From: Alicyclobacillus acidocaldarius subsp. acidocaldarius Tc-4-1
GTDB taxonomy: Bacteria > Bacillota > Bacilli > Alicyclobacillales > Alicyclobacillaceae
Direction of reading: 5' to 3'
Assembly: GCF_000219875.1 (NCBI RefSeq)
Contig: NC_017167.1
Coordinates: 538,765-602,764, forward strand
Length of the DNA stretch: 64,000 nucleotides
Below, piece by piece: positions 1-64,000 of this stretch; position 1 is the stretch's first letter, and every line of letters starts with the position of its first letter. The translations under genes and the position numbers were made by a program. A model generated the notes under the pieces. It worked only from the letters and a program-made list of their open reading frames with translations. It was not told the origin of the DNA and searched no databases.

Positions 1-1360
<1,360 letters not shown>

Positions 1361-1401
1361 GAACACTCCCTATGCACAAAGGCAAGGGCCAAACGCAACC
1401 G

Positions 1402-1519
1402 GTCTGGTGACCATAGCGGAGGGGCAACACCCGTACCCATACCGAACACGGACGTGAAGACCTCCAGCGCCGAGAATACTGGGAGGGCAGCCTCCTGGGA
1501 AGGTAGGTCGTTGCCAGGC
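1402..1519 (+). rRNA. rrf: 5S ribosomal RNA
   Basis: A 118-nt sequence with the 5S hallmarks: 'acacccgtacccataccgaac' in its 5' half, and ends that pair as the terminal helix (5' gtctggtg with 3' ttgccaggc, allowing G-U pairs). It lies 41 bases after the 23S end and is followed directly by an intrinsic terminator, as expected for the last gene of an rrn operon. No tRNA gene follows it. Confidence 0.95.
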
Positions 1520-1526
1520 GAGTGAC

Positions 1527-1555
1527 AAAGGTCAGGCACATCAGCCTGGCCTTTT
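1527..1555 (+). terminator. Intrinsic terminator of the rrn operon
   Basis: An 11-bp stem (aaaggtcaggc with gcctggccttt, one G-U pair) closes a short loop and runs into Ts, 8 bases after the 5S gene. Confidence 0.85.
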
Positions 1556-1570
1556 TCATGCGCTCTCTGA

Positions 1571-1735
1571 CAATTACGTTCGGCTATCATTGTTTTCGAC
1601 GGCGAGCTGTGGTATGAATATAAGGACGACCATTTCACAGGATGGCCGACGAAGCAAAACAAGTGGATGAATGCTGCGCCTTATACGTTCAAGGCGGCTG
1701 CCATCATCATGGATCACCTCAAATCAGTGTCCTGA
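1571..1735 (+). pseudogene. Probable 3' remnant of an unrecognised gene
   Basis: An open frame of about 54 codons runs from a stop at 1568-1570 to TGA at 1733-1735 with no usable ATG/GTG start or ribosome binding site. The translation has protein-like composition (segments FDGELWYEYKDDH and GWPTKQNKWMNAAPYTF), unlike the low-quality frames around it. It ends just before an intrinsic terminator (1754-1790), where a real gene end would be expected. I do not recognise the family. The best reading is the C-terminal stub of a gene whose 5' part was lost next to the rrn operon, a common recombination site. It could also be fortuitous. Confidence 0.45.
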
Positions 1736-1753
1736 AACATGCCTGTAAGTATC

Positions 1754-1790
1754 AAGCCACGGAGCCACATCAGAGGGGCCCGTGGCTTTT
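1754..1790 (+). terminator. Intrinsic terminator downstream of the gene remnant
   Basis: Stem aagccacgg (1754-1762) with ccgtggctt (1780-1788), followed by a short T tract. It lies about 20 bases after the stop of the 1571-1735 fragment and supports the idea that a gene once ended here. Confidence 0.7.
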
Positions 1791-1891
1791 CTCGTATGGC
1801 TTGCAACATCTCTAGTGTTGCGATATACCTCTGAAATGACCACAATGACTCGCAGGTGTTTCTACGCTGTCGGAACAAGAGGGGTTCCCGC

Positions 1892-3025
1892 ATGATTCAG
1901 ACTTGCACGCTATACCGCCTCTCTCTGCCGTTGAAGTTTCCAATGCAGACGGCTCACGGCCATGTTCGCGAGAAGCAGGCTATCCTTGTGCAGCTAAAGG
2001 ATGCCGACGGGATTGAGGGTTGGGCTGAATGTGTGGCGCTCGCGGAGCCGACCTACACGGAGGAGTGCACGGACACCGCTTGGGTTATCCTGATCCATCA
2101 CCTCGTGCCCAGATTCGCGAGATGGCTTCGCGGCACTGCTCAGGACGTTAATCCCAGAACCGTTTACACGGCTTTTCAAGATGTGTATGGCAATCGAATG
2201 AGTGTGGCTGCACTGGAGATGGCGGTTTGGGATTGGTACGCGTCGAGGACCGGACAACCTCTGGCCAGCCTGCTCGGAGGTGGCCGAGATCGCGTGGAAG
2301 TCGGCGCGACGTTCGGGCTGTCGGAATCGCTGGATGCGCTTATCCAGTCCGTCGACAGCGCGGTAGAACAGGGATTCCGCAGAGTGAAGCTTAAGATTGC
2401 GCCAGGGCGGGATCGCGCCCCCATCGAAGCGGTCCGCCTGCGTTATCCGGACCTGGCCATTGCAGCCGACGCAAATGGGAGTTATCAACCAGGCGATGTT
2501 CCCATGCTTCAGCGGCTGGACTCATATCATCTTCAATTCCTAGAAGAGCCCCTGTCAGAAGACGACTGGTTCGACCTGGCCGACCTCCAGGCCTCGTTGC
2601 GGACCCCGATTTGCCTCGATGAAAGTGTCCGTTCCGCTCGAGAGTTGGAGCTCGCGTCACGGCTCGGTGCGGCTCGTGTGTTGAACGTCAAGCCTGGGCG
2701 GTTGGGTGGCTTTGGAGCGACGTTGCAGGCCCTTGACGTGGCGGGTGACGCAGGCATGTCCGCCTGGGTTGGAGGGATGTATGAAACCGGCGTGGGGCGC
2801 CTGCACGGGCTCATCACCGCTTCGCTACCTCTGATGCGCTATGCGACCGATCTCGGCCCGAGTGACCGATATTTCGAGCGGGACGTCCTGAAGGAGCCCA
2901 TTGCGTTCGTCGAACCTGGGGTGATCCAGGTCCCGCAATGCGCCGGCGTGGCGGATTGGGTCGACCGCGATGCCGTGCGCCGGTTTTCGACAGCGATCTG
3001 GACGGTTGACCTGAGAACGCTCTGA
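1892..3025 (+). CDS. menC: o-Succinylbenzoate synthase / N-succinylamino-acid racemase (enolase superfamily)
   Basis: A 377-residue enolase-superfamily enzyme. In menaquinone synthesis MenC dehydrates SHCHC to o-succinylbenzoate; close relatives also racemise N-succinylamino acids. The barrel residues are all visible: K166-x-K168 (VKLKI), metal ligands D193 (ADANGSY), E219 (LEEPL) and D243 (CLDES), and the opposite-face K267 (NVKPGR). These match the OSBS/NSAR arrangement. The ATG at 1892 is chosen because gagggg sits 8 bases upstream; a frame extension to 1856 has no Shine-Dalgarno site. No other men gene is nearby, so OSBS versus racemase activity cannot be decided from context. Confidence 0.85.
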   Translation: MIQTCTLYRLSLPLKFPMQTAHGHVREKQAILVQLKDADGIEGWAECVALAEPTYTEECTDTAWVILIHHLVPRFARWLRGTAQDVNPRTVYTAFQDVYGNRMSVAALEMAVWDWYASRTGQPLASLLGGGRDRVEVGATFGLSESLDALIQSVDSAVEQGFRRVKLKIAPGRDRAPIEAVRLRYPDLAIAADANGSYQPGDVPMLQRLDSYHLQFLEEPLSEDDWFDLADLQASLRTPICLDESVRSARELELASRLGAARVLNVKPGRLGGFGATLQALDVAGDAGMSAWVGGMYETGVGRLHGLITASLPLMRYATDLGPSDRYFERDVLKEPIAFVEPGVIQVPQCAGVADWVDRDAVRRFSTAIWTVDLRTL

Positions 3026-3200
3026 GTCAAGTTCGCATGTTGGACACTATTTGCCAACAGGATTTTCGGCGTACGGTGTCGAAGTGGGTCAGTATGTGTC
3101 GTGGGGGTCGAATGTGCATCGGGGCAAAAAGGTCACACGTGAACAGACGAGAGAGAAGAACATGGTCACTACATCATGGGATGAGGGGTAGATCTGCACA

Positions 3201-3887
3201 GTGATTGAAATGCAGGACGTCTGGAAGGAGTATCCCAACGGGACCCAGGCCCTGAATGGCATTTCGGTTCGAATTCAGAAAGGCGAGTTTGTGTACATCG
3301 TCGGCCCGAGTGGAGCCGGAAAATCGACCTTCATCAAGTTGATGTACCGCGAGGAGCGACCAACGCGCGGGCACATCTTCATCAATGGATTCAACATTGA
3401 GAAGTTGAAAGATCGCAAAATTCCCTTGTTGCGCCGGACTATCGGCGTGGTGTTTCAGGACTTCAAGCTGCTTCCCAAGCTGACGGCGGCGGAGAACGTC
3501 GCATTTGCGCTCGAGGTCATCGGCGCGCCGCCCAAGTACATTCGCAAACGAGTTCGGGAAGTTCTCGAACAAGTGGGCTTGGAAGACAAGATGAACATGT
3601 ATCCGCATCAGCTGTCGGGCGGCGAGCAGCAGCGAGTGGCCGTCGCGAGGTCGCTTGCCAACAATCCAGCTGTGCTCATCGCGGACGAGCCCACAGGCAA
3701 TCTGGATCCGGAGACATCGTGGGACGTGATGCGCCTTTTTCAGCGGATCAACGATCTCGGCACGACCATCGTGATGGCGACACACAACCGGGAGATTGTC
3801 AACACGATGCGTAAGCGTGTCATCGCGATTGAGAACGGCGTGATCGTGCGAGACGAGGAGAAAGGGTATTACGGCTATGATGACTAG
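3201..3887 (+). CDS. ftsE: Cell division ATP-binding protein FtsE
   Basis: A 228-residue ABC ATPase, the usual FtsE length. Walker A GPSGAGKST lies near residues 35-43, the Q-loop is in VVFQDFKLL, the signature is LSGGEQQR and Walker B is LIADEPTG. It begins with GTG after gatgaggggt. FtsE drives the membrane protein FtsX; in Bacillus the complex activates a cell-wall hydrolase (CwlO type) during elongation. Its end overlaps the ftsX start by 11 bases, so the two are translationally coupled. Confidence 0.95.
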   Translation: MIEMQDVWKEYPNGTQALNGISVRIQKGEFVYIVGPSGAGKSTFIKLMYREERPTRGHIFINGFNIEKLKDRKIPLLRRTIGVVFQDFKLLPKLTAAENVAFALEVIGAPPKYIRKRVREVLEQVGLEDKMNMYPHQLSGGEQQRVAVARSLANNPAVLIADEPTGNLDPETSWDVMRLFQRINDLGTTIVMATHNREIVNTMRKRVIAIENGVIVRDEEKGYYGYDD

Positions 3888-4767
3888 ATGGCTGCGGCAC
3901 GTGCGCGAGGGGTGCAAGAATGTCATCCGCAACGGTTGGATGTCGTTTGCGGCGCTGAGCGCCGTGATTGTGACGTTGGCGGTGCTCGGTTTTTCTCTGA
4001 TTCTCACTTTCAATGTTGAACAGATGTCAAACAGCGTGACGGGGCAGCTCGAGTTCAGCGCGTTCTTGAACGTGAACGCTTCTGAGAAGCAGGGTGAGCA
4101 GGTGGCGCAGGAGATTCGCGCCCTGCCGGGCGTGGCGTCCGTGCAGGTGATTTCCAAGAATGAAGGGCTTCAGCAAATGAAACAAGAGCTGGGGCAGGAA
4201 TTGAGCGACGTCCTGAACGCCTTCAAGCAAAACCCGCTCCCGATTCAGATTGTCGTGAAGCCGCAAGATCCGCATCAGATTGATCGACTAGCTAAAGAGG
4301 TGAGCGAGATTCCGGGTGTCGCGGCCGTGCGGGATCCGCACAAGCTCGCGGCTGCCATCTTCCGTACCTTGGCGGTTGTGAGGGATATTGGCATCGTGTT
4401 CGTGGTGGGGCTCGTCATCACTTCCATGTTCCTCATCTCGAACACCATCCGCATGACCATCTTTCACCGCCGCAGAGAGATCGAGATCATGAAGCTGGTC
4501 GGCGCGACCAATTGGTTCATTCGCTGGCCGTTTATCATCGAGGGCATGATCATCGGGCTCGTCGGCAGCGTGATCCCGGTTGCGCTTCTCGTGTATGGCT
4601 ACCGTTCGCTCTATGCGAAGGCAAAGGGTGTGTTCAGCGGGTTGGCATTTCCGCTTGTCCAGGCGAGTCAGATCGAGGTCAAGCTTGCGGTGATTCTGAT
4701 CGCCATGGGACTTTTGATCGGCATGTGGGGAGGCGTCATCACCGTCCGGCGCTTTCTCCGCGTGTAG
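3877..4767 (+). CDS. ftsX: Cell division membrane protein FtsX
   Basis: A 296-residue FtsX-type permease. One transmembrane segment lies near residues 24-45 (FAALSAVIVTLAVLGFSLI), followed by a periplasm-facing domain of about 120 residues and three further helices in the C-terminal half (for example IGIVFVVGLVITSMFLISN). The motif RRREIEIMKLVGATNWF is typical of FtsX. It overlaps ftsE by 11 bases; ATG at 3877 or 3880 are equivalent. It couples FtsE ATP hydrolysis to cell-wall hydrolase activation outside the cell. Confidence 0.95.
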   Translation: MMTRWLRHVREGCKNVIRNGWMSFAALSAVIVTLAVLGFSLILTFNVEQMSNSVTGQLEFSAFLNVNASEKQGEQVAQEIRALPGVASVQVISKNEGLQQMKQELGQELSDVLNAFKQNPLPIQIVVKPQDPHQIDRLAKEVSEIPGVAAVRDPHKLAAAIFRTLAVVRDIGIVFVVGLVITSMFLISNTIRMTIFHRRREIEIMKLVGATNWFIRWPFIIEGMIIGLVGSVIPVALLVYGYRSLYAKAKGVFSGLAFPLVQASQIEVKLAVILIAMGLLIGMWGGVITVRRFLRV

Positions 4768-4807
4768 CATGGCCTTCACTGCGGGCTAGAGAAAGGGATA
4801 CGCTTCC

Positions 4808-6097
4808 ATGCATGTGACGGCGAATGGCTGGTGGGCGCTCGTTGGCCTGTTGCTGCTGAGCTTTGTGCTGAACCCTTATCACTACGTGGCGACAAGCTTC
4901 GTGATTTGGGATCTGGTGAGAAACGTGCGCCGAGAGCGGGCTTGGTTTGGCGTGCGCGTCACGCGAATCGGCAAGACGCTTCTCCTGCGCTACGGCAGGG
5001 CGGTCGTCGTGGGACTCGTGGCGAGCTGCGCATTGCTTGCGGCTGGGGCTCAGGTGACGATCTCGTCCGCGCTGTACGTGTTCGTCGTGTCGATTGTGCT
5101 CGGCGTGATCCGATCACGGCTGGCCGCGGCGCCCATCGCCATCTCCGTGTCCGTTCTGCTTTCTTGGCTTGCGCGCGCCTATCACGGCGCTGTGCCAGCG
5201 GGACTTTTGCCTGTTTGGCGGGCCATCGTGGACATGCCGCAGGGGGATTGGCTCGCCATCGCTGCCATTGCCGCGCTGTCCGAGGCCGTACTCGGCCTGT
5301 GGGGGACGCGCGATGCCATCCTGCCGGCGCTCGTCACCTCCCGGCGAGGCCGGCGGATGGGGGCGATGAAACTCCAGTTCGGCTATGTGGTGCCTGTGGC
5401 GGTGTGGGTGACACCGTTCGCGCATTCAGAGTTGGCGTTCATCTCGGGCTGGCACCCGTGGCACGTGGTTTTGGGGCAGCCGCTTGCATGGTTTGCCGTG
5501 CCGCTCGCGCTTGGCTGGCACGCACTGCTCACCTCGCTGCGCGTGGAGCGGGCGCTCCACTACCTGCGCTGGTTCGACGTCATTCGCGGGCTCGTCTTAG
5601 CTGCGGGCTTCGCGGGTGTTTACATTTGGGGCCAACAGGCCGCAGTTTATGCGGCGGGTGCAACAATCGTTCTGACGGAGCTGTTCCGGATTGCGGTAAG
5701 GCGAATGGATCGAGCCCTGGAACCTCACTTTGCTCCGGACAGCGAGGGACTACGCGTGTTGTACGTGATCCGCGGTTCGCTTGCAGAGCGGCTCGGCATT
5801 CGTCCCGGGGAACTCATCACGCACGTCAATCAAGCGCCTGTTCACACGGAGTACGATTTCCACTTCGCGCTGGAACAAAATCCGGCGTATGCGCGCTTTC
5901 AAATCACGGACCGACGCGGCGAACCCCGCTTGGTATCGAGTCCTGTGTTCGAGGGAGAGCGCCACAACCTCGGCCTCATTTTTGTCCTGCCCGGAGAAGA
6001 GCCGGCACTTCGACTGAAGCGGCCGTTTGGCTTTCTCGAGACACTGTATCTGCGCATACCTGGCGGCGCGAGGCGTGATGAGACATCTCGCTCATAG
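4808..6097 (+). CDS. Polytopic membrane protein with C-terminal PDZ domain, MinJ-like
   Basis: A 429-residue protein with about seven or eight hydrophobic segments in residues 1-300 and a C-terminal PDZ domain near 310-400 (LAERLGIRPGELITHVNQAPV). This layout matches Bacillus MinJ, the adaptor that bridges DivIVA and MinD at poles and septa. The position between ftsX and the uvrBA genes also matches the Bacillus neighbourhood, where a CtpB protease gene additionally lies; none is seen here. There is no protease active site after the PDZ domain, so it is not CtpA/CtpB. The start has aaaggga about 9 bases upstream. Topology and context are strong; direct MinJ function is inferred. Confidence 0.7.
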   Translation: MHVTANGWWALVGLLLLSFVLNPYHYVATSFVIWDLVRNVRRERAWFGVRVTRIGKTLLLRYGRAVVVGLVASCALLAAGAQVTISSALYVFVVSIVLGVIRSRLAAAPIAISVSVLLSWLARAYHGAVPAGLLPVWRAIVDMPQGDWLAIAAIAALSEAVLGLWGTRDAILPALVTSRRGRRMGAMKLQFGYVVPVAVWVTPFAHSELAFISGWHPWHVVLGQPLAWFAVPLALGWHALLTSLRVERALHYLRWFDVIRGLVLAAGFAGVYIWGQQAAVYAAGATIVLTELFRIAVRRMDRALEPHFAPDSEGLRVLYVIRGSLAERLGIRPGELITHVNQAPVHTEYDFHFALEQNPAYARFQITDRRGEPRLVSSPVFEGERHNLGLIFVLPGEEPALRLKRPFGFLETLYLRIPGGARRDETSRS

Positions 6098-6111
6098 AAG
6101 GAGGCGTTCGC

Positions 6112-6912
6112 ATGGATTTCGCAACGGTACTCGGGTTGCTCCTCGGCATTGGCGGTCTTCTCGGGGGCTACATCCTCGACAAAGGAAACATCGCCGCGCT
6201 CATTCAACCTTCTGCCATGATGATTGTGTTCGGTGGCACACTTGGGGCGACGATGCTGTCGAGCCCTCTAAAGGTCTTTCTGTCTCTGCCGAAGTACCTG
6301 CGGATCGCCTTCTTCGCGCCCAAGCGAGATCCACGCGCGCAGATCGATCAGTTAGTCGATCTCGCCGTCATGGCCCGCCGAGAGGGCATTCTCGCGCTAG
6401 AAGACCATGTGAACTCGTTCGACGACGCATTCATGCGCAACGGTGTCCGGCTGATTGTGGACGGGATCGACCCGGAACTGGTGAAGGACATGTTGCAGAC
6501 AGAGCTCGCGCACATCGAGGAGCGGCACGAGGTGGGGATCACCATGTTCGAGGCCGCCGGCGGATTCGCGCCGACCATGGGCATCATCGGCACGGTGATG
6601 GGGCTTGTGCACGTGCTCGGCAGTCTGACGGACGTGAGTTCGCTCGGGCCTGAGATTGCGACAGCTTTTATTGCCACACTCTATGGCGTCGCGAGCGCAA
6701 ACATCTTTTGGCTCCCCGTCGCCAACAAGTTGAGGGCGAGATCGCAGGAGGAGATGCTCGAGCGGGAAATGACCCTCGAGGGCATCCTGTCCATTCAGGC
6801 TGGCGAGAACCCGAACGTGTTGAGGCAAAAGCTGCTCTCGTTCCTGGCGGCGTCGGATCGCGTGGAGAAGAAGGCGGGGGTTCAGAGTGGAGCGGCGCAG
6901 CAAGAAGCCTAA
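6112..6912 (+). CDS. motA: Flagellar motor stator protein, MotA/MotP family
   Basis: A 266-residue MotA-family protein, membrane-embedded and forming the ion channel of the flagellar stator with its partner downstream. Four hydrophobic segments are visible, two at the N-terminus (FATVLGLLLGIGGLLGGYIL, SAMMIVFGGTLGATML) and two after the cytoplasmic loop (FAPTMGIIGTVMGLVHVL and IATAFIATLYGVASANIFW). The loop has the charged stretch used to contact FliG. SD agaaggagg precedes the ATG. The partner gene overlaps its 3' end by 26 bases. From sequence alone it could be a proton (MotA) or sodium (MotP) stator; the length is near that of Bacillus MotP. Confidence 0.87.
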   Translation: MDFATVLGLLLGIGGLLGGYILDKGNIAALIQPSAMMIVFGGTLGATMLSSPLKVFLSLPKYLRIAFFAPKRDPRAQIDQLVDLAVMARREGILALEDHVNSFDDAFMRNGVRLIVDGIDPELVKDMLQTELAHIEERHEVGITMFEAAGGFAPTMGIIGTVMGLVHVLGSLTDVSSLGPEIATAFIATLYGVASANIFWLPVANKLRARSQEEMLEREMTLEGILSIQAGENPNVLRQKLLSFLAASDRVEKKAGVQSGAAQQEA

Positions 6913-7705
6913 GCACAAGCAGAACCACGAGCGTTGGCTGGTGACGTATTCCGATCTCATCACGCTCTTGCTCGTGTTTTTCGTCGTGATGTTCGCGATG
7001 TCGACCATCGACAAGACGCGCTTCGCAACGCTGGCCGAATCGCTGTATCAGGCACTGCATCCCGGCCAGCAGATCCCGCTGAACATGGGAACGACGGCGC
7101 TGCTCGAAAGCGGCGATCAGAACAATGGCCAACAGTTCCCAGACAACCTGCAGAACCCTAACAACCCAACCAACGCGACGACGCAGAACCAGCAGTCGAA
7201 CGAGGACCTCACGGACGCGAAGCAGCTCGATTTGTTATATCGGGAAATTCAGCAATATATCGCGAACCATCATCTGACGGGCGAAGTGCAGGTCGTGGAT
7301 GAGGCGCGCGGCGTGCAGATCACCATGCGGGACGTGGCGCTCTTCAACACGGGACAGGCCGTCCTTTTGCCCAAGGCCAAGGCCATTATCGAAGGGCTCA
7401 TTCCGTTCTTCAAGCAGATCTCCAACGACATCGTGGTAGAAGGTTACACGGACACGCAGCCCATCAACACGCCCATCTACCCGTCCAACTGGGAGCTTTC
7501 CGCCGCGCGCGCCATGAGCGTGGTGCGCTTCTTGGCCGATCACGGCATCAACCCCACGCGCCTGGCCGGCATGGGTTACGGTCAGTATCATCCGGTGGCG
7601 TCGAACGCCACGCCGGCAGGTCGCCAGGCCAACCGCCGCGTGAACATCGTGATCCTGCGCAAGATCTACGCGCCTGGCACCGCCCCCGCGCTCCCCACCA
7701 ACTGA
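6887..7705 (+). CDS. motB: Flagellar motor stator protein, MotB/MotS family
   Basis: A 272-residue protein with a basic N-terminus, one transmembrane helix and a C-terminal OmpA-like peptidoglycan-binding domain (residues about 160-265, motifs VEGYTDTQPI and NRRVNIVI). The ion-carrying Asp is D23 in WLVTYSDLITLLLVFF. The helix sequence VTYSDLITLLLVFF recalls MotS-type sodium stators from memory more than the proton MotB, but this is not proof. A linker near residues 70-115 is rich in N, Q and T. GTG start with gcggggg upstream, overlapping motA. It anchors the stator to the cell wall. Confidence 0.87.
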   Translation: MERRSKKPKHKQNHERWLVTYSDLITLLLVFFVVMFAMSTIDKTRFATLAESLYQALHPGQQIPLNMGTTALLESGDQNNGQQFPDNLQNPNNPTNATTQNQQSNEDLTDAKQLDLLYREIQQYIANHHLTGEVQVVDEARGVQITMRDVALFNTGQAVLLPKAKAIIEGLIPFFKQISNDIVVEGYTDTQPINTPIYPSNWELSAARAMSVVRFLADHGINPTRLAGMGYGQYHPVASNATPAGRQANRRVNIVILRKIYAPGTAPALPTN

Positions 7706-7815
7706 GCTGCGAGTTGCGACGAATGTCTATGCAGAAGCTCTTCTTCTCCGCGTGGACGCCTCTGTTGGCTAGAGGCCCTTTCGCGCGAACAAGGGAAGGA
7801 CGGGCCGAGTCCGCT

Positions 7816-7844
7816 TTGCACCCGTCGCTTCCGTTTTTTATAAT
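7816..7844 (+). promoter_or_regulatory. Probable sigma-A promoter of uvrBA (distal)
   Basis: TTGCAC (7816-7821), 17-base spacer, TATAAT (7839-7844). It lies about 135 bases upstream of uvrB in a 273-base gap that otherwise holds only the LexA box and a second weaker promoter-like pair. Confidence 0.7.
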
Positions 7845-7884
7845 GAGTAGGTGATCTCACGCAATCAGATCGCGAGTTTTGGAG

Positions 7885-7898
7885 GGAACGTTTGTTCC
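7885..7898 (+). promoter_or_regulatory. LexA (DinR) SOS box upstream of uvrBA
   Basis: GGAACGTTTGTTCC has the GAAC-N4-GTTC core (7886-7897) of the Gram-positive LexA box, consensus CGAACNNNNGTTCG. It overlaps the -35 of a second possible promoter (TTGTTC at 7892, TGTGAT near 7914) 81 bases before uvrB. uvrBA is a classical SOS operon in Bacillus, so the location fits. Confidence 0.85.
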
Positions 7899-7978
7899 CT
7901 TTTTCTCGTTCGGTGTGATAGAGTGAGGCTGTGTCCATCTCCGTCCGCGGATGAGCCAAGGAGCAAGGAGGGCGAGTC

Positions 7979-9970
7979 ATGTCCCAATTACCTGGCAAGT
8001 TTGAGCTTGTGACGGACATGAAACCTCAGGGCGATCAGCCTCAGGCGATTGAGGCGCTCGTCGATGGGGTGTACAGCGGCCTCCGTCACCAGACGTTGCT
8101 TGGCGTGACGGGATCGGGGAAGACGTTCACCATGGCTAACATCATCGCGGAGGTCAACCGCCCGACGCTGGTCATCGCGCACAACAAGACGCTCGCCGCG
8201 CAGTTGGCGGCCGAGTTTCGCGCGTTCTTTCCCAACAACGCCGTGGAGTATTTCGTCAGCTACTACGACTACTATCAGCCGGAGGCGTACATCCCGTCGA
8301 CGGACACGTATATCGAGAAAGACGCGAAAATCAATGACGAGATCGACAAGTTGCGCCACTCCGCCACGGCTGCGATTCTGGAGCGGAACGACGTGCTGGT
8401 GGTCGCGAGCGTATCCGCCATCTACGGCCTCGGCAATCCTGAAGAGTATCGGCATCACGTGCTTTCGCTGCGGGTGGGTGCCGTGATGGACCGCAACCAG
8501 GTGCTTCGCAAGCTGGTGGATATGCAATATACCCGCAACGACATCAACTTTACGCGCGGCACGTTCCGCGTGCGGGGGGACGTCGTCGAAATTTTTCCGG
8601 CCTCCCGCGACGAAAATGCGATTCGCGTCGAATTTTTTGGCGACGAGATCGACCGAATCTCGGAGATCAACGTGCTGACCGGAGAAGTGGTGGCGCGGAG
8701 GTCGCACTTCAGCGTCTTTCCCGCGTCGCACTATGTCACATCGCGCGAGCGATTGGAGAGGGCCATCGAGCGGATTCGCGCAGAGTTGGAGGAGCGGCTC
8801 GCGGAACTGCGCGCTCAGGGCAAGCTGCTGGAAGCGCAGCGGCTTGAGCAGCGGACCAACTACGACATCGAAATGATGCTCGAAATGGGCTTTTGCTCCG
8901 GGATCGAGAACTATTCGCGGCACCTCGAGGGCCGTGAAGCCGGAGAGCCTCCATACACGCTCCTCGATTACTTTCCGCCGGGCTTTCTCACGTTCATCGA
9001 CGAGTCTCACGTCACCATCCCGCAGCTACGCGGCATGTACAACGGCGACCGGAGCCGCAAGCTGACGCTTATCGAGCACGGGTTCCGGCTGCCTTCGGCC
9101 GCGGACAACCGCCCGCTCAAGTTCGAGGAGTTCGAGCGGGCCGTGGGGCAGTGTATCTACGTCAGCGCCACACCCGGGCCCTACGAGCAGCGGCATCAGC
9201 AGCGCATTGTCGAGCAGATTATCCGCCCGACAGGGCTCGTGGATCCGGAGATCCACGTGCGGCCCGTCAAAGGGCAGATTGACGATCTCGTCGGCGAGAT
9301 CCGCGAGCGCATCCGGCGCGACGAGCGGGTCCTCGTGACCACATTGACAAAGAAGATGGCGGAGGACCTGACCGATTATCTGAAAGAGCTCGGCATCAAG
9401 GTCCGCTACCTCCATTCGGACATCAAGACCATCGAGCGCATGGTGATCTTGCGCGACCTTCGGCGCGGCGTGTTCGACGTGCTGGTGGGGATCAACCTCC
9501 TGCGAGAGGGGCTGGATCTGCCGGAGGTGTCGCTTGTCGCCATCTTGGACGCGGATAAGGAAGGGTTTCTCCGGTCACACACGTCGCTCATTCAGACCAT
9601 CGGTCGCGCGGCGCGCAACGCGAACGGCACGGTCATCATGTATGCCGACACCATCACCGAGTCGATGCGCATTGCTATCGAGGAGACGGAGCGCAGGAGG
9701 CAAAAGCAGATGGCGTACAATCGAGAACACGGCATCATCCCGCAGACCGTTCGCAAGGCGGTGCGGGACGTGATTGAGTCCACCAAGGTGGCGGAGTCGG
9801 AGGAGGACTACGTGGCCGTGGCGGAAAAGGCGCAAAAGCTGTCGGGCCGCGAGCGCAAGGAACTTATTGCGAAGCTGGAGCAGGAAATGAAGGCGGCCGC
9901 GAAAGCGCTCGAGTTCGAGCGAGCCGCAGAGCTGCGCGATATGATCATGGAACTCATGGACGCGTCGTGA
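7979..9970 (+). CDS. uvrB: Excinuclease ABC subunit B
   Basis: A 663-residue UvrB, full length for the family. Walker A GVTGSGKT lies near residues 38-45, the beta-hairpin region is [12 protein letters not shown], helicase motif VI is in QTIGRAARN, and the UvrC-binding UVR domain closes the protein ([13 protein letters not shown]). UvrB receives damaged DNA from UvrA and positions UvrC for incision. ATG follows aaggagggcgagtc. It heads the uvrB-uvrA operon under the LexA box at 7885. Confidence 0.98.
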
Positions 9971-9995
9971 GGCGCAAAGGAAGAAGGAAGACGGC

Positions 9996-12869
9996 ATGCC
10001 ACAGGATTATATCCACGTGCGCGGGGCTCGCGTGCACAATTTGAAAAATATCGACGTCAAGATCCCGCGCGACAAATTCGTCGTGATCACCGGCCTCAGC
10101 GGATCCGGCAAATCGTCGCTCGCCTTTGACACCATCTACGCCGAGGGACAACGGCGGTACGTCGAGTCGCTCTCGGCTTACGCCCGCCAGTTCCTGGGCC
10201 AGATGGACAAGCCGGACGTCGACGCCATCGACGGCTTGTCGCCTGCGATTTCGATTGATCAAAAGACGACCAGCCGGAATCCGCGATCGACGGTCGGCAC
10301 GGTGACCGAGATCTACGACTATCTCCGGCTTCTGTTCGCGCGGGTGGGGCAGCCCTTCTGCCCCCATTGCGGCATCCCGATTCAGTCCCAGACCATCGAG
10401 CAGATGGTCGATCGCGTCCTTCAATTGCCCGAGCGCACCAGGCTCCAGGTGCTGGCGCCGGTGGTCCGAGGGCGCAAGGGCGAGCATCAGCGGGTATTCG
10501 AGCAGATGCGGAAGCAGGGCTTCGTCCGGGTGCGCGTCGACGGCGAAGTGCGCGATCTCGACGAGGACATCCAGCTCGAAAAGAATCGCAAGCACACCAT
10601 CGAGGTGGTCGTCGACCGCCTCGTCGTGCGCGATGACATCGCGAGCCGGTTGGCGGATTCGCTGGAGACGGCACTCGCCCTGTCCGGCGGCATTGTCGTG
10701 ATCGACGTCATCGACGGCGAGGAAATGCTGTTCAGTCAGAACGCCGCATGCCCGCACTGCGGTTTTCAGGTGGACGAGTTGGCGCCGCGCATGTTCTCGT
10801 TTAATAGCCCGTTCGGCGCCTGCGAGACGTGCACGGGCCTCGGCGTCAACCTGGAAGTGGACGAGCAGCTCGTCATCCCGAATCCGTCGCTGACCATTGA
10901 GGAAGGGGCCATTGCGCCCTGGAGCGGATCCTTCTCGAACTACTATCCGGAACTGCTGCGGGCCGCATGCAGAGCATTCGGCATTCCGACGGACGTGCCT
11001 ATCGCGGAACTGCCCGAGGAGGCCGTACAGCTCCTCCTACGCGGAAACGGCCAGCTCATTCGCTTCTCGTATGAGAACGACTTCGGCCAGCACAAGACCG
11101 CTCACATTCCATTCGAGGGCGTGATTCCCAATCTGGAACGCCGATACCGCGAGTCGACGTCCGAGTCCATCCGCGAATTCATCGAGTCCTTCATGAGCGC
11201 GAAGCCGTGCCCCGCGTGCCACGGCCGGCGTCTCAAACCGCAAAGTCTGGCCGTCCGCGTGGGCGGGAAAAACATCGCCGAGGTCACGGAGATGACGGTC
11301 GGCGAGGCGCTCGCGTTTTTCCGGGGGCTCGAGCTCTCCGAGAAGGAGATGCACATCGCTCGCCAGATTTTGAAAGAGATTGAGAGCAGGCTCGGATTTT
11401 TGCGGGATGTGGGCCTCGATTACCTGACCTTGGCGAGATCGGCCGGCACGCTGTCGGGCGGGGAAGCGCAGCGGATTCGGCTCGCGACGCAACTCGGCTC
11501 TTCCCTCATGGGTGTGCTGTACATCCTCGACGAACCGAGCATCGGCCTCCACCAGCGGGACAACGAGCGCCTCATCCGAACGCTCGAGCACATGCGCGAT
11601 CTCGGCAACACGCTGATTGTGGTGGAGCACGACGAGGACACCATGCTCGCCGCGGATCACATCATCGACATGGGCCCGGGCGCGGGCATTCACGGCGGCG
11701 AGGTGGTGGCGCAGGGGACGCCGGCCGAGATCATGGAAAATCCCGCTTCGCTCACGGGGCAGTATTTGTCCGGGCGGCGCTTCATTCCCGTTCCAGAGGA
11801 GCGGCGAAAGCCAGATGGGCGCTGGCTCGAGGTGCGCGGCGCGCGAGAGAACAATCTGAAGAACTTCGACGTCCGCATTCCCATTGGGCTCTTCACGTGC
11901 GTCACCGGCGTTTCCGGCTCGGGCAAGTCCACGCTTGTGAACGAGATCATCCATAAGGCGCTGGCGCGGGATCTGAACCGCGCGCGCGTCAAGCCGGGCG
12001 ATCACGACGTCATCTTAGGGCTCGAACACCTGGACAAGGTGGTCGACATCGACCAGTCGCCGATTGGGCGCACGCCGCGATCGAACCCAGCTACGTACAC
12101 GGGCGTGTTCGACGACATCCGCGACTTGTTTGCCGCGACGAACGAGGCGAAGATGCGCGGCTACAAGAAGGGGCGCTTCTCATTCAACGTGCGCGGCGGC
12201 CGGTGCGAGGCGTGCAAGGGCGACGGGATCATCAAAATTGAGATGCATTTCCTTCCCGATGTATACGTGCCCTGCGAGGTGTGTAAGGGCAAGCGGTACA
12301 ACCGCGAGACACTCGAGGTCACCTTCAAGGGCAAGAACATCGCGGATGTGCTCGACATGACAGTGGAGGACGCATGCGCGTTCTTCGAAAATATTCCGCG
12401 GATCCGCCGCCGCTTGCAGACGCTGGTGGACGTAGGGCTTGGGTACATCAAACTCGGCCAGCCGGCGACGACGCTCTCGGGCGGCGAGGCGCAGCGCGTG
12501 AAGCTGGCATCCGAGCTGCATCGCCGGTCGAACGGGCGCACGCTGTACATTCTGGACGAGCCGACGACGGGGCTGCACGTGGCGGACATCGAGCGGCTCT
12601 TGACGGTCCTTCACCGCCTGGTCGAGAATGGGGATACGGTGCTCGTGATTGAGCACAACCTGGACGTCATCAAGACGGCGGACTATCTCATCGATCTCGG
12701 CCCGGAGGGCGGCAGCCGCGGCGGTCAGGTCGTGGCGGCCGGTGCGCCTGAGGAGGTCTGCCGCAATCCCCAGTCGCACACGGGGCGGTTCCTCCGTCCC
12801 ATTTTGGAGCGGGATCGCGCCCGAATGGCCGCGCGCCGAGCAGTGGATCTCGAGGCGGCCTGCGACTGA
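9996..12869 (+). CDS. uvrA: Excinuclease ABC subunit A
   Basis: A 957-residue UvrA with two ABC ATPase modules. Walker [10 protein letters not shown] is near residue 31 and GVSGSGKST near 640; signatures [12 protein letters not shown] and [12 protein letters not shown] follow. Zinc-binding cysteine pairs appear at [17 protein letters not shown] and the C-terminal CEAC/CEVC cluster that contacts DNA. UvrA scans DNA for bulky lesions and loads UvrB. It starts 25 bases after uvrB and is presumably co-transcribed. Confidence 0.98.
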
Positions 12870-12893
12870 GCGCCGGGAAGGGAGGAAGGGGCC

Positions 12894-13840
12894 GTGGCCA
12901 ATCCGCGGGGAGTGAGTGTCAGGCAACTGGTGCGCGATCTCGATCTGCACGTGTTCAACCAGGACGCGGATCTGGACCGCATGATCTACACGCGAGACAT
13001 CAATCGCCCAGGGCTGGCGCTGGCAGGCTACCTGCGCTATCACCCTGCGGAACGCGTGCAGATCCTGGGAAGAACCGAGCTGTCGTTTTGCGAGGTCTCA
13101 ACGAGAAGGAACGGGCTCTGCGGGCGTTTGCGTTTTGTTCATATCAGCAGACGCCGTGCATCATCATCACGCGCGGCGACACGCCGCCGCCGGTACTCTT
13201 GGAGGAGGCTGCCTCTCGCCGCATCCCGGTGCTCGGCACGCCCATGGTGACAACGCGGCTGACCGCACGCATCTCCAATTACCTCGAGGACAAGCTGGCT
13301 CCGGAGACTTTACAGCACGGCGTGCTCGTCGACGTATACGGCATCGGGATTCTCATCATCGGTTCCAGTGGGATCGGCAAAAGCGAGACGGGGCTTGAGC
13401 TCATCAAGCGCGGTCACCGGCTCGTCGCGGACGACGCGGTGGTGATTCGGCAGATCTCCGACGACTACCTCGTCGGCAGCGCGCCGCCGTTACTGCAGAA
13501 TCTCATCGAAATCCGCGGCCTTGGCGTCCTGAACGCCATGACCCTGTTTGGCGCCGGGGCCGTGCGGACGCACAAGCGCATCTCGATGGTCGTGCATCTC
13601 GAGGCGTGGCGAGATAACCACGCGTACGACCGCCTCGGCATTGAGACGGAGACCATGAAGATCCTGGACATCGAGCTGCCGAAGGTGACGGTGCCCGTGC
13701 GGCCCGGTCGTAACCTCGCCGTGATTGTCGAGGTCGCGGCCATGAACTTCCGCCTGAAGGGCATGGGGCTCGACGCGGCGAAGCAGTTTGCAGCGGAATT
13801 GGAGCAGATGATCGCTGCGCAATCGGAGGGAAGCGCTTGA
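12894..13840 (+). pseudogene. hprK: HPr/Crh kinase-phosphorylase, interrupted by an apparent -1 frameshift
   Basis: HprK phosphorylates and dephosphorylates Ser46 of HPr and Crh, controlling CcpA-dependent catabolite repression. The N-terminal domain reads from GTG 12894 to about 13088 (to TELSF), then continues in another frame from LRGLNEKER to the stop at 13840. Adding one T to the TTTT run at 13086-13089 gives one uninterrupted frame of about 315 codons, the normal HprK length. The kinase core is intact: Walker A GSSGIGKSET and the signature region EIRGLGVLN. A TTG at 13088 could start a C-terminal kinase-domain product of 250 residues. No canonical slippery heptamer is present, so a sequencing error or a real deletion are the main options. 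The GTG has gggagg upstream and follows uvrA by 24 bases. Confidence 0.85.
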
Positions 13841-13898
13841 GTGCGGCCAATAGACGCTCAGGAGGCAAACCGTCTACGGCGCAGGCAAGGTGAAAAGC

Positions 13899-13926
13899 AA
13901 AAGCGGCGGACATTTCCGCCGCTTTT
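13899..13926. terminator. Bidirectional intrinsic terminator between hprK and argS
   Basis: A perfect 12-bp stem, aaaagcggcgga with tccgccgctttt, closes a 4-base loop. T runs on both strands serve the converging hprK (+) and argS (-) genes; the distal arm overlaps the argS stop codon. Confidence 0.9.
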
Positions 13927-15625
13927 ACATTTCCTCCGGCGCCTCGATGCCGAGAAGGTAGAGGGATTTCGCGAGCGCTTCGCGCACCGCACGCGTGAGG
14001 GCCAGTCTGGATGTGCGCGCCGGCTCGTCCGCCTGCAGGATGGGGTGATCGTGATAAAAGCGGTTGAACGCGTGACACATCTGAAGGGCGTATCGGGCAA
14101 TCACGGACGGATCGTACGTGTCGACCGCGCGCTCCAAGGACTCGTTGGCCTGCGCGAGCAGGAAGATGAGCGCCCACTCCGCGTCATCCGGCTCGTAGCC
14201 TGGGTCCCATGCGACCCGATCCACCTCCGCCTTGCGCAGCACGCTCGACGCGCGGGCGTGGGTGTACTGGACGTAAGGCCCGGTCTCGCCGTCGAAATTG
14301 AGCACGTCCTCATACCGGAAGTCCACCTCGTGAACCCGGTACGTCTTGAGATCGTTGAAGATCACGGCTCCCACGCCGATCTGGCGGGCGATCGCGTCCT
14401 TATTTTCGAGCCCAGGGTTTTTCTCGTCGATGATGGCGCGAGCTTCTTCGATGGCCTTCTGCAGGACGTCTTCTAGGTAGACGACGTGCCCGCGCCGGGT
14501 CGACAGCCGCTGGCCGTTGAATTTCATCAGCCCAAATTGGACGTGCACGCAGTTTTTCGCGTAGTCGCGCCCCATGAGCTCAAGCACCTTGAACACCTGT
14601 TCAAAGTGCAGCTTCTGTTCCGCGCCCACAACATACAGCAGCGTGTCGGCGCCGAACGCGTGATGCCGGTAGTCCGCCGCGGCGAGATCGCGCGTGGCGT
14701 AGATGGACGTGCCGTCTGACTTGACGATGATGCAGGGCGGCATACCGTACGCGGACAAATCGACCACTTCCGCGCCCTGGTCTTCGACCAACAGCCCCTT
14801 GTCCCGCAGTTCCTGCACAATGGCATCCATCTTGTCGTTGTAAAAGCTCTCGCCGATGTAATGCTCGAACTCCACGCCCAAGAGGTCGTACACCTGTTTG
14901 AACGCGCGCAGGCTCTCGTCGATAAACCAGCGCCAGAGGCGCGTCGCCTCCGGATCGCCCTCCTCCAGCTTCTTAAACCACAGCCGCCCCTCGTCTTCGA
15001 GTTCGGGCGACGACTCCGCCTCCTGGTGAAACCGGACGTAGAGGCGGAACAACTCCTTGACCGGGTCCTTGCGGACTTCATCCTCATTGCCCCACTTGAG
15101 GTACGCCGCGATGACCTTGCCGAACTGCGTGCCCCAGTCGCCCAGGTGGTTGACGCCTTCCACCCTCCACCCGTCTTCGCGCATCATGCGCTTGAGCGCG
15201 TGGCCGATGATGGTGGAACGCAGATGTCCGACGCCAAACGGCTTGGCGATATTGGGAGACGAGTAGTCGATCACGGCCGTCCGCCCACGGCCTCGCTCCT
15301 CTGAGAACAGATTGTGCACGGATGCGATGGCCTGTCCTATCACGCGTTCCGCGAATGGGGACCGCGCCAGCCGGATGTTCAGAAACCCCTTCTCGGCCTG
15401 TGCGCTTTCCACGCCGTCGACGTGCCGTACGCGCTCGGCGAGCTCGTCCGCAATCTGCACCGGGTTCTTGCGCATCTCCCGCGCAAACGGAAAGCAGGGT
15501 AGGGCGAGATCGCCAAGCGCCGGATTCGGCGGATATTCGAGCATGCGGGCGATCTCGTCGACCGGCCGCGCGACGACGTCTGCAATCGCATGTGCGATGG
15601 CACGTTTGATGGATCTCACGTTCAT
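13925..15625 (-). CDS. argS: Arginyl-tRNA synthetase
   Basis: A 566-residue class I tRNA synthetase that charges tRNA-Arg. The N-terminal tRNA-contacting domain is followed by the HIGH-type motif in SSPNIAKPFGVGHLRST, where the first His is replaced by Gly as GVGH. The KMSKS counterpart is degenerate (NGQRLSTRRG), as is usual for ArgRS. The C-terminal anticodon-binding helices include DFRYEDVLNFDGETGPYVQYTHAR just before them. It is transcribed alone from an extended -10 promoter and ends in the shared terminator. No T-box leader is seen in the 160-base upstream gap. Confidence 0.96.
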   Translation of the reverse strand: MNVRSIKRAIAHAIADVVARPVDEIARMLEYPPNPALGDLALPCFPFAREMRKNPVQIADELAERVRHVDGVESAQAEKGFLNIRLARSPFAERVIGQAIASVHNLFSEERGRGRTAVIDYSSPNIAKPFGVGHLRSTIIGHALKRMMREDGWRVEGVNHLGDWGTQFGKVIAAYLKWGNEDEVRKDPVKELFRLYVRFHQEAESSPELEDEGRLWFKKLEEGDPEATRLWRWFIDESLRAFKQVYDLLGVEFEHYIGESFYNDKMDAIVQELRDKGLLVEDQGAEVVDLSAYGMPPCIIVKSDGTSIYATRDLAAADYRHHAFGADTLLYVVGAEQKLHFEQVFKVLELMGRDYAKNCVHVQFGLMKFNGQRLSTRRGHVVYLEDVLQKAIEEARAIIDEKNPGLENKDAIARQIGVGAVIFNDLKTYRVHEVDFRYEDVLNFDGETGPYVQYTHARASSVLRKAEVDRVAWDPGYEPDDAEWALIFLLAQANESLERAVDTYDPSVIARYALQMCHAFNRFYHDHPILQADEPARTSRLALTRAVREALAKSLYLLGIEAPEEM

Positions 15626-15658
15626 CCCCCTGTACAGTCCTCCAAAAGCGTCTATTCA

Positions 15659-15667
15659 TTATAGCAT
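15659..15667 (-). promoter_or_regulatory. Extended -10 promoter element for argS
   Basis: On the minus strand TGC-TATAAT, a full -10 hexamer with the TGn extension. It lies 34 bases upstream of the argS start codon. No good -35 is visible, as is usual for extended -10 promoters. Confidence 0.6.
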
Positions 15668-15688
15668 GTACAAATATCTTGAGGAACT

Positions 15689-15718
15689 TCGCCATTTCTG
15701 GCCCGCTGTGCTATACTT
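15689..15718 (+). promoter_or_regulatory. Promoter for the TPR protein gene
   Basis: TTCGCC (15689-15694), 18-base spacer, TATACT (15713-15718) preceded by TGC, an extended -10. It is divergent from the argS promoter about 45 bases away. Confidence 0.55.
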
Positions 15719-15812
15719 TTTCCACCAGTTGCGGGCGCGAGCAGCGCGTTCGCCCGATCTCGCCATGAAGTGCGTGTGCCGTTGAATGGTCGCAAAGGAG
15801 GCGCTGCACAAG

Positions 15813-17576
15813 GTGCAAATGGACAAACGTCGCCATCGCTACAACAAGGTGGAACGACCCGAGAACGTCATCGCGATGAAGCTGGACGCGTCCTACTTCT
15901 TCGAGCGAGGCATGCGCTTCTTGCAGCGGAATGATCTGGCGCGCGCGGTAAAAGCGTTTCAAAGAACCGTGGAGTACGAGCCCGACAATCCCGTTCATTA
16001 CTGCAACCTCGCGGGCGTGCTCGCGGAGCTCGGCGATTTTGAAGCTTCCAATGAACTGTTGCACTACGTGCTTGAGCATATGGATCCGCACATGTCGGAA
16101 TGCTGGTTTTATCTCGCCAACAACTACGCCAACCTAGGTGACTACGATGCGGCTGAAGAGCATCTCCTTCGCTACTTGGATGTCGATCCCGACGGAGAAT
16201 ACGCCGCCGAGGCGGAAGAGATGCTCTGCATTCTCATCGACGAGTTTGGCGGCGGCCGGGCGCTGGAGCGGCGCAGGCGCGAGGAAGCACGCGTGGAGAC
16301 GATGCAAGCTATCCAGGATGGGCGCTACTTTCTGGAAAACGGACAGTTTGAAGTCGCCGTGGAGTGGCTGGAGCAGGTGGTGGCGGCCGATCCAGCCCAC
16401 ATTGCGGCTCGGAACAACCTAAGCTTGGCGTACTATTACACGGGCCATTACGACAAAGCGCTGGCGATGGCCGAGAGCGTGCTCGAACGCCAGCCGGACA
16501 ACCTGCATGCGCTCTGCAACCGCGCGCTTTTGTTGCAACATTTCGGCGATGAGGAGCGGTTGCGGCGGGCGGTGGAGCCGCTGCAAAAGGTCATCCCCCT
16601 CCACCCGGACATCGCGATGAAAGTGGCCATCACACTGGGGTTCGTCGGCCGTCATGCCGAAGCGCTCGCGGCGTTTCGGCGGCTCGCGCGCCTCGTCCCG
16701 CCGGATCATCCTATGCTGCTGCATGGCCTCGCAGCTGCGCACGCAAATCTCGGGAACCTGACCAGTGCAGAAGTGCTATGGAGGCAATTGTCGCGACACG
16801 AGGACTGCGCACGCGTGGCGGACTATCATCTCGAGCGGGTGCGTCAAGCGCGGGCGGCGGGACTTGCGTCGGTGAGCGTCAGCTATCAGCTGGACATCCC
16901 GGTCGAGATGCAGCTCGCCGAGGTCCGAGACCGCCTTCAGACGTCGTCTCCGGACGAATGGAAGCGAGATCCTTTGCTTCGGGCATCCTTATACTGGAGT
17001 TTGCGCCATGGCGATCGCGAGGTGCGCCAGCGCGTCATTCGCGCGCTCGCGGTGGTCGGCGACGGGGATGCCGAGCAAGCGCTGAGGTCGTTTTTGACTC
17101 GATCCGACATCGACGCGTCGCTTCAGGAGCAAACCCTCGTTGCACTTAAGCGGATGGGTGCGAAGGGCCCAGTTCGAATCTGGCGCGCCGCGGGTCCCAT
17201 TGAGATGCGGCTGGAGGATGTGCGGCAGGACATCATCTTGGATTTGCAACCGCAGTGGCGAGAGGTGTGGGACCTTGCGGCGGAATGGCTCACCGCTCGC
17301 GGCCTTCGTGCCCTGGTGGGCCAAGCGCTTCGGTTCTGGCTCACGTACCTGTACGACGACTTGTTCCTCGACCTGCGCAAGCGGATTGTGAAACCCGAAA
17401 GTTGGGCAGCCGGTCTGTTGTACGTGGTGTTGCGTTACGCCAACGTGCCTGTTGTGCAGCGAGATCTCGCTGCGCAGTTCCGCGTTTCCGTGTCCTCGCT
17501 CAGCAAATGCAGTTCCCGCATGGAGCAGGTGGTGCTTCGGGCAGGATGGCGGGCGCGGCGGAGTCGCGAAGAGTGA
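15813..17576 (+). CDS. TPR-repeat protein with C-terminal helix-turn-helix-like tail
   Basis: A protein of 587 residues from GTG 15813, chosen because aaaggagg lies 11 bases upstream; an ATG at 15786 precedes that site and has none. Tetratricopeptide-like repeats fill roughly residues 20-320 (for example FQRTVEYEPDNPVHYCNLAGVLAELGDFEAS). Residues about 370-460 resemble HEAT-like helices. The end carries a compact segment (VVQRDLAAQFRVSVSSLSKCSSRME) that looks like a DNA-binding helix-turn-helix. No signal peptide, so cytoplasmic. Such proteins usually scaffold protein complexes; the partner is unknown and I recognise no named family. Confidence 0.75.
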   Translation: MQMDKRRHRYNKVERPENVIAMKLDASYFFERGMRFLQRNDLARAVKAFQRTVEYEPDNPVHYCNLAGVLAELGDFEASNELLHYVLEHMDPHMSECWFYLANNYANLGDYDAAEEHLLRYLDVDPDGEYAAEAEEMLCILIDEFGGGRALERRRREEARVETMQAIQDGRYFLENGQFEVAVEWLEQVVAADPAHIAARNNLSLAYYYTGHYDKALAMAESVLERQPDNLHALCNRALLLQHFGDEERLRRAVEPLQKVIPLHPDIAMKVAITLGFVGRHAEALAAFRRLARLVPPDHPMLLHGLAAAHANLGNLTSAEVLWRQLSRHEDCARVADYHLERVRQARAAGLASVSVSYQLDIPVEMQLAEVRDRLQTSSPDEWKRDPLLRASLYWSLRHGDREVRQRVIRALAVVGDGDAEQALRSFLTRSDIDASLQEQTLVALKRMGAKGPVRIWRAAGPIEMRLEDVRQDIILDLQPQWREVWDLAAEWLTARGLRALVGQALRFWLTYLYDDLFLDLRKRIVKPESWAAGLLYVVLRYANVPVVQRDLAAQFRVSVSSLSKCSSRMEQVVLRAGWRARRSREE

Positions 17577-17697
17577 CGGATGGCGGGAAATGTTCGGCGG
17601 TCATCAGAATTTCACGAGGATGTAACACAGATGAAACATGTGCGGTCTACTCTAAAGGCGTAGCACATTTGACCCCCTTTTGATATAGAGGTTCTTG

Positions 17698-17727
17698 GGC
17701 ACTCGGATTCCGGGTGCCGCTTTTTTT
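17698..17727 (+). terminator. Intrinsic terminator after the TPR protein gene
   Basis: A 9-bp stem (ggcactcgg with ccgggtgcc, one G-U) and a T7 tract, about 120 bases after the TPR gene stop. The sequence between the stop and this hairpin (17577-17697) holds nothing recognisable. Confidence 0.85.
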
Positions 17728-17752
17728 GTGTAGAACGCATCCCTGGTATACT
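17726..17752 (+). promoter_or_regulatory. Promoter for the Nudix-rapZ-yvcK-whiA cluster
   Basis: TTGTGT (17726-17731), 15-base spacer, TATACT (17747-17752) preceded by TGG, an extended -10. It lies 44 bases before the proposed TTG start of the Nudix gene. Confidence 0.55.
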
Positions 17753-17795
17753 TTTGGCGGAGCATGCTATGCTGTTCACAAATGGGGTGGGCGCC

Positions 17796-18323
17796 TTGCA
17801 GGTGATTGTCAACTGCTATGCACCGTTTGACGGCGGGTTCGTGATGTTGCGCAAACCGCGCCGCGGATGGTGGTACCTGCCGGGCGGCAAGGTCGAACCA
17901 GGCGAGTCGTGGCGACTCGCGGCCATGCGCGAGTTCACCGAAGAAACAGGTTTGGAGCTCGAGGACGCCCATCTTCGCGGAGTGTATGAGATTTACATCG
18001 CCGCGGGCAACGAGGAAGGCGAGAAGCGGCGCCTCATCGCCCAGTTCGTCGGGCGAGGGGCCTCGGGAATCCTCCGAACCGTCCATCGAGAAGGCACGCT
18101 TGCCATCGTGACGAAGCGGGAACTCCCGCGCCTGCCCATGGACGAAGGAGATCGCCTCATGCTTTTGCATGCCATTGCCGCCGAGGAGCACGGTGATGAT
18201 AGGGTGTTCTTTGGGAGCTTCTCGTACGACGCGGATCACCGTCTGCTTCGTCATGAAATGGATCCGGAGGGCTATCCACTGGAACCGCTGTTTGCGCGCA
18301 GCCAAGAGGGGGATGTGCTGTGA
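17796..18323 (+). CDS. yvcI: Nudix hydrolase, YvcI-like
   Basis: A 175-residue Nudix hydrolase. The Nudix box reads GGKVEPGESWRLAAMREFTEETG, shown here as G-x5-E-x7-REFTEET-G with the REXXEE core intact, so it should cleave a nucleoside-diphosphate-linked substrate. Start TTG 17796 is chosen because ggggtgg sits 5 bases upstream and the protein then begins MQVIVNC, like Bacillus YvcI. It is the first gene of the conserved yvcI-rapZ-yvcK-whiA-crh cluster; its stop overlaps the rapZ GTG in GTGA. The true substrate is unknown. Confidence 0.82.
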   Translation: MQVIVNCYAPFDGGFVMLRKPRRGWWYLPGGKVEPGESWRLAAMREFTEETGLELEDAHLRGVYEIYIAAGNEEGEKRRLIAQFVGRGASGILRTVHREGTLAIVTKRELPRLPMDEGDRLMLLHAIAAEEHGDDRVFFGSFSYDADHRLLRHEMDPEGYPLEPLFARSQEGDVL

Positions 18324-19186
18324 CCAACCGCTTGCAGGCGATTGTGCTGACCGGCATGTCAGGCGCGGGTAAGTCCACTGCGATGCAGGCGTTCGAAGAT
18401 TTCGGTTTTTTCTGCGTCGACAACTTGCCGCCTGCGCTCATGCCGCGGCTCATCGACATGGCCGAGCACGCGTCTGGCAAGCTAAGCAAGATGGCGTTTG
18501 GCTGTGATCTGCGCGGTGGTGAACTGTTCGAGCCTCTATTGATGACCGTCCAGGAAATCAAAGAACGCAAGGACGTCACCGTGACGCTCGTGTTTCTCGA
18601 CGCGGACGACGCGACGCTCGTGAGGCGCTACAAGGCGTCGCGCCGCCGCCACCCGCTTTCGATGGGCGGCAGGTTGCTCGAGAGCATCCAGGCTGAGCGG
18701 CAGAAACTCGCGGGCGTGCGGCAGGCGGCCGACGTCGTGATTGACACGTCGAACCTATCCGCCAATCAACTCAAGCAGGAATTGAGCCGCCGGTTTGTCG
18801 ACCATGCGATGCGCCTTCCGGTCCACGTGGTGTCGTTTGGGTTCAAGTTCGGTGTGCCGCTCGATGCAGACATGGTGTTCGACGTGCGGTTTTTGCCGAA
18901 TCCCCACTACCTCGATCATCTGCGGCCTTACACCGGAGAAGACGAACCGGTGTACAATTACGTCATGCAGTGGCCGCAGACACAGGCTTTCTTGAAGAAG
19001 GCGGAGGATATGCTCGACTTTCTCATCCCGGAATTTCAGCGGGAAGGGAAGAGCCATCTCGTCATCGGCGTGGGTTGTACGGGTGGCAAGCATCGCTCCG
19101 TAGCGGTCGCGAAGCACATCGCCGAACATCTTCGAGAGATCGCCGTGGTTGATCTCACGCACCGGGATTTCAGGCGGGAGGACTAG
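18320..19186 (+). CDS. rapZ: RNase adapter / nucleotide-binding protein RapZ (YvcJ)
   Basis: A 288-residue RapZ/YvcJ protein. A P-loop GMSGAGKST lies near residues 11-19. The C-terminal half has the conserved VSFGFKFGVPLDADMVFDVRFLPNP region and GVGCTGGKHRSVAVA. In E. coli RapZ guides RNase E to GlmZ; in Bacillus YvcJ hydrolyses GTP and affects competence. The GTG start overlaps the Nudix stop by four bases and yvcK follows after 3 bases, so the cluster is tightly coupled. Confidence 0.95.
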   Translation: MTNRLQAIVLTGMSGAGKSTAMQAFEDFGFFCVDNLPPALMPRLIDMAEHASGKLSKMAFGCDLRGGELFEPLLMTVQEIKERKDVTVTLVFLDADDATLVRRYKASRRRHPLSMGGRLLESIQAERQKLAGVRQAADVVIDTSNLSANQLKQELSRRFVDHAMRLPVHVVSFGFKFGVPLDADMVFDVRFLPNPHYLDHLRPYTGEDEPVYNYVMQWPQTQAFLKKAEDMLDFLIPEFQREGKSHLVIGVGCTGGKHRSVAVAKHIAEHLREIAVVDLTHRDFRRED

Positions 19187-19189
19187 CCC

Positions 19190-20356
19190 ATGCGACAGTG
19201 GTGGTTGCTCGCGTGGACCATCGCCTGTTTCGGCATGGGCCTTTTGACGGGCGTTTTACGGCTTTCGCACTGGCCGCACGCCGCCGACATCGGCGTTGCC
19301 ATCGTGTTGGCGGCTGTGCTTTTGCTCGCGTTTGGCTGGTGGTCGGACATTCGGCGCCAGCGACGGCTGCAACGCTGGCGAGAGCGCAGGCTGAAGATTG
19401 TGTGTATCGGCGGCGGAACGGGTTTGTCGACCATTCTTCGCGGTCTGAAGGAATATGACATCGATCTCACTGCGGTCGTCACGGTGGCGGACGATGGAGG
19501 GAGTTCCGGCAGACTGCGGCATGACTTTGCCATGCCTCCACCGGGAGACATCCGCAACTGTCTGGTCGCCTTGGCGGACACGGAGCCGCTATTGGAGCGC
19601 CTGTTGCAGTTTCGTTTCCCCGCCGGCGAAGGGCTCGAGGGTCACAGCTTCGGGAACCTGTTTCTCGCGGCGATGACGCATATCATGGGCGACTTTGAGT
19701 CGGCGATTCGCGAGACAAGCCGCGTGTTGGCGGTTCGAGGAAAAGTGCTGCCGGCTGTGCGCGAGGATGTGCGTCTTCGCGCGTACCTCGAAGACGGCCG
19801 CGTAGTCGAGGGGGAATCGCGCATTCCGGAAGCCGGCGGGCGCATCGAGCGACTGGAACTTGTTCCCGCTGACCTCGAACCCCTGCCCGACGTCATCGCA
19901 GCCATCGAGTCCGCGGACGCCATCGTCGTGGGACCGGGGAGTTTGTATACGAGTGTGTTGCCCAATCTGTTGGTTCCGGGCATCGCTGAAGCCATTGCGT
20001 CGAGCCGAGCCTGCAAGATTTACATATGCAACGTGATGACGCAACGCGGGGAGACAGACGATTTGTCGGCATCGAGCCACGTGCGCGTCATTTATCGCCA
20101 CGTGGGGCGCCGGCTGTTCGACTACGTGCTGGTGAACGCAGCACCGCTGCCGGAGGAGGCCCTGCGGCGCTACCAGGAGCAGATGAGCTATCCGGTTCGG
20201 GTGGACATGGAGGAGCTGCACAAACTCGGGCTCAAGGTCATTGCCCGCGATTTTATTCATTATGCGACTTACGCCCGCCACGACAGCCGAAAGGTCGCGG
20301 AACAGATTGTGAGCCTGTTGGGCTACGAGCGGGAAACGAAGCACCTCACGAGATAG
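19190..20356 (+). CDS. yvcK: GlmR/YvcK family regulator with N-terminal membrane anchor
   Basis: A 388-residue YvcK (GlmR), a UDP-sugar-binding regulator that balances carbon flow into cell-wall precursors. The core starts near residue 67 with KIVCIGGGTGLSTILRGLK and includes VADDGGSSGRLR and GPGSLYTSVLPNLLVPGI. Unlike the roughly 317-residue soluble Bacillus protein, it carries about 65 extra N-terminal residues with two hydrophobic segments (LLAWTIACFGMGLLTGVL and ADIGVAIVLAAVLLLAFGWW) followed by a basic stretch. ATG 19190 fits the spacing to rapZ, so the membrane anchor is probably real. Confidence 0.92.
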   Translation: MRQWWLLAWTIACFGMGLLTGVLRLSHWPHAADIGVAIVLAAVLLLAFGWWSDIRRQRRLQRWRERRLKIVCIGGGTGLSTILRGLKEYDIDLTAVVTVADDGGSSGRLRHDFAMPPPGDIRNCLVALADTEPLLERLLQFRFPAGEGLEGHSFGNLFLAAMTHIMGDFESAIRETSRVLAVRGKVLPAVREDVRLRAYLEDGRVVEGESRIPEAGGRIERLELVPADLEPLPDVIAAIESADAIVVGPGSLYTSVLPNLLVPGIAEAIASSRACKIYICNVMTQRGETDDLSASSHVRVIYRHVGRRLFDYVLVNAAPLPEEALRRYQEQMSYPVRVDMEELHKLGLKVIARDFIHYATYARHDSRKVAEQIVSLLGYERETKHLTR

Positions 20357-20369
20357 GAGAGATAGCCAG

Positions 20370-21359
20370 ATGTCGTTTGCCGCGGAGACCAAAAAGGAAT
20401 TGACGCAGATCGCCTCGGATCCCGCGGCAACTCGGTACGAGCTGATGGCGGTGTTCGCCCTGAGCGCGTCGTTTCGCCTGAAGGAGGGCGCGGGCGCACT
20501 CGTCATCGAAACCGAGAACGTGGCCACGGCCAGGCGCGTCTACACGTCGATCAAGCAGTTGTTGGGCATTCGTCCGGAAGTCGTGGTGCGGCGGAAAATG
20601 CGACTCAAGAAGAACCACGTGTACACTTTGCGGTTGAGCCGCATCCAAGCCGAGTTCGCGCTCGCGGAGTTGGGATACGGCGGTGAGATCGCAGAGGGCC
20701 CTCTGGCCGTCGCATGGACGCTTCCTCGAAAGGACGAGGCCCGGCGGGCTTTTCTCCGAGGAGCGTTTCTCGCGGGTGGTTCAGTGAACGCACCTGGAAG
20801 TTCCTCGTATCATCTGGAAATCTACGCGCATTCGCTCGATCTCGCCGAGTGGCTCATGCGGTTGATGAATCACTACGGACTGAACGCGCGCGTGACGGCT
20901 CGGAAGAAAGGCTATATCGTCTACATCAAAGAGGTCGAAAAGATCGTCGAGTTTTTGAGCGTGATCGGCGCAGTGCGGGCGCTTCTCCAATTTGAAGATC
21001 GGCGGATTGTGAAAGGGATGCGAAATCAGGTGAATCGCCTGGTGAACTGCGAAACGGCGAACATGAACAAGACCATTTCGGCAGCCATCCGGCAACTGGA
21101 GCACATTCGCTGGATCGAGCGTACGATAGGGCTAGAAAGATTGCCCGAGCACCTGCGCGAAGCCGCGATGCTGAGGCTCCAGTACCCGGAGTCGAATCTT
21201 CAGGAACTGAGCGCGGCCATCGGAGGGCGAGTTTCCAAGTCGGGGCTGAACCACCGGTTCCGCAAGTTGGAGGAGATCGCCGATCGGTTGCGAGAACGTT
21301 CAAAAAAAGGTCATGCAGCTGTCGATAAATCGTCGGAAATGACCCATAAAGAACCGTGA
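20370..21359 (+). CDS. whiA: Sporulation/cell-division regulator WhiA
   Basis: A 329-residue WhiA protein. The N-terminal two-thirds is a degenerate LAGLIDADG homing-endonuclease fold (RRAFLRGAFLAGGSVNAPGSSYH region), and the C-terminal part is a helix-turn-helix (LRLQYPESNLQELSAAIGGRVSKSG region). In actinomycetes WhiA activates sporulation genes; in Bacillus it affects cell division and chromosome segregation. ataggaga precedes the ATG. It lies between yvcK and crh, the standard order. Confidence 0.95.
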   Translation: MSFAAETKKELTQIASDPAATRYELMAVFALSASFRLKEGAGALVIETENVATARRVYTSIKQLLGIRPEVVVRRKMRLKKNHVYTLRLSRIQAEFALAELGYGGEIAEGPLAVAWTLPRKDEARRAFLRGAFLAGGSVNAPGSSSYHLEIYAHSLDLAEWLMRLMNHYGLNARVTARKKGYIVYIKEVEKIVEFLSVIGAVRALLQFEDRRIVKGMRNQVNRLVNCETANMNKTISAAIRQLEHIRWIERTIGLERLPEHLREAAMLRLQYPESNLQELSAAIGGRVSKSGLNHRFRKLEEIADRLRERSKKGHAAVDKSSEMTHKEP

Positions 21360-21420
21360 AACCGCTATCTTCCGCGGTGCGTGGGATGATATACTGAAAA
21401 TCAATCCTGGGGACTTGGTG

Positions 21421-21693
21421 ATGAAAATGTTTGAGAAAGAGACGATTGTCCGCCTGCGCGGCGGTTTGTTTGCGCGCGCGGCCGCCAAGTTCGTTCAAGA
21501 GGCGACGCGCTTCAAGTCGGAAGTGTTTGTGGAGAGGGACGGCAAGACGGTCAACGCGAAGAGCATCATGGGTGTCATGAGCCTCGCGATTCCGTCCGGT
21601 GAGCGCGTCGTCATTCGGGCGAGCGGCACAGATGAGCAGGCCGCAGTGCAGCAGTTGACGAAGCTCATCGAGTCGGAAGAATTGTTCGTGTGA
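21421..21693 (+). CDS. crh: HPr-like catabolite repression protein Crh
   Basis: A 90-residue HPr-fold protein. The regulatory serine is present in NAKSIMGVMS (Ser46 in HPr numbering). The phosphotransfer histidine (His15 of HPr) is replaced by Phe in GGLFARAAAKF; Bacillus Crh has Gln there. So it cannot carry PTS phosphate and should act only as a CcpA corepressor after HprK phosphorylates the serine. The ATG at 21421 has gggg 8 bases upstream; ATG 21427 would give exact HPr numbering. A TATACT-like -10 near 21390 may give it its own promoter. The HprK gene is 8 kb upstream. Confidence 0.9.
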   Translation: MKMFEKETIVRLRGGLFARAAAKFVQEATRFKSEVFVERDGKTVNAKSIMGVMSLAIPSGERVVIRASGTDEQAAVQQLTKLIESEELFV

Positions 21694-21770
21694 CGTTGTG
21701 TTGTCCGCGTTCGTTCTCCTCTTCCGCTCCGGTTCATACAATCCACCGTGGAGAACCGGAGGTGTGACGG

Positions 21771-22310
21771 ATGGCGCGGAAGATGCGTGTCGGAAGCCGG
21801 CGGCGTACACCTGTTTGGCTGATCATGGCTGTGGCATTGGCCCTTTTCCTCACGGTGTACGAAGGCTACCGCATAATCATGCCGTTCGTTGCGCGAGATC
21901 CCCTTTATCACGAGGTCAACTTCGGCCAGCGCGTGATCGACGACTGGCAGTACGAAGGAGAAAACGAGGAGGGTTACCTCCTCTTTTACAATCCCACGAA
22001 TGGCGATCGCGCGATGCTTCCGCCTCAGAGCCGATTGTTCGGCGCGGATGGCAAGTGGGTCGTGATCGAACACGCCGACGCGGCATCGCTGACGTATGCG
22101 GAACCGCTCGAGGCCGCCCCGTGGTACGTGTATCTCCTGCTGCTGGCCGCGATGGGGGGCAGTGCCTGGTGGGCGGTCAAGCGCGTTCGGACCATGCGCG
22201 GCAAACGAATGCGGGTGCGCCCGGTTCCCAGGCGGAGCTCGACCGAGCCTTTCGGAGTTCAGCGCTCAAGGCGGAGATTCAAGCCGCGGCGAAGTTCAAG
22301 GCCGTCGTGA
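21771..22310 (+). CDS. Membrane protein of unknown function, two transmembrane segments
   Basis: A 179-residue protein with a basic N-terminus, a transmembrane helix near residues 14-35 (VWLIMAVALALFLTVYEGYRII), an extracytoplasmic domain of about 80 residues, a second helix near 125-142 (WYVYLLLLAAMGGSAWWAV) and a very basic tail rich in R and P. Both ends are predicted inside. gga ggtg lies 6 bases before the ATG. I do not recognise the family. It follows crh by 77 bases. Confidence 0.75.
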   Translation: MARKMRVGSRRRTPVWLIMAVALALFLTVYEGYRIIMPFVARDPLYHEVNFGQRVIDDWQYEGENEEGYLLFYNPTNGDRAMLPPQSRLFGADGKWVVIEHADAASLTYAEPLEAAPWYVYLLLLAAMGGSAWWAVKRVRTMRGKRMRVRPVPRRSSTEPFGVQRSRRRFKPRRSSRPS

Positions 22311-22395
22311 CGCCCTTCCTCCGGCTTTGTGATTTACGCAACTCATGGTAGTCTATATGAAAAGCGGATCTTATGGACAGGCAGGAGGGGCGTTC

Positions 22396-22911
22396 GTGGC
22401 GCTACGAGAGGGCCGCGTTCAACAAATCCACAAGCGAGAAGAACGCGGAATCGACCGCTCGAATGAGCCTTTCGTCATTGAAAAGCTCGTTCGCAGACCT
22501 GGTTTGGTGGTCGTGCAGCGCCCCGCATTCGAACAGGGATACACGAATCACCTGCGCGAGATTTATCCGCAGTGGGGGATTGCGGTTAGCACGTGTATGG
22601 ACAAGGGTGTCCCCGTCAAGCACCCTCGCCTGCGCTTTGACCATTACGTCGATCTCGTCAAGGTTTGGGAAGATCAGGAATATATTTACGTGGAAGACAT
22701 GTATGTGGATGTCCTTCTGTACGAGCGGTCGTATTACCATATCATTGATCTCGAGGAGTTCGGCCAAGCCATCTTCTCGAGGCAGATGAGCTTGGCTGAA
22801 GCGAGGCGCGTGCTCGACAATACACAGCGGTTTGTGGATAGCTTCAAGCGCAGCCGCCTGTCGTACCAGGTCTGGAAGAACAAATATGGCGTGCACCGAC
22901 GCTATCCATAG
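22396..22911 (+). CDS. DUF402 family protein, Ntdp-like
   Basis: A 171-residue DUF402 protein. Some members (Staphylococcus Ntdp) hydrolyse nucleoside tri- and diphosphates. Conserved features are the acidic strand pattern YVDLVKVW and EDMYVDVLLY. GTG 22396 is chosen because ggagggg sits 6 bases upstream; an upstream ATG lies before that site. A second, more diverged DUF402 protein is encoded at 30569. Substrate not determinable from sequence. Confidence 0.82.
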   Translation: MALREGRVQQIHKREERGIDRSNEPFVIEKLVRRPGLVVVQRPAFEQGYTNHLREIYPQWGIAVSTCMDKGVPVKHPRLRFDHYVDLVKVWEDQEYIYVEDMYVDVLLYERSYYHIIDLEEFGQAIFSRQMSLAEARRVLDNTQRFVDSFKRSRLSYQVWKNKYGVHRRYP

Positions 22912-22938
22912 CGCCTCATCGCGGCGCAACTTCAGAGA

Positions 22939-22963
22939 GGCCCGCATCCCTTAGGGGCGGGCC
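22939..22963. terminator. Hairpin between convergent genes, possible terminator
   Basis: A 7-bp GC-only stem (ggcccgc with gcgggcc) lies between the DUF402 gene (+) and the small minus-strand ORF. It lacks a clear T run, so termination strength is uncertain. Confidence 0.4.
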
Positions 22964-22971
22964 CAATATGT

Positions 22972-23187
22972 CTATTCGCGGATTTCGTCCATCATCTGCT
23001 GCGCAAGGTCCTGTGCGGCATTCTGCATTTGATTTTTGTTCTGCATCTGACGCACGGCTTCCCAGGCCGCAATGCCTACGCTCGCGCCTATAAGCAGGGC
23101 TGTCATGGTTCCCATCCCGTGACTTCGCCGCCGCCAGTTCATTCGGCTTCGCGCCATCCCGCTCATCGCGTTCATCATATTCCACAT
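22972..23187 (-). CDS. Small hypothetical protein with one hydrophobic segment
   Basis: A 71-residue protein. The start on the minus strand (ATG at 23187) has ggggaggtgg 7 bases upstream, a strong site that excludes longer versions. The N-terminus is Met- and Arg-rich; one hydrophobic stretch (GTMTALLIGASVGIAAWEAV) is followed by a Q/N/M-rich tail predicted helical. It resembles small Firmicute YtxH- or DUF3918-type proteins in architecture only. It is divergent from mutY. Function unknown. Confidence 0.65.
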   Translation of the reverse strand: MWNMMNAMSGMARSRMNWRRRSHGMGTMTALLIGASVGIAAWEAVRQMQNKNQMQNAAQDLAQQMMDEIRE

Positions 23188-23289
23188 AGCCAGCCACCTC
23201 CCCATGCGGTATTGTTCTCTGCACCGGCGGGCGGTATGAGGTGAACGCGTTCCAAAGGAGGCGCGAACGGGAAGGAGCGCACGCACACC

Positions 23290-24432
23290 GTGGAAGAAAG
23301 CTTGGCAGCTTTCACACATACACTAGAAGCGTGGTACACCCAGGCTAGTCGTGATCTCCCTTGGCGCCGCACGGCTGATCCCTACGCGATTTTGGTCAGC
23401 GAAACCATGCTTCAGCAGACGCGGGTTGAGACGGTCATTCCTTACTACGACCGGTTTATGGACCGCTTTCCCACGCCGCTCCATCTCGCGGACGCTGCCA
23501 TCGATGACGTGCTCAAGATGTGGGAGGGGCTTGGGTATTACCGCCGCGCGCGCAATCTCAAAGCGGCCATGGAGGTGGTTCGAGATCGCCACGGCGGGCG
23601 GATTCCGGAGGATCCGGACGAGCTCAGAGCACTTCCTGGAATTGGGCCCTACACGCTCGGGGCCGTTCTCAGCATCGCATTCAACCGGCCTTATCCAGCC
23701 GTGGACGGGAATGTGCTTCGCGTCATGTCCAGATATTCTGGCATCGAGGAGCCGGTCGATCTGCCCAAGGTCAAGCGCCAGATTGAGCAGGACGTCGCAA
23801 AAGCGTTGAGATATGGGACACCAAGGGTGTTCACCCAGGCTCTCATGGAGCTCGGTGCGCTCGTCTGCACGCCCAAAAAGCCGCGTTGTTCAGTATGTCC
23901 CGTTGCCTCAAACTGTGCGGCGCGTGCGCGCGGTTTGACGGAAGCCTTACCCAAGCGGCTCCCCAAGCGAGCCCGCCGCAGGCAGATTGTGGTGGCGCTT
24001 TGGCTCACGCGCGGAGACTCGTTTTGGGCTGAGCGGCGCCCTGAGGGAGGGCTCCTTGGCGGTATGTGGCAGTTGCCTGCCGTCGAGATCGACGATTCGT
24101 CGGCTTCCTTGGAATGGCATGCGCGAGCCTGTTTGACGGAGCTTCGTTTGGGGCATGCACACAAGGGAGACACCATTCGAGAACCGGAGGCGGTGGTGTT
24201 CGAGCGCGTATGTGAGGCTTCGCATGCGTTCACGCACTTGGACTGGACGGTTGTCGTGTTTGCGCCGGTCGGGTATGATCAAGCTGGAGGCCAACTCTTG
24301 GAGATTCATCCGAGCCATGAAGGGACGTGGGTGGGTTTCGAGGAGATTTCGAAGTTTGTGTGGCCTAAAGTATATCAGGACGTTTTAAGTCAATTGATCT
24401 CGCGAAATCACAAGCAGTTGGCGCTGTTTTAA
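23290..24432 (+). CDS. mutY: A/G-specific adenine DNA glycosylase
   Basis: A 380-residue MutY, removing adenine opposite 8-oxoguanine. The catalytic Glu is in SETMLQQTRV, the helix-hairpin-helix is LPGIGPYTLGAV and the catalytic Asp lies in VDGNVLRV. The 4Fe-4S cluster ligands are C-x6-C-x2-C-x5-C in CTPKKPRCSVCPVASNC. A C-terminal Nudix-like domain (about residues 230-375) recognises 8-oxoG. GTG start; the ggaagga site is about 14 bases upstream, slightly far. Confidence 0.95.
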   Translation: MEESLAAFTHTLEAWYTQASRDLPWRRTADPYAILVSETMLQQTRVETVIPYYDRFMDRFPTPLHLADAAIDDVLKMWEGLGYYRRARNLKAAMEVVRDRHGGRIPEDPDELRALPGIGPYTLGAVLSIAFNRPYPAVDGNVLRVMSRYSGIEEPVDLPKVKRQIEQDVAKALRYGTPRVFTQALMELGALVCTPKKPRCSVCPVASNCAARARGLTEALPKRLPKRARRRQIVVALWLTRGDSFWAERRPEGGLLGGMWQLPAVEIDDSSASLEWHARACLTELRLGHAHKGDTIREPEAVVFERVCEASHAFTHLDWTVVVFAPVGYDQAGGQLLEIHPSHEGTWVGFEEISKFVWPKVYQDVLSQLISRNHKQLALF

Positions 24433-24467
24433 CAGGAACAGGGCATCCCAGTGGAGGTGGTGATGGA

Positions 24468-25121
24468 ATGCAGCAGACGTATACGATTACCCAAAATAAG
24501 ATTCTGTCGCGTGTGTTTCTCGGGCTTTGTGCCTCGCTCGTCACGGCCGGGGCCGGCGTTGTGGTGGGCACGCGCCTGCCGTATGGTTTGACCCCCATTC
24601 TGTGGCTTGTGGAACTCGGGATGATCGTTTATGCGATGTTCCGGCAGTACACACGGGCCATTGGCTATCCGTTCGTGTTCACGTTCACGTTCATCTCGGG
24701 CATGACGTTGTCGTACGCGCTCCTGTCGTACGCATCCGTCTTCGGCATGGCCCTAGTCCTGAAGGCGCTGGCCGTGACGGCGGGCGCATTCCTGGTGGCT
24801 TCGTTTGTCGCATCCCGCACGTCCATGGATTTCTCGTTCCTCGGCGGGTTTCTGATGATCGGCACGCTGGCGCTGCTTCTGATGGGCTTGGTGGCCATGT
24901 TTACGGGCTTTTCTTCCGCAGCAAGCCTGATCTACGCGTATCTCGGCGTGGCCATCTTCATCGGGTACGTGCTGTTTGACGTGAATCGCCTAGCGCAGTA
25001 TGGCGTCGCGGAGCAGCACGTGCCGTGGATGGTTTTGTCGCTGTACCTCGATTTCATCAACCTGTTCCTGTTCATCCTGCGGCTTATGGGTATCATGAGC
25101 GGCGGGAATGATCGCCGATAA
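24468..25121 (+). CDS. Bax inhibitor-1 / YccA family membrane protein
   Basis: A 217-residue protein with seven hydrophobic segments. The last part (LYLDFINLFLFILRLMG) is the signature end of BI-1/YccA proteins, and the internal FIGYVLFDVNRL is also typical. Family members are pH-sensitive calcium leak channels or FtsH-interacting proteins. ggaggtg precedes the ATG by 7 bases. A strong terminator follows at 25137. Confidence 0.85.
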   Translation: MQQTYTITQNKILSRVFLGLCASLVTAGAGVVVGTRLPYGLTPILWLVELGMIVYAMFRQYTRAIGYPFVFTFTFISGMTLSYALLSYASVFGMALVLKALAVTAGAFLVASFVASRTSMDFSFLGGFLMIGTLALLLMGLVAMFTGFSSAASLIYAYLGVAIFIGYVLFDVNRLAQYGVAEQHVPWMVLSLYLDFINLFLFILRLMGIMSGGNDRR

Positions 25122-25136
25122 GCGGCGCATCAAGAT

Positions 25137-25163
25137 GGGGCGCTTACGCGCCCCGCTTTTTTT
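25137..25163 (+). terminator. Intrinsic terminator after the BI-1 family gene
   Basis: ggggcgc-ttac-gcgcccc, a 7-bp perfect stem, followed by gc and T7. Confidence 0.9.
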
Positions 25164-25217
25164 GTGCGCTGGGCTGGCGGGGAAAGGCGGAAGTGGCATT
25201 TCGAGTCCTGGGCGTCC

Positions 25218-25223
25218 TATAAT
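25218..25223 (+). promoter_or_regulatory. -10 element of the leuS promoter
   Basis: A perfect TATAAT 67 bases before the leuS ATG. The -35 region (ggcatt) is poor. The short leader leaves no room for a T-box. Confidence 0.5.
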
Positions 25224-25289
25224 ACGGGACGAGAGTCTGTACGAGCGGAAGGCGGCCAGGCCGCAACCGATGGCACAGGAGGACAGCCG

Positions 25290-27695
25290 ATGGAATATCG
25301 TCCACAGGAAATCGAAAAGAAATGGAAAGCTCGGTGGCGTGAGCAGAACGCTCACAGGGCCGACGGGAAGAGCGGAAAACCGAAGTATTACTGCCTCGAC
25401 ATGTTCCCGTACCCGTCCGGGAGCGGCCTACACGTGGGGCATTGGCGCGGATACACGATTTCGGACGTCTGGAGTCGCTACAAGAAGCTGCACGGCTACG
25501 AGATTCTTCACCCCATGGGCTGGGATGCGTTTGGCCTGCCGGCCGAGAATTACGCCATCCAAAACGGTATCCACCCGCGGATTGCGACGGAACGGAACAT
25601 CGCGAACTTCAAGCGGCAGCTTGAAGAAATCGGCGCGATGTACGACTGGGACCGCGAGGTGAACACGACTGATCCGTCATTTTACAAATGGACGCAGTAT
25701 TTCTTTGTCAAAATGTTTGAGCGGGGCCTCGCCTATCGCAAAAAGATGCCCATCAACTGGTGTCCTAGCTGCAAAACCGGTCTCGCCAACGAAGAGGTGG
25801 TAGACGGCTGCTGTGAACGCTGCGGGGCGCCGGTCACGCGCCGCGAGATGGAGCAGTGGATGCTCAAGATCACGGATTACGCGGACCGCCTGCTGAACGA
25901 TTTGGACAAGCTCGACTGGCCGGAGCACGTGAAGCGCATGCAGCGCGCGTGGATTGGCCGCAGCGAGGGGGCGCGTATTCGCTTCCGCCTGGTCGATCAC
26001 GACGGCGAGATCGAGGTGTTCTCGACCCGCCCCGATACCATCTACGGCGCCACGTATATGGTGCTGGCGCCCGAGCACCCGCTCGTGCCTCAGATCACGG
26101 CGCCGGATCGCAAGGCGGAGGTCGAGGCCTATATCGAACAGGCGCTTCGCAAGTCGAACGTCGAGCGCCAGGTGGTGGACAAAACGAAGACCGGCGTATT
26201 CACCGGCGCCTATGTCCAGCATCCACTGCTCGACAAGCGCCTGCCGGTGTGGATCGCCGACTACGTGCTCATGGACTACGGCACGGGCGCCATCATGGCA
26301 GTGCCGGCGCACGACGATCGCGACTTTGAATTCGCGGAGCAGTTTGGGCTCGAAATCGTCGAGGTGGTGCGCCCGCTGGATGGCGTGACAGAGCTTCCCT
26401 TCACCGGAGACGGCGTGTTGGTGAACTCCGGACCGCTCGACGGACTCCCGGTTGAAGAGGCGAAGAAGCGGGCCATCGAGCTCATGGCGGCAAAGGGCCA
26501 AGCGGAGCCGGCGGTCTCCTATCGCCTGCGCGACTGGGTGTTCGCCCGCCAGCGCTATTGGGGCGAGCCGATCCCCATCGTTTATTGCGAGGTATGCGGC
26601 ACGGTACCCGTTCCGGAAGATCAGTTGCCGGTACTTCTGCCCGACGTGGAGCGATATGAGCCCACCGGCACCGGTGAGTCGCCGCTTGCCGCCATCGAGT
26701 CGTTCGTCAACACCACCTGTCCAAAGTGCGGCGGCCCCGCCAAGCGCGAGACCGACACGATGCCGCAGTGGGCCGGATCGTGCTGGTACTTCCTGCGCTA
26801 TGCAGATCCGCACAACGATCAGGAGCCGTTTTCGCGCGAAGCGGTGAATTACTGGCTGCCCGTCGACATGTATATCGGCGGCGTGGAGCACGCGGTGCTT
26901 CACCTGCTGTATTCCCGTTTTTACGTGAAATTCATCTACGATCTCGGCCTGATTGACTTCGACGAACCGTTCCAGCGCCTGTTCACGCAGGGCATGATCA
27001 CGCTGAATGGCGCGAAGATGTCGAAGTCCAAGGGCAACGTCGTCAACCCCGATGACATCATCGCTCGGCACGGCGTGGACGCACTGCGCATGTACGAGAT
27101 GTTCGTCGGTCCGCCGGAGGAAGACGCCGAGTGGAGCACCAATGGGCTTGAGGGCGTCGCGCGCTTCCTGGCCCGCGTGTATCGGCTGTACGCACAGCAC
27201 GTGGACAAACTCGTGCCGGAACGCCCGTCGTTAACCAAGCTTCGCCATCGTTTCGTCGCGACGCTCACCGAGCGCATGGAGAGTTTCCGCCTCAATACGG
27301 CGGTGAGCGCGTTCATGGAGTACGTGAACAACCTTCAGCAAGAGGCCAAGGAGGGTCTGGACCGGGCCACGCTGGAGACGCTCGCCGTCGCCATCGCGCC
27401 GTTTACCCCGCATCTTGGCGAGGAACTTTGGGAGATGCTCGGGCACACGGACTCGGTCTTCGAGCAGTCCTGGCCGACCTACGACGAGGCGTGGCTGCGG
27501 GACGATGAGGTCGAGATCGCCGTTCAGGTCAATGGTCGCGTCCGCGGGCGCTTGACCCTTCCGGCCGACACGAGCGCAGAGGAGGCCGTCGCGCGAGCGA
27601 AGGCGCTGCCCGACATCCGCGAGTGGATCGAGGGGAAGCAGGTCGTCAAAGAGGTATACGTCCCCGGGCGGATTGTCAACCTGGTCGTGAAGTAA
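25290..27695 (+). CDS. leuS: Leucyl-tRNA synthetase
   Basis: An 801-residue bacterial LeuRS. HIGH motif is HVGH in [17 protein letters not shown] is in [11 protein letters not shown], and the zinc-type cysteines appear as CPSC/CERC and again CEVC/CPKC. The CP1 editing domain includes ...[12 protein letters not shown], with the Asp that hydrolyses mischarged tRNA. ATG 25290 has aggagg 7 bases upstream; the open frame extends to 25164 but lacks a start site. It is preceded by a terminator and its own promoter. Confidence 0.97.
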
Positions 27696-27736
27696 CAGCG
27701 TCGGGTGAATCCGCTTGATCCGGAGGGGATGCGACC

Positions 27737-28435
27737 ATGTGCGAAGGTTCCAGCAAACTGTACATGGAGATCTCGGAGGAGATTCGCAGGCAGATCGAAG
27801 AGGGCGTGTTTCGGCCGGGCGATCGCCTGCCGACGCTTCGGGAGCTCGCGGACCGGTTTGGCGTGAGCCGCGCCACGGTCCGCGAGGCGTTGAGCGCGCT
27901 GCGCGGCCAGGGGCTCGTCGAATTTCGCCACGGGACGGGCACGTACGTCCGGACGGCTTCGGTGGAGATGTGGATGCAGCCGCTCGACGCCGCGATTCTT
28001 CTCAGTTACGACAACGTGCGCGATCTCGTCGAGCTCCAGACGGCTGTGCTGGCGCAGATCGCGTATCGGGCAGCCGCAAAGCGCATGGAATCCGACTATT
28101 CCGCACTGTCGCACGCACTGTTCGAGCTTGAGGCTTCGCCGCGCCGTGGAGAGCACCGCATCGCGAGTGAATTGAAGTTCTTTAGCGTCCTGGCCGAACT
28201 CGCCGGAAACCGTTTGCTCGAAAATGCGCTTCGCGTGTTGCAGGAGGCCCTTCGGTCCAGCCTTCGACTCCTGAACCCGAAATGGGATCTGGGTGTCCGG
28301 GCATGTCGGAGGGTCTACGATGCGGTTCAGACAGGGCGACCGGCGGACGCTCGCGACGCTGTGTATGCATACGGGGAAGCCATCTTGCGAGCTGTGGCGG
28401 AGAAAAAGGGAAGCGGGCAATCGGCTATGATGTGA
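27737..28435 (+). CDS. GntR/FadR-family transcriptional regulator
   Basis: A 232-residue regulator. A winged helix-turn-helix fills residues about 8-75 (LPTLRELADRFGVSRATVREALSAL), and an all-helical FCD ligand domain follows, as in FadR. The FCD metal-ligand pattern is weak, so the effector is open. ggagggg lies 8 bases before the ATG. It ends 37 bases before the promoter and cre box at 28438-28485 and could regulate that promoter or itself; no operator was assigned. Confidence 0.85.
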   Translation: MCEGSSKLYMEISEEIRRQIEEGVFRPGDRLPTLRELADRFGVSRATVREALSALRGQGLVEFRHGTGTYVRTASVEMWMQPLDAAILLSYDNVRDLVELQTAVLAQIAYRAAAKRMESDYSALSHALFELEASPRRGEHRIASELKFFSVLAELAGNRLLENALRVLQEALRSSLRLLNPKWDLGVRACRRVYDAVQTGRPADARDAVYAYGEAILRAVAEKKGSGQSAMM

Positions 28436-28437
28436 GG

Positions 28438-28466
28438 TTCCTTTGCCGAGCCTTCTGTGATATACT
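28438..28466 (+). promoter_or_regulatory. Sigma-A promoter with overlapping cre at its start site
   Basis: TTCCTT (28438-28443), 17-base spacer, TATACT (28461-28466) preceded by TGTGA. It lies 102 bases upstream of the 28568 gene. The expected start site, about 28473, lies inside the cre box. Confidence 0.65.
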
Positions 28467-28471
28467 GACGA

Positions 28472-28485
28472 TGTAAGCGCTATCA
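28472..28485 (+). promoter_or_regulatory. cre box (CcpA operator), perfect consensus match
   Basis: TGTAAGCGCTATCA fits all 14 positions of TGWAANCGNTNWCA. Its location at the predicted transcription start predicts repression by CcpA with HPr or Crh phosphorylated on serine. It controls the gene at 28568 and anything co-transcribed. Confidence 0.75.
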
Positions 28486-28567
28486 ACTCGGCTTCATCGA
28501 AAATGTGAGGATAAACGAGGATCAAATAGATAAGCGTGGTCTGCTGGATGGTGTGTGGTGAGGGTCC

Positions 28568-29047
28568 ATGAAGCGGAGAAGCAAGGAGACTCAGCGGACA
28601 AATGAAAGGTTGGTTTACGTGGGACACAAGCTGTTGATGATCGCCTGCTCCGACGAAGACCGATGGTTCGTGGACCGTGCGCTCGCTGCAGGCCTTGACA
28701 TCCGTCTGCTCGTCTGTTTCGAGGATGTTCAGCATAAGATGCGAACCTGGTATCCGGATCGGCTGCTCGTCGTGCCTGCGCACAAAGCGAGCGTGACAGC
28801 GGCCGTGCGCGCCGAAGGTTTCGCAGCCGCGCTCGTGTGCGAACTTGAAGATCCCATTCGGACCGCGCTCGTGGTGCAGGCACTCCGAGACGCCAGCGTT
28901 CCGCGCGTGATGGTGCTTTCGCGCCACCCGGCGCGCACCCAGCTCTACCTGAGGTCGGGTGCCCATGATGTGTTGTGCGCGGAAGACCGAGAGCATCTGT
29001 GGGCTGCCTTCTTGAACGGGATGAGCGTTCAGGAGCCCGCTTCGTGA
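28568..29047 (+). CDS. TrkA-N/RCK-like single-domain protein
   Basis: A 159-residue protein predicted soluble. The arrangement resembles a TrkA-N (RCK) Rossmann domain: a hydrophobic strand LLMIAC, then LRDASVPRVMVLSRHPARTQ and the final LRSGAHDVLCAED, a pattern like the 'GA-D-V-V-P-E' end of RCK domains. The glycine-rich nucleotide loop is absent or degenerate (ACSDEDR), so NAD binding is doubtful. Its promoter carries a cre box. Function unknown; the relation to RCK is inference. Confidence 0.6.
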   Translation: MKRRSKETQRTNERLVYVGHKLLMIACSDEDRWFVDRALAAGLDIRLLVCFEDVQHKMRTWYPDRLLVVPAHKASVTAAVRAEGFAAALVCELEDPIRTALVVQALRDASVPRVMVLSRHPARTQLYLRSGAHDVLCAEDREHLWAAFLNGMSVQEPAS

Positions 29048-29166
29048 TCCATGTCCTGAAAGTCAATGAAGGGTTCTGCTTCGCCGCCGCGGTGTGCGAC
29101 GGCGAAATTTTTTGGTTCTGGCTGCCCTGTCCGGTCCATCTTGTCGAGCGCGCGACGCGAGTGTGG

Positions 29167-29172
29167 TATGAT
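29167..29172 (+). promoter_or_regulatory. Extended -10 promoter element
   Basis: TGG-TATGAT, an extended -10, about 56 bases before the small membrane protein at 29228. No clear -35. Confidence 0.4.
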
Positions 29173-29227
29173 GAGAGCGTGCAACGGGACCCTCTTTTCT
29201 CACGAGATGGGAGGCATCGGATTCCGC

Positions 29228-29431
29228 ATGTCCGTCCAGATCCGGATCATGTTTTTCCTCATTGCCCTTTTCACGATGGGCGGCTTGGCGGCTGGCGCTG
29301 TGTTGATGGCGCAGGGACACCATGGATGGCTGTCTGCGTTGTGTTATGTCGTCGCTCTGTTGCTCGCCGGAGTGGGTTTCATGCTCCGCCGGCGCTTCGT
29401 GAAACCGATAGCGACGGAAAGCCAACATTGA
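29228..29431 (+). CDS. Small two-helix membrane protein, possibly YlaF-like
   Basis: A 67-residue protein made of two hydrophobic helices (IMFFLIALFTMGGLAAGAVLM and LCYVVALLLAGVGFML) joined by a short loop, with a basic C-terminal tail. Size and architecture recall YlaF (DUF5325), but similarity was not tested. ATG 29228 has gggagg 13 bases upstream; ATG 29207 is an alternative with a poorer site. It ends 13 bases before the YtvI-like gene and is likely co-transcribed with it. Confidence 0.6.
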   Translation: MSVQIRIMFFLIALFTMGGLAAGAVLMAQGHHGWLSALCYVVALLLAGVGFMLRRRFVKPIATESQH

Positions 29432-29444
29432 AGGAGAGCTGCCA

Positions 29445-30572
29445 TTGCGACGTATGGCACGAGACGCTCAAATGCGCCGCTACCTTTGGCGAGTGCTCGA
29501 AATTGTGATTCTGCTCGCGTTCATCGCAGCTTTCATTCTGGCGCTCGCGTCGCTGATGCAGTACATTTTGCCGTTTGTCATCGGCTGGGTCTTTGCCATC
29601 CTCCTGATTCCAGTGGTCCGATGGCTGGAGCGCCGTGGTTTGGGGCGGCTGACGTCCGTGCTGTTGGTGCTCGGCGTGAGCGTGCTTCTCATTGTGGCCA
29701 TTTCGGCGGGCATCATCATCGGCGCGTTGCGTGAGGCCACGTCCTTCGTCGCGCGCAGCCAGGTGTTCTTCCGCGTACAGCTCGCTCAGATCGAGGGCGA
29801 GATCGAGAGCAGCGAATCGCTTTATGGACAACTTCCTCCTCAGGTGGCAAATGCCATCCAGTCGGCGCTCACGCAGTTCGCACATGGCCTGGAGGGGAGC
29901 GTTCACAAGATCATCACCGGCCTCATTGGGATAGTCACCCATCTCCCCGACACCCTGTTCATCGCTGTGATCTCGGTTGTCACCGCATTTTTCATCTTGC
30001 AACGGCGCGAGCGCATGCTGGCCCGCTTCTACCGAATGATGCCCCCTGGGTGGGCGCCGAAGCTGAACGCCGTGTTTGAGGATATGGAGCGCGCGTTCCT
30101 CGGCACCATTCGCGTTCAGTTCATCCTGATGTGCCTGTCGATGTTCCTCGCGATGATTGGGATGTTCGTGCTCGGCTTTCCGTACGCCATCTTGCTCGGC
30201 ATCCTGTTTGGCTTCGCAGGGCTCGTGCCTATCGTCGGCTCGGCCATCCTCACCGTCCCGTGGGCCATCGTGGCGCTCATCACAGGCCACGTGGCTGTGG
30301 CCATCAAGGTGCTGGCTCTGCAGGTGGTCATCTCCATCATTCGCCACGCTGTCGAACCGAAGATTCTTGCGGACAGCGTAGGGCTGGATACGCTCGCCAC
30401 GCTGTTCGGCCTGTACGTGGGCTTTAAGGTCATGGGATTCATCGGTCTGTTCATCGGCCCCATTCTCCTCATCGGCGCAAAGGGCCTGCTTCGGACGCGG
30501 CTCTTCAGTGACTTTCTTCCCGCTGAGGCGGGTGGGGAACCTGCTCCAGATCCCGGAGGGGACGAGGCGTGA
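29445..30572 (+). CDS. AI-2E family permease, YtvI-like
   Basis: A 375-residue integral membrane protein of the AI-2 exporter/YtvI family, with seven to eight hydrophobic helices. The family signature LLGILFGFAGLVPIVGSAILTVPW lies near residues 245-270, and the C-terminal FGLYVGFKVMGFIGLFIGPILLIG follows. The TTG start at 29445 is chosen because aaggagag sits 6 bases upstream. In Bacillus YtvI is sporulation-associated. Transported substrate unknown. Its stop overlaps the next gene's GTG. Confidence 0.82.
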   Translation: MRRMARDAQMRRYLWRVLEIVILLAFIAAFILALASLMQYILPFVIGWVFAILLIPVVRWLERRGLGRLTSVLLVLGVSVLLIVAISAGIIIGALREATSFVARSQVFFRVQLAQIEGEIESSESLYGQLPPQVANAIQSALTQFAHGLEGSVHKIITGLIGIVTHLPDTLFIAVISVVTAFFILQRRERMLARFYRMMPPGWAPKLNAVFEDMERAFLGTIRVQFILMCLSMFLAMIGMFVLGFPYAILLGILFGFAGLVPIVGSAILTVPWAIVALITGHVAVAIKVLALQVVISIIRHAVEPKILADSVGLDTLATLFGLYVGFKVMGFIGLFIGPILLIGAKGLLRTRLFSDFLPAEAGGEPAPDPGGDEA

Positions 30573-31069
30573 GGCTCATCAGCGTGAGGCCGGACGGCGC
30601 CTTGCACCGCGTGTGGTCGGCGGCGGAGCCGGGGCGGTTTGGCGGTTGGTGGATCCCGCCTGGAACGCCGGTGGAGGATGACGGGGGCACGTGGAGTTCA
30701 CCCTATCCGGTCGCTGCCCTGGCTTGGCCCCATGTGTGGTTTCAGGTGTTTATCCTGCTGAAGCCAGATAGAACGGATTACTACGTCAACATCTGCACGC
30801 CTCCTTGCCTCGGCACGGATGTGGTGTGGATTGATCTCGATCTGGACGTGCGCGTAGAATCCGGGCGCGCGTGGGTGGCCGATGAGGATGAGTTTCAGGA
30901 CAGGAGCCGTATGTATCCACCAGCCTGGCGCACTGCGGCGCAACAGGCGGTTGTGGGCGTGCAACGCGCGGTAAAATTCGGCGCGCACCCGTTTCGGCCG
31001 TCGTTCGCCGACGCGCTGCGCGCCGAGTGGATCCTGCGATCACGTCCCGGCGGAACGGTTCTCCGCTAG
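30569..31069 (+). CDS. DUF402-like protein (second copy in the window)
   Basis: A 166-residue protein starting GTG within the YtvI-like stop (GTGA overlap). Features are WWIPPGTPV near the N-terminus, WFQVFILL, YYVNICTPP and an acidic strand VWIDLDLDVRVESGRAWVADEDEF, the same strand-acidic pattern as DUF402 proteins. It lacks clear membrane segments. The 3' end overlaps the convergent rsfA gene by 30 bases. Possibly a nucleoside phosphate hydrolase; substrate unknown. Confidence 0.7.
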   Translation: MRLISVRPDGALHRVWSAAEPGRFGGWWIPPGTPVEDDGGTWSSPYPVAALAWPHVWFQVFILLKPDRTDYYVNICTPPCLGTDVVWIDLDLDVRVESGRAWVADEDEFQDRSRMYPPAWRTAAQQAVVGVQRAVKFGAHPFRPSFADALRAEWILRSRPGGTVLR

Positions 31070-31579
31070 CAGCTTGCGCGCCCGTTCCATGATGGCAAAC
31101 AGCGTGCGCGAATCTTCCTCAAGTTGCTCCGGCGACAGCGGCACTTCCGGTCCGCCTTCACGCAATTGAGATTCGAGGGCGCGCACCCGCGCTTCGAGTT
31201 CGGACTTTTCCCTTTCAATGGCCGAGACGTACTCGCGCAACCGCTGATACTGTTCGTCGTACGTCTGTAAAAATCGAATGACCTCCTGCATGGACGCCGT
31301 GGGGGCGGCGCTCGCGTTGTGAGGCTGCGTTTTCATCTGAAATGCTTTGCGCTCGGCTTTTGCCGCCTCGATCTCGTCCCGATATCGCTTGCGAATCACG
31401 CCGTTCCAGCGATATCCGCACGCCGCAGCCGTACGGCCGAGCTGTTCAGCCGCTTCCTCGAACGCCTTCAGTTGCGTGCTGCCCGTGCGAATGTGGCGAA
31501 GCACCAACTGCGCGAGGCGCTCATCATCCTCGGGCGTCCACGCATCCGAGCGCACAGGGCTTTTCTCGACGGATGCCAA
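31040..31579 (-). CDS. rsfA: RsfA family prespore-specific transcription regulator
   Basis: A 179-residue protein with an N-terminal Myb/SANT-like domain (DAWTPEDDERLAQLVLRHIRTG near residues 12-32, and GYRWNGVIRKRY) and a coiled-coil C-terminal half (YVSAIEREKSELEARVRALESQL). This matches RsfA, which modulates sigma-F-dependent genes in the forespore. It starts with TTG, with gggagg 7 bases upstream. It is divergent from mrfA. The ATG-less start and the size agree with the family. Confidence 0.85.
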   Translation of the reverse strand: MASVEKSPVRSDAWTPEDDERLAQLVLRHIRTGSTQLKAFEEAAEQLGRTAAACGYRWNGVIRKRYRDEIEAAKAERKAFQMKTQPHNASAAPTASMQEVIRFLQTYDEQYQRLREYVSAIEREKSELEARVRALESQLREGGPEVPLSPEQLEEDSRTLFAIMERARKLLAENRSAGT

Positions 31580-31665
31580 GGTGATTCCTCCCTTGTCTCA
31601 GTACTATACTTATGGCCATGGCGTAGAAGTTTCATACGCATCCTACCTGTCGCTTTGCTACATGG

Positions 31666-31671
31666 TATGAT
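31666..31671 (+). promoter_or_regulatory. Extended -10 element upstream of mrfAB
   Basis: TGG-TATGAT, 76 bases before the mrfA start, in the divergent rsfA/mrfA gap. No good -35 and no LexA-like box were seen. Confidence 0.4.
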
Positions 31672-31746
31672 TGAAATCTGATTTCGTGACTGAAGAGACA
31701 AGGTGTTGCAGCGCGTTCTTCTCCTGAGTCTCTCTCATAGAAGCGG

Positions 31747-34029
31747 ATGATGCAGATGAACCTGGAACAGCTGTTGGACGAGTGGCGGCGCGATCCGCAG
31801 TTTCGAGAACAGGTCTCGGCTTGGCGCGTGGTGCCCGCGCGCATCGGGCGCTATGCTGACTTTCCTGTCGAACTTCACCCAGAATTGCGTGCATCCCTCG
31901 CTGTGCGCGGGATCGAGCGCCTTTACGCGCATCAGCGGGAGGCGTGGGATCTCATTCAGGCTGGCCGAGATGTCGTGATTGCGACGCCGACTGCGAGCGG
32001 CAAGACGCTGTGCTACAACTTGCCCGTGCTCCAGTCCATCCTGCGCGATCCCGGCGTGCGCGCGCTCTACGTGTTCCCCACCAAGGCGCTCGCGCAGGAT
32101 CAAGTGGCGGAATTGCACGATCTCGTCCGAAACCTGAAGACGTCGGTGCACACGTTCACGTATGACGGGGACACGCCCATCCACGCGCGCCAGAAGATTC
32201 GGGAGGCGGGCCACATCGTGGTGACCAATCCCGACATGCTGCACGCCGCCATCCTGCCGCACCACACGAAGTGGCTGCGGCTGTTCAAAAACTTGCGCTA
32301 CGTCGTGATCGACGAGGCGCACATCTACCGCGGGGTGTTTGGCAGCCACGTGGCGAACGTCATTCGCCGGCTCCTGCGCATCGCGGCGTTCTACGGCGCG
32401 CGCCCGCAGTTCATCTTCTGTTCTGCGACCATCGCCAATCCGGGCGAACTCACGTCTCGGCTCCTGGGGAGGGAGACGGCGGTCGTCTCCGAATCGGGCG
32501 CGCCGGAAGGCGAGAAGCACGTGATTCTGTACAACCCGCCTGTGGTCGATCCGTCGCTCGGCCTGCGCCAGTCGGCGCTGCGGGCGGCGAGGCGGCTCGG
32601 TGCGCGCTTACTTCAACATGAAATTCCGACCATCCTCTTTGCGCGCACGCGCAACCAGGTCGAGCTTTTGGCGTCCTATCTGCGGCGCGATGCGCGGGAT
32701 CGCGTCCGATCCCGCATCGTCAGCTACCGCGGCGGCTATCTGCCGAACGAGCGCCGCGCGATTGAACGGGGCCTGCGAGAAGGCCAGGTCTTAGGCGTCG
32801 TCAGCACCAACGCGCTCGAGCTCGGCGTCGACATTGGCTCCTTGCAGGCGGCCATCACGGTTGGCTATCCGGGCTCCGTGGCTTCCACCAGGCAGCAGAT
32901 GGGCCGCGCCGGGCGCCGCAAGGGGATCTCTGCGGCCATTTTTGTCGCCACGAGTTCCGCGCTGGACCAGTGGATGGTGCGCCACCCGGAAGCCCTACTG
33001 GACGCGTCGCCTGAGGCGGCGCGCATCTACCCGGACAACCTCCTCATCCTGATGGACCATCTCAAATGCGCGGCCTACGAGTTGCCGTTTTCCGCGGACG
33101 AGCAGTTTGGCGTCGAGACGACGGTGGAGCTCCTCGACTACTTGGTGGACACGCGCGTTTTGCACCGCGCCGCGGACGGTCGCTACTTTTACATGGCGGA
33201 CGACATGCCGGCGCACGCCGTGTCCCTGCGCAGCGCCGCGCAGGAAAATGTCGTGATCGTCGATCAGTCCGCGCATCCACCGACGGTCATCGGCGAGATG
33301 GACCGGTTCAGCGCGCTGACGATGCTACACGAGGAGGCCATCTACCTGCATCAGTCGCAGATGTATCAGGTGGAAAAGCTGGACCTCGAGAACGGGAAGG
33401 CGTTTGTGCGCCCTGTGGATTGCGACTATTACACGGATGCGGAACTCGCTGTGCACTTGCAGGTGCTTGAAGAGAACCACTTGACCGAAGAGGGGCCGCT
33501 TTGCCATTACACGGGCGATCTCGCCGTGCACGCAACGCCGACCTTGTTTAAGAAGATCAAGCTCGAAACGCACGAGAACGTCGGCTGGGGCAAGATTTAT
33601 CTCCCGGAGGCCGAGTTGCACACGTCGGGCTACTGGGTGACGTTTGACCGATCCCGCTGGTCCGCCTCGGACGACGAGTGGGAGGCGGCGCTCAAAGGCT
33701 TGGGGCACGTGCTCAAACAGGCCGTGGCGCTGCACGCGATGTGCGCGGCGTCCGACGTGCACGTCGCTGTCGAAGTGCGCGATCCGCAGTACGCACGGCC
33801 GTCCGTGTACGTGTACGACGCATACCCAGGCGGGGTGGGCATCGCGGAGCGCGTGTACCGCGACCATGATCAGATCTTTGCGACGGCCTTCGACATGTTG
33901 CAGGGCTGTCCGTGCGAGTGCGGATGCCCGAGCTGCGTCGGGCCGCCGACGAGCGGGGAGCCGCTCAAACGGTGGGTGGAGTCGCTTCTCGGCTCCGTCG
34001 TCGGGGCGAGCGCACCGCGGGGGGCGTGA
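31747..34029 (+). CDS. mrfA: DEAD/DEAH helicase MrfA (YprA)
   Basis: A 760-residue superfamily 2 helicase. Motif I is ATPTASGKT (near residue 80), motif II is VVIDEAH with the start of DEAH-type IDEAH, motif III FCSATIANP and motif VI QMGRAGRRKG. The C-terminal domain ends with four cysteines (CPCECGCPSC) that should bind zinc, as in Bacillus MrfA, a 3'-5' helicase for mitomycin C damage repair outside the UvrABC pathway. mrfB follows after 2 bases. The start has a weak ribosome site, so a few alternative ATGs nearby are possible. Confidence 0.92.
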   Translation: MMQMNLEQLLDEWRRDPQFREQVSAWRVVPARIGRYADFPVELHPELRASLAVRGIERLYAHQREAWDLIQAGRDVVIATPTASGKTLCYNLPVLQSILRDPGVRALYVFPTKALAQDQVAELHDLVRNLKTSVHTFTYDGDTPIHARQKIREAGHIVVTNPDMLHAAILPHHTKWLRLFKNLRYVVIDEAHIYRGVFGSHVANVIRRLLRIAAFYGARPQFIFCSATIANPGELTSRLLGRETAVVSESGAPEGEKHVILYNPPVVDPSLGLRQSALRAARRLGARLLQHEIPTILFARTRNQVELLASYLRRDARDRVRSRIVSYRGGYLPNERRAIERGLREGQVLGVVSTNALELGVDIGSLQAAITVGYPGSVASTRQQMGRAGRRKGISAAIFVATSSALDQWMVRHPEALLDASPEAARIYPDNLLILMDHLKCAAYELPFSADEQFGVETTVELLDYLVDTRVLHRAADGRYFYMADDMPAHAVSLRSAAQENVVIVDQSAHPPTVIGEMDRFSALTMLHEEAIYLHQSQMYQVEKLDLENGKAFVRPVDCDYYTDAELAVHLQVLEENHLTEEGPLCHYTGDLAVHATPTLFKKIKLETHENVGWGKIYLPEAELHTSGYWVTFDRSRWSASDDEWEAALKGLGHVLKQAVALHAMCAASDVHVAVEVRDPQYARPSVYVYDAYPGGVGIAERVYRDHDQIFATAFDMLQGCPCECGCPSCVGPPTSGEPLKRWVESLLGSVVGASAPRGA

Positions 34030-34031
34030 CC

Positions 34032-35303
34032 ATGGGACGGAGCTTGTTGGACAAGCTGAAAGACCTGGAGCGAACCATCGGCGTGCGCAGGTCGAACGGC
34101 GAAGATGCGCCAGCGGACGAGGCGCGCGCGGCTTCATCCTCACCGCAGGAGCCTCACATTGAGAACCATCGCGAGGGCGAACTCGCCGAGGCCGGATTCC
34201 AAAAGCTCTCCACCCCGCATGGGCCGGTGTGGGTTCGCGACACGGGCTTCGATCTCTGCACATCCTACGGAGACCGCCCGTTCGCCGATTTCCTTTTCTG
34301 CGATCTCGCCCGCCTGAGCCGACTGGCGAAGGCCGACGTGGCGCCGGAGCGGATGATGTTTTACGACGTCGAGGCCACGGGGCTCGGGCACGGCGGAGGC
34401 ACGGTGCCGTTTCTGCACGCCGTCGGCTATTTCGCCGACGATGAGTTCCGCGTGGCCCAGTACTTCGTGCCGGATTACGCGGCGGAGGCCGCGGTGGTGC
34501 GGCTTCTGGCCGACCGCTTCGAGCGAGAAGGCAGCGTGATGGTCACGTACAACGGGAAGTCGTACGACTGGCCGCTGTTCGTGAATCGATGCGTGCTTTA
34601 TGGGCTGATCCCTCCCGAGCCCGCGCACCTGGATCTGCTCCACCCTGCGCGCAGGCTGTGGAAGCGCGTGGTGGGGCGCATGAAGCTGGCGGATGTTGAA
34701 GCCTTGCTAGGCGTGAAGCGGGATAACGATCTGCCCGGCAGCGAGGCGCCACTTCGCTATTTCGCGTATGTTCAGGGCGCGCCGCTCGCGTCCATGGAAG
34801 ACGTGTTTGCCCACAACCTCCGCGACGTCTGCACGTTGGCGCGCCTGGCGCTCGAGATTGCGGAAGCGCTGGAGGAGAGGCGCTCGTGGCCCCACGCGGC
34901 CCCGCACGTCGGGCTCGCGACGTGGTTTGATGCGTGGAGGGAATGGGAATCGGCCGACGCACAGTTTCGCAGGGCCGTCGAGCAGGAGGACGCGGACTGG
35001 CGGGCCCGGTGGCTGTTCAGCTTGTTTTTGAAGCGCCGCGGCCGGTGGGAAGAAGCGTGTGAGATCTGGTTGGAGCTCGCGAGAGACTTTCCGGACCGTC
35101 CCGAGCCGCTCGTGGAGGCCGCGAAGTACTTCGAGCATCACCGGCGCGATCTCGCCAAGGCGCTGGAATCTGCGGAGGCGGCGCAGGCGCGGGTAGCTGA
35201 CGGAACCCGTGAACACGGTGAGATTGCGCGGCGACTCGAGCGGATTCGCCGCAAGCTCGAGCGGCAATCGGCTTGCCAGGCTGACGCGCGTCGTCTACTG
35301 TAG
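34032..35303 (+). CDS. mrfB: Exonuclease MrfB (YprB), RNase H-like fold with TPR tail
   Basis: A 423-residue protein. The RNase H-like 3'-5' exonuclease domain covers about residues 110-290, with acidic motif 1 YDVEATGLG, motif 2 VTYNGKSYDWP and motif 3 HNLRDVCTLARL, agreeing with the DEDD family. The C-terminal 130 residues are TPR-like. In Bacillus mrfA-mrfB form an operon for interstrand-crosslink/mitomycin repair. ATG 34032 is chosen because gggggc lies just upstream; the open frame extends into mrfA but lacks a site. Confidence 0.92.
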   Translation: MGRSLLDKLKDLERTIGVRRSNGEDAPADEARAASSSPQEPHIENHREGELAEAGFQKLSTPHGPVWVRDTGFDLCTSYGDRPFADFLFCDLARLSRLAKADVAPERMMFYDVEATGLGHGGGTVPFLHAVGYFADDEFRVAQYFVPDYAAEAAVVRLLADRFEREGSVMVTYNGKSYDWPLFVNRCVLYGLIPPEPAHLDLLHPARRLWKRVVGRMKLADVEALLGVKRDNDLPGSEAPLRYFAYVQGAPLASMEDVFAHNLRDVCTLARLALEIAEALEERRSWPHAAPHVGLATWFDAWREWESADAQFRRAVEQEDADWRARWLFSLFLKRRGRWEEACEIWLELARDFPDRPEPLVEAAKYFEHHRRDLAKALESAEAAQARVADGTREHGEIARRLERIRRKLERQSACQADARRLL

Positions 35304-35316
35304 AGGGAGCATACTC

Positions 35317-35970
35317 GTGGGGAAGGTGCGGGCGGTGTTTGCAGGGTGGACTGCAGAAGATTTTGATGCGATGACGGAGCCGGGCCTCGGTCCGCGGATG
35401 GAGCGGATTCGGGCCCGGATTCAACCGAAGTTCATCCAATTGGCCGAACACTTTGAGCCTTGGCTGGCGGAGAAGCTTGGCGTGCCAATGCACACGCATG
35501 TGGCGAAGCACGCGCGCCGCACCGTCAATCCGCCTGAGAGCACGTGGGTCGCGTTCAGCTCGGATCCGCGGGGCTACAAGAAGCATCCGCATTTCCAGAT
35601 CGGTCTCTTTGCCACGCACGTGTTTGCGGTGTTCGGTTACATTGACGAGGGCGTCGATAAGGCGGCGGTTGGCGCGCGCGTGGCCGCGGAGAGCGAGGAC
35701 ATGTTTGCCATGCTGCCGGGGGATTTCGCCGTGATCGAAGATCACACCTCGCCGGATTTCAAGCTGGTGCGCCATCTCGGCGTGGATGGATTGCGCCGCG
35801 TTGGGGAGCGGTTGGCTGCGGTGAAGAAGGCGGAGATGCTCGTGGGGCGCACGATGCTCCGCGACGAAGCGGTGCGCATGACGGGCGAGGACTTCGTGCG
35901 GTGGGTGGAAGAGACGTTCACGCCCGCGTGCGCGCTGTACAAAACGGCTCGTTCCATCGCCCAGGACTAG
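35317..35970 (+). CDS. DUF1054 family protein, YktB-like
   Basis: A 217-residue soluble protein of the YktB/DUF1054 family. Characteristic stretches are FAGWTAEDFDAM at the N-terminus, HVAKHARRTVNPPESTW and HPHFQIGLF. No catalytic motif is known. GTG 35317 has gaggga 8 bases upstream. It follows mrfB by 13 bases and precedes the YunD-like gene by 12, so it is probably in one transcript. Function unknown. Confidence 0.85.
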   Translation: MGKVRAVFAGWTAEDFDAMTEPGLGPRMERIRARIQPKFIQLAEHFEPWLAEKLGVPMHTHVAKHARRTVNPPESTWVAFSSDPRGYKKHPHFQIGLFATHVFAVFGYIDEGVDKAAVGARVAAESEDMFAMLPGDFAVIEDHTSPDFKLVRHLGVDGLRRVGERLAAVKKAEMLVGRTMLRDEAVRMTGEDFVRWVEETFTPACALYKTARSIAQD

Positions 35971-35982
35971 CGGGGTGTCGAT

Positions 35983-37416
35983 GTGCGGATACACTTGCTT
36001 CACATGAACGACCTCCACAGTCGGCTTGAAAATCACATGCGCATTGGGGCGAAGATCCGCGCGCTGCGAGCCGAGTTCGATCGAAAGGGTGAAGCGTCGC
36101 TCACGTTCGATCTCGGCGACGTGCTGGATCGCGTGCGGCCGGAGACCGAGGCGACGTGCGGCCTGCTGAATGCGGAGCTCATGCGCGCGCTCGGCGTGGA
36201 CGGTTGGGTCTTTGGCAACAACGAGGGTCTCACCATCCCGGTGGAGCGATGGGAGGAACTCGTCAGCCGGTCCGGCGCCATCGCGTTTGGCACGAACCTG
36301 CGGCGCTCAAACGGCGGCGCGTTCCCGTTCTTTCGCGATACGCACGTGTACGAGGTGGGCGGGATGCGCATTGGCGCGTTCGGCCTGACGCCCAACTACG
36401 ACTTGCCTTATCACATGCTCGGCGTCGAGGTCTTGGATCCGCTCGAGGCCGCTCGAAGAGCGGTGGAACAGCTCGTGGCGCAGCGGGTGGATGCCATCGT
36501 ATGCCTGTCCCACATGGGGCTGCGCTTTGACCGGGCGTTGGCGAGCGATCTCCCTCAGATCACCTGCGTCCTCGGCGGACACACCCACGAGACCATGTAC
36601 GAGGCGGAATACGTCGGCCACACGGCCGTCTTTCAGCCCGGAAAGCACGGATTTTCCTTCGGGCACACGGTCCTCGAGCGCTCGGGCGGGCGCGTCGCGG
36701 CCCGCTCGGAACGGATCCCTGTGGAGCCCTGGGAGCCCCTGGACGCTCGCATGATGCAGGTGTACGCAAAGGAACGAGCGCTCGTGGAGCGGAAGCTGGG
36801 GCGTGCCGTGGCGGACTTGTCGGATCGGCTGCAGCTCCAATATGAGGACGAATGCACGTTCGCCAATCTGCTCACGGACATCCTGTACGACGCATTCGAG
36901 GGAGATCTCGCCCTCATGATGGCGGGAGCGCTCAACGCGAGCCTGTTGCCCGGCGCCATTACCATGGAGCACGTGCTCGGCGCGTGCCCGACGCCCACTC
37001 GGCCCATCGTCGTGACCATGCGCGGGGCGGACATCCTCGAGGCCATCGATCTCGCCCTGAAACCCGAAATCCACAATCGCCAGGGAATCGGCTTCGGGTT
37101 TCGCGGCGGCAGAATTGGCGTGCTCGCCATTTCCGGGGCGCTGGCCGAGATCGAGTACCGGCCCGATGGGAGGCGCGTGCGCCGCGTCGTGATGGGCGGG
37201 CGGTCGATGGAGCCGGACCGCGACTACCGCGTCATCACCTGCGAGTATCTGTGGCTGTCCCCCGTGTTTCCGCCGTTCCGCCGCGCGCGAGACGTGACCT
37301 ACCAGCGCCCGTTGGTGCGCGAGCTTCTCATTGAGCACATCGGCGATCCCGGCCGCCTCGAACGGGCCCGGCTTCCGCGCTATGAGGTCGTGGATCCGGT
37401 GGAAAGGAGGGCGTAG
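35983..37416 (+). CDS. 5'-nucleotidase / metallophosphatase, YunD-like
   Basis: A 477-residue protein with an N-terminal calcineurin-type phosphoesterase domain (MNDLHSRLE near residue 8, GNNEG, LSHMG, GGHTHE giving metal ligands) and a C-terminal 5'-nucleotidase substrate domain from about residue 270. There is no signal peptide, so it acts in the cytoplasm, unlike UshA-type enzymes. GTG start. The Asp of the usual GD motif appears as FDLGD near residue 42. Confidence 0.85.
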   Translation: MRIHLLHMNDLHSRLENHMRIGAKIRALRAEFDRKGEASLTFDLGDVLDRVRPETEATCGLLNAELMRALGVDGWVFGNNEGLTIPVERWEELVSRSGAIAFGTNLRRSNGGAFPFFRDTHVYEVGGMRIGAFGLTPNYDLPYHMLGVEVLDPLEAARRAVEQLVAQRVDAIVCLSHMGLRFDRALASDLPQITCVLGGHTHETMYEAEYVGHTAVFQPGKHGFSFGHTVLERSGGRVAARSERIPVEPWEPLDARMMQVYAKERALVERKLGRAVADLSDRLQLQYEDECTFANLLTDILYDAFEGDLALMMAGALNASLLPGAITMEHVLGACPTPTRPIVVTMRGADILEAIDLALKPEIHNRQGIGFGFRGGRIGVLAISGALAEIEYRPDGRRVRRVVMGGRSMEPDRDYRVITCEYLWLSPVFPPFRRARDVTYQRPLVRELLIEHIGDPGRLERARLPRYEVVDPVERRA

Positions 37417-37421
37417 GGCGG

Positions 37422-38084
37422 ATGGCCGAGCTCGATCGCGAAACGTCGGTGCGCGTTGTGGAACGGCTTCTCGAGGCCTACCCGGACGCGCGCTGCCAGC
37501 TTCATTTCACAACGCCGTTTGAACTGCTCGTGGCGACCATGCTGTCGGCGCAGTGCACGGACGAGCGCGTCAACATGGTTACCCCAAGGCTGTTCGCGAA
37601 GTACCGCGGGCCCGAAGCGTTTGCAAAGGCGAGCCCCGACGAGGTCGCGGAAGACATCCGCGAAGTGGGGTTATTTCGGTCCAAGTCCAAGCATATCGTG
37701 GAGACATCGCGCATCCTCGTCGACGTGTATGGCGGCGAGGTGCCGAACAGCCGAGATCGCCTGATGGAACTGCCTGGCGTCGGGCGGAAGACGGCCAACG
37801 TCGTGATCTCGAACGCCTACGGCGTGCCGGCGTTTGCTGTGGACACGCACGTGCAGCGCGTGACCAATCGCATCGGCTTGGCGCATTCGAGCGATCCGCT
37901 GAAGACCGAGCAGCAGGTGTGCGCGAAGCTGCCGCCTGAACTGTGGACCAAGGCGCACCACGCGCTCATCCTGCACGGCAGGCGGGTATGCACCGCGCGC
38001 AAGCCGAAGTGCCACATCTGTCCGGTGGCAGATTTGTGTCAGTACGCGCGCAGTCAGGCACAGCCAAAGGCGGAGCAAGGGTGA
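37422..38084 (+). CDS. nth: Endonuclease III
   Basis: A 220-residue Nth, a bifunctional glycosylase/AP lyase for oxidised pyrimidines. The catalytic Lys is in LPGVGRKTANVV, the catalytic Asp in VDTHVQRV, and the 4Fe-4S ligands are in CTARKPKCHICPVADLC. aaaggagggcg precedes the ATG. It is the second HhH-GPD glycosylase in the window besides mutY. Confidence 0.96.
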   Translation: MAELDRETSVRVVERLLEAYPDARCQLHFTTPFELLVATMLSAQCTDERVNMVTPRLFAKYRGPEAFAKASPDEVAEDIREVGLFRSKSKHIVETSRILVDVYGGEVPNSRDRLMELPGVGRKTANVVISNAYGVPAFAVDTHVQRVTNRIGLAHSSDPLKTEQQVCAKLPPELWTKAHHALILHGRRVCTARKPKCHICPVADLCQYARSQAQPKAEQG

Positions 38085-38101
38085 CGGAGGGAGGCAGTCC
38101 G

Positions 38102-38692
38102 ATGTGGAAGCGGCTTTTCATTGTGCTCGCGGCGTTCGATCTGCTCGCCGTGATCGCGGGGCTCCTCATGTGGAACAGCCTTCCCCAATCCGGCCATACC
38201 CCCTCGCCGACCGTCCCTGTGCCCGCGAACGCGCCTACGGTCCAAGTCGATATCGGGGCGGATGCGATCAACGCCTACCTCGCGTACGCCATCGCGCACG
38301 ATCCCGAAGTCGGCCGCGTGCTCGAAGCCGCGAGTGTCCAATTTGGCGACACGTGGGTGTGCGACTTCGCCGTCAAGGTGTTCGATCGCGCTCTGCCCAT
38401 GCAGTTCGTTGTGACCCCCATCGTGCAAAACGGGAATCTCATTCTTCACGTGGACAGCGCGCAACTTTCATTTATTCCCATACCCCGATCCGTCGTGTTG
38501 TCCGTGCTCGATCGCGCTTCACTGCCAAGCTGGGTCGAGATTGACGACTCGTCCCAGAACATCGCTTTGAACTTTACCGAGCGACCCGCCGAGCCGTTTG
38601 CCCTCCGCGTTGTGCAGTACTCGCCTGCCACGCAGAAACTCTCCCTGAATCTCGCCATCCCGCCCCAAACCCTCTCTCAACATGCGCCGTGA
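38102..38692 (+). CDS. DUF2140 protein, YpmS-like
   Basis: A 196-residue protein with an N-terminal anchor (FIVLAAFDLLAVIAGLLMW, residues 6-24) and an extracytoplasmic beta-rich domain, the layout of YpmS/DUF2140. The mature domain begins after a Pro/Ser/Thr-rich linker (TPSPTVPVP) and contains VQVDIGADAINAYLAY. ATG 38102 has ggagggag 8 bases upstream. Function unknown. It follows nth by 17 bases. Confidence 0.75.
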   Translation: MWKRLFIVLAAFDLLAVIAGLLMWNSLPQSGHTPSPTVPVPANAPTVQVDIGADAINAYLAYAIAHDPEVGRVLEAASVQFGDTWVCDFAVKVFDRALPMQFVVTPIVQNGNLILHVDSAQLSFIPIPRSVVLSVLDRASLPSWVEIDDSSQNIALNFTERPAEPFALRVVQYSPATQKLSLNLAIPPQTLSQHAP

Positions 38693-38773
38693 CTTCCCGT
38701 GACGTCGGATAACTTCCGCCGCCTGGAGCAAGCTAAATGCGCGAGGAACCTGTTCGCATGGGAGGTTGCTCCA

Positions 38774-40573
38774 GTGAACGTGGGAGTTGGAGGCGCGCTG
38801 AAACGGCTCTTGACCGTCGACGACACCGTGCTGAACGACGATTTCTCCTTGTCGAGCGACGACGATGACCCGGGTGCTGACAACTACGGCGACGAGCCCG
38901 AAGAGGAATCGGTCAACTTTACGACGGCAGAAAACAAGATGGACACAGCTAAAAAGCCCGTCTCGATGCGTTCCTTTCTGCGGCGCGCCGGGCGGGAATA
39001 CGAGGAGGCCGTCGAAAAGGCGCACGCCGGTCAGCAGGACAACATCGAGCTCGATCTCGACGACATGAAGCGCCGCCTTTCCCGCTTCTTTCATCTGCCA
39101 CAAAACAAGGATATCGTGATCCGCGAGTTTGCGGTGGGGGTTGAGGGCCGCTCGCCGTGGCGCGGGATGGTCGTCTATGTCGACGGCTTGGTGGACAAGA
39201 ACGTCATCAACTGGGCCATCCTCGAGCCCCTGATGGTGTGGTCGCACCTAGCGGACGATCCGAAGCGAGCGCTGACGTACGTGGTCGACCACCTCGTTCC
39301 CGGGCACCAGACGCAACTCATCGAGAAGTGGTCGGAGGTCGTGTTCAATGTCCTGGCCGGATCGAGCGTTGTGTTCTTGGACCGATGCGACGCGGCGCTC
39401 GTCGTCGAGTCGAAGGGATGGGAGCACCGAAGCGTCAGCACGCCCAAGATGGAGAACGTGGTCCGGGGATCGCAGGACGCGTTCACGGAAAACTTCCGCA
39501 CCAATACGGGCCTGGTGCGCATGCGTCTGCGCTCGGAGCATTTGGTGACCGAAATTCACGCCGTCGGCAACCTTGCGAAGACCGATGTCGCCATCATGTA
39601 CATTCATGGCGTGACGAATCCGAAGCTCGTCAAGGAAGTGCGCCGCCGCATCGCGGACATTGACGTCGACTACGTGCTCGACGCGGGGATGCTGGAGCAA
39701 TTCATCGAAGATCGGCCGAGCATGATGATCCCGCAGGTGCTCGTGACGGAGCGGCCGGATCGCGTGGCGGCGATGCTGGCGGAAGGATATGTGGCAATCT
39801 TCGTGGGGCATAGCCCAGTCGCCATCATCGTGCCAGTGGTGCTGTGGTCCCTCATGCACACCTCCGAAGACACCAACCTGCGAATCATCCCGGGGACGTT
39901 CATCCGCGCCATACGCTGGGTGGCTCTGCTCACTGCCTTGCTGCTGCCGGGGCTGTACATTGCGGTGACCAATTATCACTCGGAAATGTTGCCGACGGAC
40001 CTGATGTTGGCCATCGCGGGAAGCCGGGAACAGGTTCCATTTCCGGTGGTGGTCGAAGTGTTGTTGATGGAGTTTGCCATTGAGCTCATCCGCGAAGCAG
40101 GAATCAGGATACCATCGGTTATAGGGCCAACCATTGGTATAGTTGGAGCTTTGATCATAGGACAGTCGGCCGTCCAGGCCGGGATCGTCAGTCCGCTGCT
40201 CGTCATCGTCGTGGCGACGACGGCGCTCGCCTCGTTCACGGTGCCGAACTATGAGCTGAGCATGGCTGTTCGCATCCTTCGGTTCGCGTTCTTGATCGCA
40301 GGGGCAGTGTTGGGGTTTTACGGGATCGCCATTCTCTTTGTCGTGTACGTCGTGAGGCTGTCCATGCTGAAATCGTTCGGCGTGCCGTTCCTGTCGCCCG
40401 TGGCGCCCATCAGCGGCGCGGCCCGAGACGTCTTGGTGCGCGGCCCCATTTGGGGCATGAACAAAAGGCCAGCGTTTTTGAACACGCTTCGGAGTTGGCG
40501 TCAAAACCCGATGACGAGACCTTGGTCGGCCGCGACGCGAAGACAAGCAGGAGAGGGGGACAGCAACGCATGA
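38774..40573 (+). CDS. gerAA: Spore germination receptor A subunit (GerA family)
   Basis: A 599-residue GerA-family protein of the spore inner membrane. The N-terminal soluble half has the family stretch FHLPQNKDIVIREFAVG and ends in five or so helices (for example VPFPVVVEVLLMEFAIELIREAGIRIPSVIG). It has an unusual N-terminal tail of about 70 residues rich in Asp and Glu (SSDDDDPGADNYGDEPEEES). GTG 38774 is chosen because gggagg lies 8 bases upstream. Its TGA overlaps the B-subunit ATG. It senses germinants with the B subunit. Confidence 0.92.
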   Translation: MNVGVGGALKRLLTVDDTVLNDDFSLSSDDDDPGADNYGDEPEEESVNFTTAENKMDTAKKPVSMRSFLRRAGREYEEAVEKAHAGQQDNIELDLDDMKRRLSRFFHLPQNKDIVIREFAVGVEGRSPWRGMVVYVDGLVDKNVINWAILEPLMVWSHLADDPKRALTYVVDHLVPGHQTQLIEKWSEVVFNVLAGSSVVFLDRCDAALVVESKGWEHRSVSTPKMENVVRGSQDAFTENFRTNTGLVRMRLRSEHLVTEIHAVGNLAKTDVAIMYIHGVTNPKLVKEVRRRIADIDVDYVLDAGMLEQFIEDRPSMMIPQVLVTERPDRVAAMLAEGYVAIFVGHSPVAIIVPVVLWSLMHTSEDTNLRIIPGTFIRAIRWVALLTALLLPGLYIAVTNYHSEMLPTDLMLAIAGSREQVPFPVVVEVLLMEFAIELIREAGIRIPSVIGPTIGIVGALIIGQSAVQAGIVSPLLVIVVATTALASFTVPNYELSMAVRILRFAFLIAGAVLGFYGIAILFVVYVVRLSMLKSFGVPFLSPVAPISGAARDVLVRGPIWGMNKRPAFLNTLRSWRQNPMTRPWSAATRRQAGEGDSNA

Positions 40574-41694
40574 GCCAGTCTGGCATGAGAGACGCGAAGG
40601 TTCCGGCTGCTGAAATGACCGCGATGCTCATCATTTTTGTGGCCACCAACGCGTTTCTCACGTACCCGCGCTACATCAGCTTCAACGCGTACGAGGCGGC
40701 GTGGATGGAGCCCATCTTTTCCGGGGCTTTGACCTTGGCACTGTTCTACCTAGTCGAATGGATCATGAGAAAGCACTTCCAAAATCTTGACATCGTCGAG
40801 ATCGCCAAAGAGGTGTTCGGGAGATTCGGGGCCATCTGCATCGCCCTTCTGTTTGCGATGTACTTCCTGTGTTCGACCGCCGCAGTAATGCGGGAGTTCA
40901 CGGAAAACGTAGTGAGTACCGTGCTTCCGTCAACACCATTGCTGCTCGTCGGAGCGGTGTTTATGTTCGCGGTGGGGTACATTGCGTACGCCGGAATCGA
41001 GGGCATTTGCCGCACGGCGTTCATTTTCTTGCCCATCCTCCTCGTAGGGCTGGTCGGCGTGTGTCTGATGACGGTGAACTGGTGGCGCCCATACCTGCTG
41101 CTTCCTCTGTGGGGAACGGGGCCTGTGCGCGTCATCATGGGCGCGATGCAGTACAGTTCCATCTTCGCCAATGTGCTGCTATTGACCATCATTTTTCCGC
41201 ACGTCAACAATCCGCGCAAGATGCGCCGCATTGGCGCCGTGAGCATCATCGTGTCGACGTTGCTGCTCGTCTTTCTCGTGCTATCGTATCACATGGTCTT
41301 TCCGGCGGCCGAGACCGGAAAGACGTCCTTCGCGTTGTACCGCTTGGCTCGCATGATCCACATGGGGCCCTTCTTTCAACGGCTTGAGAGCATCTTCATC
41401 TTCCTGTGGGTGACGGCGGCCACGGTTCGCATGGCGGTCACCATGTGGGGCTCTGCGTATCTCTTGTCGAAGGCGTTCAGTTGGCCCACGTATCGCCCCG
41501 CTGTGCCCGCCATTGTGCTGTTGTCGTTTTCGCTCGGCATGTGGCCGCAGAACTGGATGGACGTCATTGAATTAGATGGTACGTACTTGCTCAAATGGGG
41601 ATGGATTGTCGTGTTTGCTATCCCTGTTGCTGTGCTTCTCAGTGGGTGGGTCAAGCGATCTCGTCGGAGAACCAGGAGGGTGCGCCATGTTTAA
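40570..41694 (+). CDS. gerAB: Spore germination receptor B subunit (GerB permease family)
   Basis: A 374-residue APC-superfamily permease with about ten hydrophobic segments (MTAMLIIFVATNAFLTYPRY at the start). B subunits form the germinant-binding permease of the receptor. ATG overlaps the A subunit stop (ATGA), with agga gaggggga upstream. The C-terminus is Arg-rich. The third gene of a classical ger operon, the C lipoprotein, does not follow; a 57-residue gene does. Confidence 0.92.
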   Translation: MSQSGMRDAKVPAAEMTAMLIIFVATNAFLTYPRYISFNAYEAAWMEPIFSGALTLALFYLVEWIMRKHFQNLDIVEIAKEVFGRFGAICIALLFAMYFLCSTAAVMREFTENVVSTVLPSTPLLLVGAVFMFAVGYIAYAGIEGICRTAFIFLPILLVGLVGVCLMTVNWWRPYLLLPLWGTGPVRVIMGAMQYSSIFANVLLLTIIFPHVNNPRKMRRIGAVSIIVSTLLLVFLVLSYHMVFPAAETGKTSFALYRLARMIHMGPFFQRLESIFIFLWVTAATVRMAVTMWGSAYLLSKAFSWPTYRPAVPAIVLLSFSLGMWPQNWMDVIELDGTYLLKWGWIVVFAIPVAVLLSGWVKRSRRRTRRVRHV

Positions 41695-41860
41695 ATATCT
41701 GTTTGCGATGATCATCCCGGTCTGCATTTTCATTTACACGCTCTCGTTCATGCGCTGGGCGGGGAGAAAGAGCGGCGCCGTGGCCTCCGTGTCAGCCGGT
41801 GCCTTGGCGGTGATCTCGCTCGTGGTGTCGGGCGCCACGCTGTGGCGGGTGTTGACCTGA
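41687..41860 (+). CDS. Small two-helix membrane protein, candidate receptor D subunit
   Basis: A 57-residue protein of two hydrophobic helices (FKYLFAMIIPVCIFIYTLSF and AGALAVISLVVSGATLW) split by a basic loop (RWAGRKSG). ATG 41687 has aggaggg 7 bases upstream and lies inside the 3' end of the B-subunit gene, overlapping it by 8 bases. Small two-helix 'D' subunits are encoded with some Bacillus germinant receptors and modulate them; that role is inferred from position and topology only. Confidence 0.72.
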   Translation: MFKYLFAMIIPVCIFIYTLSFMRWAGRKSGAVASVSAGALAVISLVVSGATLWRVLT

Positions 41861-41880
41861 AAGGCGCAGCCCGAGATGTC

Positions 41881-41890
41881 GGGGGGGGGG
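41881..41890 (+). repeat. G10 homopolymer tract
   Basis: Ten consecutive Gs lie 20 bases after the small ger gene and 116 bases upstream of the sigma-54 promoter. Long G tracts are prone to slippage and to sequencing error. Confidence 0.7.
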
Positions 41891-41910
41891 TATCACCAGT
41901 TGTATGAAAA

Positions 41911-41930
41911 TCACGACATTAATGTTGTGA
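41911..41930. promoter_or_regulatory. Near-perfect 20-bp palindrome, candidate activator (enhancer) site
   Basis: TCACGACATTAATGTTGTGA matches its own reverse complement at 9 of 10 pairs. It lies about 90 bases upstream of the -24 element at 42006, the usual position of an enhancer for a sigma-54 activator. The likely binder is the Fis-type activator encoded at 46322. Confidence 0.6.
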
Positions 41931-41967
41931 GAATCGACATGTTCGGGCGCTCGAGATGGATCCGCTG

Positions 41968-41998
41968 TAAGCCGCCGCTGCTTGGGAGTGGCGGCTTA
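41968..41998 (+). terminator. Stem-loop between the palindrome and the sigma-54 promoter
   Basis: taagccgcc (41968-41976) with ggcggctta (41990-41998), 9 bp perfect, 13-base loop. There is no T run, so it may end readthrough from the ger operon weakly. Confidence 0.5.
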
Positions 41999-42005
41999 GC
42001 GGCAC

Positions 42006-42022
42006 TTGGAACGAATCTTGCT
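42006..42022 (+). promoter_or_regulatory. Sigma-54 (SigL) promoter of the catabolic cluster
   Basis: TTGGAACGAATCTTGCT differs from YTGGCACGN4TTGCW at a single position. The invariant GG (42008-42009) and GC (42020-42021) are 10 bases apart as required. The predicted start site is near 42033, 35 bases before the dehydrogenase start. A sigma-54 activator gene is in the cluster. The rpoN/sigL gene is not in the window. Confidence 0.75.
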
Positions 42023-42036
42023 CACCTCCCTGACGT

Positions 42037-42050
42037 TGAAAGCGCTATCT
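42037..42050 (+). promoter_or_regulatory. cre-like box just downstream of the sigma-54 start site
   Basis: TGAAAGCGCTATCT matches TGWAANCGNTNWCA at 13 of 14 positions (last base differs). Placed at about +4 to +17, it would let CcpA block transcription when preferred sugars are present. Confidence 0.6.
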
Positions 42051-42067
42051 AAGGCGAGGTGAGCAGG

Positions 42068-43267
42068 GTGTTTGGAGAGTTCAAAGTCCCGGAGGCTGTG
42101 TACGCCGGGCGCGGGGCGCTGCAGATGCTGCCGCAAGCGTCGTCCAGCCTGGGGAAGCGGGCCCTCATCGTGACGGATCAGGTGATGGAACGGCTCGGCT
42201 ACGTGGAACAGATGCAGAGGATGTTGGCCGAGGCGGGCGTTCAAGCCGACGTGTTCGCGGAGGTGAACACGGAGCCGACCGACGTGCACGTAGAGACCGG
42301 CGTGCGCGCGTTCTTGCAGCACGGCTGCGACCACCTCATCGCGCTCGGCGGGGGCAGCGCCATCGACGCCGCGAAGGGAATTTCCGTCATGGCGGTGCAC
42401 GAGGGATACATCGGCGACTATATGGGCGGCCGCAGGACGTTCGACAAGGCGCCGTACCCCGTGATCGCGATCCCGACGACTGCCGGCACGGGATCCGAGG
42501 TCACCAGTGTAACGGTTATCACCAATACCAAGGACGACGTCAAGATGATGATCCGGCAACCCGCGCTATTGCCCAAGGTCGCGATCGTGGACCCCCAGCT
42601 CACCGTCTCGTCGCCTCCCCATGTCACCGCTTCGAGCGGCGTGGACGCGCTGTGCCACGCAATTGAGGCGTTTATCTCGAGAAGAAGCCATCCGCTGACG
42701 GACGCGCTGGCCACGGACGCTGCGAAGAAGATTGTGACCTACTTGGAGCGAGCGTACAACGACGGACAGGACCTGGAGGCGCGCGAGGGGATGGCGATCG
42801 CGGCGCTGGAAGCTGGCATGGCCTTCACGAATTCATCCGTGTGCCTCGTGCATGGCATGTCCCGCCCCATCGGCGCCTTGTTTCACGTACCACATGGTTT
42901 TGCCAATGCCATGCTCCTTCCGACTGTGCTGGAGTTCCGACTTGATGACTACGCGCCGAGGCTGGCGCTGCTCGCGCGGGCCCTGAATCCAGAACTGTCC
43001 GGTGCGTCGGACGGCGAAGCCGCGGCGTGGGTCGTGAGGCGAGTGAAAACGCTTGCCGAGAGGCTCCAGATCCCAAATCTCAAGACTTGGGGAATTGAAA
43101 GGGATGCCTTCGAGCGCGCGCTGGATAAGATGGCGAACGATGCCCTCGCGAGTGGCAGCCCAGCGAACCACCCGGTCGTGCCCTCGCACGAGGAGATCGT
43201 CCAGCTGTACCGGCAGGCCTATGACGCCACTTGGGATGCAGCGCCGATGGAATCGCTTACAAAATGA
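42068..43267 (+). CDS. Iron-containing (type III) alcohol dehydrogenase
   Basis: A 399-residue Fe-ADH that oxidises an alcohol to the aldehyde with NAD. The cofactor loop is [11 protein letters not shown] near residue 93, and [11 protein letters not shown] is typical. Metal ligands appear in [21 protein letters not shown] and [12 protein letters not shown] 42068 is chosen because gaggtga lies 5 bases upstream; GTG 42059 is a weaker alternative. It is the first gene after the sigma-54 promoter and is followed by the aldehyde dehydrogenase gene. Confidence 0.9.
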
Positions 43268-43280
43268 GGGGGAAGGGAAG

Positions 43281-44870
43281 ATGCATAGGACGTCGTCCGC
43301 GAGTGTAGCCGGGCGCCTGCGCAATTGGATCGGCTACGCGTGGCGAGACGCGGAAGCCAGCGAATACCTCGACGTCTTCGATCCAGCGACCGCGGAGGTC
43401 ATCGCTCAGGTGCCGCTGTCGACACAACAAGACGTGGAAATGGCTGTGGCGGCGGCTGCGGAAGCGTTTCGGGAATGGAGCAAGACCCCTGTACCTCGCC
43501 GCGCGCGAATCTTCTTTCGCTATCAGCAACTGCTCGTCGATCATTGGGACGAACTCGCCCGACTGATCGTCCGCGAGAACGGCAAGAGCTACAAGGACGC
43601 CTACGGGGAGGTGCAGCGCGCGATCGAAAACGTCGAGTTTGCCGCGAGCGCGCCAACGCTCCTCATGGGAGAACAATTGGCCAATATCGCGACATCCTTG
43701 GACTCGGGCATGTACCGGTACCCACTTGGCGTGGTGGCAGGCATCACGCCGTTCAACTTTCCGATGATGGTCCCTTGCTGGATGTTTCCTCTGGCTATCG
43801 TCTGCGGGAACACGTTCGTGTTGAAGCCTTCCGAGCGGACGCCGCTTTTGGCCCAGCGGTTGGCCGAGCTGCTCGAGGAGGCGGGCCTGCCCTCCGGGGT
43901 CTTCAACATTGTGCACGGCGCCCGAGAGGTCGTTCAAGGCCTGATCGAACATCCGACGGTTCGCGCCATCTCGTTCTTCGGATCGCAGCCGGTGGTCGCG
44001 TACGTGTACCGCGAAGCGGCAGCCCACGGCAAGCGCGTGCAGGCGCTGGCAGGCGCCAAGAATCACACCATCGTGATGCCGGACGCGGATCTGGACGAAG
44101 CCATCCCCCAGATCATCTCGGCCGCGTTCGACTCGGCGGGCGAGCGCTGCATGGCCTGTTCCGTCGTCGTGGCAGTAGGTTCCATCGCAGATCGCCTCGT
44201 CGAAGGCCTGAAGTCCGCTGCCGATCAGATCCGCATCGGCAACGGCCTAGGAGCGTGTCCGAGTAATCAAATTTACTTGCATATACATGCGGAGTGCTGA
44301 GTAAAAACAGTGATGATATACAGTTCCATGAGCATTTTATACAGGAAAATCGAATACTCGGACACGCTCCTAGACGAAGATGTCCTGCTTGGTCCCGTCA
44401 TCCGGGCAGAACATCGAGATCGGACGTTGCAGTACATCGATCTCGGCATCCAGGAGGGCGCGGTCCTTGTGCGCGACGGACGCCAGGATCGCGTGGATGA
44501 AAACGGGTACTTCGTCGGACCCACGATTTTCGATCACGTCCGCCCTTCCATGAAGATCTGGCAAGACGAGATCTTTGCGCCCGTGCTGTCGGTCGTGTGG
44601 ATGGGCACGCTGGACGAGGCCATCGCGTTGGCCAACCAGTCCCGGTTTGTGAACGGAGCCTGCATCTTCACGAACAGCGCGTCCGCCATTCGCAAGTTCC
44701 GCGAGGAAATCGACGCGGGAATGCTTGGAGTCAACATCGGTGTTCCTGCTCCCATGGCGTTCTTCCCCTTCTCGGGGTGGAAGGATTCCTTCTACGGCGA
44801 TCTGCACGCCAACGGCAAGGACGGCGTGGCGTTTTACACGCGCCGAAAGATGATCACGGCAAGAGTATGA
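43281..44870 (+). pseudogene. mmsA: Methylmalonate-semialdehyde dehydrogenase-type gene, split by a MITE-like insertion
   Basis: CoA-acylating aldehyde dehydrogenase family. The N-terminal part (43281-44250) has [20 protein letters not shown] and the catalytic Cys in SAGERCMAC; it runs to IRIGNGL. After the element, the frame resumes with [13 protein letters not shown] and ends at 44870. Precise excision of the element plus one CTAG gives NGLDEDV and one continuous 488-residue protein. As it stands, translation stops at TGA 44298-44300 inside the element, yielding a product lacking the C-terminal third. A start at ATG 44310 could only make the C-terminal third. Unlikely to be active. Confidence 0.9.
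44251..44369. mobile_element. MITE-like element, 119 bp, 15-bp perfect terminal inverted repeats
   Basis: GAGCGTGTCCGAGTA (44251-44265) is the exact reverse complement of TACTCGGACACGCTC (44355-44369). CTAG flanks it on both sides (44247-44250 and 44370-44373), a target duplication; alternatively TA is the duplication and the repeats are one base longer. It is AT-richer than the host gene, has no coding potential for a transposase, and so must have been moved by another element. Ends and target resemble IS5- or IS630-type elements; no family was assigned. Confidence 0.88.
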
Positions 44871-44885
44871 AGGAGGTCGATATTC

Positions 44886-46271
44886 ATGGCGGATCGCAAA
44901 GTCGCAGACAACCCGCTCGCGAGGTTGGAGCGCATTCCGATCTGGCCTCACGGGGCCGGCCTACTCATCGTGTTGGGGCTCGGCTATTTCTTCGCATTTT
45001 TCGATATCACCAACATTTCCTATGGCATTCCCGTGATCACGAAGCAATTTCACGTTTCCTCTGGGCTCGCGTCGACGGCTGTCTCCACGAGCCTTGTGGG
45101 CTACATCGTGGGCGCCGTGATTGTGAGCGTGGTGAGCGACTACTTCGGCCGCCGGGGCGCGCTCATCACGGGCATCGTGTTGTACACGGCCGGTTCGCTT
45201 GCCACGGGGTTCAGTCCCTCGGTCGGTTGGCTCATCGGATGGCGCCTGGTGGTCGGCATGGGCATTGGAACGATGATCGCGCAGGTTTCCACCTACATGG
45301 GGGAAATCTCGCCCGCCGTGCTCAGGGGGCGTTTCACCGGGCTCGCCAATTTGTTCGCCTTCTCCGGCCTTGCGGCGGTTCCGTTTGTCTCCATGTGGCT
45401 GGTTCCGCACTATGCGTGGGGGTGGCGAGCGCTGCTGTTCATCGGTGCGCTCGGCGGCCTGACGATGCTGTTTTTGACGCGCAGCCTGATCGAGTCGCCT
45501 CGGTGGCTGATGATCCACGGCCGCTACGAGGAAGCCAAGCGCCTGGTCGACGAGATCGAGCGGCGCGCCATTGCCAAGATGGGCACGTCGGAACTTCCTC
45601 CGCTCATCGATGTTCCTTGGGAGGAAGAGGCGCGCGGTTTTCCTATCACGACGCTTCTCAAGCCTCCGTATCTGTGGCGCATGATCATCCTTCTCCTGTA
45701 CTGGTTTTTGTGGTATGTGGGTGACTACGCCTACCTGGGTATGGCGCCGACCGTTTTGGTTCAGTCGGGATTTGGGCTCGGAAATAGCATCGGTTTCTCC
45801 GCAATATCAGGCGTCGGGTTCGTGGTTGGGGCACTCTACGTTCTGTTATTCGGTGACAAAATTGAACGCAAGTATTCTCTCATTGCAAGCGGAGTCATTG
45901 GGTCTGTCGCGGTCATCCTTGCCGGGTTGATGCCCTCGTCGGTCATGGTCGTGATCGCCGGATTCTTCTTCACGACGACCATCGCCATGTTGTCGATTTT
46001 GGGTTACATTATCACTGCAGAGCATTTTCCGACGCGGGCGCGGAGCTCGGGCCTGGCCATCTGTGACGGCATCGGCCACTTGGGAGGCGCAATTGCCCCT
46101 GCCGTGACGTTAAGCGCTTTCAATACGTTCAAAATCACCGGCGCCTTCTCGCTCATGGGTGTCATGACGCTTGCGTCGCTCATTTTCGTCGCGATGACCA
46201 CGCGCGCGACGAGAAAGAGCCTCGAATCGGTGAATGACGCGCTCACGCAGCGCACATCGGTCACGATGTAG
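44886..46271 (+). CDS. MFS transporter, sugar/acid porter type
   Basis: A 461-residue major facilitator with 12 hydrophobic segments. The MFS loop motif after helix 2 is SDYFGRRGALI, and the loop after helix 6 has ESPRWLMIHGRYEEAKRL, typical of SV2/sugar-porter-like carriers. It is the only transporter in the catabolic cluster and probably brings in the substrate of the dehydrogenases. gaaggagg precedes the ATG. The substrate is not deducible. Confidence 0.85.
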   Translation: MADRKVADNPLARLERIPIWPHGAGLLIVLGLGYFFAFFDITNISYGIPVITKQFHVSSGLASTAVSTSLVGYIVGAVIVSVVSDYFGRRGALITGIVLYTAGSLATGFSPSVGWLIGWRLVVGMGIGTMIAQVSTYMGEISPAVLRGRFTGLANLFAFSGLAAVPFVSMWLVPHYAWGWRALLFIGALGGLTMLFLTRSLIESPRWLMIHGRYEEAKRLVDEIERRAIAKMGTSELPPLIDVPWEEEARGFPITTLLKPPYLWRMIILLLYWFLWYVGDYAYLGMAPTVLVQSGFGLGNSIGFSAISGVGFVVGALYVLLFGDKIERKYSLIASGVIGSVAVILAGLMPSSVMVVIAGFFFTTTIAMLSILGYIITAEHFPTRARSSGLAICDGIGHLGGAIAPAVTLSAFNTFKITGAFSLMGVMTLASLIFVAMTTRATRKSLESVNDALTQRTSVTM

Positions 46272-46321
46272 TGTAAGCGCCTTCTCGCCGGCGGGGCGGA
46301 GGTTGGCAAGGGGGGCGTGAC

Positions 46322-47770
46322 ATGCACGAACTGGCGGCATCGGGCGACGTCCTGCGCCTCATCCTTGACTCGATGTACGAGGGGATCGTGCTCGTCGACG
46401 CGAAGGGCCACATTGTGGAAATCAACCAGGCGTATCTCAAACTGTTGAATATGGAACGAGACAGGGTGATCGGCCGTCACGTGACGGAGGTCATCGAGAA
46501 CACGAGGTTGCATCGGGTCGTCGAGACCGGCATCCCGGAGCGAGGACAACTGCAGCGGATTCGTCAGCACGACATGGTAGTGCACCGCATCCCGATCTGG
46601 CAAGGCGGCAAGGTCGTCGGCGCGGTCGGCGTCCTCATCTTTGAAAGCATCCGGGATCTCTACGAGATCATCGAAAGGTTGCAGGAACACGCGCCCCAGG
46701 TACCTTCGGCGCGCCCGGAGACCGAGCGAGGATCGGAAGCTCACCAGGTGAGGCGGGCCTATCGGATCGACGATTTTCTTGGGCAAAGTCGGGCCGTCTT
46801 GGACCTCCGCAGGATGGCGCGAAAGGCGGCCCAGACGCCCGTGACTGTGCTCATCACCGGGGAGAGCGGGACCGGCAAAGAGGTGTTGGCGCAAGGCGTT
46901 CATTTTGAAAGCAACAGGGCGAACGGCCCGTTTATCAGTGTCAATTGCGCAGCCATTCCCGACAGCCTTCTGGAAGCGGAGCTTTTCGGCTACGATGAGG
47001 GCGCGTTCACCGGGGCCAAGCGGGGTGGCAAGCCTGGTCAGATCGAGCTCGCGCACATGGGAACACTGTTTTTGGATGAGATCGGCGACATGCCACTATC
47101 GATGCAGGCCAAGCTTCTGCGAGTTTTGGAAGACCGGCAGGTGCAGCGAGTCGGGGGAACCGTCAAGCGTGAGGTCAACCTGCGCTTGATCTCGGCCACC
47201 AATCGCGATCTCGAGCGAATGGTGGAGGAGGGGCGGTTTCGCGAGGATCTGTACTATCGGCTGAACATCATCCGGCTGCACATCCCGCCTCTCAGGGAGC
47301 GGAAGGAGGACATTCCGCTCCTTCTTGCGCACTATCTGGACGTGACCTGTGAACGGCTGGGCAAACCCCGCATGCACCTGTCGTCCGAGGTGGTGGAACG
47401 GCTTCTTGCCTATGACTGGCCCGGCAACGTACGCGAACTGGTCCACATGGTCGAAGTGCTTGTGAGCCTATGCGATTCGGCCTACGTCAGGCTGGACGAT
47501 TTTCCGCCTCATCTGCACAAGCTCTTGCAAGAGCGCTCCTCCCGATCGCCCGCGATCACTCCATCCCGAAGCCCTGCGTGCGACGCGGTTCCCGGTCCCG
47601 CAGTTGGATCGCCGGGAGCCGGTGCAAGGGAGCGAATGATGCAGGTCGAACGGGAACTCATCGAGGCGGCTTTGCGGGAGACGGGGGGCAACAAGTCCTT
47701 GGCCGCCAAGCGATTGGGTGTCCACCGCTCGACGCTGTATGACAAGATGAAAAAATTAGGAATCTCGTGA
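46322..47770 (+). CDS. Sigma-54-dependent transcription activator (PAS-AAA+-Fis)
   Basis: A 482-residue enhancer-binding protein. A PAS sensor fills residues about 8-120 ([19 protein letters not shown]). The AAA+ domain has Walker A GESGTGKE near residue 180, the sigma-54-contacting GAFTGA loop and Walker [11 protein letters not shown]. The C-terminal Fis helix-turn-helix is [26 protein letters not shown]. No receiver domain, so it senses a small molecule or redox state through PAS. It lies inside the cluster and probably activates the promoter at 42006 through the palindrome at 41911. Confidence 0.92.
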
Positions 47771-47839
47771 GCCCGGCGGCTCTGGGTGCCGTGCCACAGG
47801 GAAATGAAAGGCGCGATCGAGCATGAGGAGGTCGTTCTC

Positions 47840-49525
47840 ATGGACGACATTTGGACGGTGGATGGGGAAGATCTGCGGAAGTTGCCCTACGAGGCGATGT
47901 ATGCCAAGTTTCGGTGGCCCACGCCGGATCGGCTGAATATCGCCGAGTGGGCGTGTCGCAGGCATGCGCGGGTGTGCCCGAATGCGCCCGCTATTTGGTA
48001 TGACGTCGACGGTGGGTCGGCGGAAATGTGGACCTTCGGCCATCTGTGGCGCACCACAAGCAGGTTGGCCTGGGCTCTGAGAGACCTTGGGGTTCCAACC
48101 GGGGGACGGGTGGCCATCCTTCTCCCGCAGTCTCCCCAGCTCGCGGCGGCCCACCTCGCCTCGTACGCTATCGGGGCGATCGCGGTACCCCTGTTCACGC
48201 TGTTCGGAACGGACGCGCTTCGCTACCGGCTCCAGGATAGCGGCGCCACAGTCGTGGTCACGGGCAGCGAACAGGCGAATCAGATCATGGATATCCGGGC
48301 CGATCTTCCAGACCTCGAGCACGTCATCGTCACAGACGCCCGCGTTCCAGGCACGCAGTTTTGGGATGATGTCCTCGCCCTCGCGTCGTCTGCTGAATAC
48401 CACCCGATGGACGCTTCGCCCGACGATCCGGCTGTCCTCATCTACACCTCCGGCACAACCGGGTCCGCGAAGGGGGCGCTTCACGACCATCGCATCTTGC
48501 TCGGCCACCTGCCTGGCGTCAGTCTGCCGCACGATTTCGCGCCGCAGCCGGGTGACGTCTTCTGGACGCCCGCGGATTGGGCATGGATTGGCGGGCTGTA
48601 CGACGTGTTGCTGCCAGCCCTGTGTTGGGGTGTCCCGGTGGTGGCGCATCGCATGCGCAAGTTCGATCCCGAACGTGCCTTCGCCCTAATGGAGCGGTGG
48701 CGCGTTCGCAACGCCTTCATGCCTCCCACGTCCCTCAAGATGATGCGCCATATCACCGACCCCAGAAGCCGATGGCATCTACACCTGCGCACGTTGGCGA
48801 CGGGCGGCGAACCGCTCGGCGCGGAACTTCTCTCGTGGGCTCGCGAGGCGTTAGGCCTCTCGATTCACGAGTTCTACGGCCAGACGGAGTGCAATCTGGT
48901 TGTCGCCAACTGCAGCGCATGTTTCCCGCCGAAGCCGGGTTCCATGGGACGACCGGTGCCAGGCCACGATGTGGCCGTGATCGACGAAAACGGCCACGTG
49001 GTATCTCCTGGCGTGATCGGCGAGATCGCCGTTCGCCGTCCGGATCCGGTGATGTTCATCGGCTATTGGAACCGCCCTGAGGAGACCGCCGCGAAGTTCG
49101 TCGGGGACTGGCTGAAGACGGGCGATCTCGGCCGCATGGACGAGGAAGGCTATCTGTGGTTCGTGGGGCGCGCGGACGACGTCATCACGTCGGCGGGCTA
49201 CCGGATCGGCCCGGTGGAGATCGAGGAGGCGGCGCTTCAACATTCGGCCGTGGTCATGGCGGCGGCCGTTGGCACGCCCGATCCTGTTCGCGGCGAGGTG
49301 GTGAAGCTCTTTGTGAAACTCCGTGAGGGCGTGCCCGCGAACGAGTGCCTCACCGCGGAGCTTCAGAACTGGGTCAAGGAGCGGGTGGGCGCGCACAGCT
49401 ATCCGCGGGAGATCGAGTTCGTCGACGAACTTCCCCTCACGCCGTCGGGCAAGGTGCGCCGGCGAGCGCTGCGCGAACGGGAATACGCGCAAAAGGGCGT
49501 CCCGCTGCCCGGTAAGCGCGGCTGA
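47840..49525 (+). CDS. Acyl-CoA synthetase, AMP-forming
   Basis: A 561-residue ANL-superfamily ligase. AMP-binding motif is YTSGTTGSAKG, followed by YGQTECN, the hinge GDLGRMDEEGYLWFVGRADDVI and the catalytic C-terminal Lys in LTPSGKVRRR. The family activates short- or medium-chain carboxylic acids to acyl-CoA. ATG 47840 has gaggagg 8 bases upstream. Last gene of the cluster; it would activate an acid made or taken up by the other enzymes. Substrate unknown. Confidence 0.88.
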   Translation: MDDIWTVDGEDLRKLPYEAMYAKFRWPTPDRLNIAEWACRRHARVCPNAPAIWYDVDGGSAEMWTFGHLWRTTSRLAWALRDLGVPTGGRVAILLPQSPQLAAAHLASYAIGAIAVPLFTLFGTDALRYRLQDSGATVVVTGSEQANQIMDIRADLPDLEHVIVTDARVPGTQFWDDVLALASSAEYHPMDASPDDPAVLIYTSGTTGSAKGALHDHRILLGHLPGVSLPHDFAPQPGDVFWTPADWAWIGGLYDVLLPALCWGVPVVAHRMRKFDPERAFALMERWRVRNAFMPPTSLKMMRHITDPRSRWHLHLRTLATGGEPLGAELLSWAREALGLSIHEFYGQTECNLVVANCSACFPPKPGSMGRPVPGHDVAVIDENGHVVSPGVIGEIAVRRPDPVMFIGYWNRPEETAAKFVGDWLKTGDLGRMDEEGYLWFVGRADDVITSAGYRIGPVEIEEAALQHSAVVMAAAVGTPDPVRGEVVKLFVKLREGVPANECLTAELQNWVKERVGAHSYPREIEFVDELPLTPSGKVRRRALREREYAQKGVPLPGKRG

Positions 49526-49643
49526 GGCGAACTTCCCCCACGCCTGGAGCATCTCCGCGATTTCGGACCGGCCGATTGCGCCAAGGTCCGCTGTCGACTA
49601 TGCTGGTCCTTACGAGAGCCCGAGAGGGCGAAGGAGGACGGCC

Positions 49644-50081
49644 ATGAGCGACGAGACGGTGATTCTCTACACAGATGGAGCGTGTTCAGGCAACCCGGGG
49701 CCAGGCGGATGGGCGGCCATTCTGCAGTGGAATGGGCACGTCAAGGAGCTCTCGGGCGGCGAGCGCGAGACGACGAACCAGCGCATGGAGCTGAAGGCGG
49801 TGATCGAGGGGCTCAAGGCCCTGAAGCGGCCGTGCGACGTGATCGTCCATTCCGACTCGGCCTACGTGGTCAACTGCTTCAAGCAGCGTTGGTACGTGAA
49901 TTGGCGCAAGAACGGGTGGATCAACAGCAAAGGGGAGCCGGTTCAGAATCGCGATCTGTGGGAGCAGCTGCTTGAGGCCATCGACGGCCACCGCGTCCGC
50001 TTCGAGAAGGTGAAGGGCCACGCTGGCGTGAAGTGGAACGAGCGATGCGACGAGCTGGCGCGGAGCGCGATCCCGAGGTGA
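49644..50081 (+). CDS. rnhA: Ribonuclease HI
   Basis: A 145-residue RNase HI, cleaving RNA in RNA-DNA hybrids. All catalytic acids are present: D in YTDGACSGNPGPGGW, E in RMELKAV, D in HSDSAYV, plus D in ERCDELA. The handle loop FKQRWYVNWRKNGW is present. aaggagg precedes the ATG. It overlaps queG by four bases. The 118 bases between it and the upstream synthetase gene hold nothing recognisable. Confidence 0.96.
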   Translation: MSDETVILYTDGACSGNPGPGGWAAILQWNGHVKELSGGERETTNQRMELKAVIEGLKALKRPCDVIVHSDSAYVVNCFKQRWYVNWRKNGWINSKGEPVQNRDLWEQLLEAIDGHRVRFEKVKGHAGVKWNERCDELARSAIPR

Positions 50082-51322
50082 CCGGTCGCGACAAGCTCAC
50101 GCTCGCGGACATCCGGCCGTTGGCGGAAGAGGTGGGGCTTCCGGAAATCGCGGCGACCGACGCGTCTCCGTTTGACGAACTCGCCAGCCCACTCGCGGAC
50201 TACGAGGCGCGCGGGCGCACGGGCTTCGAGTGGGCCGATGCGGCGGAGCGGATGGATCCGCGCTTTTGGCTGCCCGAGGCGAAGTCCATCCTGACGGCGG
50301 CGCTCCCTTATCTCACTGAAGAGGGCGCGCGGCGGATGCGGGAACACCCGCGATCCGAGATCCGCGGCCAAACCTCGTGTTACGTGTATGGCGAAGACTA
50401 TCACCGCGTGCTCTCCGATCGCCTGACCGCGCTGGCGGGGCGCATCGGGAACCTCGTCGGGCGCGAGATCCGGTACCGGGTGGCGGTCGACACCTCTCCG
50501 CTCGTCGATCGCCGCGTCGCCGAGCGCAGCGGGCTTGGCTGGATCGGCAAAAACGGCATGCTGTTCAGCCCACGGTACGGATCGTATGTCTTCCTCGGGG
50601 CGCTGCTCATCGACGTCGAGATCGAAGACGCGTTGCACCTCCCCCCGGCCATCGGCAAGCACTGCGGCGACTGCGATCTCTGCATGCGTGCGTGCCCCAC
50701 GCAGGCCTTCGTCGCGCCGGGCGAACTGAAGGCGACCGCCTGCTTGTCGTACGTGACGCAGATGAAGGGGATCATTCCTCGCGCTTATCGCAAACCGCTC
50801 GGTCGGCGCGTGTGGGGCTGCGACGTGTGCCAGCAGGTGTGCCCGCTGAATCGAGATCGTGCCCACGCTGAGGATCCCGCGTTCACTCCTGATGCCGAAG
50901 CCGCGTATCCCGATCTCGTCAGGCTGCTCGGGATGTCGAATCGCCAGTTCTTGCGCGCCTACGGCCGATCCGCCATGGCCTGGCGCGGCGTACGAACGCT
51001 GCAGCGAAACGCACTTGTTGCGCTTGGCAATCTGCGCCGTCCGGAGGCCGTGCCTATTGTGGCGCGATATCTGGCGTCGGATCGGGCGGAGTTGCGCGCG
51101 AGTGCCGCGTGGGCGCTGGGCGAGATCGGCGGCGCGGATGCGCTTCGCGCGCTTCAGGCCGCTCTCGCAGCGGAGCAGGATCCGGACGTGCAGAAGGAGA
51201 TAGAGGATGCCATCGCGAATGCTTCCCGAGGAGGGCACGATGGGAGCGAGGAACGTGAGCAACCAGGATTGGGTCATCGCGACGGTGAGCACGCCGGTGG
51301 GGGGCATGTGGCTCGTCGCTGA
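50078..51322 (+). CDS. queG: Epoxyqueuosine reductase
   Basis: A 414-residue QueG, the last step of queuosine synthesis in tRNA (cobalamin- and Fe-S-dependent). Two 4Fe-4S motifs are visible, CGDCDLCMRACP and CDVCQQVCP, and LGWIGKNGM is a family signature. The C-terminal third carries HEAT-like repeats (ASAAWALGEIGGADALRALQAAL). GTG 50078 overlapping the rnhA stop (GTGA) is preferred; the open frame reaches back to 50033. It overlaps the next gene's 5' end. Confidence 0.92.
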   Translation: MTGRDKLTLADIRPLAEEVGLPEIAATDASPFDELASPLADYEARGRTGFEWADAAERMDPRFWLPEAKSILTAALPYLTEEGARRMREHPRSEIRGQTSCYVYGEDYHRVLSDRLTALAGRIGNLVGREIRYRVAVDTSPLVDRRVAERSGLGWIGKNGMLFSPRYGSYVFLGALLIDVEIEDALHLPPAIGKHCGDCDLCMRACPTQAFVAPGELKATACLSYVTQMKGIIPRAYRKPLGRRVWGCDVCQQVCPLNRDRAHAEDPAFTPDAEAAYPDLVRLLGMSNRQFLRAYGRSAMAWRGVRTLQRNALVALGNLRRPEAVPIVARYLASDRAELRASAAWALGEIGGADALRALQAALAAEQDPDVQKEIEDAIANASRGGHDGSEEREQPGLGHRDGEHAGGGHVARR

Positions 51323-51773
51323 CGCGGAAGGTGTCGTGGAAGCTGGCTGGGCGAGGCTCGAGCCACCGCCTGTGCGGGAGGCGCGCGCGAGCGCAAGACC
51401 TGAAACGCTGGCGGTCGCCGAACGCGCAGTGGAAGAACTGGCACTTTACTTTGCCGGCCGATTGCAGTCGTTCACGGTGCCGCTCGTCCCCCGAGGAACG
51501 CCGTTTCAAATGGCGGTGTGGGCGTCGCTCCGCGCCATTCCGTTCGGCGCGCGGGTGTCGTATCGAGATATTGCGAACGCCGTGGGCCGTCCGCGGGCGG
51601 TGCGCGCAGTGGGGCAGGCGAATCGCGCGAATCCGCTGCCCGTCTTCATCCCGTGTCACCGCGTGGTGGGGGCCGATGGACGCCTGGTTGGGTACGCGGG
51701 AGATGCCGTAGATCTCAAGTCGTGGTTGCTCCATCACGAGGCGCGCGTCCTCCGCGCCCTGGCCGTTCCGTGA
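51240..51773 (+). CDS. ogt: Methylated-DNA-protein cysteine S-methyltransferase
   Basis: A 177-residue O6-alkylguanine-DNA alkyltransferase of Ogt type. The acceptor Cys is in IPCHRVVGADG, preceded by the helix-turn-helix region VSYRDIANAVGRPRAVRAVGQANRANPLP. Its start lies within the queG frame. ATG 51240 has gaggaggg upstream; ATG 51207 also has a site (aaggag) and would add 11 residues. It repairs alkylated guanine by suicide transfer. Confidence 0.93.
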   Translation: MGARNVSNQDWVIATVSTPVGGMWLVADAEGVVEAGWARLEPPPVREARASARPETLAVAERAVEELALYFAGRLQSFTVPLVPRGTPFQMAVWASLRAIPFGARVSYRDIANAVGRPRAVRAVGQANRANPLPVFIPCHRVVGADGRLVGYAGDAVDLKSWLLHHEARVLRALAVP

Positions 51774-51776
51774 CCG

Positions 51777-53024
51777 TCATTCGCCGAGGCGCTCCACCTG
51801 CTGCCGCATGCTCGCGAGGAATGCCTGGCGCTTCTCCGCTTGCAACGCGTACTGCTGAAGCGCGTCGAGCTGGCTTGGTTCGGCCCCGAAGTGGTACCGC
51901 GCGTGCGCGACTCGCCAAGGCAGGTAGGGAAAGCGCAGGATGGCCTCGACAGCGCGATACTCGGATTTCGGAATCGTGCGAACGGCGTCAAAGTGCAGAA
52001 AACACGCGTAGGCCAAATGTCCGTTCCAATTGCCGCGTTCAAGACTGCGCCGCAAAAGGTGCGCCATATCAAGCACTCGGGGCGCAGGGCGTGCGAGTTC
52101 AAAATCGATCAACACCACTTGGTGTTGCGCCGTGTACAGGCAGTTTGACGGAATGACGTCGAGGTGGCACCAACCGCCGGAAGAGCGCTCCGCCTCCAGG
52201 TACGCGATCACGTCGCGATCTTCGAATAGGGCCAGGCTTTCGGAAGCGTCGCGGTGCAGTTCATCCCGCATCGAGAGTAACAGTTGGTCAAATGCGTCCT
52301 TTTCCCTTTTCCGGTCGGCTCGAAAGCACATCTGACGCAGATCGCGCCATCGCGCTTGAAACAGGCCGAACACGTCGTCCGCCGCCTCGTCTGGCTTCCA
52401 ATCCGTTCGAAAGCTCCGCGTGGCCTCGTGAAACTGGGCCAGGGTGTACGCGGTCTGGGCCACGTGTTCGGGCAGACCGAAGTTGGCGGGTTGTCCAGAC
52501 ACCCACTCTGTGACGTAATACGTAAAGTCCCCATGGCGCACGTATGGGGCCTTGGACGACGTGGTAACGAACCGAGCGAATTTGGTGAAGCCCTGTTCTT
52601 GGGCGTGGCGGAGACACTGAGCCATCGTGCGGCAGTGATCCGGCGCGATGGAGGAGCGCTTGGCGGCGTAGCGTCGCCCCTTGCCGTCTGTCCAAACCTC
52701 GATGTTTCCCTCCGTGTGCCGCTGTTCAATGGCGAGATCGTACTTGGATACCACGGCCTGCGGGATGAGCGGCACCTGGCTCCGCGGGCTAGTTCGTGCA
52801 CCATGGTCGGCGGTTCGCCTAGAACCTCGCATTTCGTCCGCTTCACGCGGTGGCCGTACAGTCGCGGTGGCCGCAGGAGGAGTTGCCTCGGGCGCTCGAC
52901 GGCCTCCCGACTCGGATGGCGGCGCGTCCGGCGATGGCTGTGAGGATAGAAATGCGGGGGGAGCAAGCAGTTCCGCGAGCAGATGCTGCACCCATTCGGG
53001 CATGTTGGATTTCTGGCTTCTCAT
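51777..53024 (-). CDS. CotS-like spore coat kinase-fold protein
   Basis: A 415-residue protein of the aminoglycoside-phosphotransferase/CotS kinase-like fold. The Brenner-type motif is HLDVIPSN and the metal-binding motif is LIDFELA; the N-lobe carries YAAKRSS. The first 125 residues are a low-complexity S/P/R/A region. The start is set at ATG 53024 because ggaggg lies 9 bases upstream; the open frame runs on to 53243 but without a site. In Bacillus CotS-family proteins sit in the spore coat. The exact role is unknown. Confidence 0.72.
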   Translation of the reverse strand: MRSQKSNMPEWVQHLLAELLAPPAFLSSQPSPDAPPSESGGRRAPEATPPAATATVRPPREADEMRGSRRTADHGARTSPRSQVPLIPQAVVSKYDLAIEQRHTEGNIEVWTDGKGRRYAAKRSSIAPDHCRTMAQCLRHAQEQGFTKFARFVTTSSKAPYVRHGDFTYYVTEWVSGQPANFGLPEHVAQTAYTLAQFHEATRSFRTDWKPDEAADDVFGLFQARWRDLRQMCFRADRKREKDAFDQLLLSMRDELHRDASESLALFEDRDVIAYLEAERSSGGWCHLDVIPSNCLYTAQHQVVLIDFELARPAPRVLDMAHLLRRSLERGNWNGHLAYACFLHFDAVRTIPKSEYRAVEAILRFPYLPWRVAHARYHFGAEPSQLDALQQYALQAEKRQAFLASMRQQVERLGE

Positions 53025-53215
53025 CGGCGGTTTCCCTCCGCCAAAGCCTATGCCACGGAAGCGGGATTCGGGCGGGCGATGGCCCAACGCGGCGAAAAAC
53101 AGGGGCCAGGTCGAACGGAGCTGGCAGTGTTCGAGGGCTCGCCGCCGCCCCGCCTCCGCTGCCGGGGCACGGACCGAGCGGGCGGAGCGGCAGCGCCTTT
53201 TTGCGCGGAAGAGAT

Positions 53216-54304
53216 TCAAACGGCGTCGCCGAACGTACTCCACACTTCGAGTTTGGTGCGAACTCTCCGGATGACTTCGTCCGTAAACTCGGTGGTCGTC
53301 GCGTGGCCGCCGAGATCGGCCGTGCGAATCCCATCGACGATGGATTCGAGCGTGGCCTCGTAGATGGCCCGCGATACCGTGTGGGCGTCCTTGTCCTGGA
53401 TGTAGTTCAACAGGGCAGCGCCAGCCAGGATCATGGCCATCGGGTTGGCCATGTTTTTCCTGTAGAGATTGGGTGCCGTTCCGTGAGGCGCTTCGGCCAT
53501 CACGACCTTGGGCTCGAACGACTCGTCGAGCGACAGAAGCAGCGATTCCGATCCGGCGATGGTGCCGAACATCTGGAGGACGAGATCGGACAGGCAGTCG
53601 CCGTCGCGGTTCAGCGCCGGGATGACCAGGGCTTCACCCGCGCGCGCCAGGAGGAGCGCATAGGTGGCGTCGATGAGCTGAGGCTCGTAGCGCACGTCGG
53701 GATATTCCTTGGCCGCGGCATCCATTTCTTCCTTCAGCATACCTTCGTACACAGGGCTCACGGTGTATTTGGGTCCGCCAAACACCTTCGCGTGCATGCG
53801 GCGCGCGTGCTGGAACGCGTACTTGGCCACGCCTCGACACACGGATCGCGAAATCTTCTCCGTGCGGTACGCCACTTCGTCGCCATTCTCCAGTTGTTCG
53901 CGCCATTCCTTGGCTCCGTACGCGTCGTCCACCGCCATGCGGATGACGGAAATCGGGGAGTAGACGCCCACCGGCGGCGCGATTCCCGGGATGCGCCGCC
54001 CTGTGCGGACAATCACCGTGCCGTTGATTTCTTTGCGCAGGATGGCGTTTGGACTACCGACGTCGCCCTTTTCTTCCGGCGTGATGGTCGCGGCCTTGAG
54101 CCCGAGGCCGGTCTCCCGCATAGCTTCCGCGGCCTCGTGCACCACGGCGTTTTGCGTGCGGCGGCGATTTTCGAGGCTCAAGTCAAACTTGCGAATCTCA
54201 ATCTCGTACCCCGTGACATCGGGCGACAGCACGCGGAGCGCTTCCTCCAGAAGCTCCTGTCCCGTCTGGTCTCCCTCCATCACGATGATGGTTGGTTTCC
54301 CCAT
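53216..54304 (-). CDS. Isocitrate/isopropylmalate dehydrogenase family protein
   Basis: A 362-residue beta-decarboxylating dehydrogenase. Substrate-loop and metal features include SPNAILRKEINGTVIVRTGRRIPG, the metal-site motif DCLSDLVLQMFG and the nucleotide region EAPHGTAPNLYRKNMANP. It resembles the NAD-type isocitrate dehydrogenase or tartrate/homoisocitrate relatives rather than LeuB. ATG 54304 has gaggtga 5 bases upstream; GTG 54313 lacks a site. It lies 40 bases after the IclR gene and is probably its co-transcribed target. Confidence 0.75.
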   Translation of the reverse strand: MGKPTIIVMEGDQTGQELLEEALRVLSPDVTGYEIEIRKFDLSLENRRRTQNAVVHEAAEAMRETGLGLKAATITPEEKGDVGSPNAILRKEINGTVIVRTGRRIPGIAPPVGVYSPISVIRMAVDDAYGAKEWREQLENGDEVAYRTEKISRSVCRGVAKYAFQHARRMHAKVFGGPKYTVSPVYEGMLKEEMDAAAKEYPDVRYEPQLIDATYALLLARAGEALVIPALNRDGDCLSDLVLQMFGTIAGSESLLLSLDESFEPKVVMAEAPHGTAPNLYRKNMANPMAMILAGAALLNYIQDKDAHTVSRAIYEATLESIVDGIRTADLGGHATTTEFTDEVIRRVRTKLEVWSTFGDAV

Positions 54305-54344
54305 CTTCGTCACCTCATCTGTTGGCTTGATGATCTGTCGTGGC

Positions 54345-55103
54345 TTATTCGGCCAACTGCTTCGACAGCTCCTCGGCGGCCCGCTTCAGTGGCGCGATCA
54401 TGTCCCTCATCTTGTCCTCCGTCATGCGCTCCACCGGTCCCGATACGGCAATCGCGTACAGGCACGTTCCATCCCGGTTCAAGACGGGAGCCGCAATCGC
54501 AGCCGCGCCCGCGTCGCGCTCTTGCCGCGAGAGCGCGTAGCCCTCGCGGCGGATGGCCTCGAGCTGTTGGCGCAGATCGACTTGCCGGACGCCATTCGGC
54601 AGCCGGTCGGGATGGCATGCCGCCTCGATCACGGCCGAATTCGAGAAGGCGAGCAGGACCTTGCCCGAGGCGCCGATGGTCAGTGGATATCGCTCACCCA
54701 CGGATGCGACGTTGCGAATCGGCTGCAGGCTCTCAACTGCCAGAATCCGAATGCGCTCCAGGCCGTTGCGCACGTACAGACTGACCGTCTCGTTCGTCTC
54801 GTCGCGCAACCGGCGCAGAATGGGCTTGGCCGCGTCGGACCACCGATCATGCAGGGCCAGATTGGCCCCGAGGCCGTAGAGGCTCCATCCGAGCACATAC
54901 CGATCCGACTCCGGTTCGCGGCGAACAAACCCCTTTTGCTGGAGCGCCAGGAGCAGGCGGTGAACCGTGCTCTTGTGGAGCCCCGTGGCTCGCGCGATCT
55001 CACTCAAACTCCACGCGCGAGGCGAATGTGTGAAGAGCAACAGGATGTCGAGGGCCCGTTCGACGGCCCGTACCGTGGTCTGCCCACTTGGCGTATGCGG
55101 CAT
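54345..55103 (-). CDS. IclR family transcriptional regulator
   Basis: A 252-residue IclR-type regulator. The winged helix-turn-helix lies near residues 14-70 (WSLSEIARATGLHKSTVHRLLLAL), followed by a ligand-binding domain with TIGASGKVLLAF and SRQERDAGAAAIAAPV. The isocitrate-type dehydrogenase gene follows in the same direction. The gap upstream to the divergent amidase gene (55104-55245) holds a minus-strand TATACT. The ligand is not known. Confidence 0.88.
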   Translation of the reverse strand: MPHTPSGQTTVRAVERALDILLLFTHSPRAWSLSEIARATGLHKSTVHRLLLALQQKGFVRREPESDRYVLGWSLYGLGANLALHDRWSDAAKPILRRLRDETNETVSLYVRNGLERIRILAVESLQPIRNVASVGERYPLTIGASGKVLLAFSNSAVIEAACHPDRLPNGVRQVDLRQQLEAIRREGYALSRQERDAGAAAIAAPVLNRDGTCLYAIAVSGPVERMTEDKMRDMIAPLKRAAEELSKQLAE

Positions 55104-55245
55104 GTGTAGGACGTCCCTTCCGTTTCAACGTGCAAAACGCGCCCCGCCGAGAAGTATATCATAGTCCGCGCTCATGGGGGCGAATTTGCCGCTGTCACCA
55201 GACATGGGCTTTTGTCATACCATGCGGTGAGTGAGGTGACGGCGC

Positions 55246-56208
55246 ATGTCTACCTGCTTAGACGCTCTGCGAAGCTACTTCGATATCCGAGCTCGCGCGT
55301 GGCTTCACACCTCCATGGACGGCATGGCCCGGACCGGCGGCCGCATGGGCCTCGAGCGCTTGGTTCGCCTGACGAAACAGAAGAAGCTTCTGTATGAGAA
55401 GTTGGGAAAGCGGCTCGCGCGTGTTCACACGCAGGTGCGGATCGAGAAACTGGAGGAGAGCCCCGATGGCTCGACCGTGGACATATGGGCGACGGAGCGC
55501 ATGTGTTTCACCTATTACGAAGGCGGCACGCCGTGCGTGGAATGCTGCCAGATTCGCCATCAAATGAGGTGGGTGCGCGCCGACGATGGGTGGGAAATGG
55601 TGCACGGGCGAGAGTCGGGGATGGGCCACGAGCTTCCTGCCGCTCGAGCGGAGACTTCAGAGCCGGTGCTGCCTAGGTTTCCGCGCGATCCCGACTGGCG
55701 CAGCGGCCTGTACGATCGCATCCGGGCGGTTCGTTACGCGGACGCCTGGTGGGATGGTACCCATCCCAGGTATCCCAGGTTTTCCGATGACTGTACCAAT
55801 TTCGTCTCTCAATGCCTCTTCGCGGGCGGCTTACCCATGTGGGGCGAGCCGGATCGAACGGCCGGGTGGTGGTTTCAGTTCGGGTCGAAACCCGTCTGGA
55901 GCTACAGCTGGAGCACCGCGCATGCGCTGTATCTCGTGCTGACGGACGGATTCGGGGCGCGGGTGGTGTCCGATCCGGCCGAACTCCGGATCGGCGATGT
56001 CATTTTCTACGATTGGAACGGAGAAGGAACTTACCACCACAGCGCCATTGTGACGGACTTCGACGCCATGGGCGAGCCGCTCGTCAACGCGCACACCATC
56101 GATAGCTACCACAGGCCGTGGCTGTACACCGACAGCCCCGCGTGGACGCCGCGGACGAGGTACGCATGGGTCCATCTGCCCGATCGCGTCGAATTGTCGA
56201 GGAAGTAG
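55246..56208 (+). CDS. Amidase-domain protein (Amidase_6 type)
   Basis: A 320-residue protein. The C-terminal 170 residues have the Cys-His amidase pattern: DDCTNFVSQCLFAGGLPMW (nucleophile Cys) and GTYHHSAIVTDF (His). The N-terminal half has no known domain, with a charged linker region and CVECCQIRHQMRWVRADDGW. No signal peptide is visible, odd for this mostly secreted family. ATG has gaggtga 6 bases upstream. It is divergent from the IclR gene. Confidence 0.75.
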   Translation: MSTCLDALRSYFDIRARAWLHTSMDGMARTGGRMGLERLVRLTKQKKLLYEKLGKRLARVHTQVRIEKLEESPDGSTVDIWATERMCFTYYEGGTPCVECCQIRHQMRWVRADDGWEMVHGRESGMGHELPAARAETSEPVLPRFPRDPDWRSGLYDRIRAVRYADAWWDGTHPRYPRFSDDCTNFVSQCLFAGGLPMWGEPDRTAGWWFQFGSKPVWSYSWSTAHALYLVLTDGFGARVVSDPAELRIGDVIFYDWNGEGTYHHSAIVTDFDAMGEPLVNAHTIDSYHRPWLYTDSPAWTPRTRYAWVHLPDRVELSRK

Positions 56209-56279
56209 CTCGTGTGCGTTGGCCCGTCCGGATGTCCGTGATAGACTGGGGTGCGGACATTTCGCGAGGAGGTTGGGGC

Positions 56280-56744
56280 ATGCACATCGTGCTGTTCGAG
56301 CCCGAGATCCCCGCCAACACGGGAAATGTGGCCCGCACCTGCGCCGTGACCGGCTCAACGCTTCACCTCGTCGGCAAGTTGGGGTTTTCCACGGACGACC
56401 GTCAACTCAAGCGGGCGGGACTCGACTACTGGCATCTGCTCGACATCCGGTACCATGATTCGCTCGAAGACCTTTGGGCGCTGTACCCAGACGGCGTGTT
56501 TCACTACGTGGAGACCGAGGGTGGGCGGTGGTACACCGAAGTGGCGTATGGGCCGGATGATTTTCTTGTGTTCGGCAAAGAGACCAAAGGCTTGCCCAAG
56601 GACGTGATCGAAGCCCACGCCAATCAAGTCGTCCGCATCCCCATGATTGACCACGCGGCCGCGCGGAGCCTCAATTTGTCAAACGCCGTGGCAGTTGTCG
56701 TGTTTGAGGCGCTCAGGCAAAACGGGTTTCCTGGCATGGTTTGA
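56280..56744 (+). CDS. trmL: tRNA (cytidine(34)-2'-O)-methyltransferase
   Basis: A 154-residue SPOUT methyltransferase that modifies the wobble base of tRNA-Leu. Family motifs are EIPANTGNVART near residue 9, FGKETKGLPKDV and RSLNLSNAVAVVVFEALRQ, the knotted S-adenosylmethionine site. gaggaggt lies 8 bases before the ATG. Full length for the family. It ends at a bidirectional terminator shared with lpdA. Confidence 0.94.
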   Translation: MHIVLFEPEIPANTGNVARTCAVTGSTLHLVGKLGFSTDDRQLKRAGLDYWHLLDIRYHDSLEDLWALYPDGVFHYVETEGGRWYTEVAYGPDDFLVFGKETKGLPKDVIEAHANQVVRIPMIDHAAARSLNLSNAVAVVVFEALRQNGFPGMV

Positions 56745-56776
56745 CGAACGCCGTTCATTGCGCGGGAAATATGTCG

Positions 56777-56810
56777 AAAAGCCGCCCGAGCGGACGCCCG
56801 AGCGGCTTTT
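56777..56810. terminator. Bidirectional terminator between trmL and the pdh operon
   Basis: aaaagccgc (56777-56785) with gcggctttt (56802-56810) and T runs on both strands, between the converging trmL (+) and lpdA (-). Confidence 0.82.
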
Positions 56811-56818
56811 CACATGTC

Positions 56819-58231
56819 TCATCCCTTGATGATGTGAATTGGCTCGCCGAGGCCGACTTCGGCGGCTTCCATGACCATCTCCCCAAGGGTAGGGTGGGCG
56901 TGAATAGTGAGCGCGATGTCCTCGAGCGTTGCGCTCATCTCGATGGCGAGGCCCAGCTCCGCGATGATGTTCGACGCCTCGACGCCGACCACCTGCGCGC
57001 CGACGAGCACGCCGTTCTCCTTGTTGGCGATGAGCTTGATGAAGCCGTCGGTCGCGTTCAAGGCCGTCGCACGCCCGTTGGCGGCGTACGGGAAGCGGCC
57101 AACCGCAACCTGACCGTACTCCTTCTTCGCCTCTTCCTCGGTCAGGCCAACCGACGCCATCTCCGGATCCGAGAAGACGACGGACGGGATGCAGCGGTAG
57201 TCGACGATGGACGGTTTGCCCGCGATGACCTCCGCGGCCACCTTACCTTCGTACGACGCCTTGTGGGCGAGCGCCGGGCCAGGCACGATGTCGCCGATGG
57301 CGAAGACGTTCGGGTTGGTGGTGCGGCACTGCTGATCCACCTTCACAAGCCCCTTGTCCGTCAGCTCAATGCCCGCGTCCTGCAGGCCAATTTCGTCCGT
57401 GTTGGGGCGGCGACCCACTGTCACGAGGACGTAGTCCGCTTCGATGGTCTTCTCGTTCCCGTCTTTGTCCTTGTAGGTGAGCTTGACGCCGTCCTCGGTC
57501 TCCTCCACGCCCTGTGCGAGCGCGTTGGTCTCAATTTGCACGTTGTACTTCTTCAGGTTCTTTTCCACAAGGCGGACCATCTGCTTGTCAAAGAGCGCGA
57601 GGATGCTGTCCAGACCTTCGATGATGGTCACCTGGCTGCCGAATTTGGCGAACGTCTGGCCGAGCTCGATGCCGATGTATCCGCCGCCCACCACCACCAG
57701 CCGCTTCGGGACGTGATCGAGCGAGAGCGCACCCGTCGAGTCAATGACACGCTTGCCAAGCGGCAAATTCTTCAGCTCGATGGGCCGCGAGCCTGTCGCC
57801 AGAATGCAATGTTGGAACTGCAGCCGCTGGCTGCCGTTCTCCTGCATGACGCGAACTTCGTTCGGTTTGGTGAAAAATGCCTCACCGTGAATGACGTTGA
57901 CCTTATTCCCCTTGAGGAGCTGCTGCACGCCGCTCGTCATCTTGTCGACGACCGACTGCTTCCACTCCTGCACCTTCTTGAAATCGAAGGTCGCGGTTGT
58001 TTCGATACCTGGGAATGGCGACTCTTTGGCCGCCTCATAGTGATGGGCGGCCGAGATTAGCGCCTTGGAAGGAATGCAACCGCGGTTCAGGCACACGCCG
58101 CCCAGTTCGGCCTTGTCCACAATGGTGACCGACTTGCCGAGCTGCGCAGCCCGAATGGCTGCCACATAGCCGCCAGGACCTGCGCCAATGACTAAGACTT
58201 CAACCTCTTCCACAATATCACCGACTACCAT
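56819..58231 (-). CDS. lpdA: Dihydrolipoyl dehydrogenase (E3)
   Basis: A 470-residue flavoprotein. FAD-binding [17 protein letters not shown] is at the N-terminus, the redox disulfide is in [13 protein letters not shown], the NAD loop is [12 protein letters not shown] and the C-terminal catalytic His-Glu lies in HAHPTLGE. It reoxidises the lipoyl group of E2. It is the last gene of the pdh operon, 3 bases after pdhC. ggaggtg precedes its ATG. Confidence 0.97.
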
Positions 58232-58234
58232 CCG

Positions 58235-59542
58235 TCACACCTCCAGGAGCAACAAGCGCGGATTTTCAAGCAAGCGCTTGATGTCGTTGATGAACTGCTG
58301 ACCGAGCGCGCCATCGATCACGCGGTGGTCGAAGCTCAGCGACAAGGACATCATCTGGCCCACAGCGAATTCGCCGTTCTTGATGATCGGCTTCTCCGTG
58401 ATCCGGCCGACGCCCAGAATCGCAACTTCAGGGTAATTGATAATGGGGGTGAAGAACAAGCCGCCCGCCGATCCGATATTCGTGATGGAGATGGTGCTGC
58501 CCTTCATCTCCTCGGGTTTGAGCTTTCCGGCGCGTCCGCGCGTGGCGAGATCGTTGATTTCTTGGGCAATGGTCCAGATGTTCTTCCGGTCTGCGTGACG
58601 CACCACGGGCACGAGCAAGCCGCGCTCGGTGTCGGTCGCAATGCCGATGTGGTAGTAGTGCTTGATGACGAGTTCCTGCTTCTCCTCGTCGTAGGACGCG
58701 TTCAGCTGCGGCTTGGTGCGAAGCGCTGCGATGAGCGCCTTTACGATGAACGGCAGATACGTGATCTTGATGCCGCGCTCCTGCGCAATGGGCTTGACCT
58801 CGTTGCGCAGTTTCACGAGTTCCGTGACGTCCACCTCATCCATGAGCGTGACGTGCGGCGCCGTGTATTTCGACTTCACCATGGCGCGGGCGATGGCCTG
58901 GCGGATCATCGGCATCGGCACGCGTTCTTCATATTCCTCGCCGTATGCCGCTGGTGCCTGTGGCGCCTGGACAGGCCGTTCTTCCGTCTCGGCCGCGTGC
59001 TGAGGCGCTTGAGCGCCGGCCTTGGCGCGATCGATATCCTCTTTGGTCACCTTGCCGTGGTTGCCGGTGCCTTTGACTGTGCGGATATCCACGCCTTGTT
59101 CGCGAGCGTACTTGCGGACCGCGGGCGTGGCGAGCACCTCGTGCGCGGCAGACTCCTGCGCTTCTGCCTTTGCTGCGTCGAGCGCGGGCTTGGCTGCGGG
59201 CGCTTCGTCCGCCTTCGCATTTTGATGTGCGTCCGCCTCGGCCTTTTGCGCGCTCTTGTCAGTCGGCTTTTCGTCCGCTCCAACCTCGGCGGGTGCGTCT
59301 CCTTCTACCTCAAACGTCAACAGCACGTCTCCAACCACGCACGTTGTGCCTTCAGGCACCTTGATCTCCTTTACTTTGCCGCTCACCGGCGAGGGAAGCT
59401 CCACGAGCGACTTGTCGTTTTCCACTTCCGCAATCGGGTCGTCCTCATTGACCGTGTCGCCCGGTTGGACGAGCCACTTGCTGATCCGGCCTTCGTGCAG
59501 GCCTTCGCCAAGCTCAGGTAGGCGAAATTCAACGACGGCCAT
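58235..59542 (-). CDS. pdhC: Dihydrolipoamide acetyltransferase (E2) of pyruvate dehydrogenase
   Basis: A 435-residue E2. One lipoyl domain with the acceptor Lys in [11 protein letters not shown], then an Ala/Glu/Lys-rich linker (about 80-130), an E3/E1-binding domain ([16 protein letters not shown]) and the catalytic acyltransferase domain ending in [15 protein letters not shown] with the active His. Only one lipoyl domain is present. ggaggtg precedes its ATG. Core of the complex that makes acetyl-CoA. Confidence 0.96.
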
Positions 59543-59558
59543 GGTGTCACCTCCGGGA

Positions 59559-60539
59559 TTATAAGCTCATGACTTTATCAAGCGTCTTGAGGACGTACTC
59601 GGGCGTCGGCAACCATTCGTCCTCAATCATACCAAACGGATACACCGTGTCGGGCGGCGTCGCGCGAAGCACGGGCGCCTCGAGGTAATAAATCGCATTT
59701 TCATTGATCTGCGCGACGATCTCGGCCGCGGCGCCTGCCGAGCGCTGAGCCTCCTGGACGACGATGGCGCGGTTCGTCTTCTTGATGGACGCCACGATGG
59801 TATCGATATCAATCGGGTTCACGGTGCGGAGATCAATGACTTCGGCCTCGAGGCCCTTTGCTTTCGACCATTGTTCCGCGGCCTTGAGCGCCACGTGCAC
59901 CATGGCCCCATAGGCGATGACGGTCGCATGCTTGCCCTCTCGGACCACATTCGCCACGCCGAGCGGGATGGTGTAATCGTCCTCCGGCACTTCCTGGCGG
60001 AATGAACGATACAGCTTCATGTGTTCGAGGAAGATGACTGGATCCGGATCCCGAATGGCCGACAGCAGTAGTCCCTTGGCGTCGTAGGGCGTGCTCGGAA
60101 TGACAACTTTGATGCCCGGCGTCTGAACAAACAGACCTTCCAGGGAATCCGCGTGCATTTCGGGCGTGTGCACGCCCCCGCCGAAGGGAGAACGGATGGT
60201 CACTGGAGCGGTGTAGCGGCCGCCGGTTCGGTATCTCGTGCGCGCCAGCTGACCCGCGATCTGGTCGAACGCCTCGAAGACGAATCCGAAAAACTGAATT
60301 TCTGGTACCGGGCGAAACCCTTGAATGGCAAGGCCGTTGGCCAGTCCGATGATGCCACTCTCCGCGAGCGGCGTGTCGAACACGCGGTTGGGGCCGTATT
60401 TCTGCTGCAGGCCTTCGGTTGCGCGGAAGACGCCGCCGTTTTTGCCGACGTCTTCGCCGAAGACGAGCACGCGCTCGTCGCGCGCCAGTTCGAGATCGAG
60501 GGCGTGCGTGATCGCCTGAATCATCGTCATCTGCGCCAT
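59559..60539 (-). CDS. pdhB: Pyruvate dehydrogenase E1 beta subunit
   Basis: A 326-residue transketolase-type E1 beta. Family stretches are [36 protein letters not shown] and [19 protein letters not shown]; the C-terminal domain ends with [14 protein letters not shown]. It contributes to the thiamine-diphosphate active site with PdhA. ATG 60539 has gaggagg 9 bases upstream; an 8-residue longer version lacks a site. It follows pdhA with almost no gap. Confidence 0.96.
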
Positions 60540-60540
60540 G

Positions 60541-61656
<1,116 letters not shown>

Positions 61657-61660
61657 TCAC

Positions 61661-61689
61661 ATTATAATACACCCGGGCAGAGACTGCGA
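61661..61689 (-). promoter_or_regulatory. Promoter of the pdh operon
   Basis: On the minus strand a perfect TATAAT (61666-61661) with TCGCAG 17 bases upstream (61689-61684), a weak -35. It lies about 41 bases before the pdhA start. Confidence 0.55.
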
Positions 61690-61820
61690 AAGTAACAGCC
61701 ACATTCGAGTGAACTTCTGTTATAGAATAATCTATCGTCGGCCGTAGAACAGCACAATGTAGCGCTTTCATTTTGACGGCCTTCGCGATCTCGCCCTCAA
61801 CGCTCTGGAGGTGTTTCGCC

Positions 61821-62534
61821 TTGCAGGCTTCCACCAGAAGAGTGGAGACGCATACCCTGTACAGCCAAGCGCTCGGCGAAGAGCGGGTGCTCAAGGTGTT
61901 TGTTCCGCCGGGTGCAAGTGACGAGCCGCTGCCTGTGGTCTATTGTCACGACGGCATCGAGTTCTTCACGCACGGTCGCATCGCGACACAGGCGCACGAG
62001 GCGATTCTCGCTGGGAAACTCGCGCCGTGTTACATCGTCGGGATCGCGGTGAACCTGGACCGGCGTCGCGACGATTACGCGTTTGACGGCGCGCGCCACC
62101 GCGAGTATCTGCAGTTCGTGGCGGACGAATGCATCCCGTTTCTGGATGAGCGATATCCCATGGACGATGGCCGCCGCTATATGGCCGGCATTTCGCTCGG
62201 CGCGGTGGCGACGCTCAGCTTCGTGCTCGAGTATCCACAGTGGTTTCATCGGGTCATGTTGTTTTCCGGCGCCTTCTTCCCGCCGTATCAGCAGCGGGTG
62301 GCCGAAGCCATCGATTTGTCGCGCCTGTACGCCTATATGTTCATCGGTGAAGACGAACGGCAGGCGAACACGCCGAGCGGCGTCTTCGACTTTTGGAGTT
62401 ACAACGAGGCGATGCGAGATATCCTGATGGATCGCGGCGCCGAGGTTTCGTATCACACGGGGCCAGGCAATCACATCTGGGGCGTATGGCAGCGTCACCT
62501 GGTGGCTGCGCTTTCGGAAATTGTCCTGGTCTGA
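61821..62534 (+). CDS. Alpha/beta-hydrolase esterase, Fes/YbbA-like
   Basis: A 237-residue protein of the esterase D / enterochelin-esterase type. The nucleophile elbow is GISLGA (Ser), with VYCHDG near the oxyanion loop and the His in GPGNHIWGVWQRHL. TTG 61821 is chosen because ggaggtg lies 7 bases upstream and the frame then starts MQASTRRVETH. No signal peptide, so it is cytoplasmic. Possible roles include siderophore or formylglutathione-type ester hydrolysis; undetermined. Confidence 0.8.
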   Translation: MQASTRRVETHTLYSQALGEERVLKVFVPPGASDEPLPVVYCHDGIEFFTHGRIATQAHEAILAGKLAPCYIVGIAVNLDRRRDDYAFDGARHREYLQFVADECIPFLDERYPMDDGRRYMAGISLGAVATLSFVLEYPQWFHRVMLFSGAFFPPYQQRVAEAIDLSRLYAYMFIGEDERQANTPSGVFDFWSYNEAMRDILMDRGAEVSYHTGPGNHIWGVWQRHLVAALSEIVLV

Positions 62535-62621
62535 CCACGAAACGGCTCCTCTTCCCCTTGGCCGCCCGCTCATTCTGCGGTACGGTGGAAAGGTGAAGAA
62601 ACGGGGTAGGGGGCGAACCAG

Positions 62622-64000
62622 ATGGACGTGATCGTCGAAACGCGATACGGCAAGGTGATGGGGCGAGAAGAGGATGGGATTCGCGTGTTTTTGGGCGTCC
62701 CGTACGCGAAGGCGCCGGAGGGCGAACGGAGATTCTTGCCGCCGGAGCCCGTCGAGCCGTGGGCCGGTGTGCTGGATGCGCGCGCACATGGGCCTATCTG
62801 CCCGCAGGTGGCCAATCCGCTGAATCCTGTTGACGGTTTCGTGCAGTCCGAAGATTGCCTGCGGTTGAACATCTACGCGCCAGCTGAGGGGACGGGCCAC
62901 CCTGTGATGGTCTGGATCCACGGCGGCGCGTTCGTGTTTGGATCCGGCCAGTCTCCCTGGTATGACGGGCGCGCGTTCGCGAAGGACGGGGTGGTGCTCG
63001 TGAGCATCAACTACCGCCTTGGCCCGCTCGGCTTCCTTCACCTCGCGCACCTCGGCGGCGAAGCCTACGTCAGCTCGGGCAACGCGGGCATTTTGGATCA
63101 GATTGCCGCGCTCACGTATGTGCGCGACACCATCGAGGCGTTCGGCGGCGACCCGAACCGGGTGACGGTAGCGGGCGAATCGGCCGGCGCGTGGAGTGTC
63201 GGCACGCTTTTGGTGATGGAAGCGGCGCGTGGGTTGTTCCAGCAGGCCATTCTGCAGAGCGGCATTCCGTTTGCGTATCGGACGCCCGAGTTTGCGGAGT
63301 GGTGGACCACTCAACTGCTCGATGCGCTCGGCATCAACCAGGCGTCGTGGCACCGCCTCTTCGACGTTCCCGCCGCCGATCTCGTCGCCGTCGCAGCACG
63401 CATTCCGGCGCGGGACGGGCTGAACCTGCGCCCGGTCTTGGACGGCGTGATGCTCACGCGGTCGTTCTGGGATGCCCTGCGACACGGGCAGGCCGCGCAC
63501 GTGCCTACTCTCGCCGGATCGAACCGGGAGGAGTTGATGCTGTGGATAGCTCGCGATCCCGAGTGGCGGACGCTTTCCGACGAGGAACGCATCGCGCGCG
63601 TGGATCGGATGTGGGGGCCCCTCGGCGATCGCGCCCGAGACTACTACGTGGATGGCCGCACGGGCGACGAACTGGCCACGTGGCTCGTCCGATTCGCCTC
63701 CATGCGGAGTTTCACGTATCCCACCATCCGCGCGGCCGAGATCCAGAGCGAATACGCTCCCGTCTACCTGTACCGATTTGACTACCGGCCGAGTCAGCTC
63801 GGCGCGGCGCACGCGCTCGAAATCCCCTTCGTGTTCGGCACGTACGCCCATCCGTCGGCGCGGGTGCTCGTCGGAGACCGGCCGTCGCACGCCGCTGTCT
63901 CAGAAGCGATGCACGCGGCTTGGGTCTCCTTCGTCCGCCATGGCAGTCCGCAGGCGCCGCACCTCCCGGAGTGGCCGACCTACGACCCGAAGCGCCGCTC
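62622..64000 (+). CDS. Carboxylesterase type B / p-nitrobenzyl esterase, 3' end outside window
   Basis: At least 459 residues, open to the window edge. The nucleophile elbow is AGESAGAWS (catalytic Ser), the oxyanion loop HGGAFVFGSG lies near residue 100, and EDCLRLNIY is the family signature. The catalytic His is in SQLGAAHALEIPF. Members hydrolyse esters and also p-nitrobenzyl esters, usually in the cytoplasm. ATG 62622 has aggggg 8 bases upstream. It lies 87 bases after the smaller esterase. Confidence 0.9.
   Translation, partial: MDVIVETRYGKVMGREEDGIRVFLGVPYAKAPEGERRFLPPEPVEPWAGVLDARAHGPICPQVANPLNPVDGFVQSEDCLRLNIYAPAEGTGHPVMVWIHGGAFVFGSGQSPWYDGRAFAKDGVVLVSINYRLGPLGFLHLAHLGGEAYVSSGNAGILDQIAALTYVRDTIEAFGGDPNRVTVAGESAGAWSVGTLLVMEAARGLFQQAILQSGIPFAYRTPEFAEWWTTQLLDALGINQASWHRLFDVPAADLVAVAARIPARDGLNLRPVLDGVMLTRSFWDALRHGQAAHVPTLAGSNREELMLWIARDPEWRTLSDEERIARVDRMWGPLGDRARDYYVDGRTGDELATWLVRFASMRSFTYPTIRAAEIQSEYAPVYLYRFDYRPSQLGAAHALEIPFVFGTYAHPSARVLVGDRPSHAAVSEAMHAAWVSFVRHGSPQAPHLPEWPTYDPKRR

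Follow-up and report, generated by a model that had tools for sequence, protein, structure and literature searches.

MITEs linked to the IS1182 family have been described in Methanosarcina acetivorans as non-coding elements of 160 and 169 bp whose inverted repeats (IRs) measure 26 and 25; ISMac2 is the partner, and for one of the two a direct repeat of 4 is given. Archaeal MITEs and their partners are said there to share generally the IR borders only (PMC3852290). MITEPsy1 of Pseudomonas syringae is 100 nt long, has 18-nt terminal repeats and duplicates CTAG or YTAA (PMC3189936). Within the IS1182 family, ISPse1 of Paracoccus is listed with the values 1653, 16/16 and 4, which we take to be its length, its inverted repeats and its direct repeat (PMC3281130), while IS1272 uses palindromic targets and has been proposed to replace the target stem-loop (PMC5678879). 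The available text of PMC3119063 concerns CTAG avoidance only. IS1182-linked MITEs and a CTAG-duplicating 100-nt MITE are thus already in print (PMC3852290, PMC3189936). No paper on an IS1182 transposase with a CTAG target was found in the literature searched; ISfinder records lie outside it, and we therefore make no claim to a first report.

Here we analyzed a 119-bp insert in an MMSDH-type aldehyde dehydrogenase gene of Alicyclobacillus acidocaldarius subsp. acidocaldarius Tc-4-1. The window, by which we mean the whole 64,000-nucleotide stretch analyzed, is C1:538765-602764 of a single-contig genome of 3,124,048 bases; Table 1 lists the features. We observed the element, the target duplication, an empty site, relatives at other sites and insertion sequence (IS) partners in other genomes. 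The insert is very probably a MITE with the ends of a CTAG-targeting IS1182 subgroup that occurs in the host's bacterial family.

Table 1. Features of the interrupted gene and its insert, in window positions (the TIGR01722 (MMSDH) model is 477 positions long).
Feature	Position	Strand	Basis
MMSDH-type aldehyde dehydrogenase gene, 5' part	43281..44250	+	TIGR01722 positions 2-309
CTAG, left copy of 4-bp target-site duplication	44247..44250	.	G002 empty site; 23/24 two-ended sites
MITE, 119 bp, non-autonomous, IS1182-type ends (probable)	44251..44369	+ (strand arbitrary)	relatives, non-coding, fold
Left terminal inverted repeat, 15 bp	44251..44265	+	ends of IS1182-family elements, 0-2 mismatches
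TGA, sole stop in host-gene frame within element	44298..44300	+	frame translation
Right terminal inverted repeat, 15 bp	44355..44369	-	ends of IS1182-family elements, 0-2 mismatches
CTAG, right copy of 4-bp target-site duplication	44370..44373	.	G002 empty site; 23/24 two-ended sites
MMSDH-type aldehyde dehydrogenase gene, 3' part, stop codon included	44370..44870	+	TIGR01722 positions 316-476

A sequence-only reading of the window had described a MITE-like element with 15-bp perfect inverted repeats, CTAG on both flanks, 119 bp without coding capacity between the CTAGs, and a single TGA blocking the host frame. These features are all present as described: no transposase coding was found in the 119 bp, and the TGA is the only in-frame stop. 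The insert is thus short and non-coding, with terminal inverted repeats and a target duplication, as in other MITEs. Once CTAG and the subterminal bases are counted, the inverted ends extend to 31 bp at 87% complementarity.

The closest relative compared, G002, carries the gene intact (1449 of 1467 aligned bases identical to the window gene, frame open for 488 residues), with one CTAG at the junction, which reads GGCCTAGAC, and exactly 123 bases fewer, indicating an insertion of 119 bp with duplication of 4 bp. In G012, the only other genome for which the site was aligned at base level, 1294 of 1467 bases are identical and the site is again empty by exactly 123 bases, but without CTAG. The net insertion of 123 bp proposed from the window alone is therefore exactly the difference from both relatives, and the empty site of G002 bears out the proposed 4-bp CTAG duplication. 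When the 15 genomes of the genus were searched with the gene DNA, 13 gave some match; outside the own genome, matches over the whole query were confined to G002 (99%) and G012 (91%). The alignment with 79 of the 80 fetched homologues (one of at most 430 residues was left out) has no inserted column at residues 318-330, the place of the element.

The fetched loci provided 24 distinct two-ended sites, the window's own among them; in 23 of these both flanks are CTAG, and the remaining one has CTAG/CCAG. Among distinct end flanks, 64 of 68 are CTAG, and the rest are CTGG (2), CTAA and TTAG. An extended-palindrome target like that of IS1272 was considered and rejected, since beyond CTAG a single site has 7 of 8 palindromic positions and the other 23 have 0-5 of 8. 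The target is scarce: the whole window contains 28 CTAGs, whereas trinucleotides predict 41 and base composition predicts 224.

Relatives of the element were found in other genomes. Twelve of 41 family genomes matched at E 0.01, many through the ends alone. Six relatives (83-96% identical) are end-to-end and reside in two genera other than the host's: three in G028 (96, 95, and 89%) and three in G015 (87, 85, and 83%; in the 83% relative one end was not recognized within 2 mismatches). A truncated near-identical piece (99% over 90 bases) occurs in a third species, G008. Further partial relatives include three in G028 and a decayed one in G014, and 31 bases of the element interior are matched in G040. 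The relatives sit at unrelated loci across genomes, as expected for a MITE. An order-wide search (59 genomes vs 41 in the family) found no further carrier, and the plasmid and phage collections searched with the element gave no match. An exact 19-base match in viral contigs (L266) was set aside as adding nothing, since we take it to be the same record as contig C46 of G015 (both 19,264 bases); C46 carries the same ends.

The end repeat, which the sequence-only reading had proposed to look for at other loci, also bounds transposase-bearing elements. Genomes G003, G006, G014, and G033 carry CTAG-flanked ISs of 1609-1623 bp with ends 0-1 mismatch from the element's 15 bp, and G015 and G030 carry ISs of 1562-1565 bp with ends 2 mismatches away. 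Two partner transposases were scored on the NCBIfam IS1182 model (one from G006, one from G003) and reached 357 and 385 bits, above its cut-off of 270 bits; both also match Pfam DUF772 and DDE_Tnp_1. In G006, 13 places encode an identical 463-aa transposase, and with this protein as query (E 1e-20) 9 of the 41 family genomes were positive, among them G036, for whose stretches no end pair within 2 mismatches is listed. The 1.62-kb IS of G006 also exists in 3271- and 3521-bp forms (L137, L138, L209), whose 5' part holds an inserted second open frame (464 or 516 aa); the two 3271-bp copies, L137 and L209, occupy separate CTAG sites, as though the nested element had been moved as one unit.

The ends of the insert thus match autonomous partners, which are found in other genomes only. 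The DNA shared with the ISs is limited to the first 21-23 bases including CTAG (17-19 after CTAG), and therefore we call the insert IS1182-linked by its ends only. Derivation of the 119 bp by deletion from an IS1182-type IS was also considered and not adopted, as only these 21-23 bases match the sampled ISs. The interior matches none of them, so none can be named as the parent. It also speaks against the IS1182-linked account that no genome examined combines a near-identical MITE with an intact IS whose ends match exactly: the own genome and G028 (a draft) lack the matching transposase.

The sequence-only reading had further expected a related active transposase elsewhere in the same genome. 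This was not borne out: the element is single-copy there, the matching subfamily has 0 matches in the own genome (G006 transposase query, E 1e-20), and the own ends that could be recognized differ. A transposase with the same ends does exist, on the IS1182-type ISs of other genomes, and none was found in the own genome. An end-pattern scan of the own genome allowing up to 3 mismatches gave 133 matches, fewer than the reversed control (179), and no exact match other than the two of this element. Searched with the IS1182 profile, the own genome has 29 matching stretches, two of them over the cut-off. We fetched 13 stretches covering 27 of the 29 profile matches: ends of two other kinds were recognized in six and no ends in the other seven, and in none of the 13 does a CTAG pair bound matching ends. 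In L282 a CTAG borders just one of the two ends. Isolated end-like matches (up to 4 mismatches) also occur in L282, L284, L285, and L290 and were not placed as end pairs. The best own transposase is 24% identical to the partner over 140 residues, and tblastn of the partner transposase against the own stretches gave nothing better than E 2.7. The genomes G028 (draft) and G012 have no IS1182 profile match. Separately, L281, L282, and L286 of the own genome are three copies of an approximately 2-kb IS1182-profile element with ends GAGAGCTCTGAAAAAGT; two of its transposases score equally, above the cut-off, and one copy is interrupted by stops. This element is another IS1182 lineage in the same genome.

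The gene lies in a stretch of unusual similarity to G002. At 42.0-51.0 kb of the window, 500-base bins are 96.8-99.8% identical to G002, and bins on either side are 80-95% identical; the average is 98.9% for 42.0-49.5 kb compared to 91.4% outside 41.5-49.6 kb. Judged from this step in identity, the tract of about 42.0-50.9 kb, near 99% identical to G002, is recombined and was exchanged recently between lineages. The tract is also a catabolic operon (Fe-ADH, MMSDH, MFS, sigma-54 regulator, and acyl-CoA ligase). Elsewhere, in G008 (L268, C114:35514-36197), the regulator and ligase genes are represented by three closely spaced fragments with 94-97% identity to the window, as if the remainder had been lost by deletions.

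We propose that a DDE transposase from an IS1182-type IS would have acted in trans on the 15-bp ends, that the element would have been joined to 4-bp staggered cuts at the CTAG in the dehydrogenase gene, and that repair would then have duplicated CTAG. The helper may once have been present in the own genome and later been lost, or the copy may have arrived on recombined or transferred DNA. In a more specific form of the latter, the copy was imported already inserted with the tract of about 42.0-50.9 kb; this is compatible with a MITE and differs only in the mode of arrival. The high identity of the tract bins to G002 relative to their surroundings and the absence of a matching transposase from the own genome favor such an import, but the G002 version of the tract is empty and no filled-site donor is present among the genomes compared. 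We consider it rather unlikely.

Other accounts question the nature of the insert itself. It could be a member of a different transposase group, one whose targets resemble CTAG or YTAR, with ends that are similar by chance. Duplication of CTAG is not confined to this IS1182 subgroup: MITEPsy1 of Pseudomonas, which duplicates CTAG or YTAA, is linked to ISPsy2 (PMC3189936). The partner transposases also score 57 and 78 bits on the IS5_4 model. These scores, however, are below the cut-off of 140 whereas the IS1182 scores are above theirs, and the 15-bp ends coincide together with the CTAG flanks with IS1182-type ISs in several genomes, which makes another group very improbable. The strong hairpin (-40.6 kcal/mol for a single RNA strand vs a shuffle mean of -22.3, z -6.0, with 0 of 200 shuffles folding as low) could alternatively suggest a functional regulatory or RNA element that is not mobile. 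Inverted ends alone give a hairpin, however; no family reached E 1 in the Rfam scan of 43900-44700, and a simple promoter/terminator scan gave no promoter- or terminator-like match. The insert is also missing at the same place in G002 and G012 and has relatives at unrelated sites, and a regulatory role in place of mobility is extremely unlikely. Returning to the IS1182-linked MITE, it is possible, if doubtful, that a near-identical IS1182-type MITE spreads across the species and genera of the family by DNA exchange, without a resident matching transposase and with CTAG as a near-strict target.

We next turn to the fate of the gene. The product of the interrupted gene ends after 339 residues, compared to 488 in the intact form. 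The gene had been regarded as uneroded and the insertion hence as recent; the substitutions speak against the first and leave the second unsupported. Using G012 to polarize the changes in the gene, we assigned 10 non-synonymous (one codon accounts for two) and 2 synonymous changes to the own branch, and 3 and 2, respectively, to the G002 branch; one further synonymous change remained unassigned. The other polarized tract genes (Fe-ADH, the first 173 codons of the MFS gene, and the sigma-54 regulator) have 7 non-synonymous and 9 synonymous changes on the own branch, and 4 and 13 on the G002 branch. In Fisher tests on these small numbers, the own branch of the gene gave p 0.054 against the other own-branch genes and p 0.010 against all G002-branch changes. 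Eleven of the 12 own-branch changes in the gene are from G/C to A/T. The open reading frames at 52850, 56741, and 61800 (dN/dS 1.9 to 5) are probably not real frames and were not used.

The own protein alters residues 19, 233, and 284, each invariant in 79 of 79 homologues; residue 284 is six before Cys290, which by motif we take to be the catalytic cysteine. Of 136 invariant columns, 5 differ in the own protein (two of these departures are common to the own, G002, and G012 proteins), 2 in G002 and 4 in G012, and in a leave-one-out analysis 1 of 79 homologues departs at 3 or more columns. The 4 departures of G012, which has no insertion, warn that this count by itself is not decisive. The regulator (6 non-synonymous and 3 synonymous changes on the own branch) and the acyl-CoA ligase (11 and 4, unpolarized) also look relaxed, and the pathway as a whole may therefore be losing constraint. 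The gene drifted after the insertion, or was drifting already. Recovery of the frame would need the loss of the element and one CTAG, and activity would probably not be regained even then. An MMSDH paralogue in the same genome (C1:1371353-1372777, over the MMSDH cut-off, open frame of 488) may make loss of the gene tolerable.

The locus provides a clean pair of filled and empty sites in which a 4-bp CTAG duplication is visible directly at one site, within a family of related elements that spans three genera. It also documents the loss of constraint on a gene that surrounds a transposon, and it cautions that a gene should not be assumed recoverable because its reading frame is. The element changes no general view.

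Compared to the known systems, the element is like the Methanosarcina MITEs in being non-coding, in having an IS1182 partner and in sharing with it only the ends; those MITEs, however, are archaeal, longer and present in 14 and 7 copies, whereas here a single copy of 119 bp has no matching partner in its genome (PMC3852290). Like MITEPsy1 it is a short MITE that duplicates CTAG on insertion, but the ends differ, and MITEPsy1 was linked by its authors to ISPsy2 in a main text that does not use the term IS1182 (PMC3189936). With ISPse1, which is autonomous, it has in common the 4 that we read as the direct repeat (PMC3281130). IS1272 belongs to the same family, but at the locus described here the target was kept and 4 bp of it were duplicated (PMC5678879).
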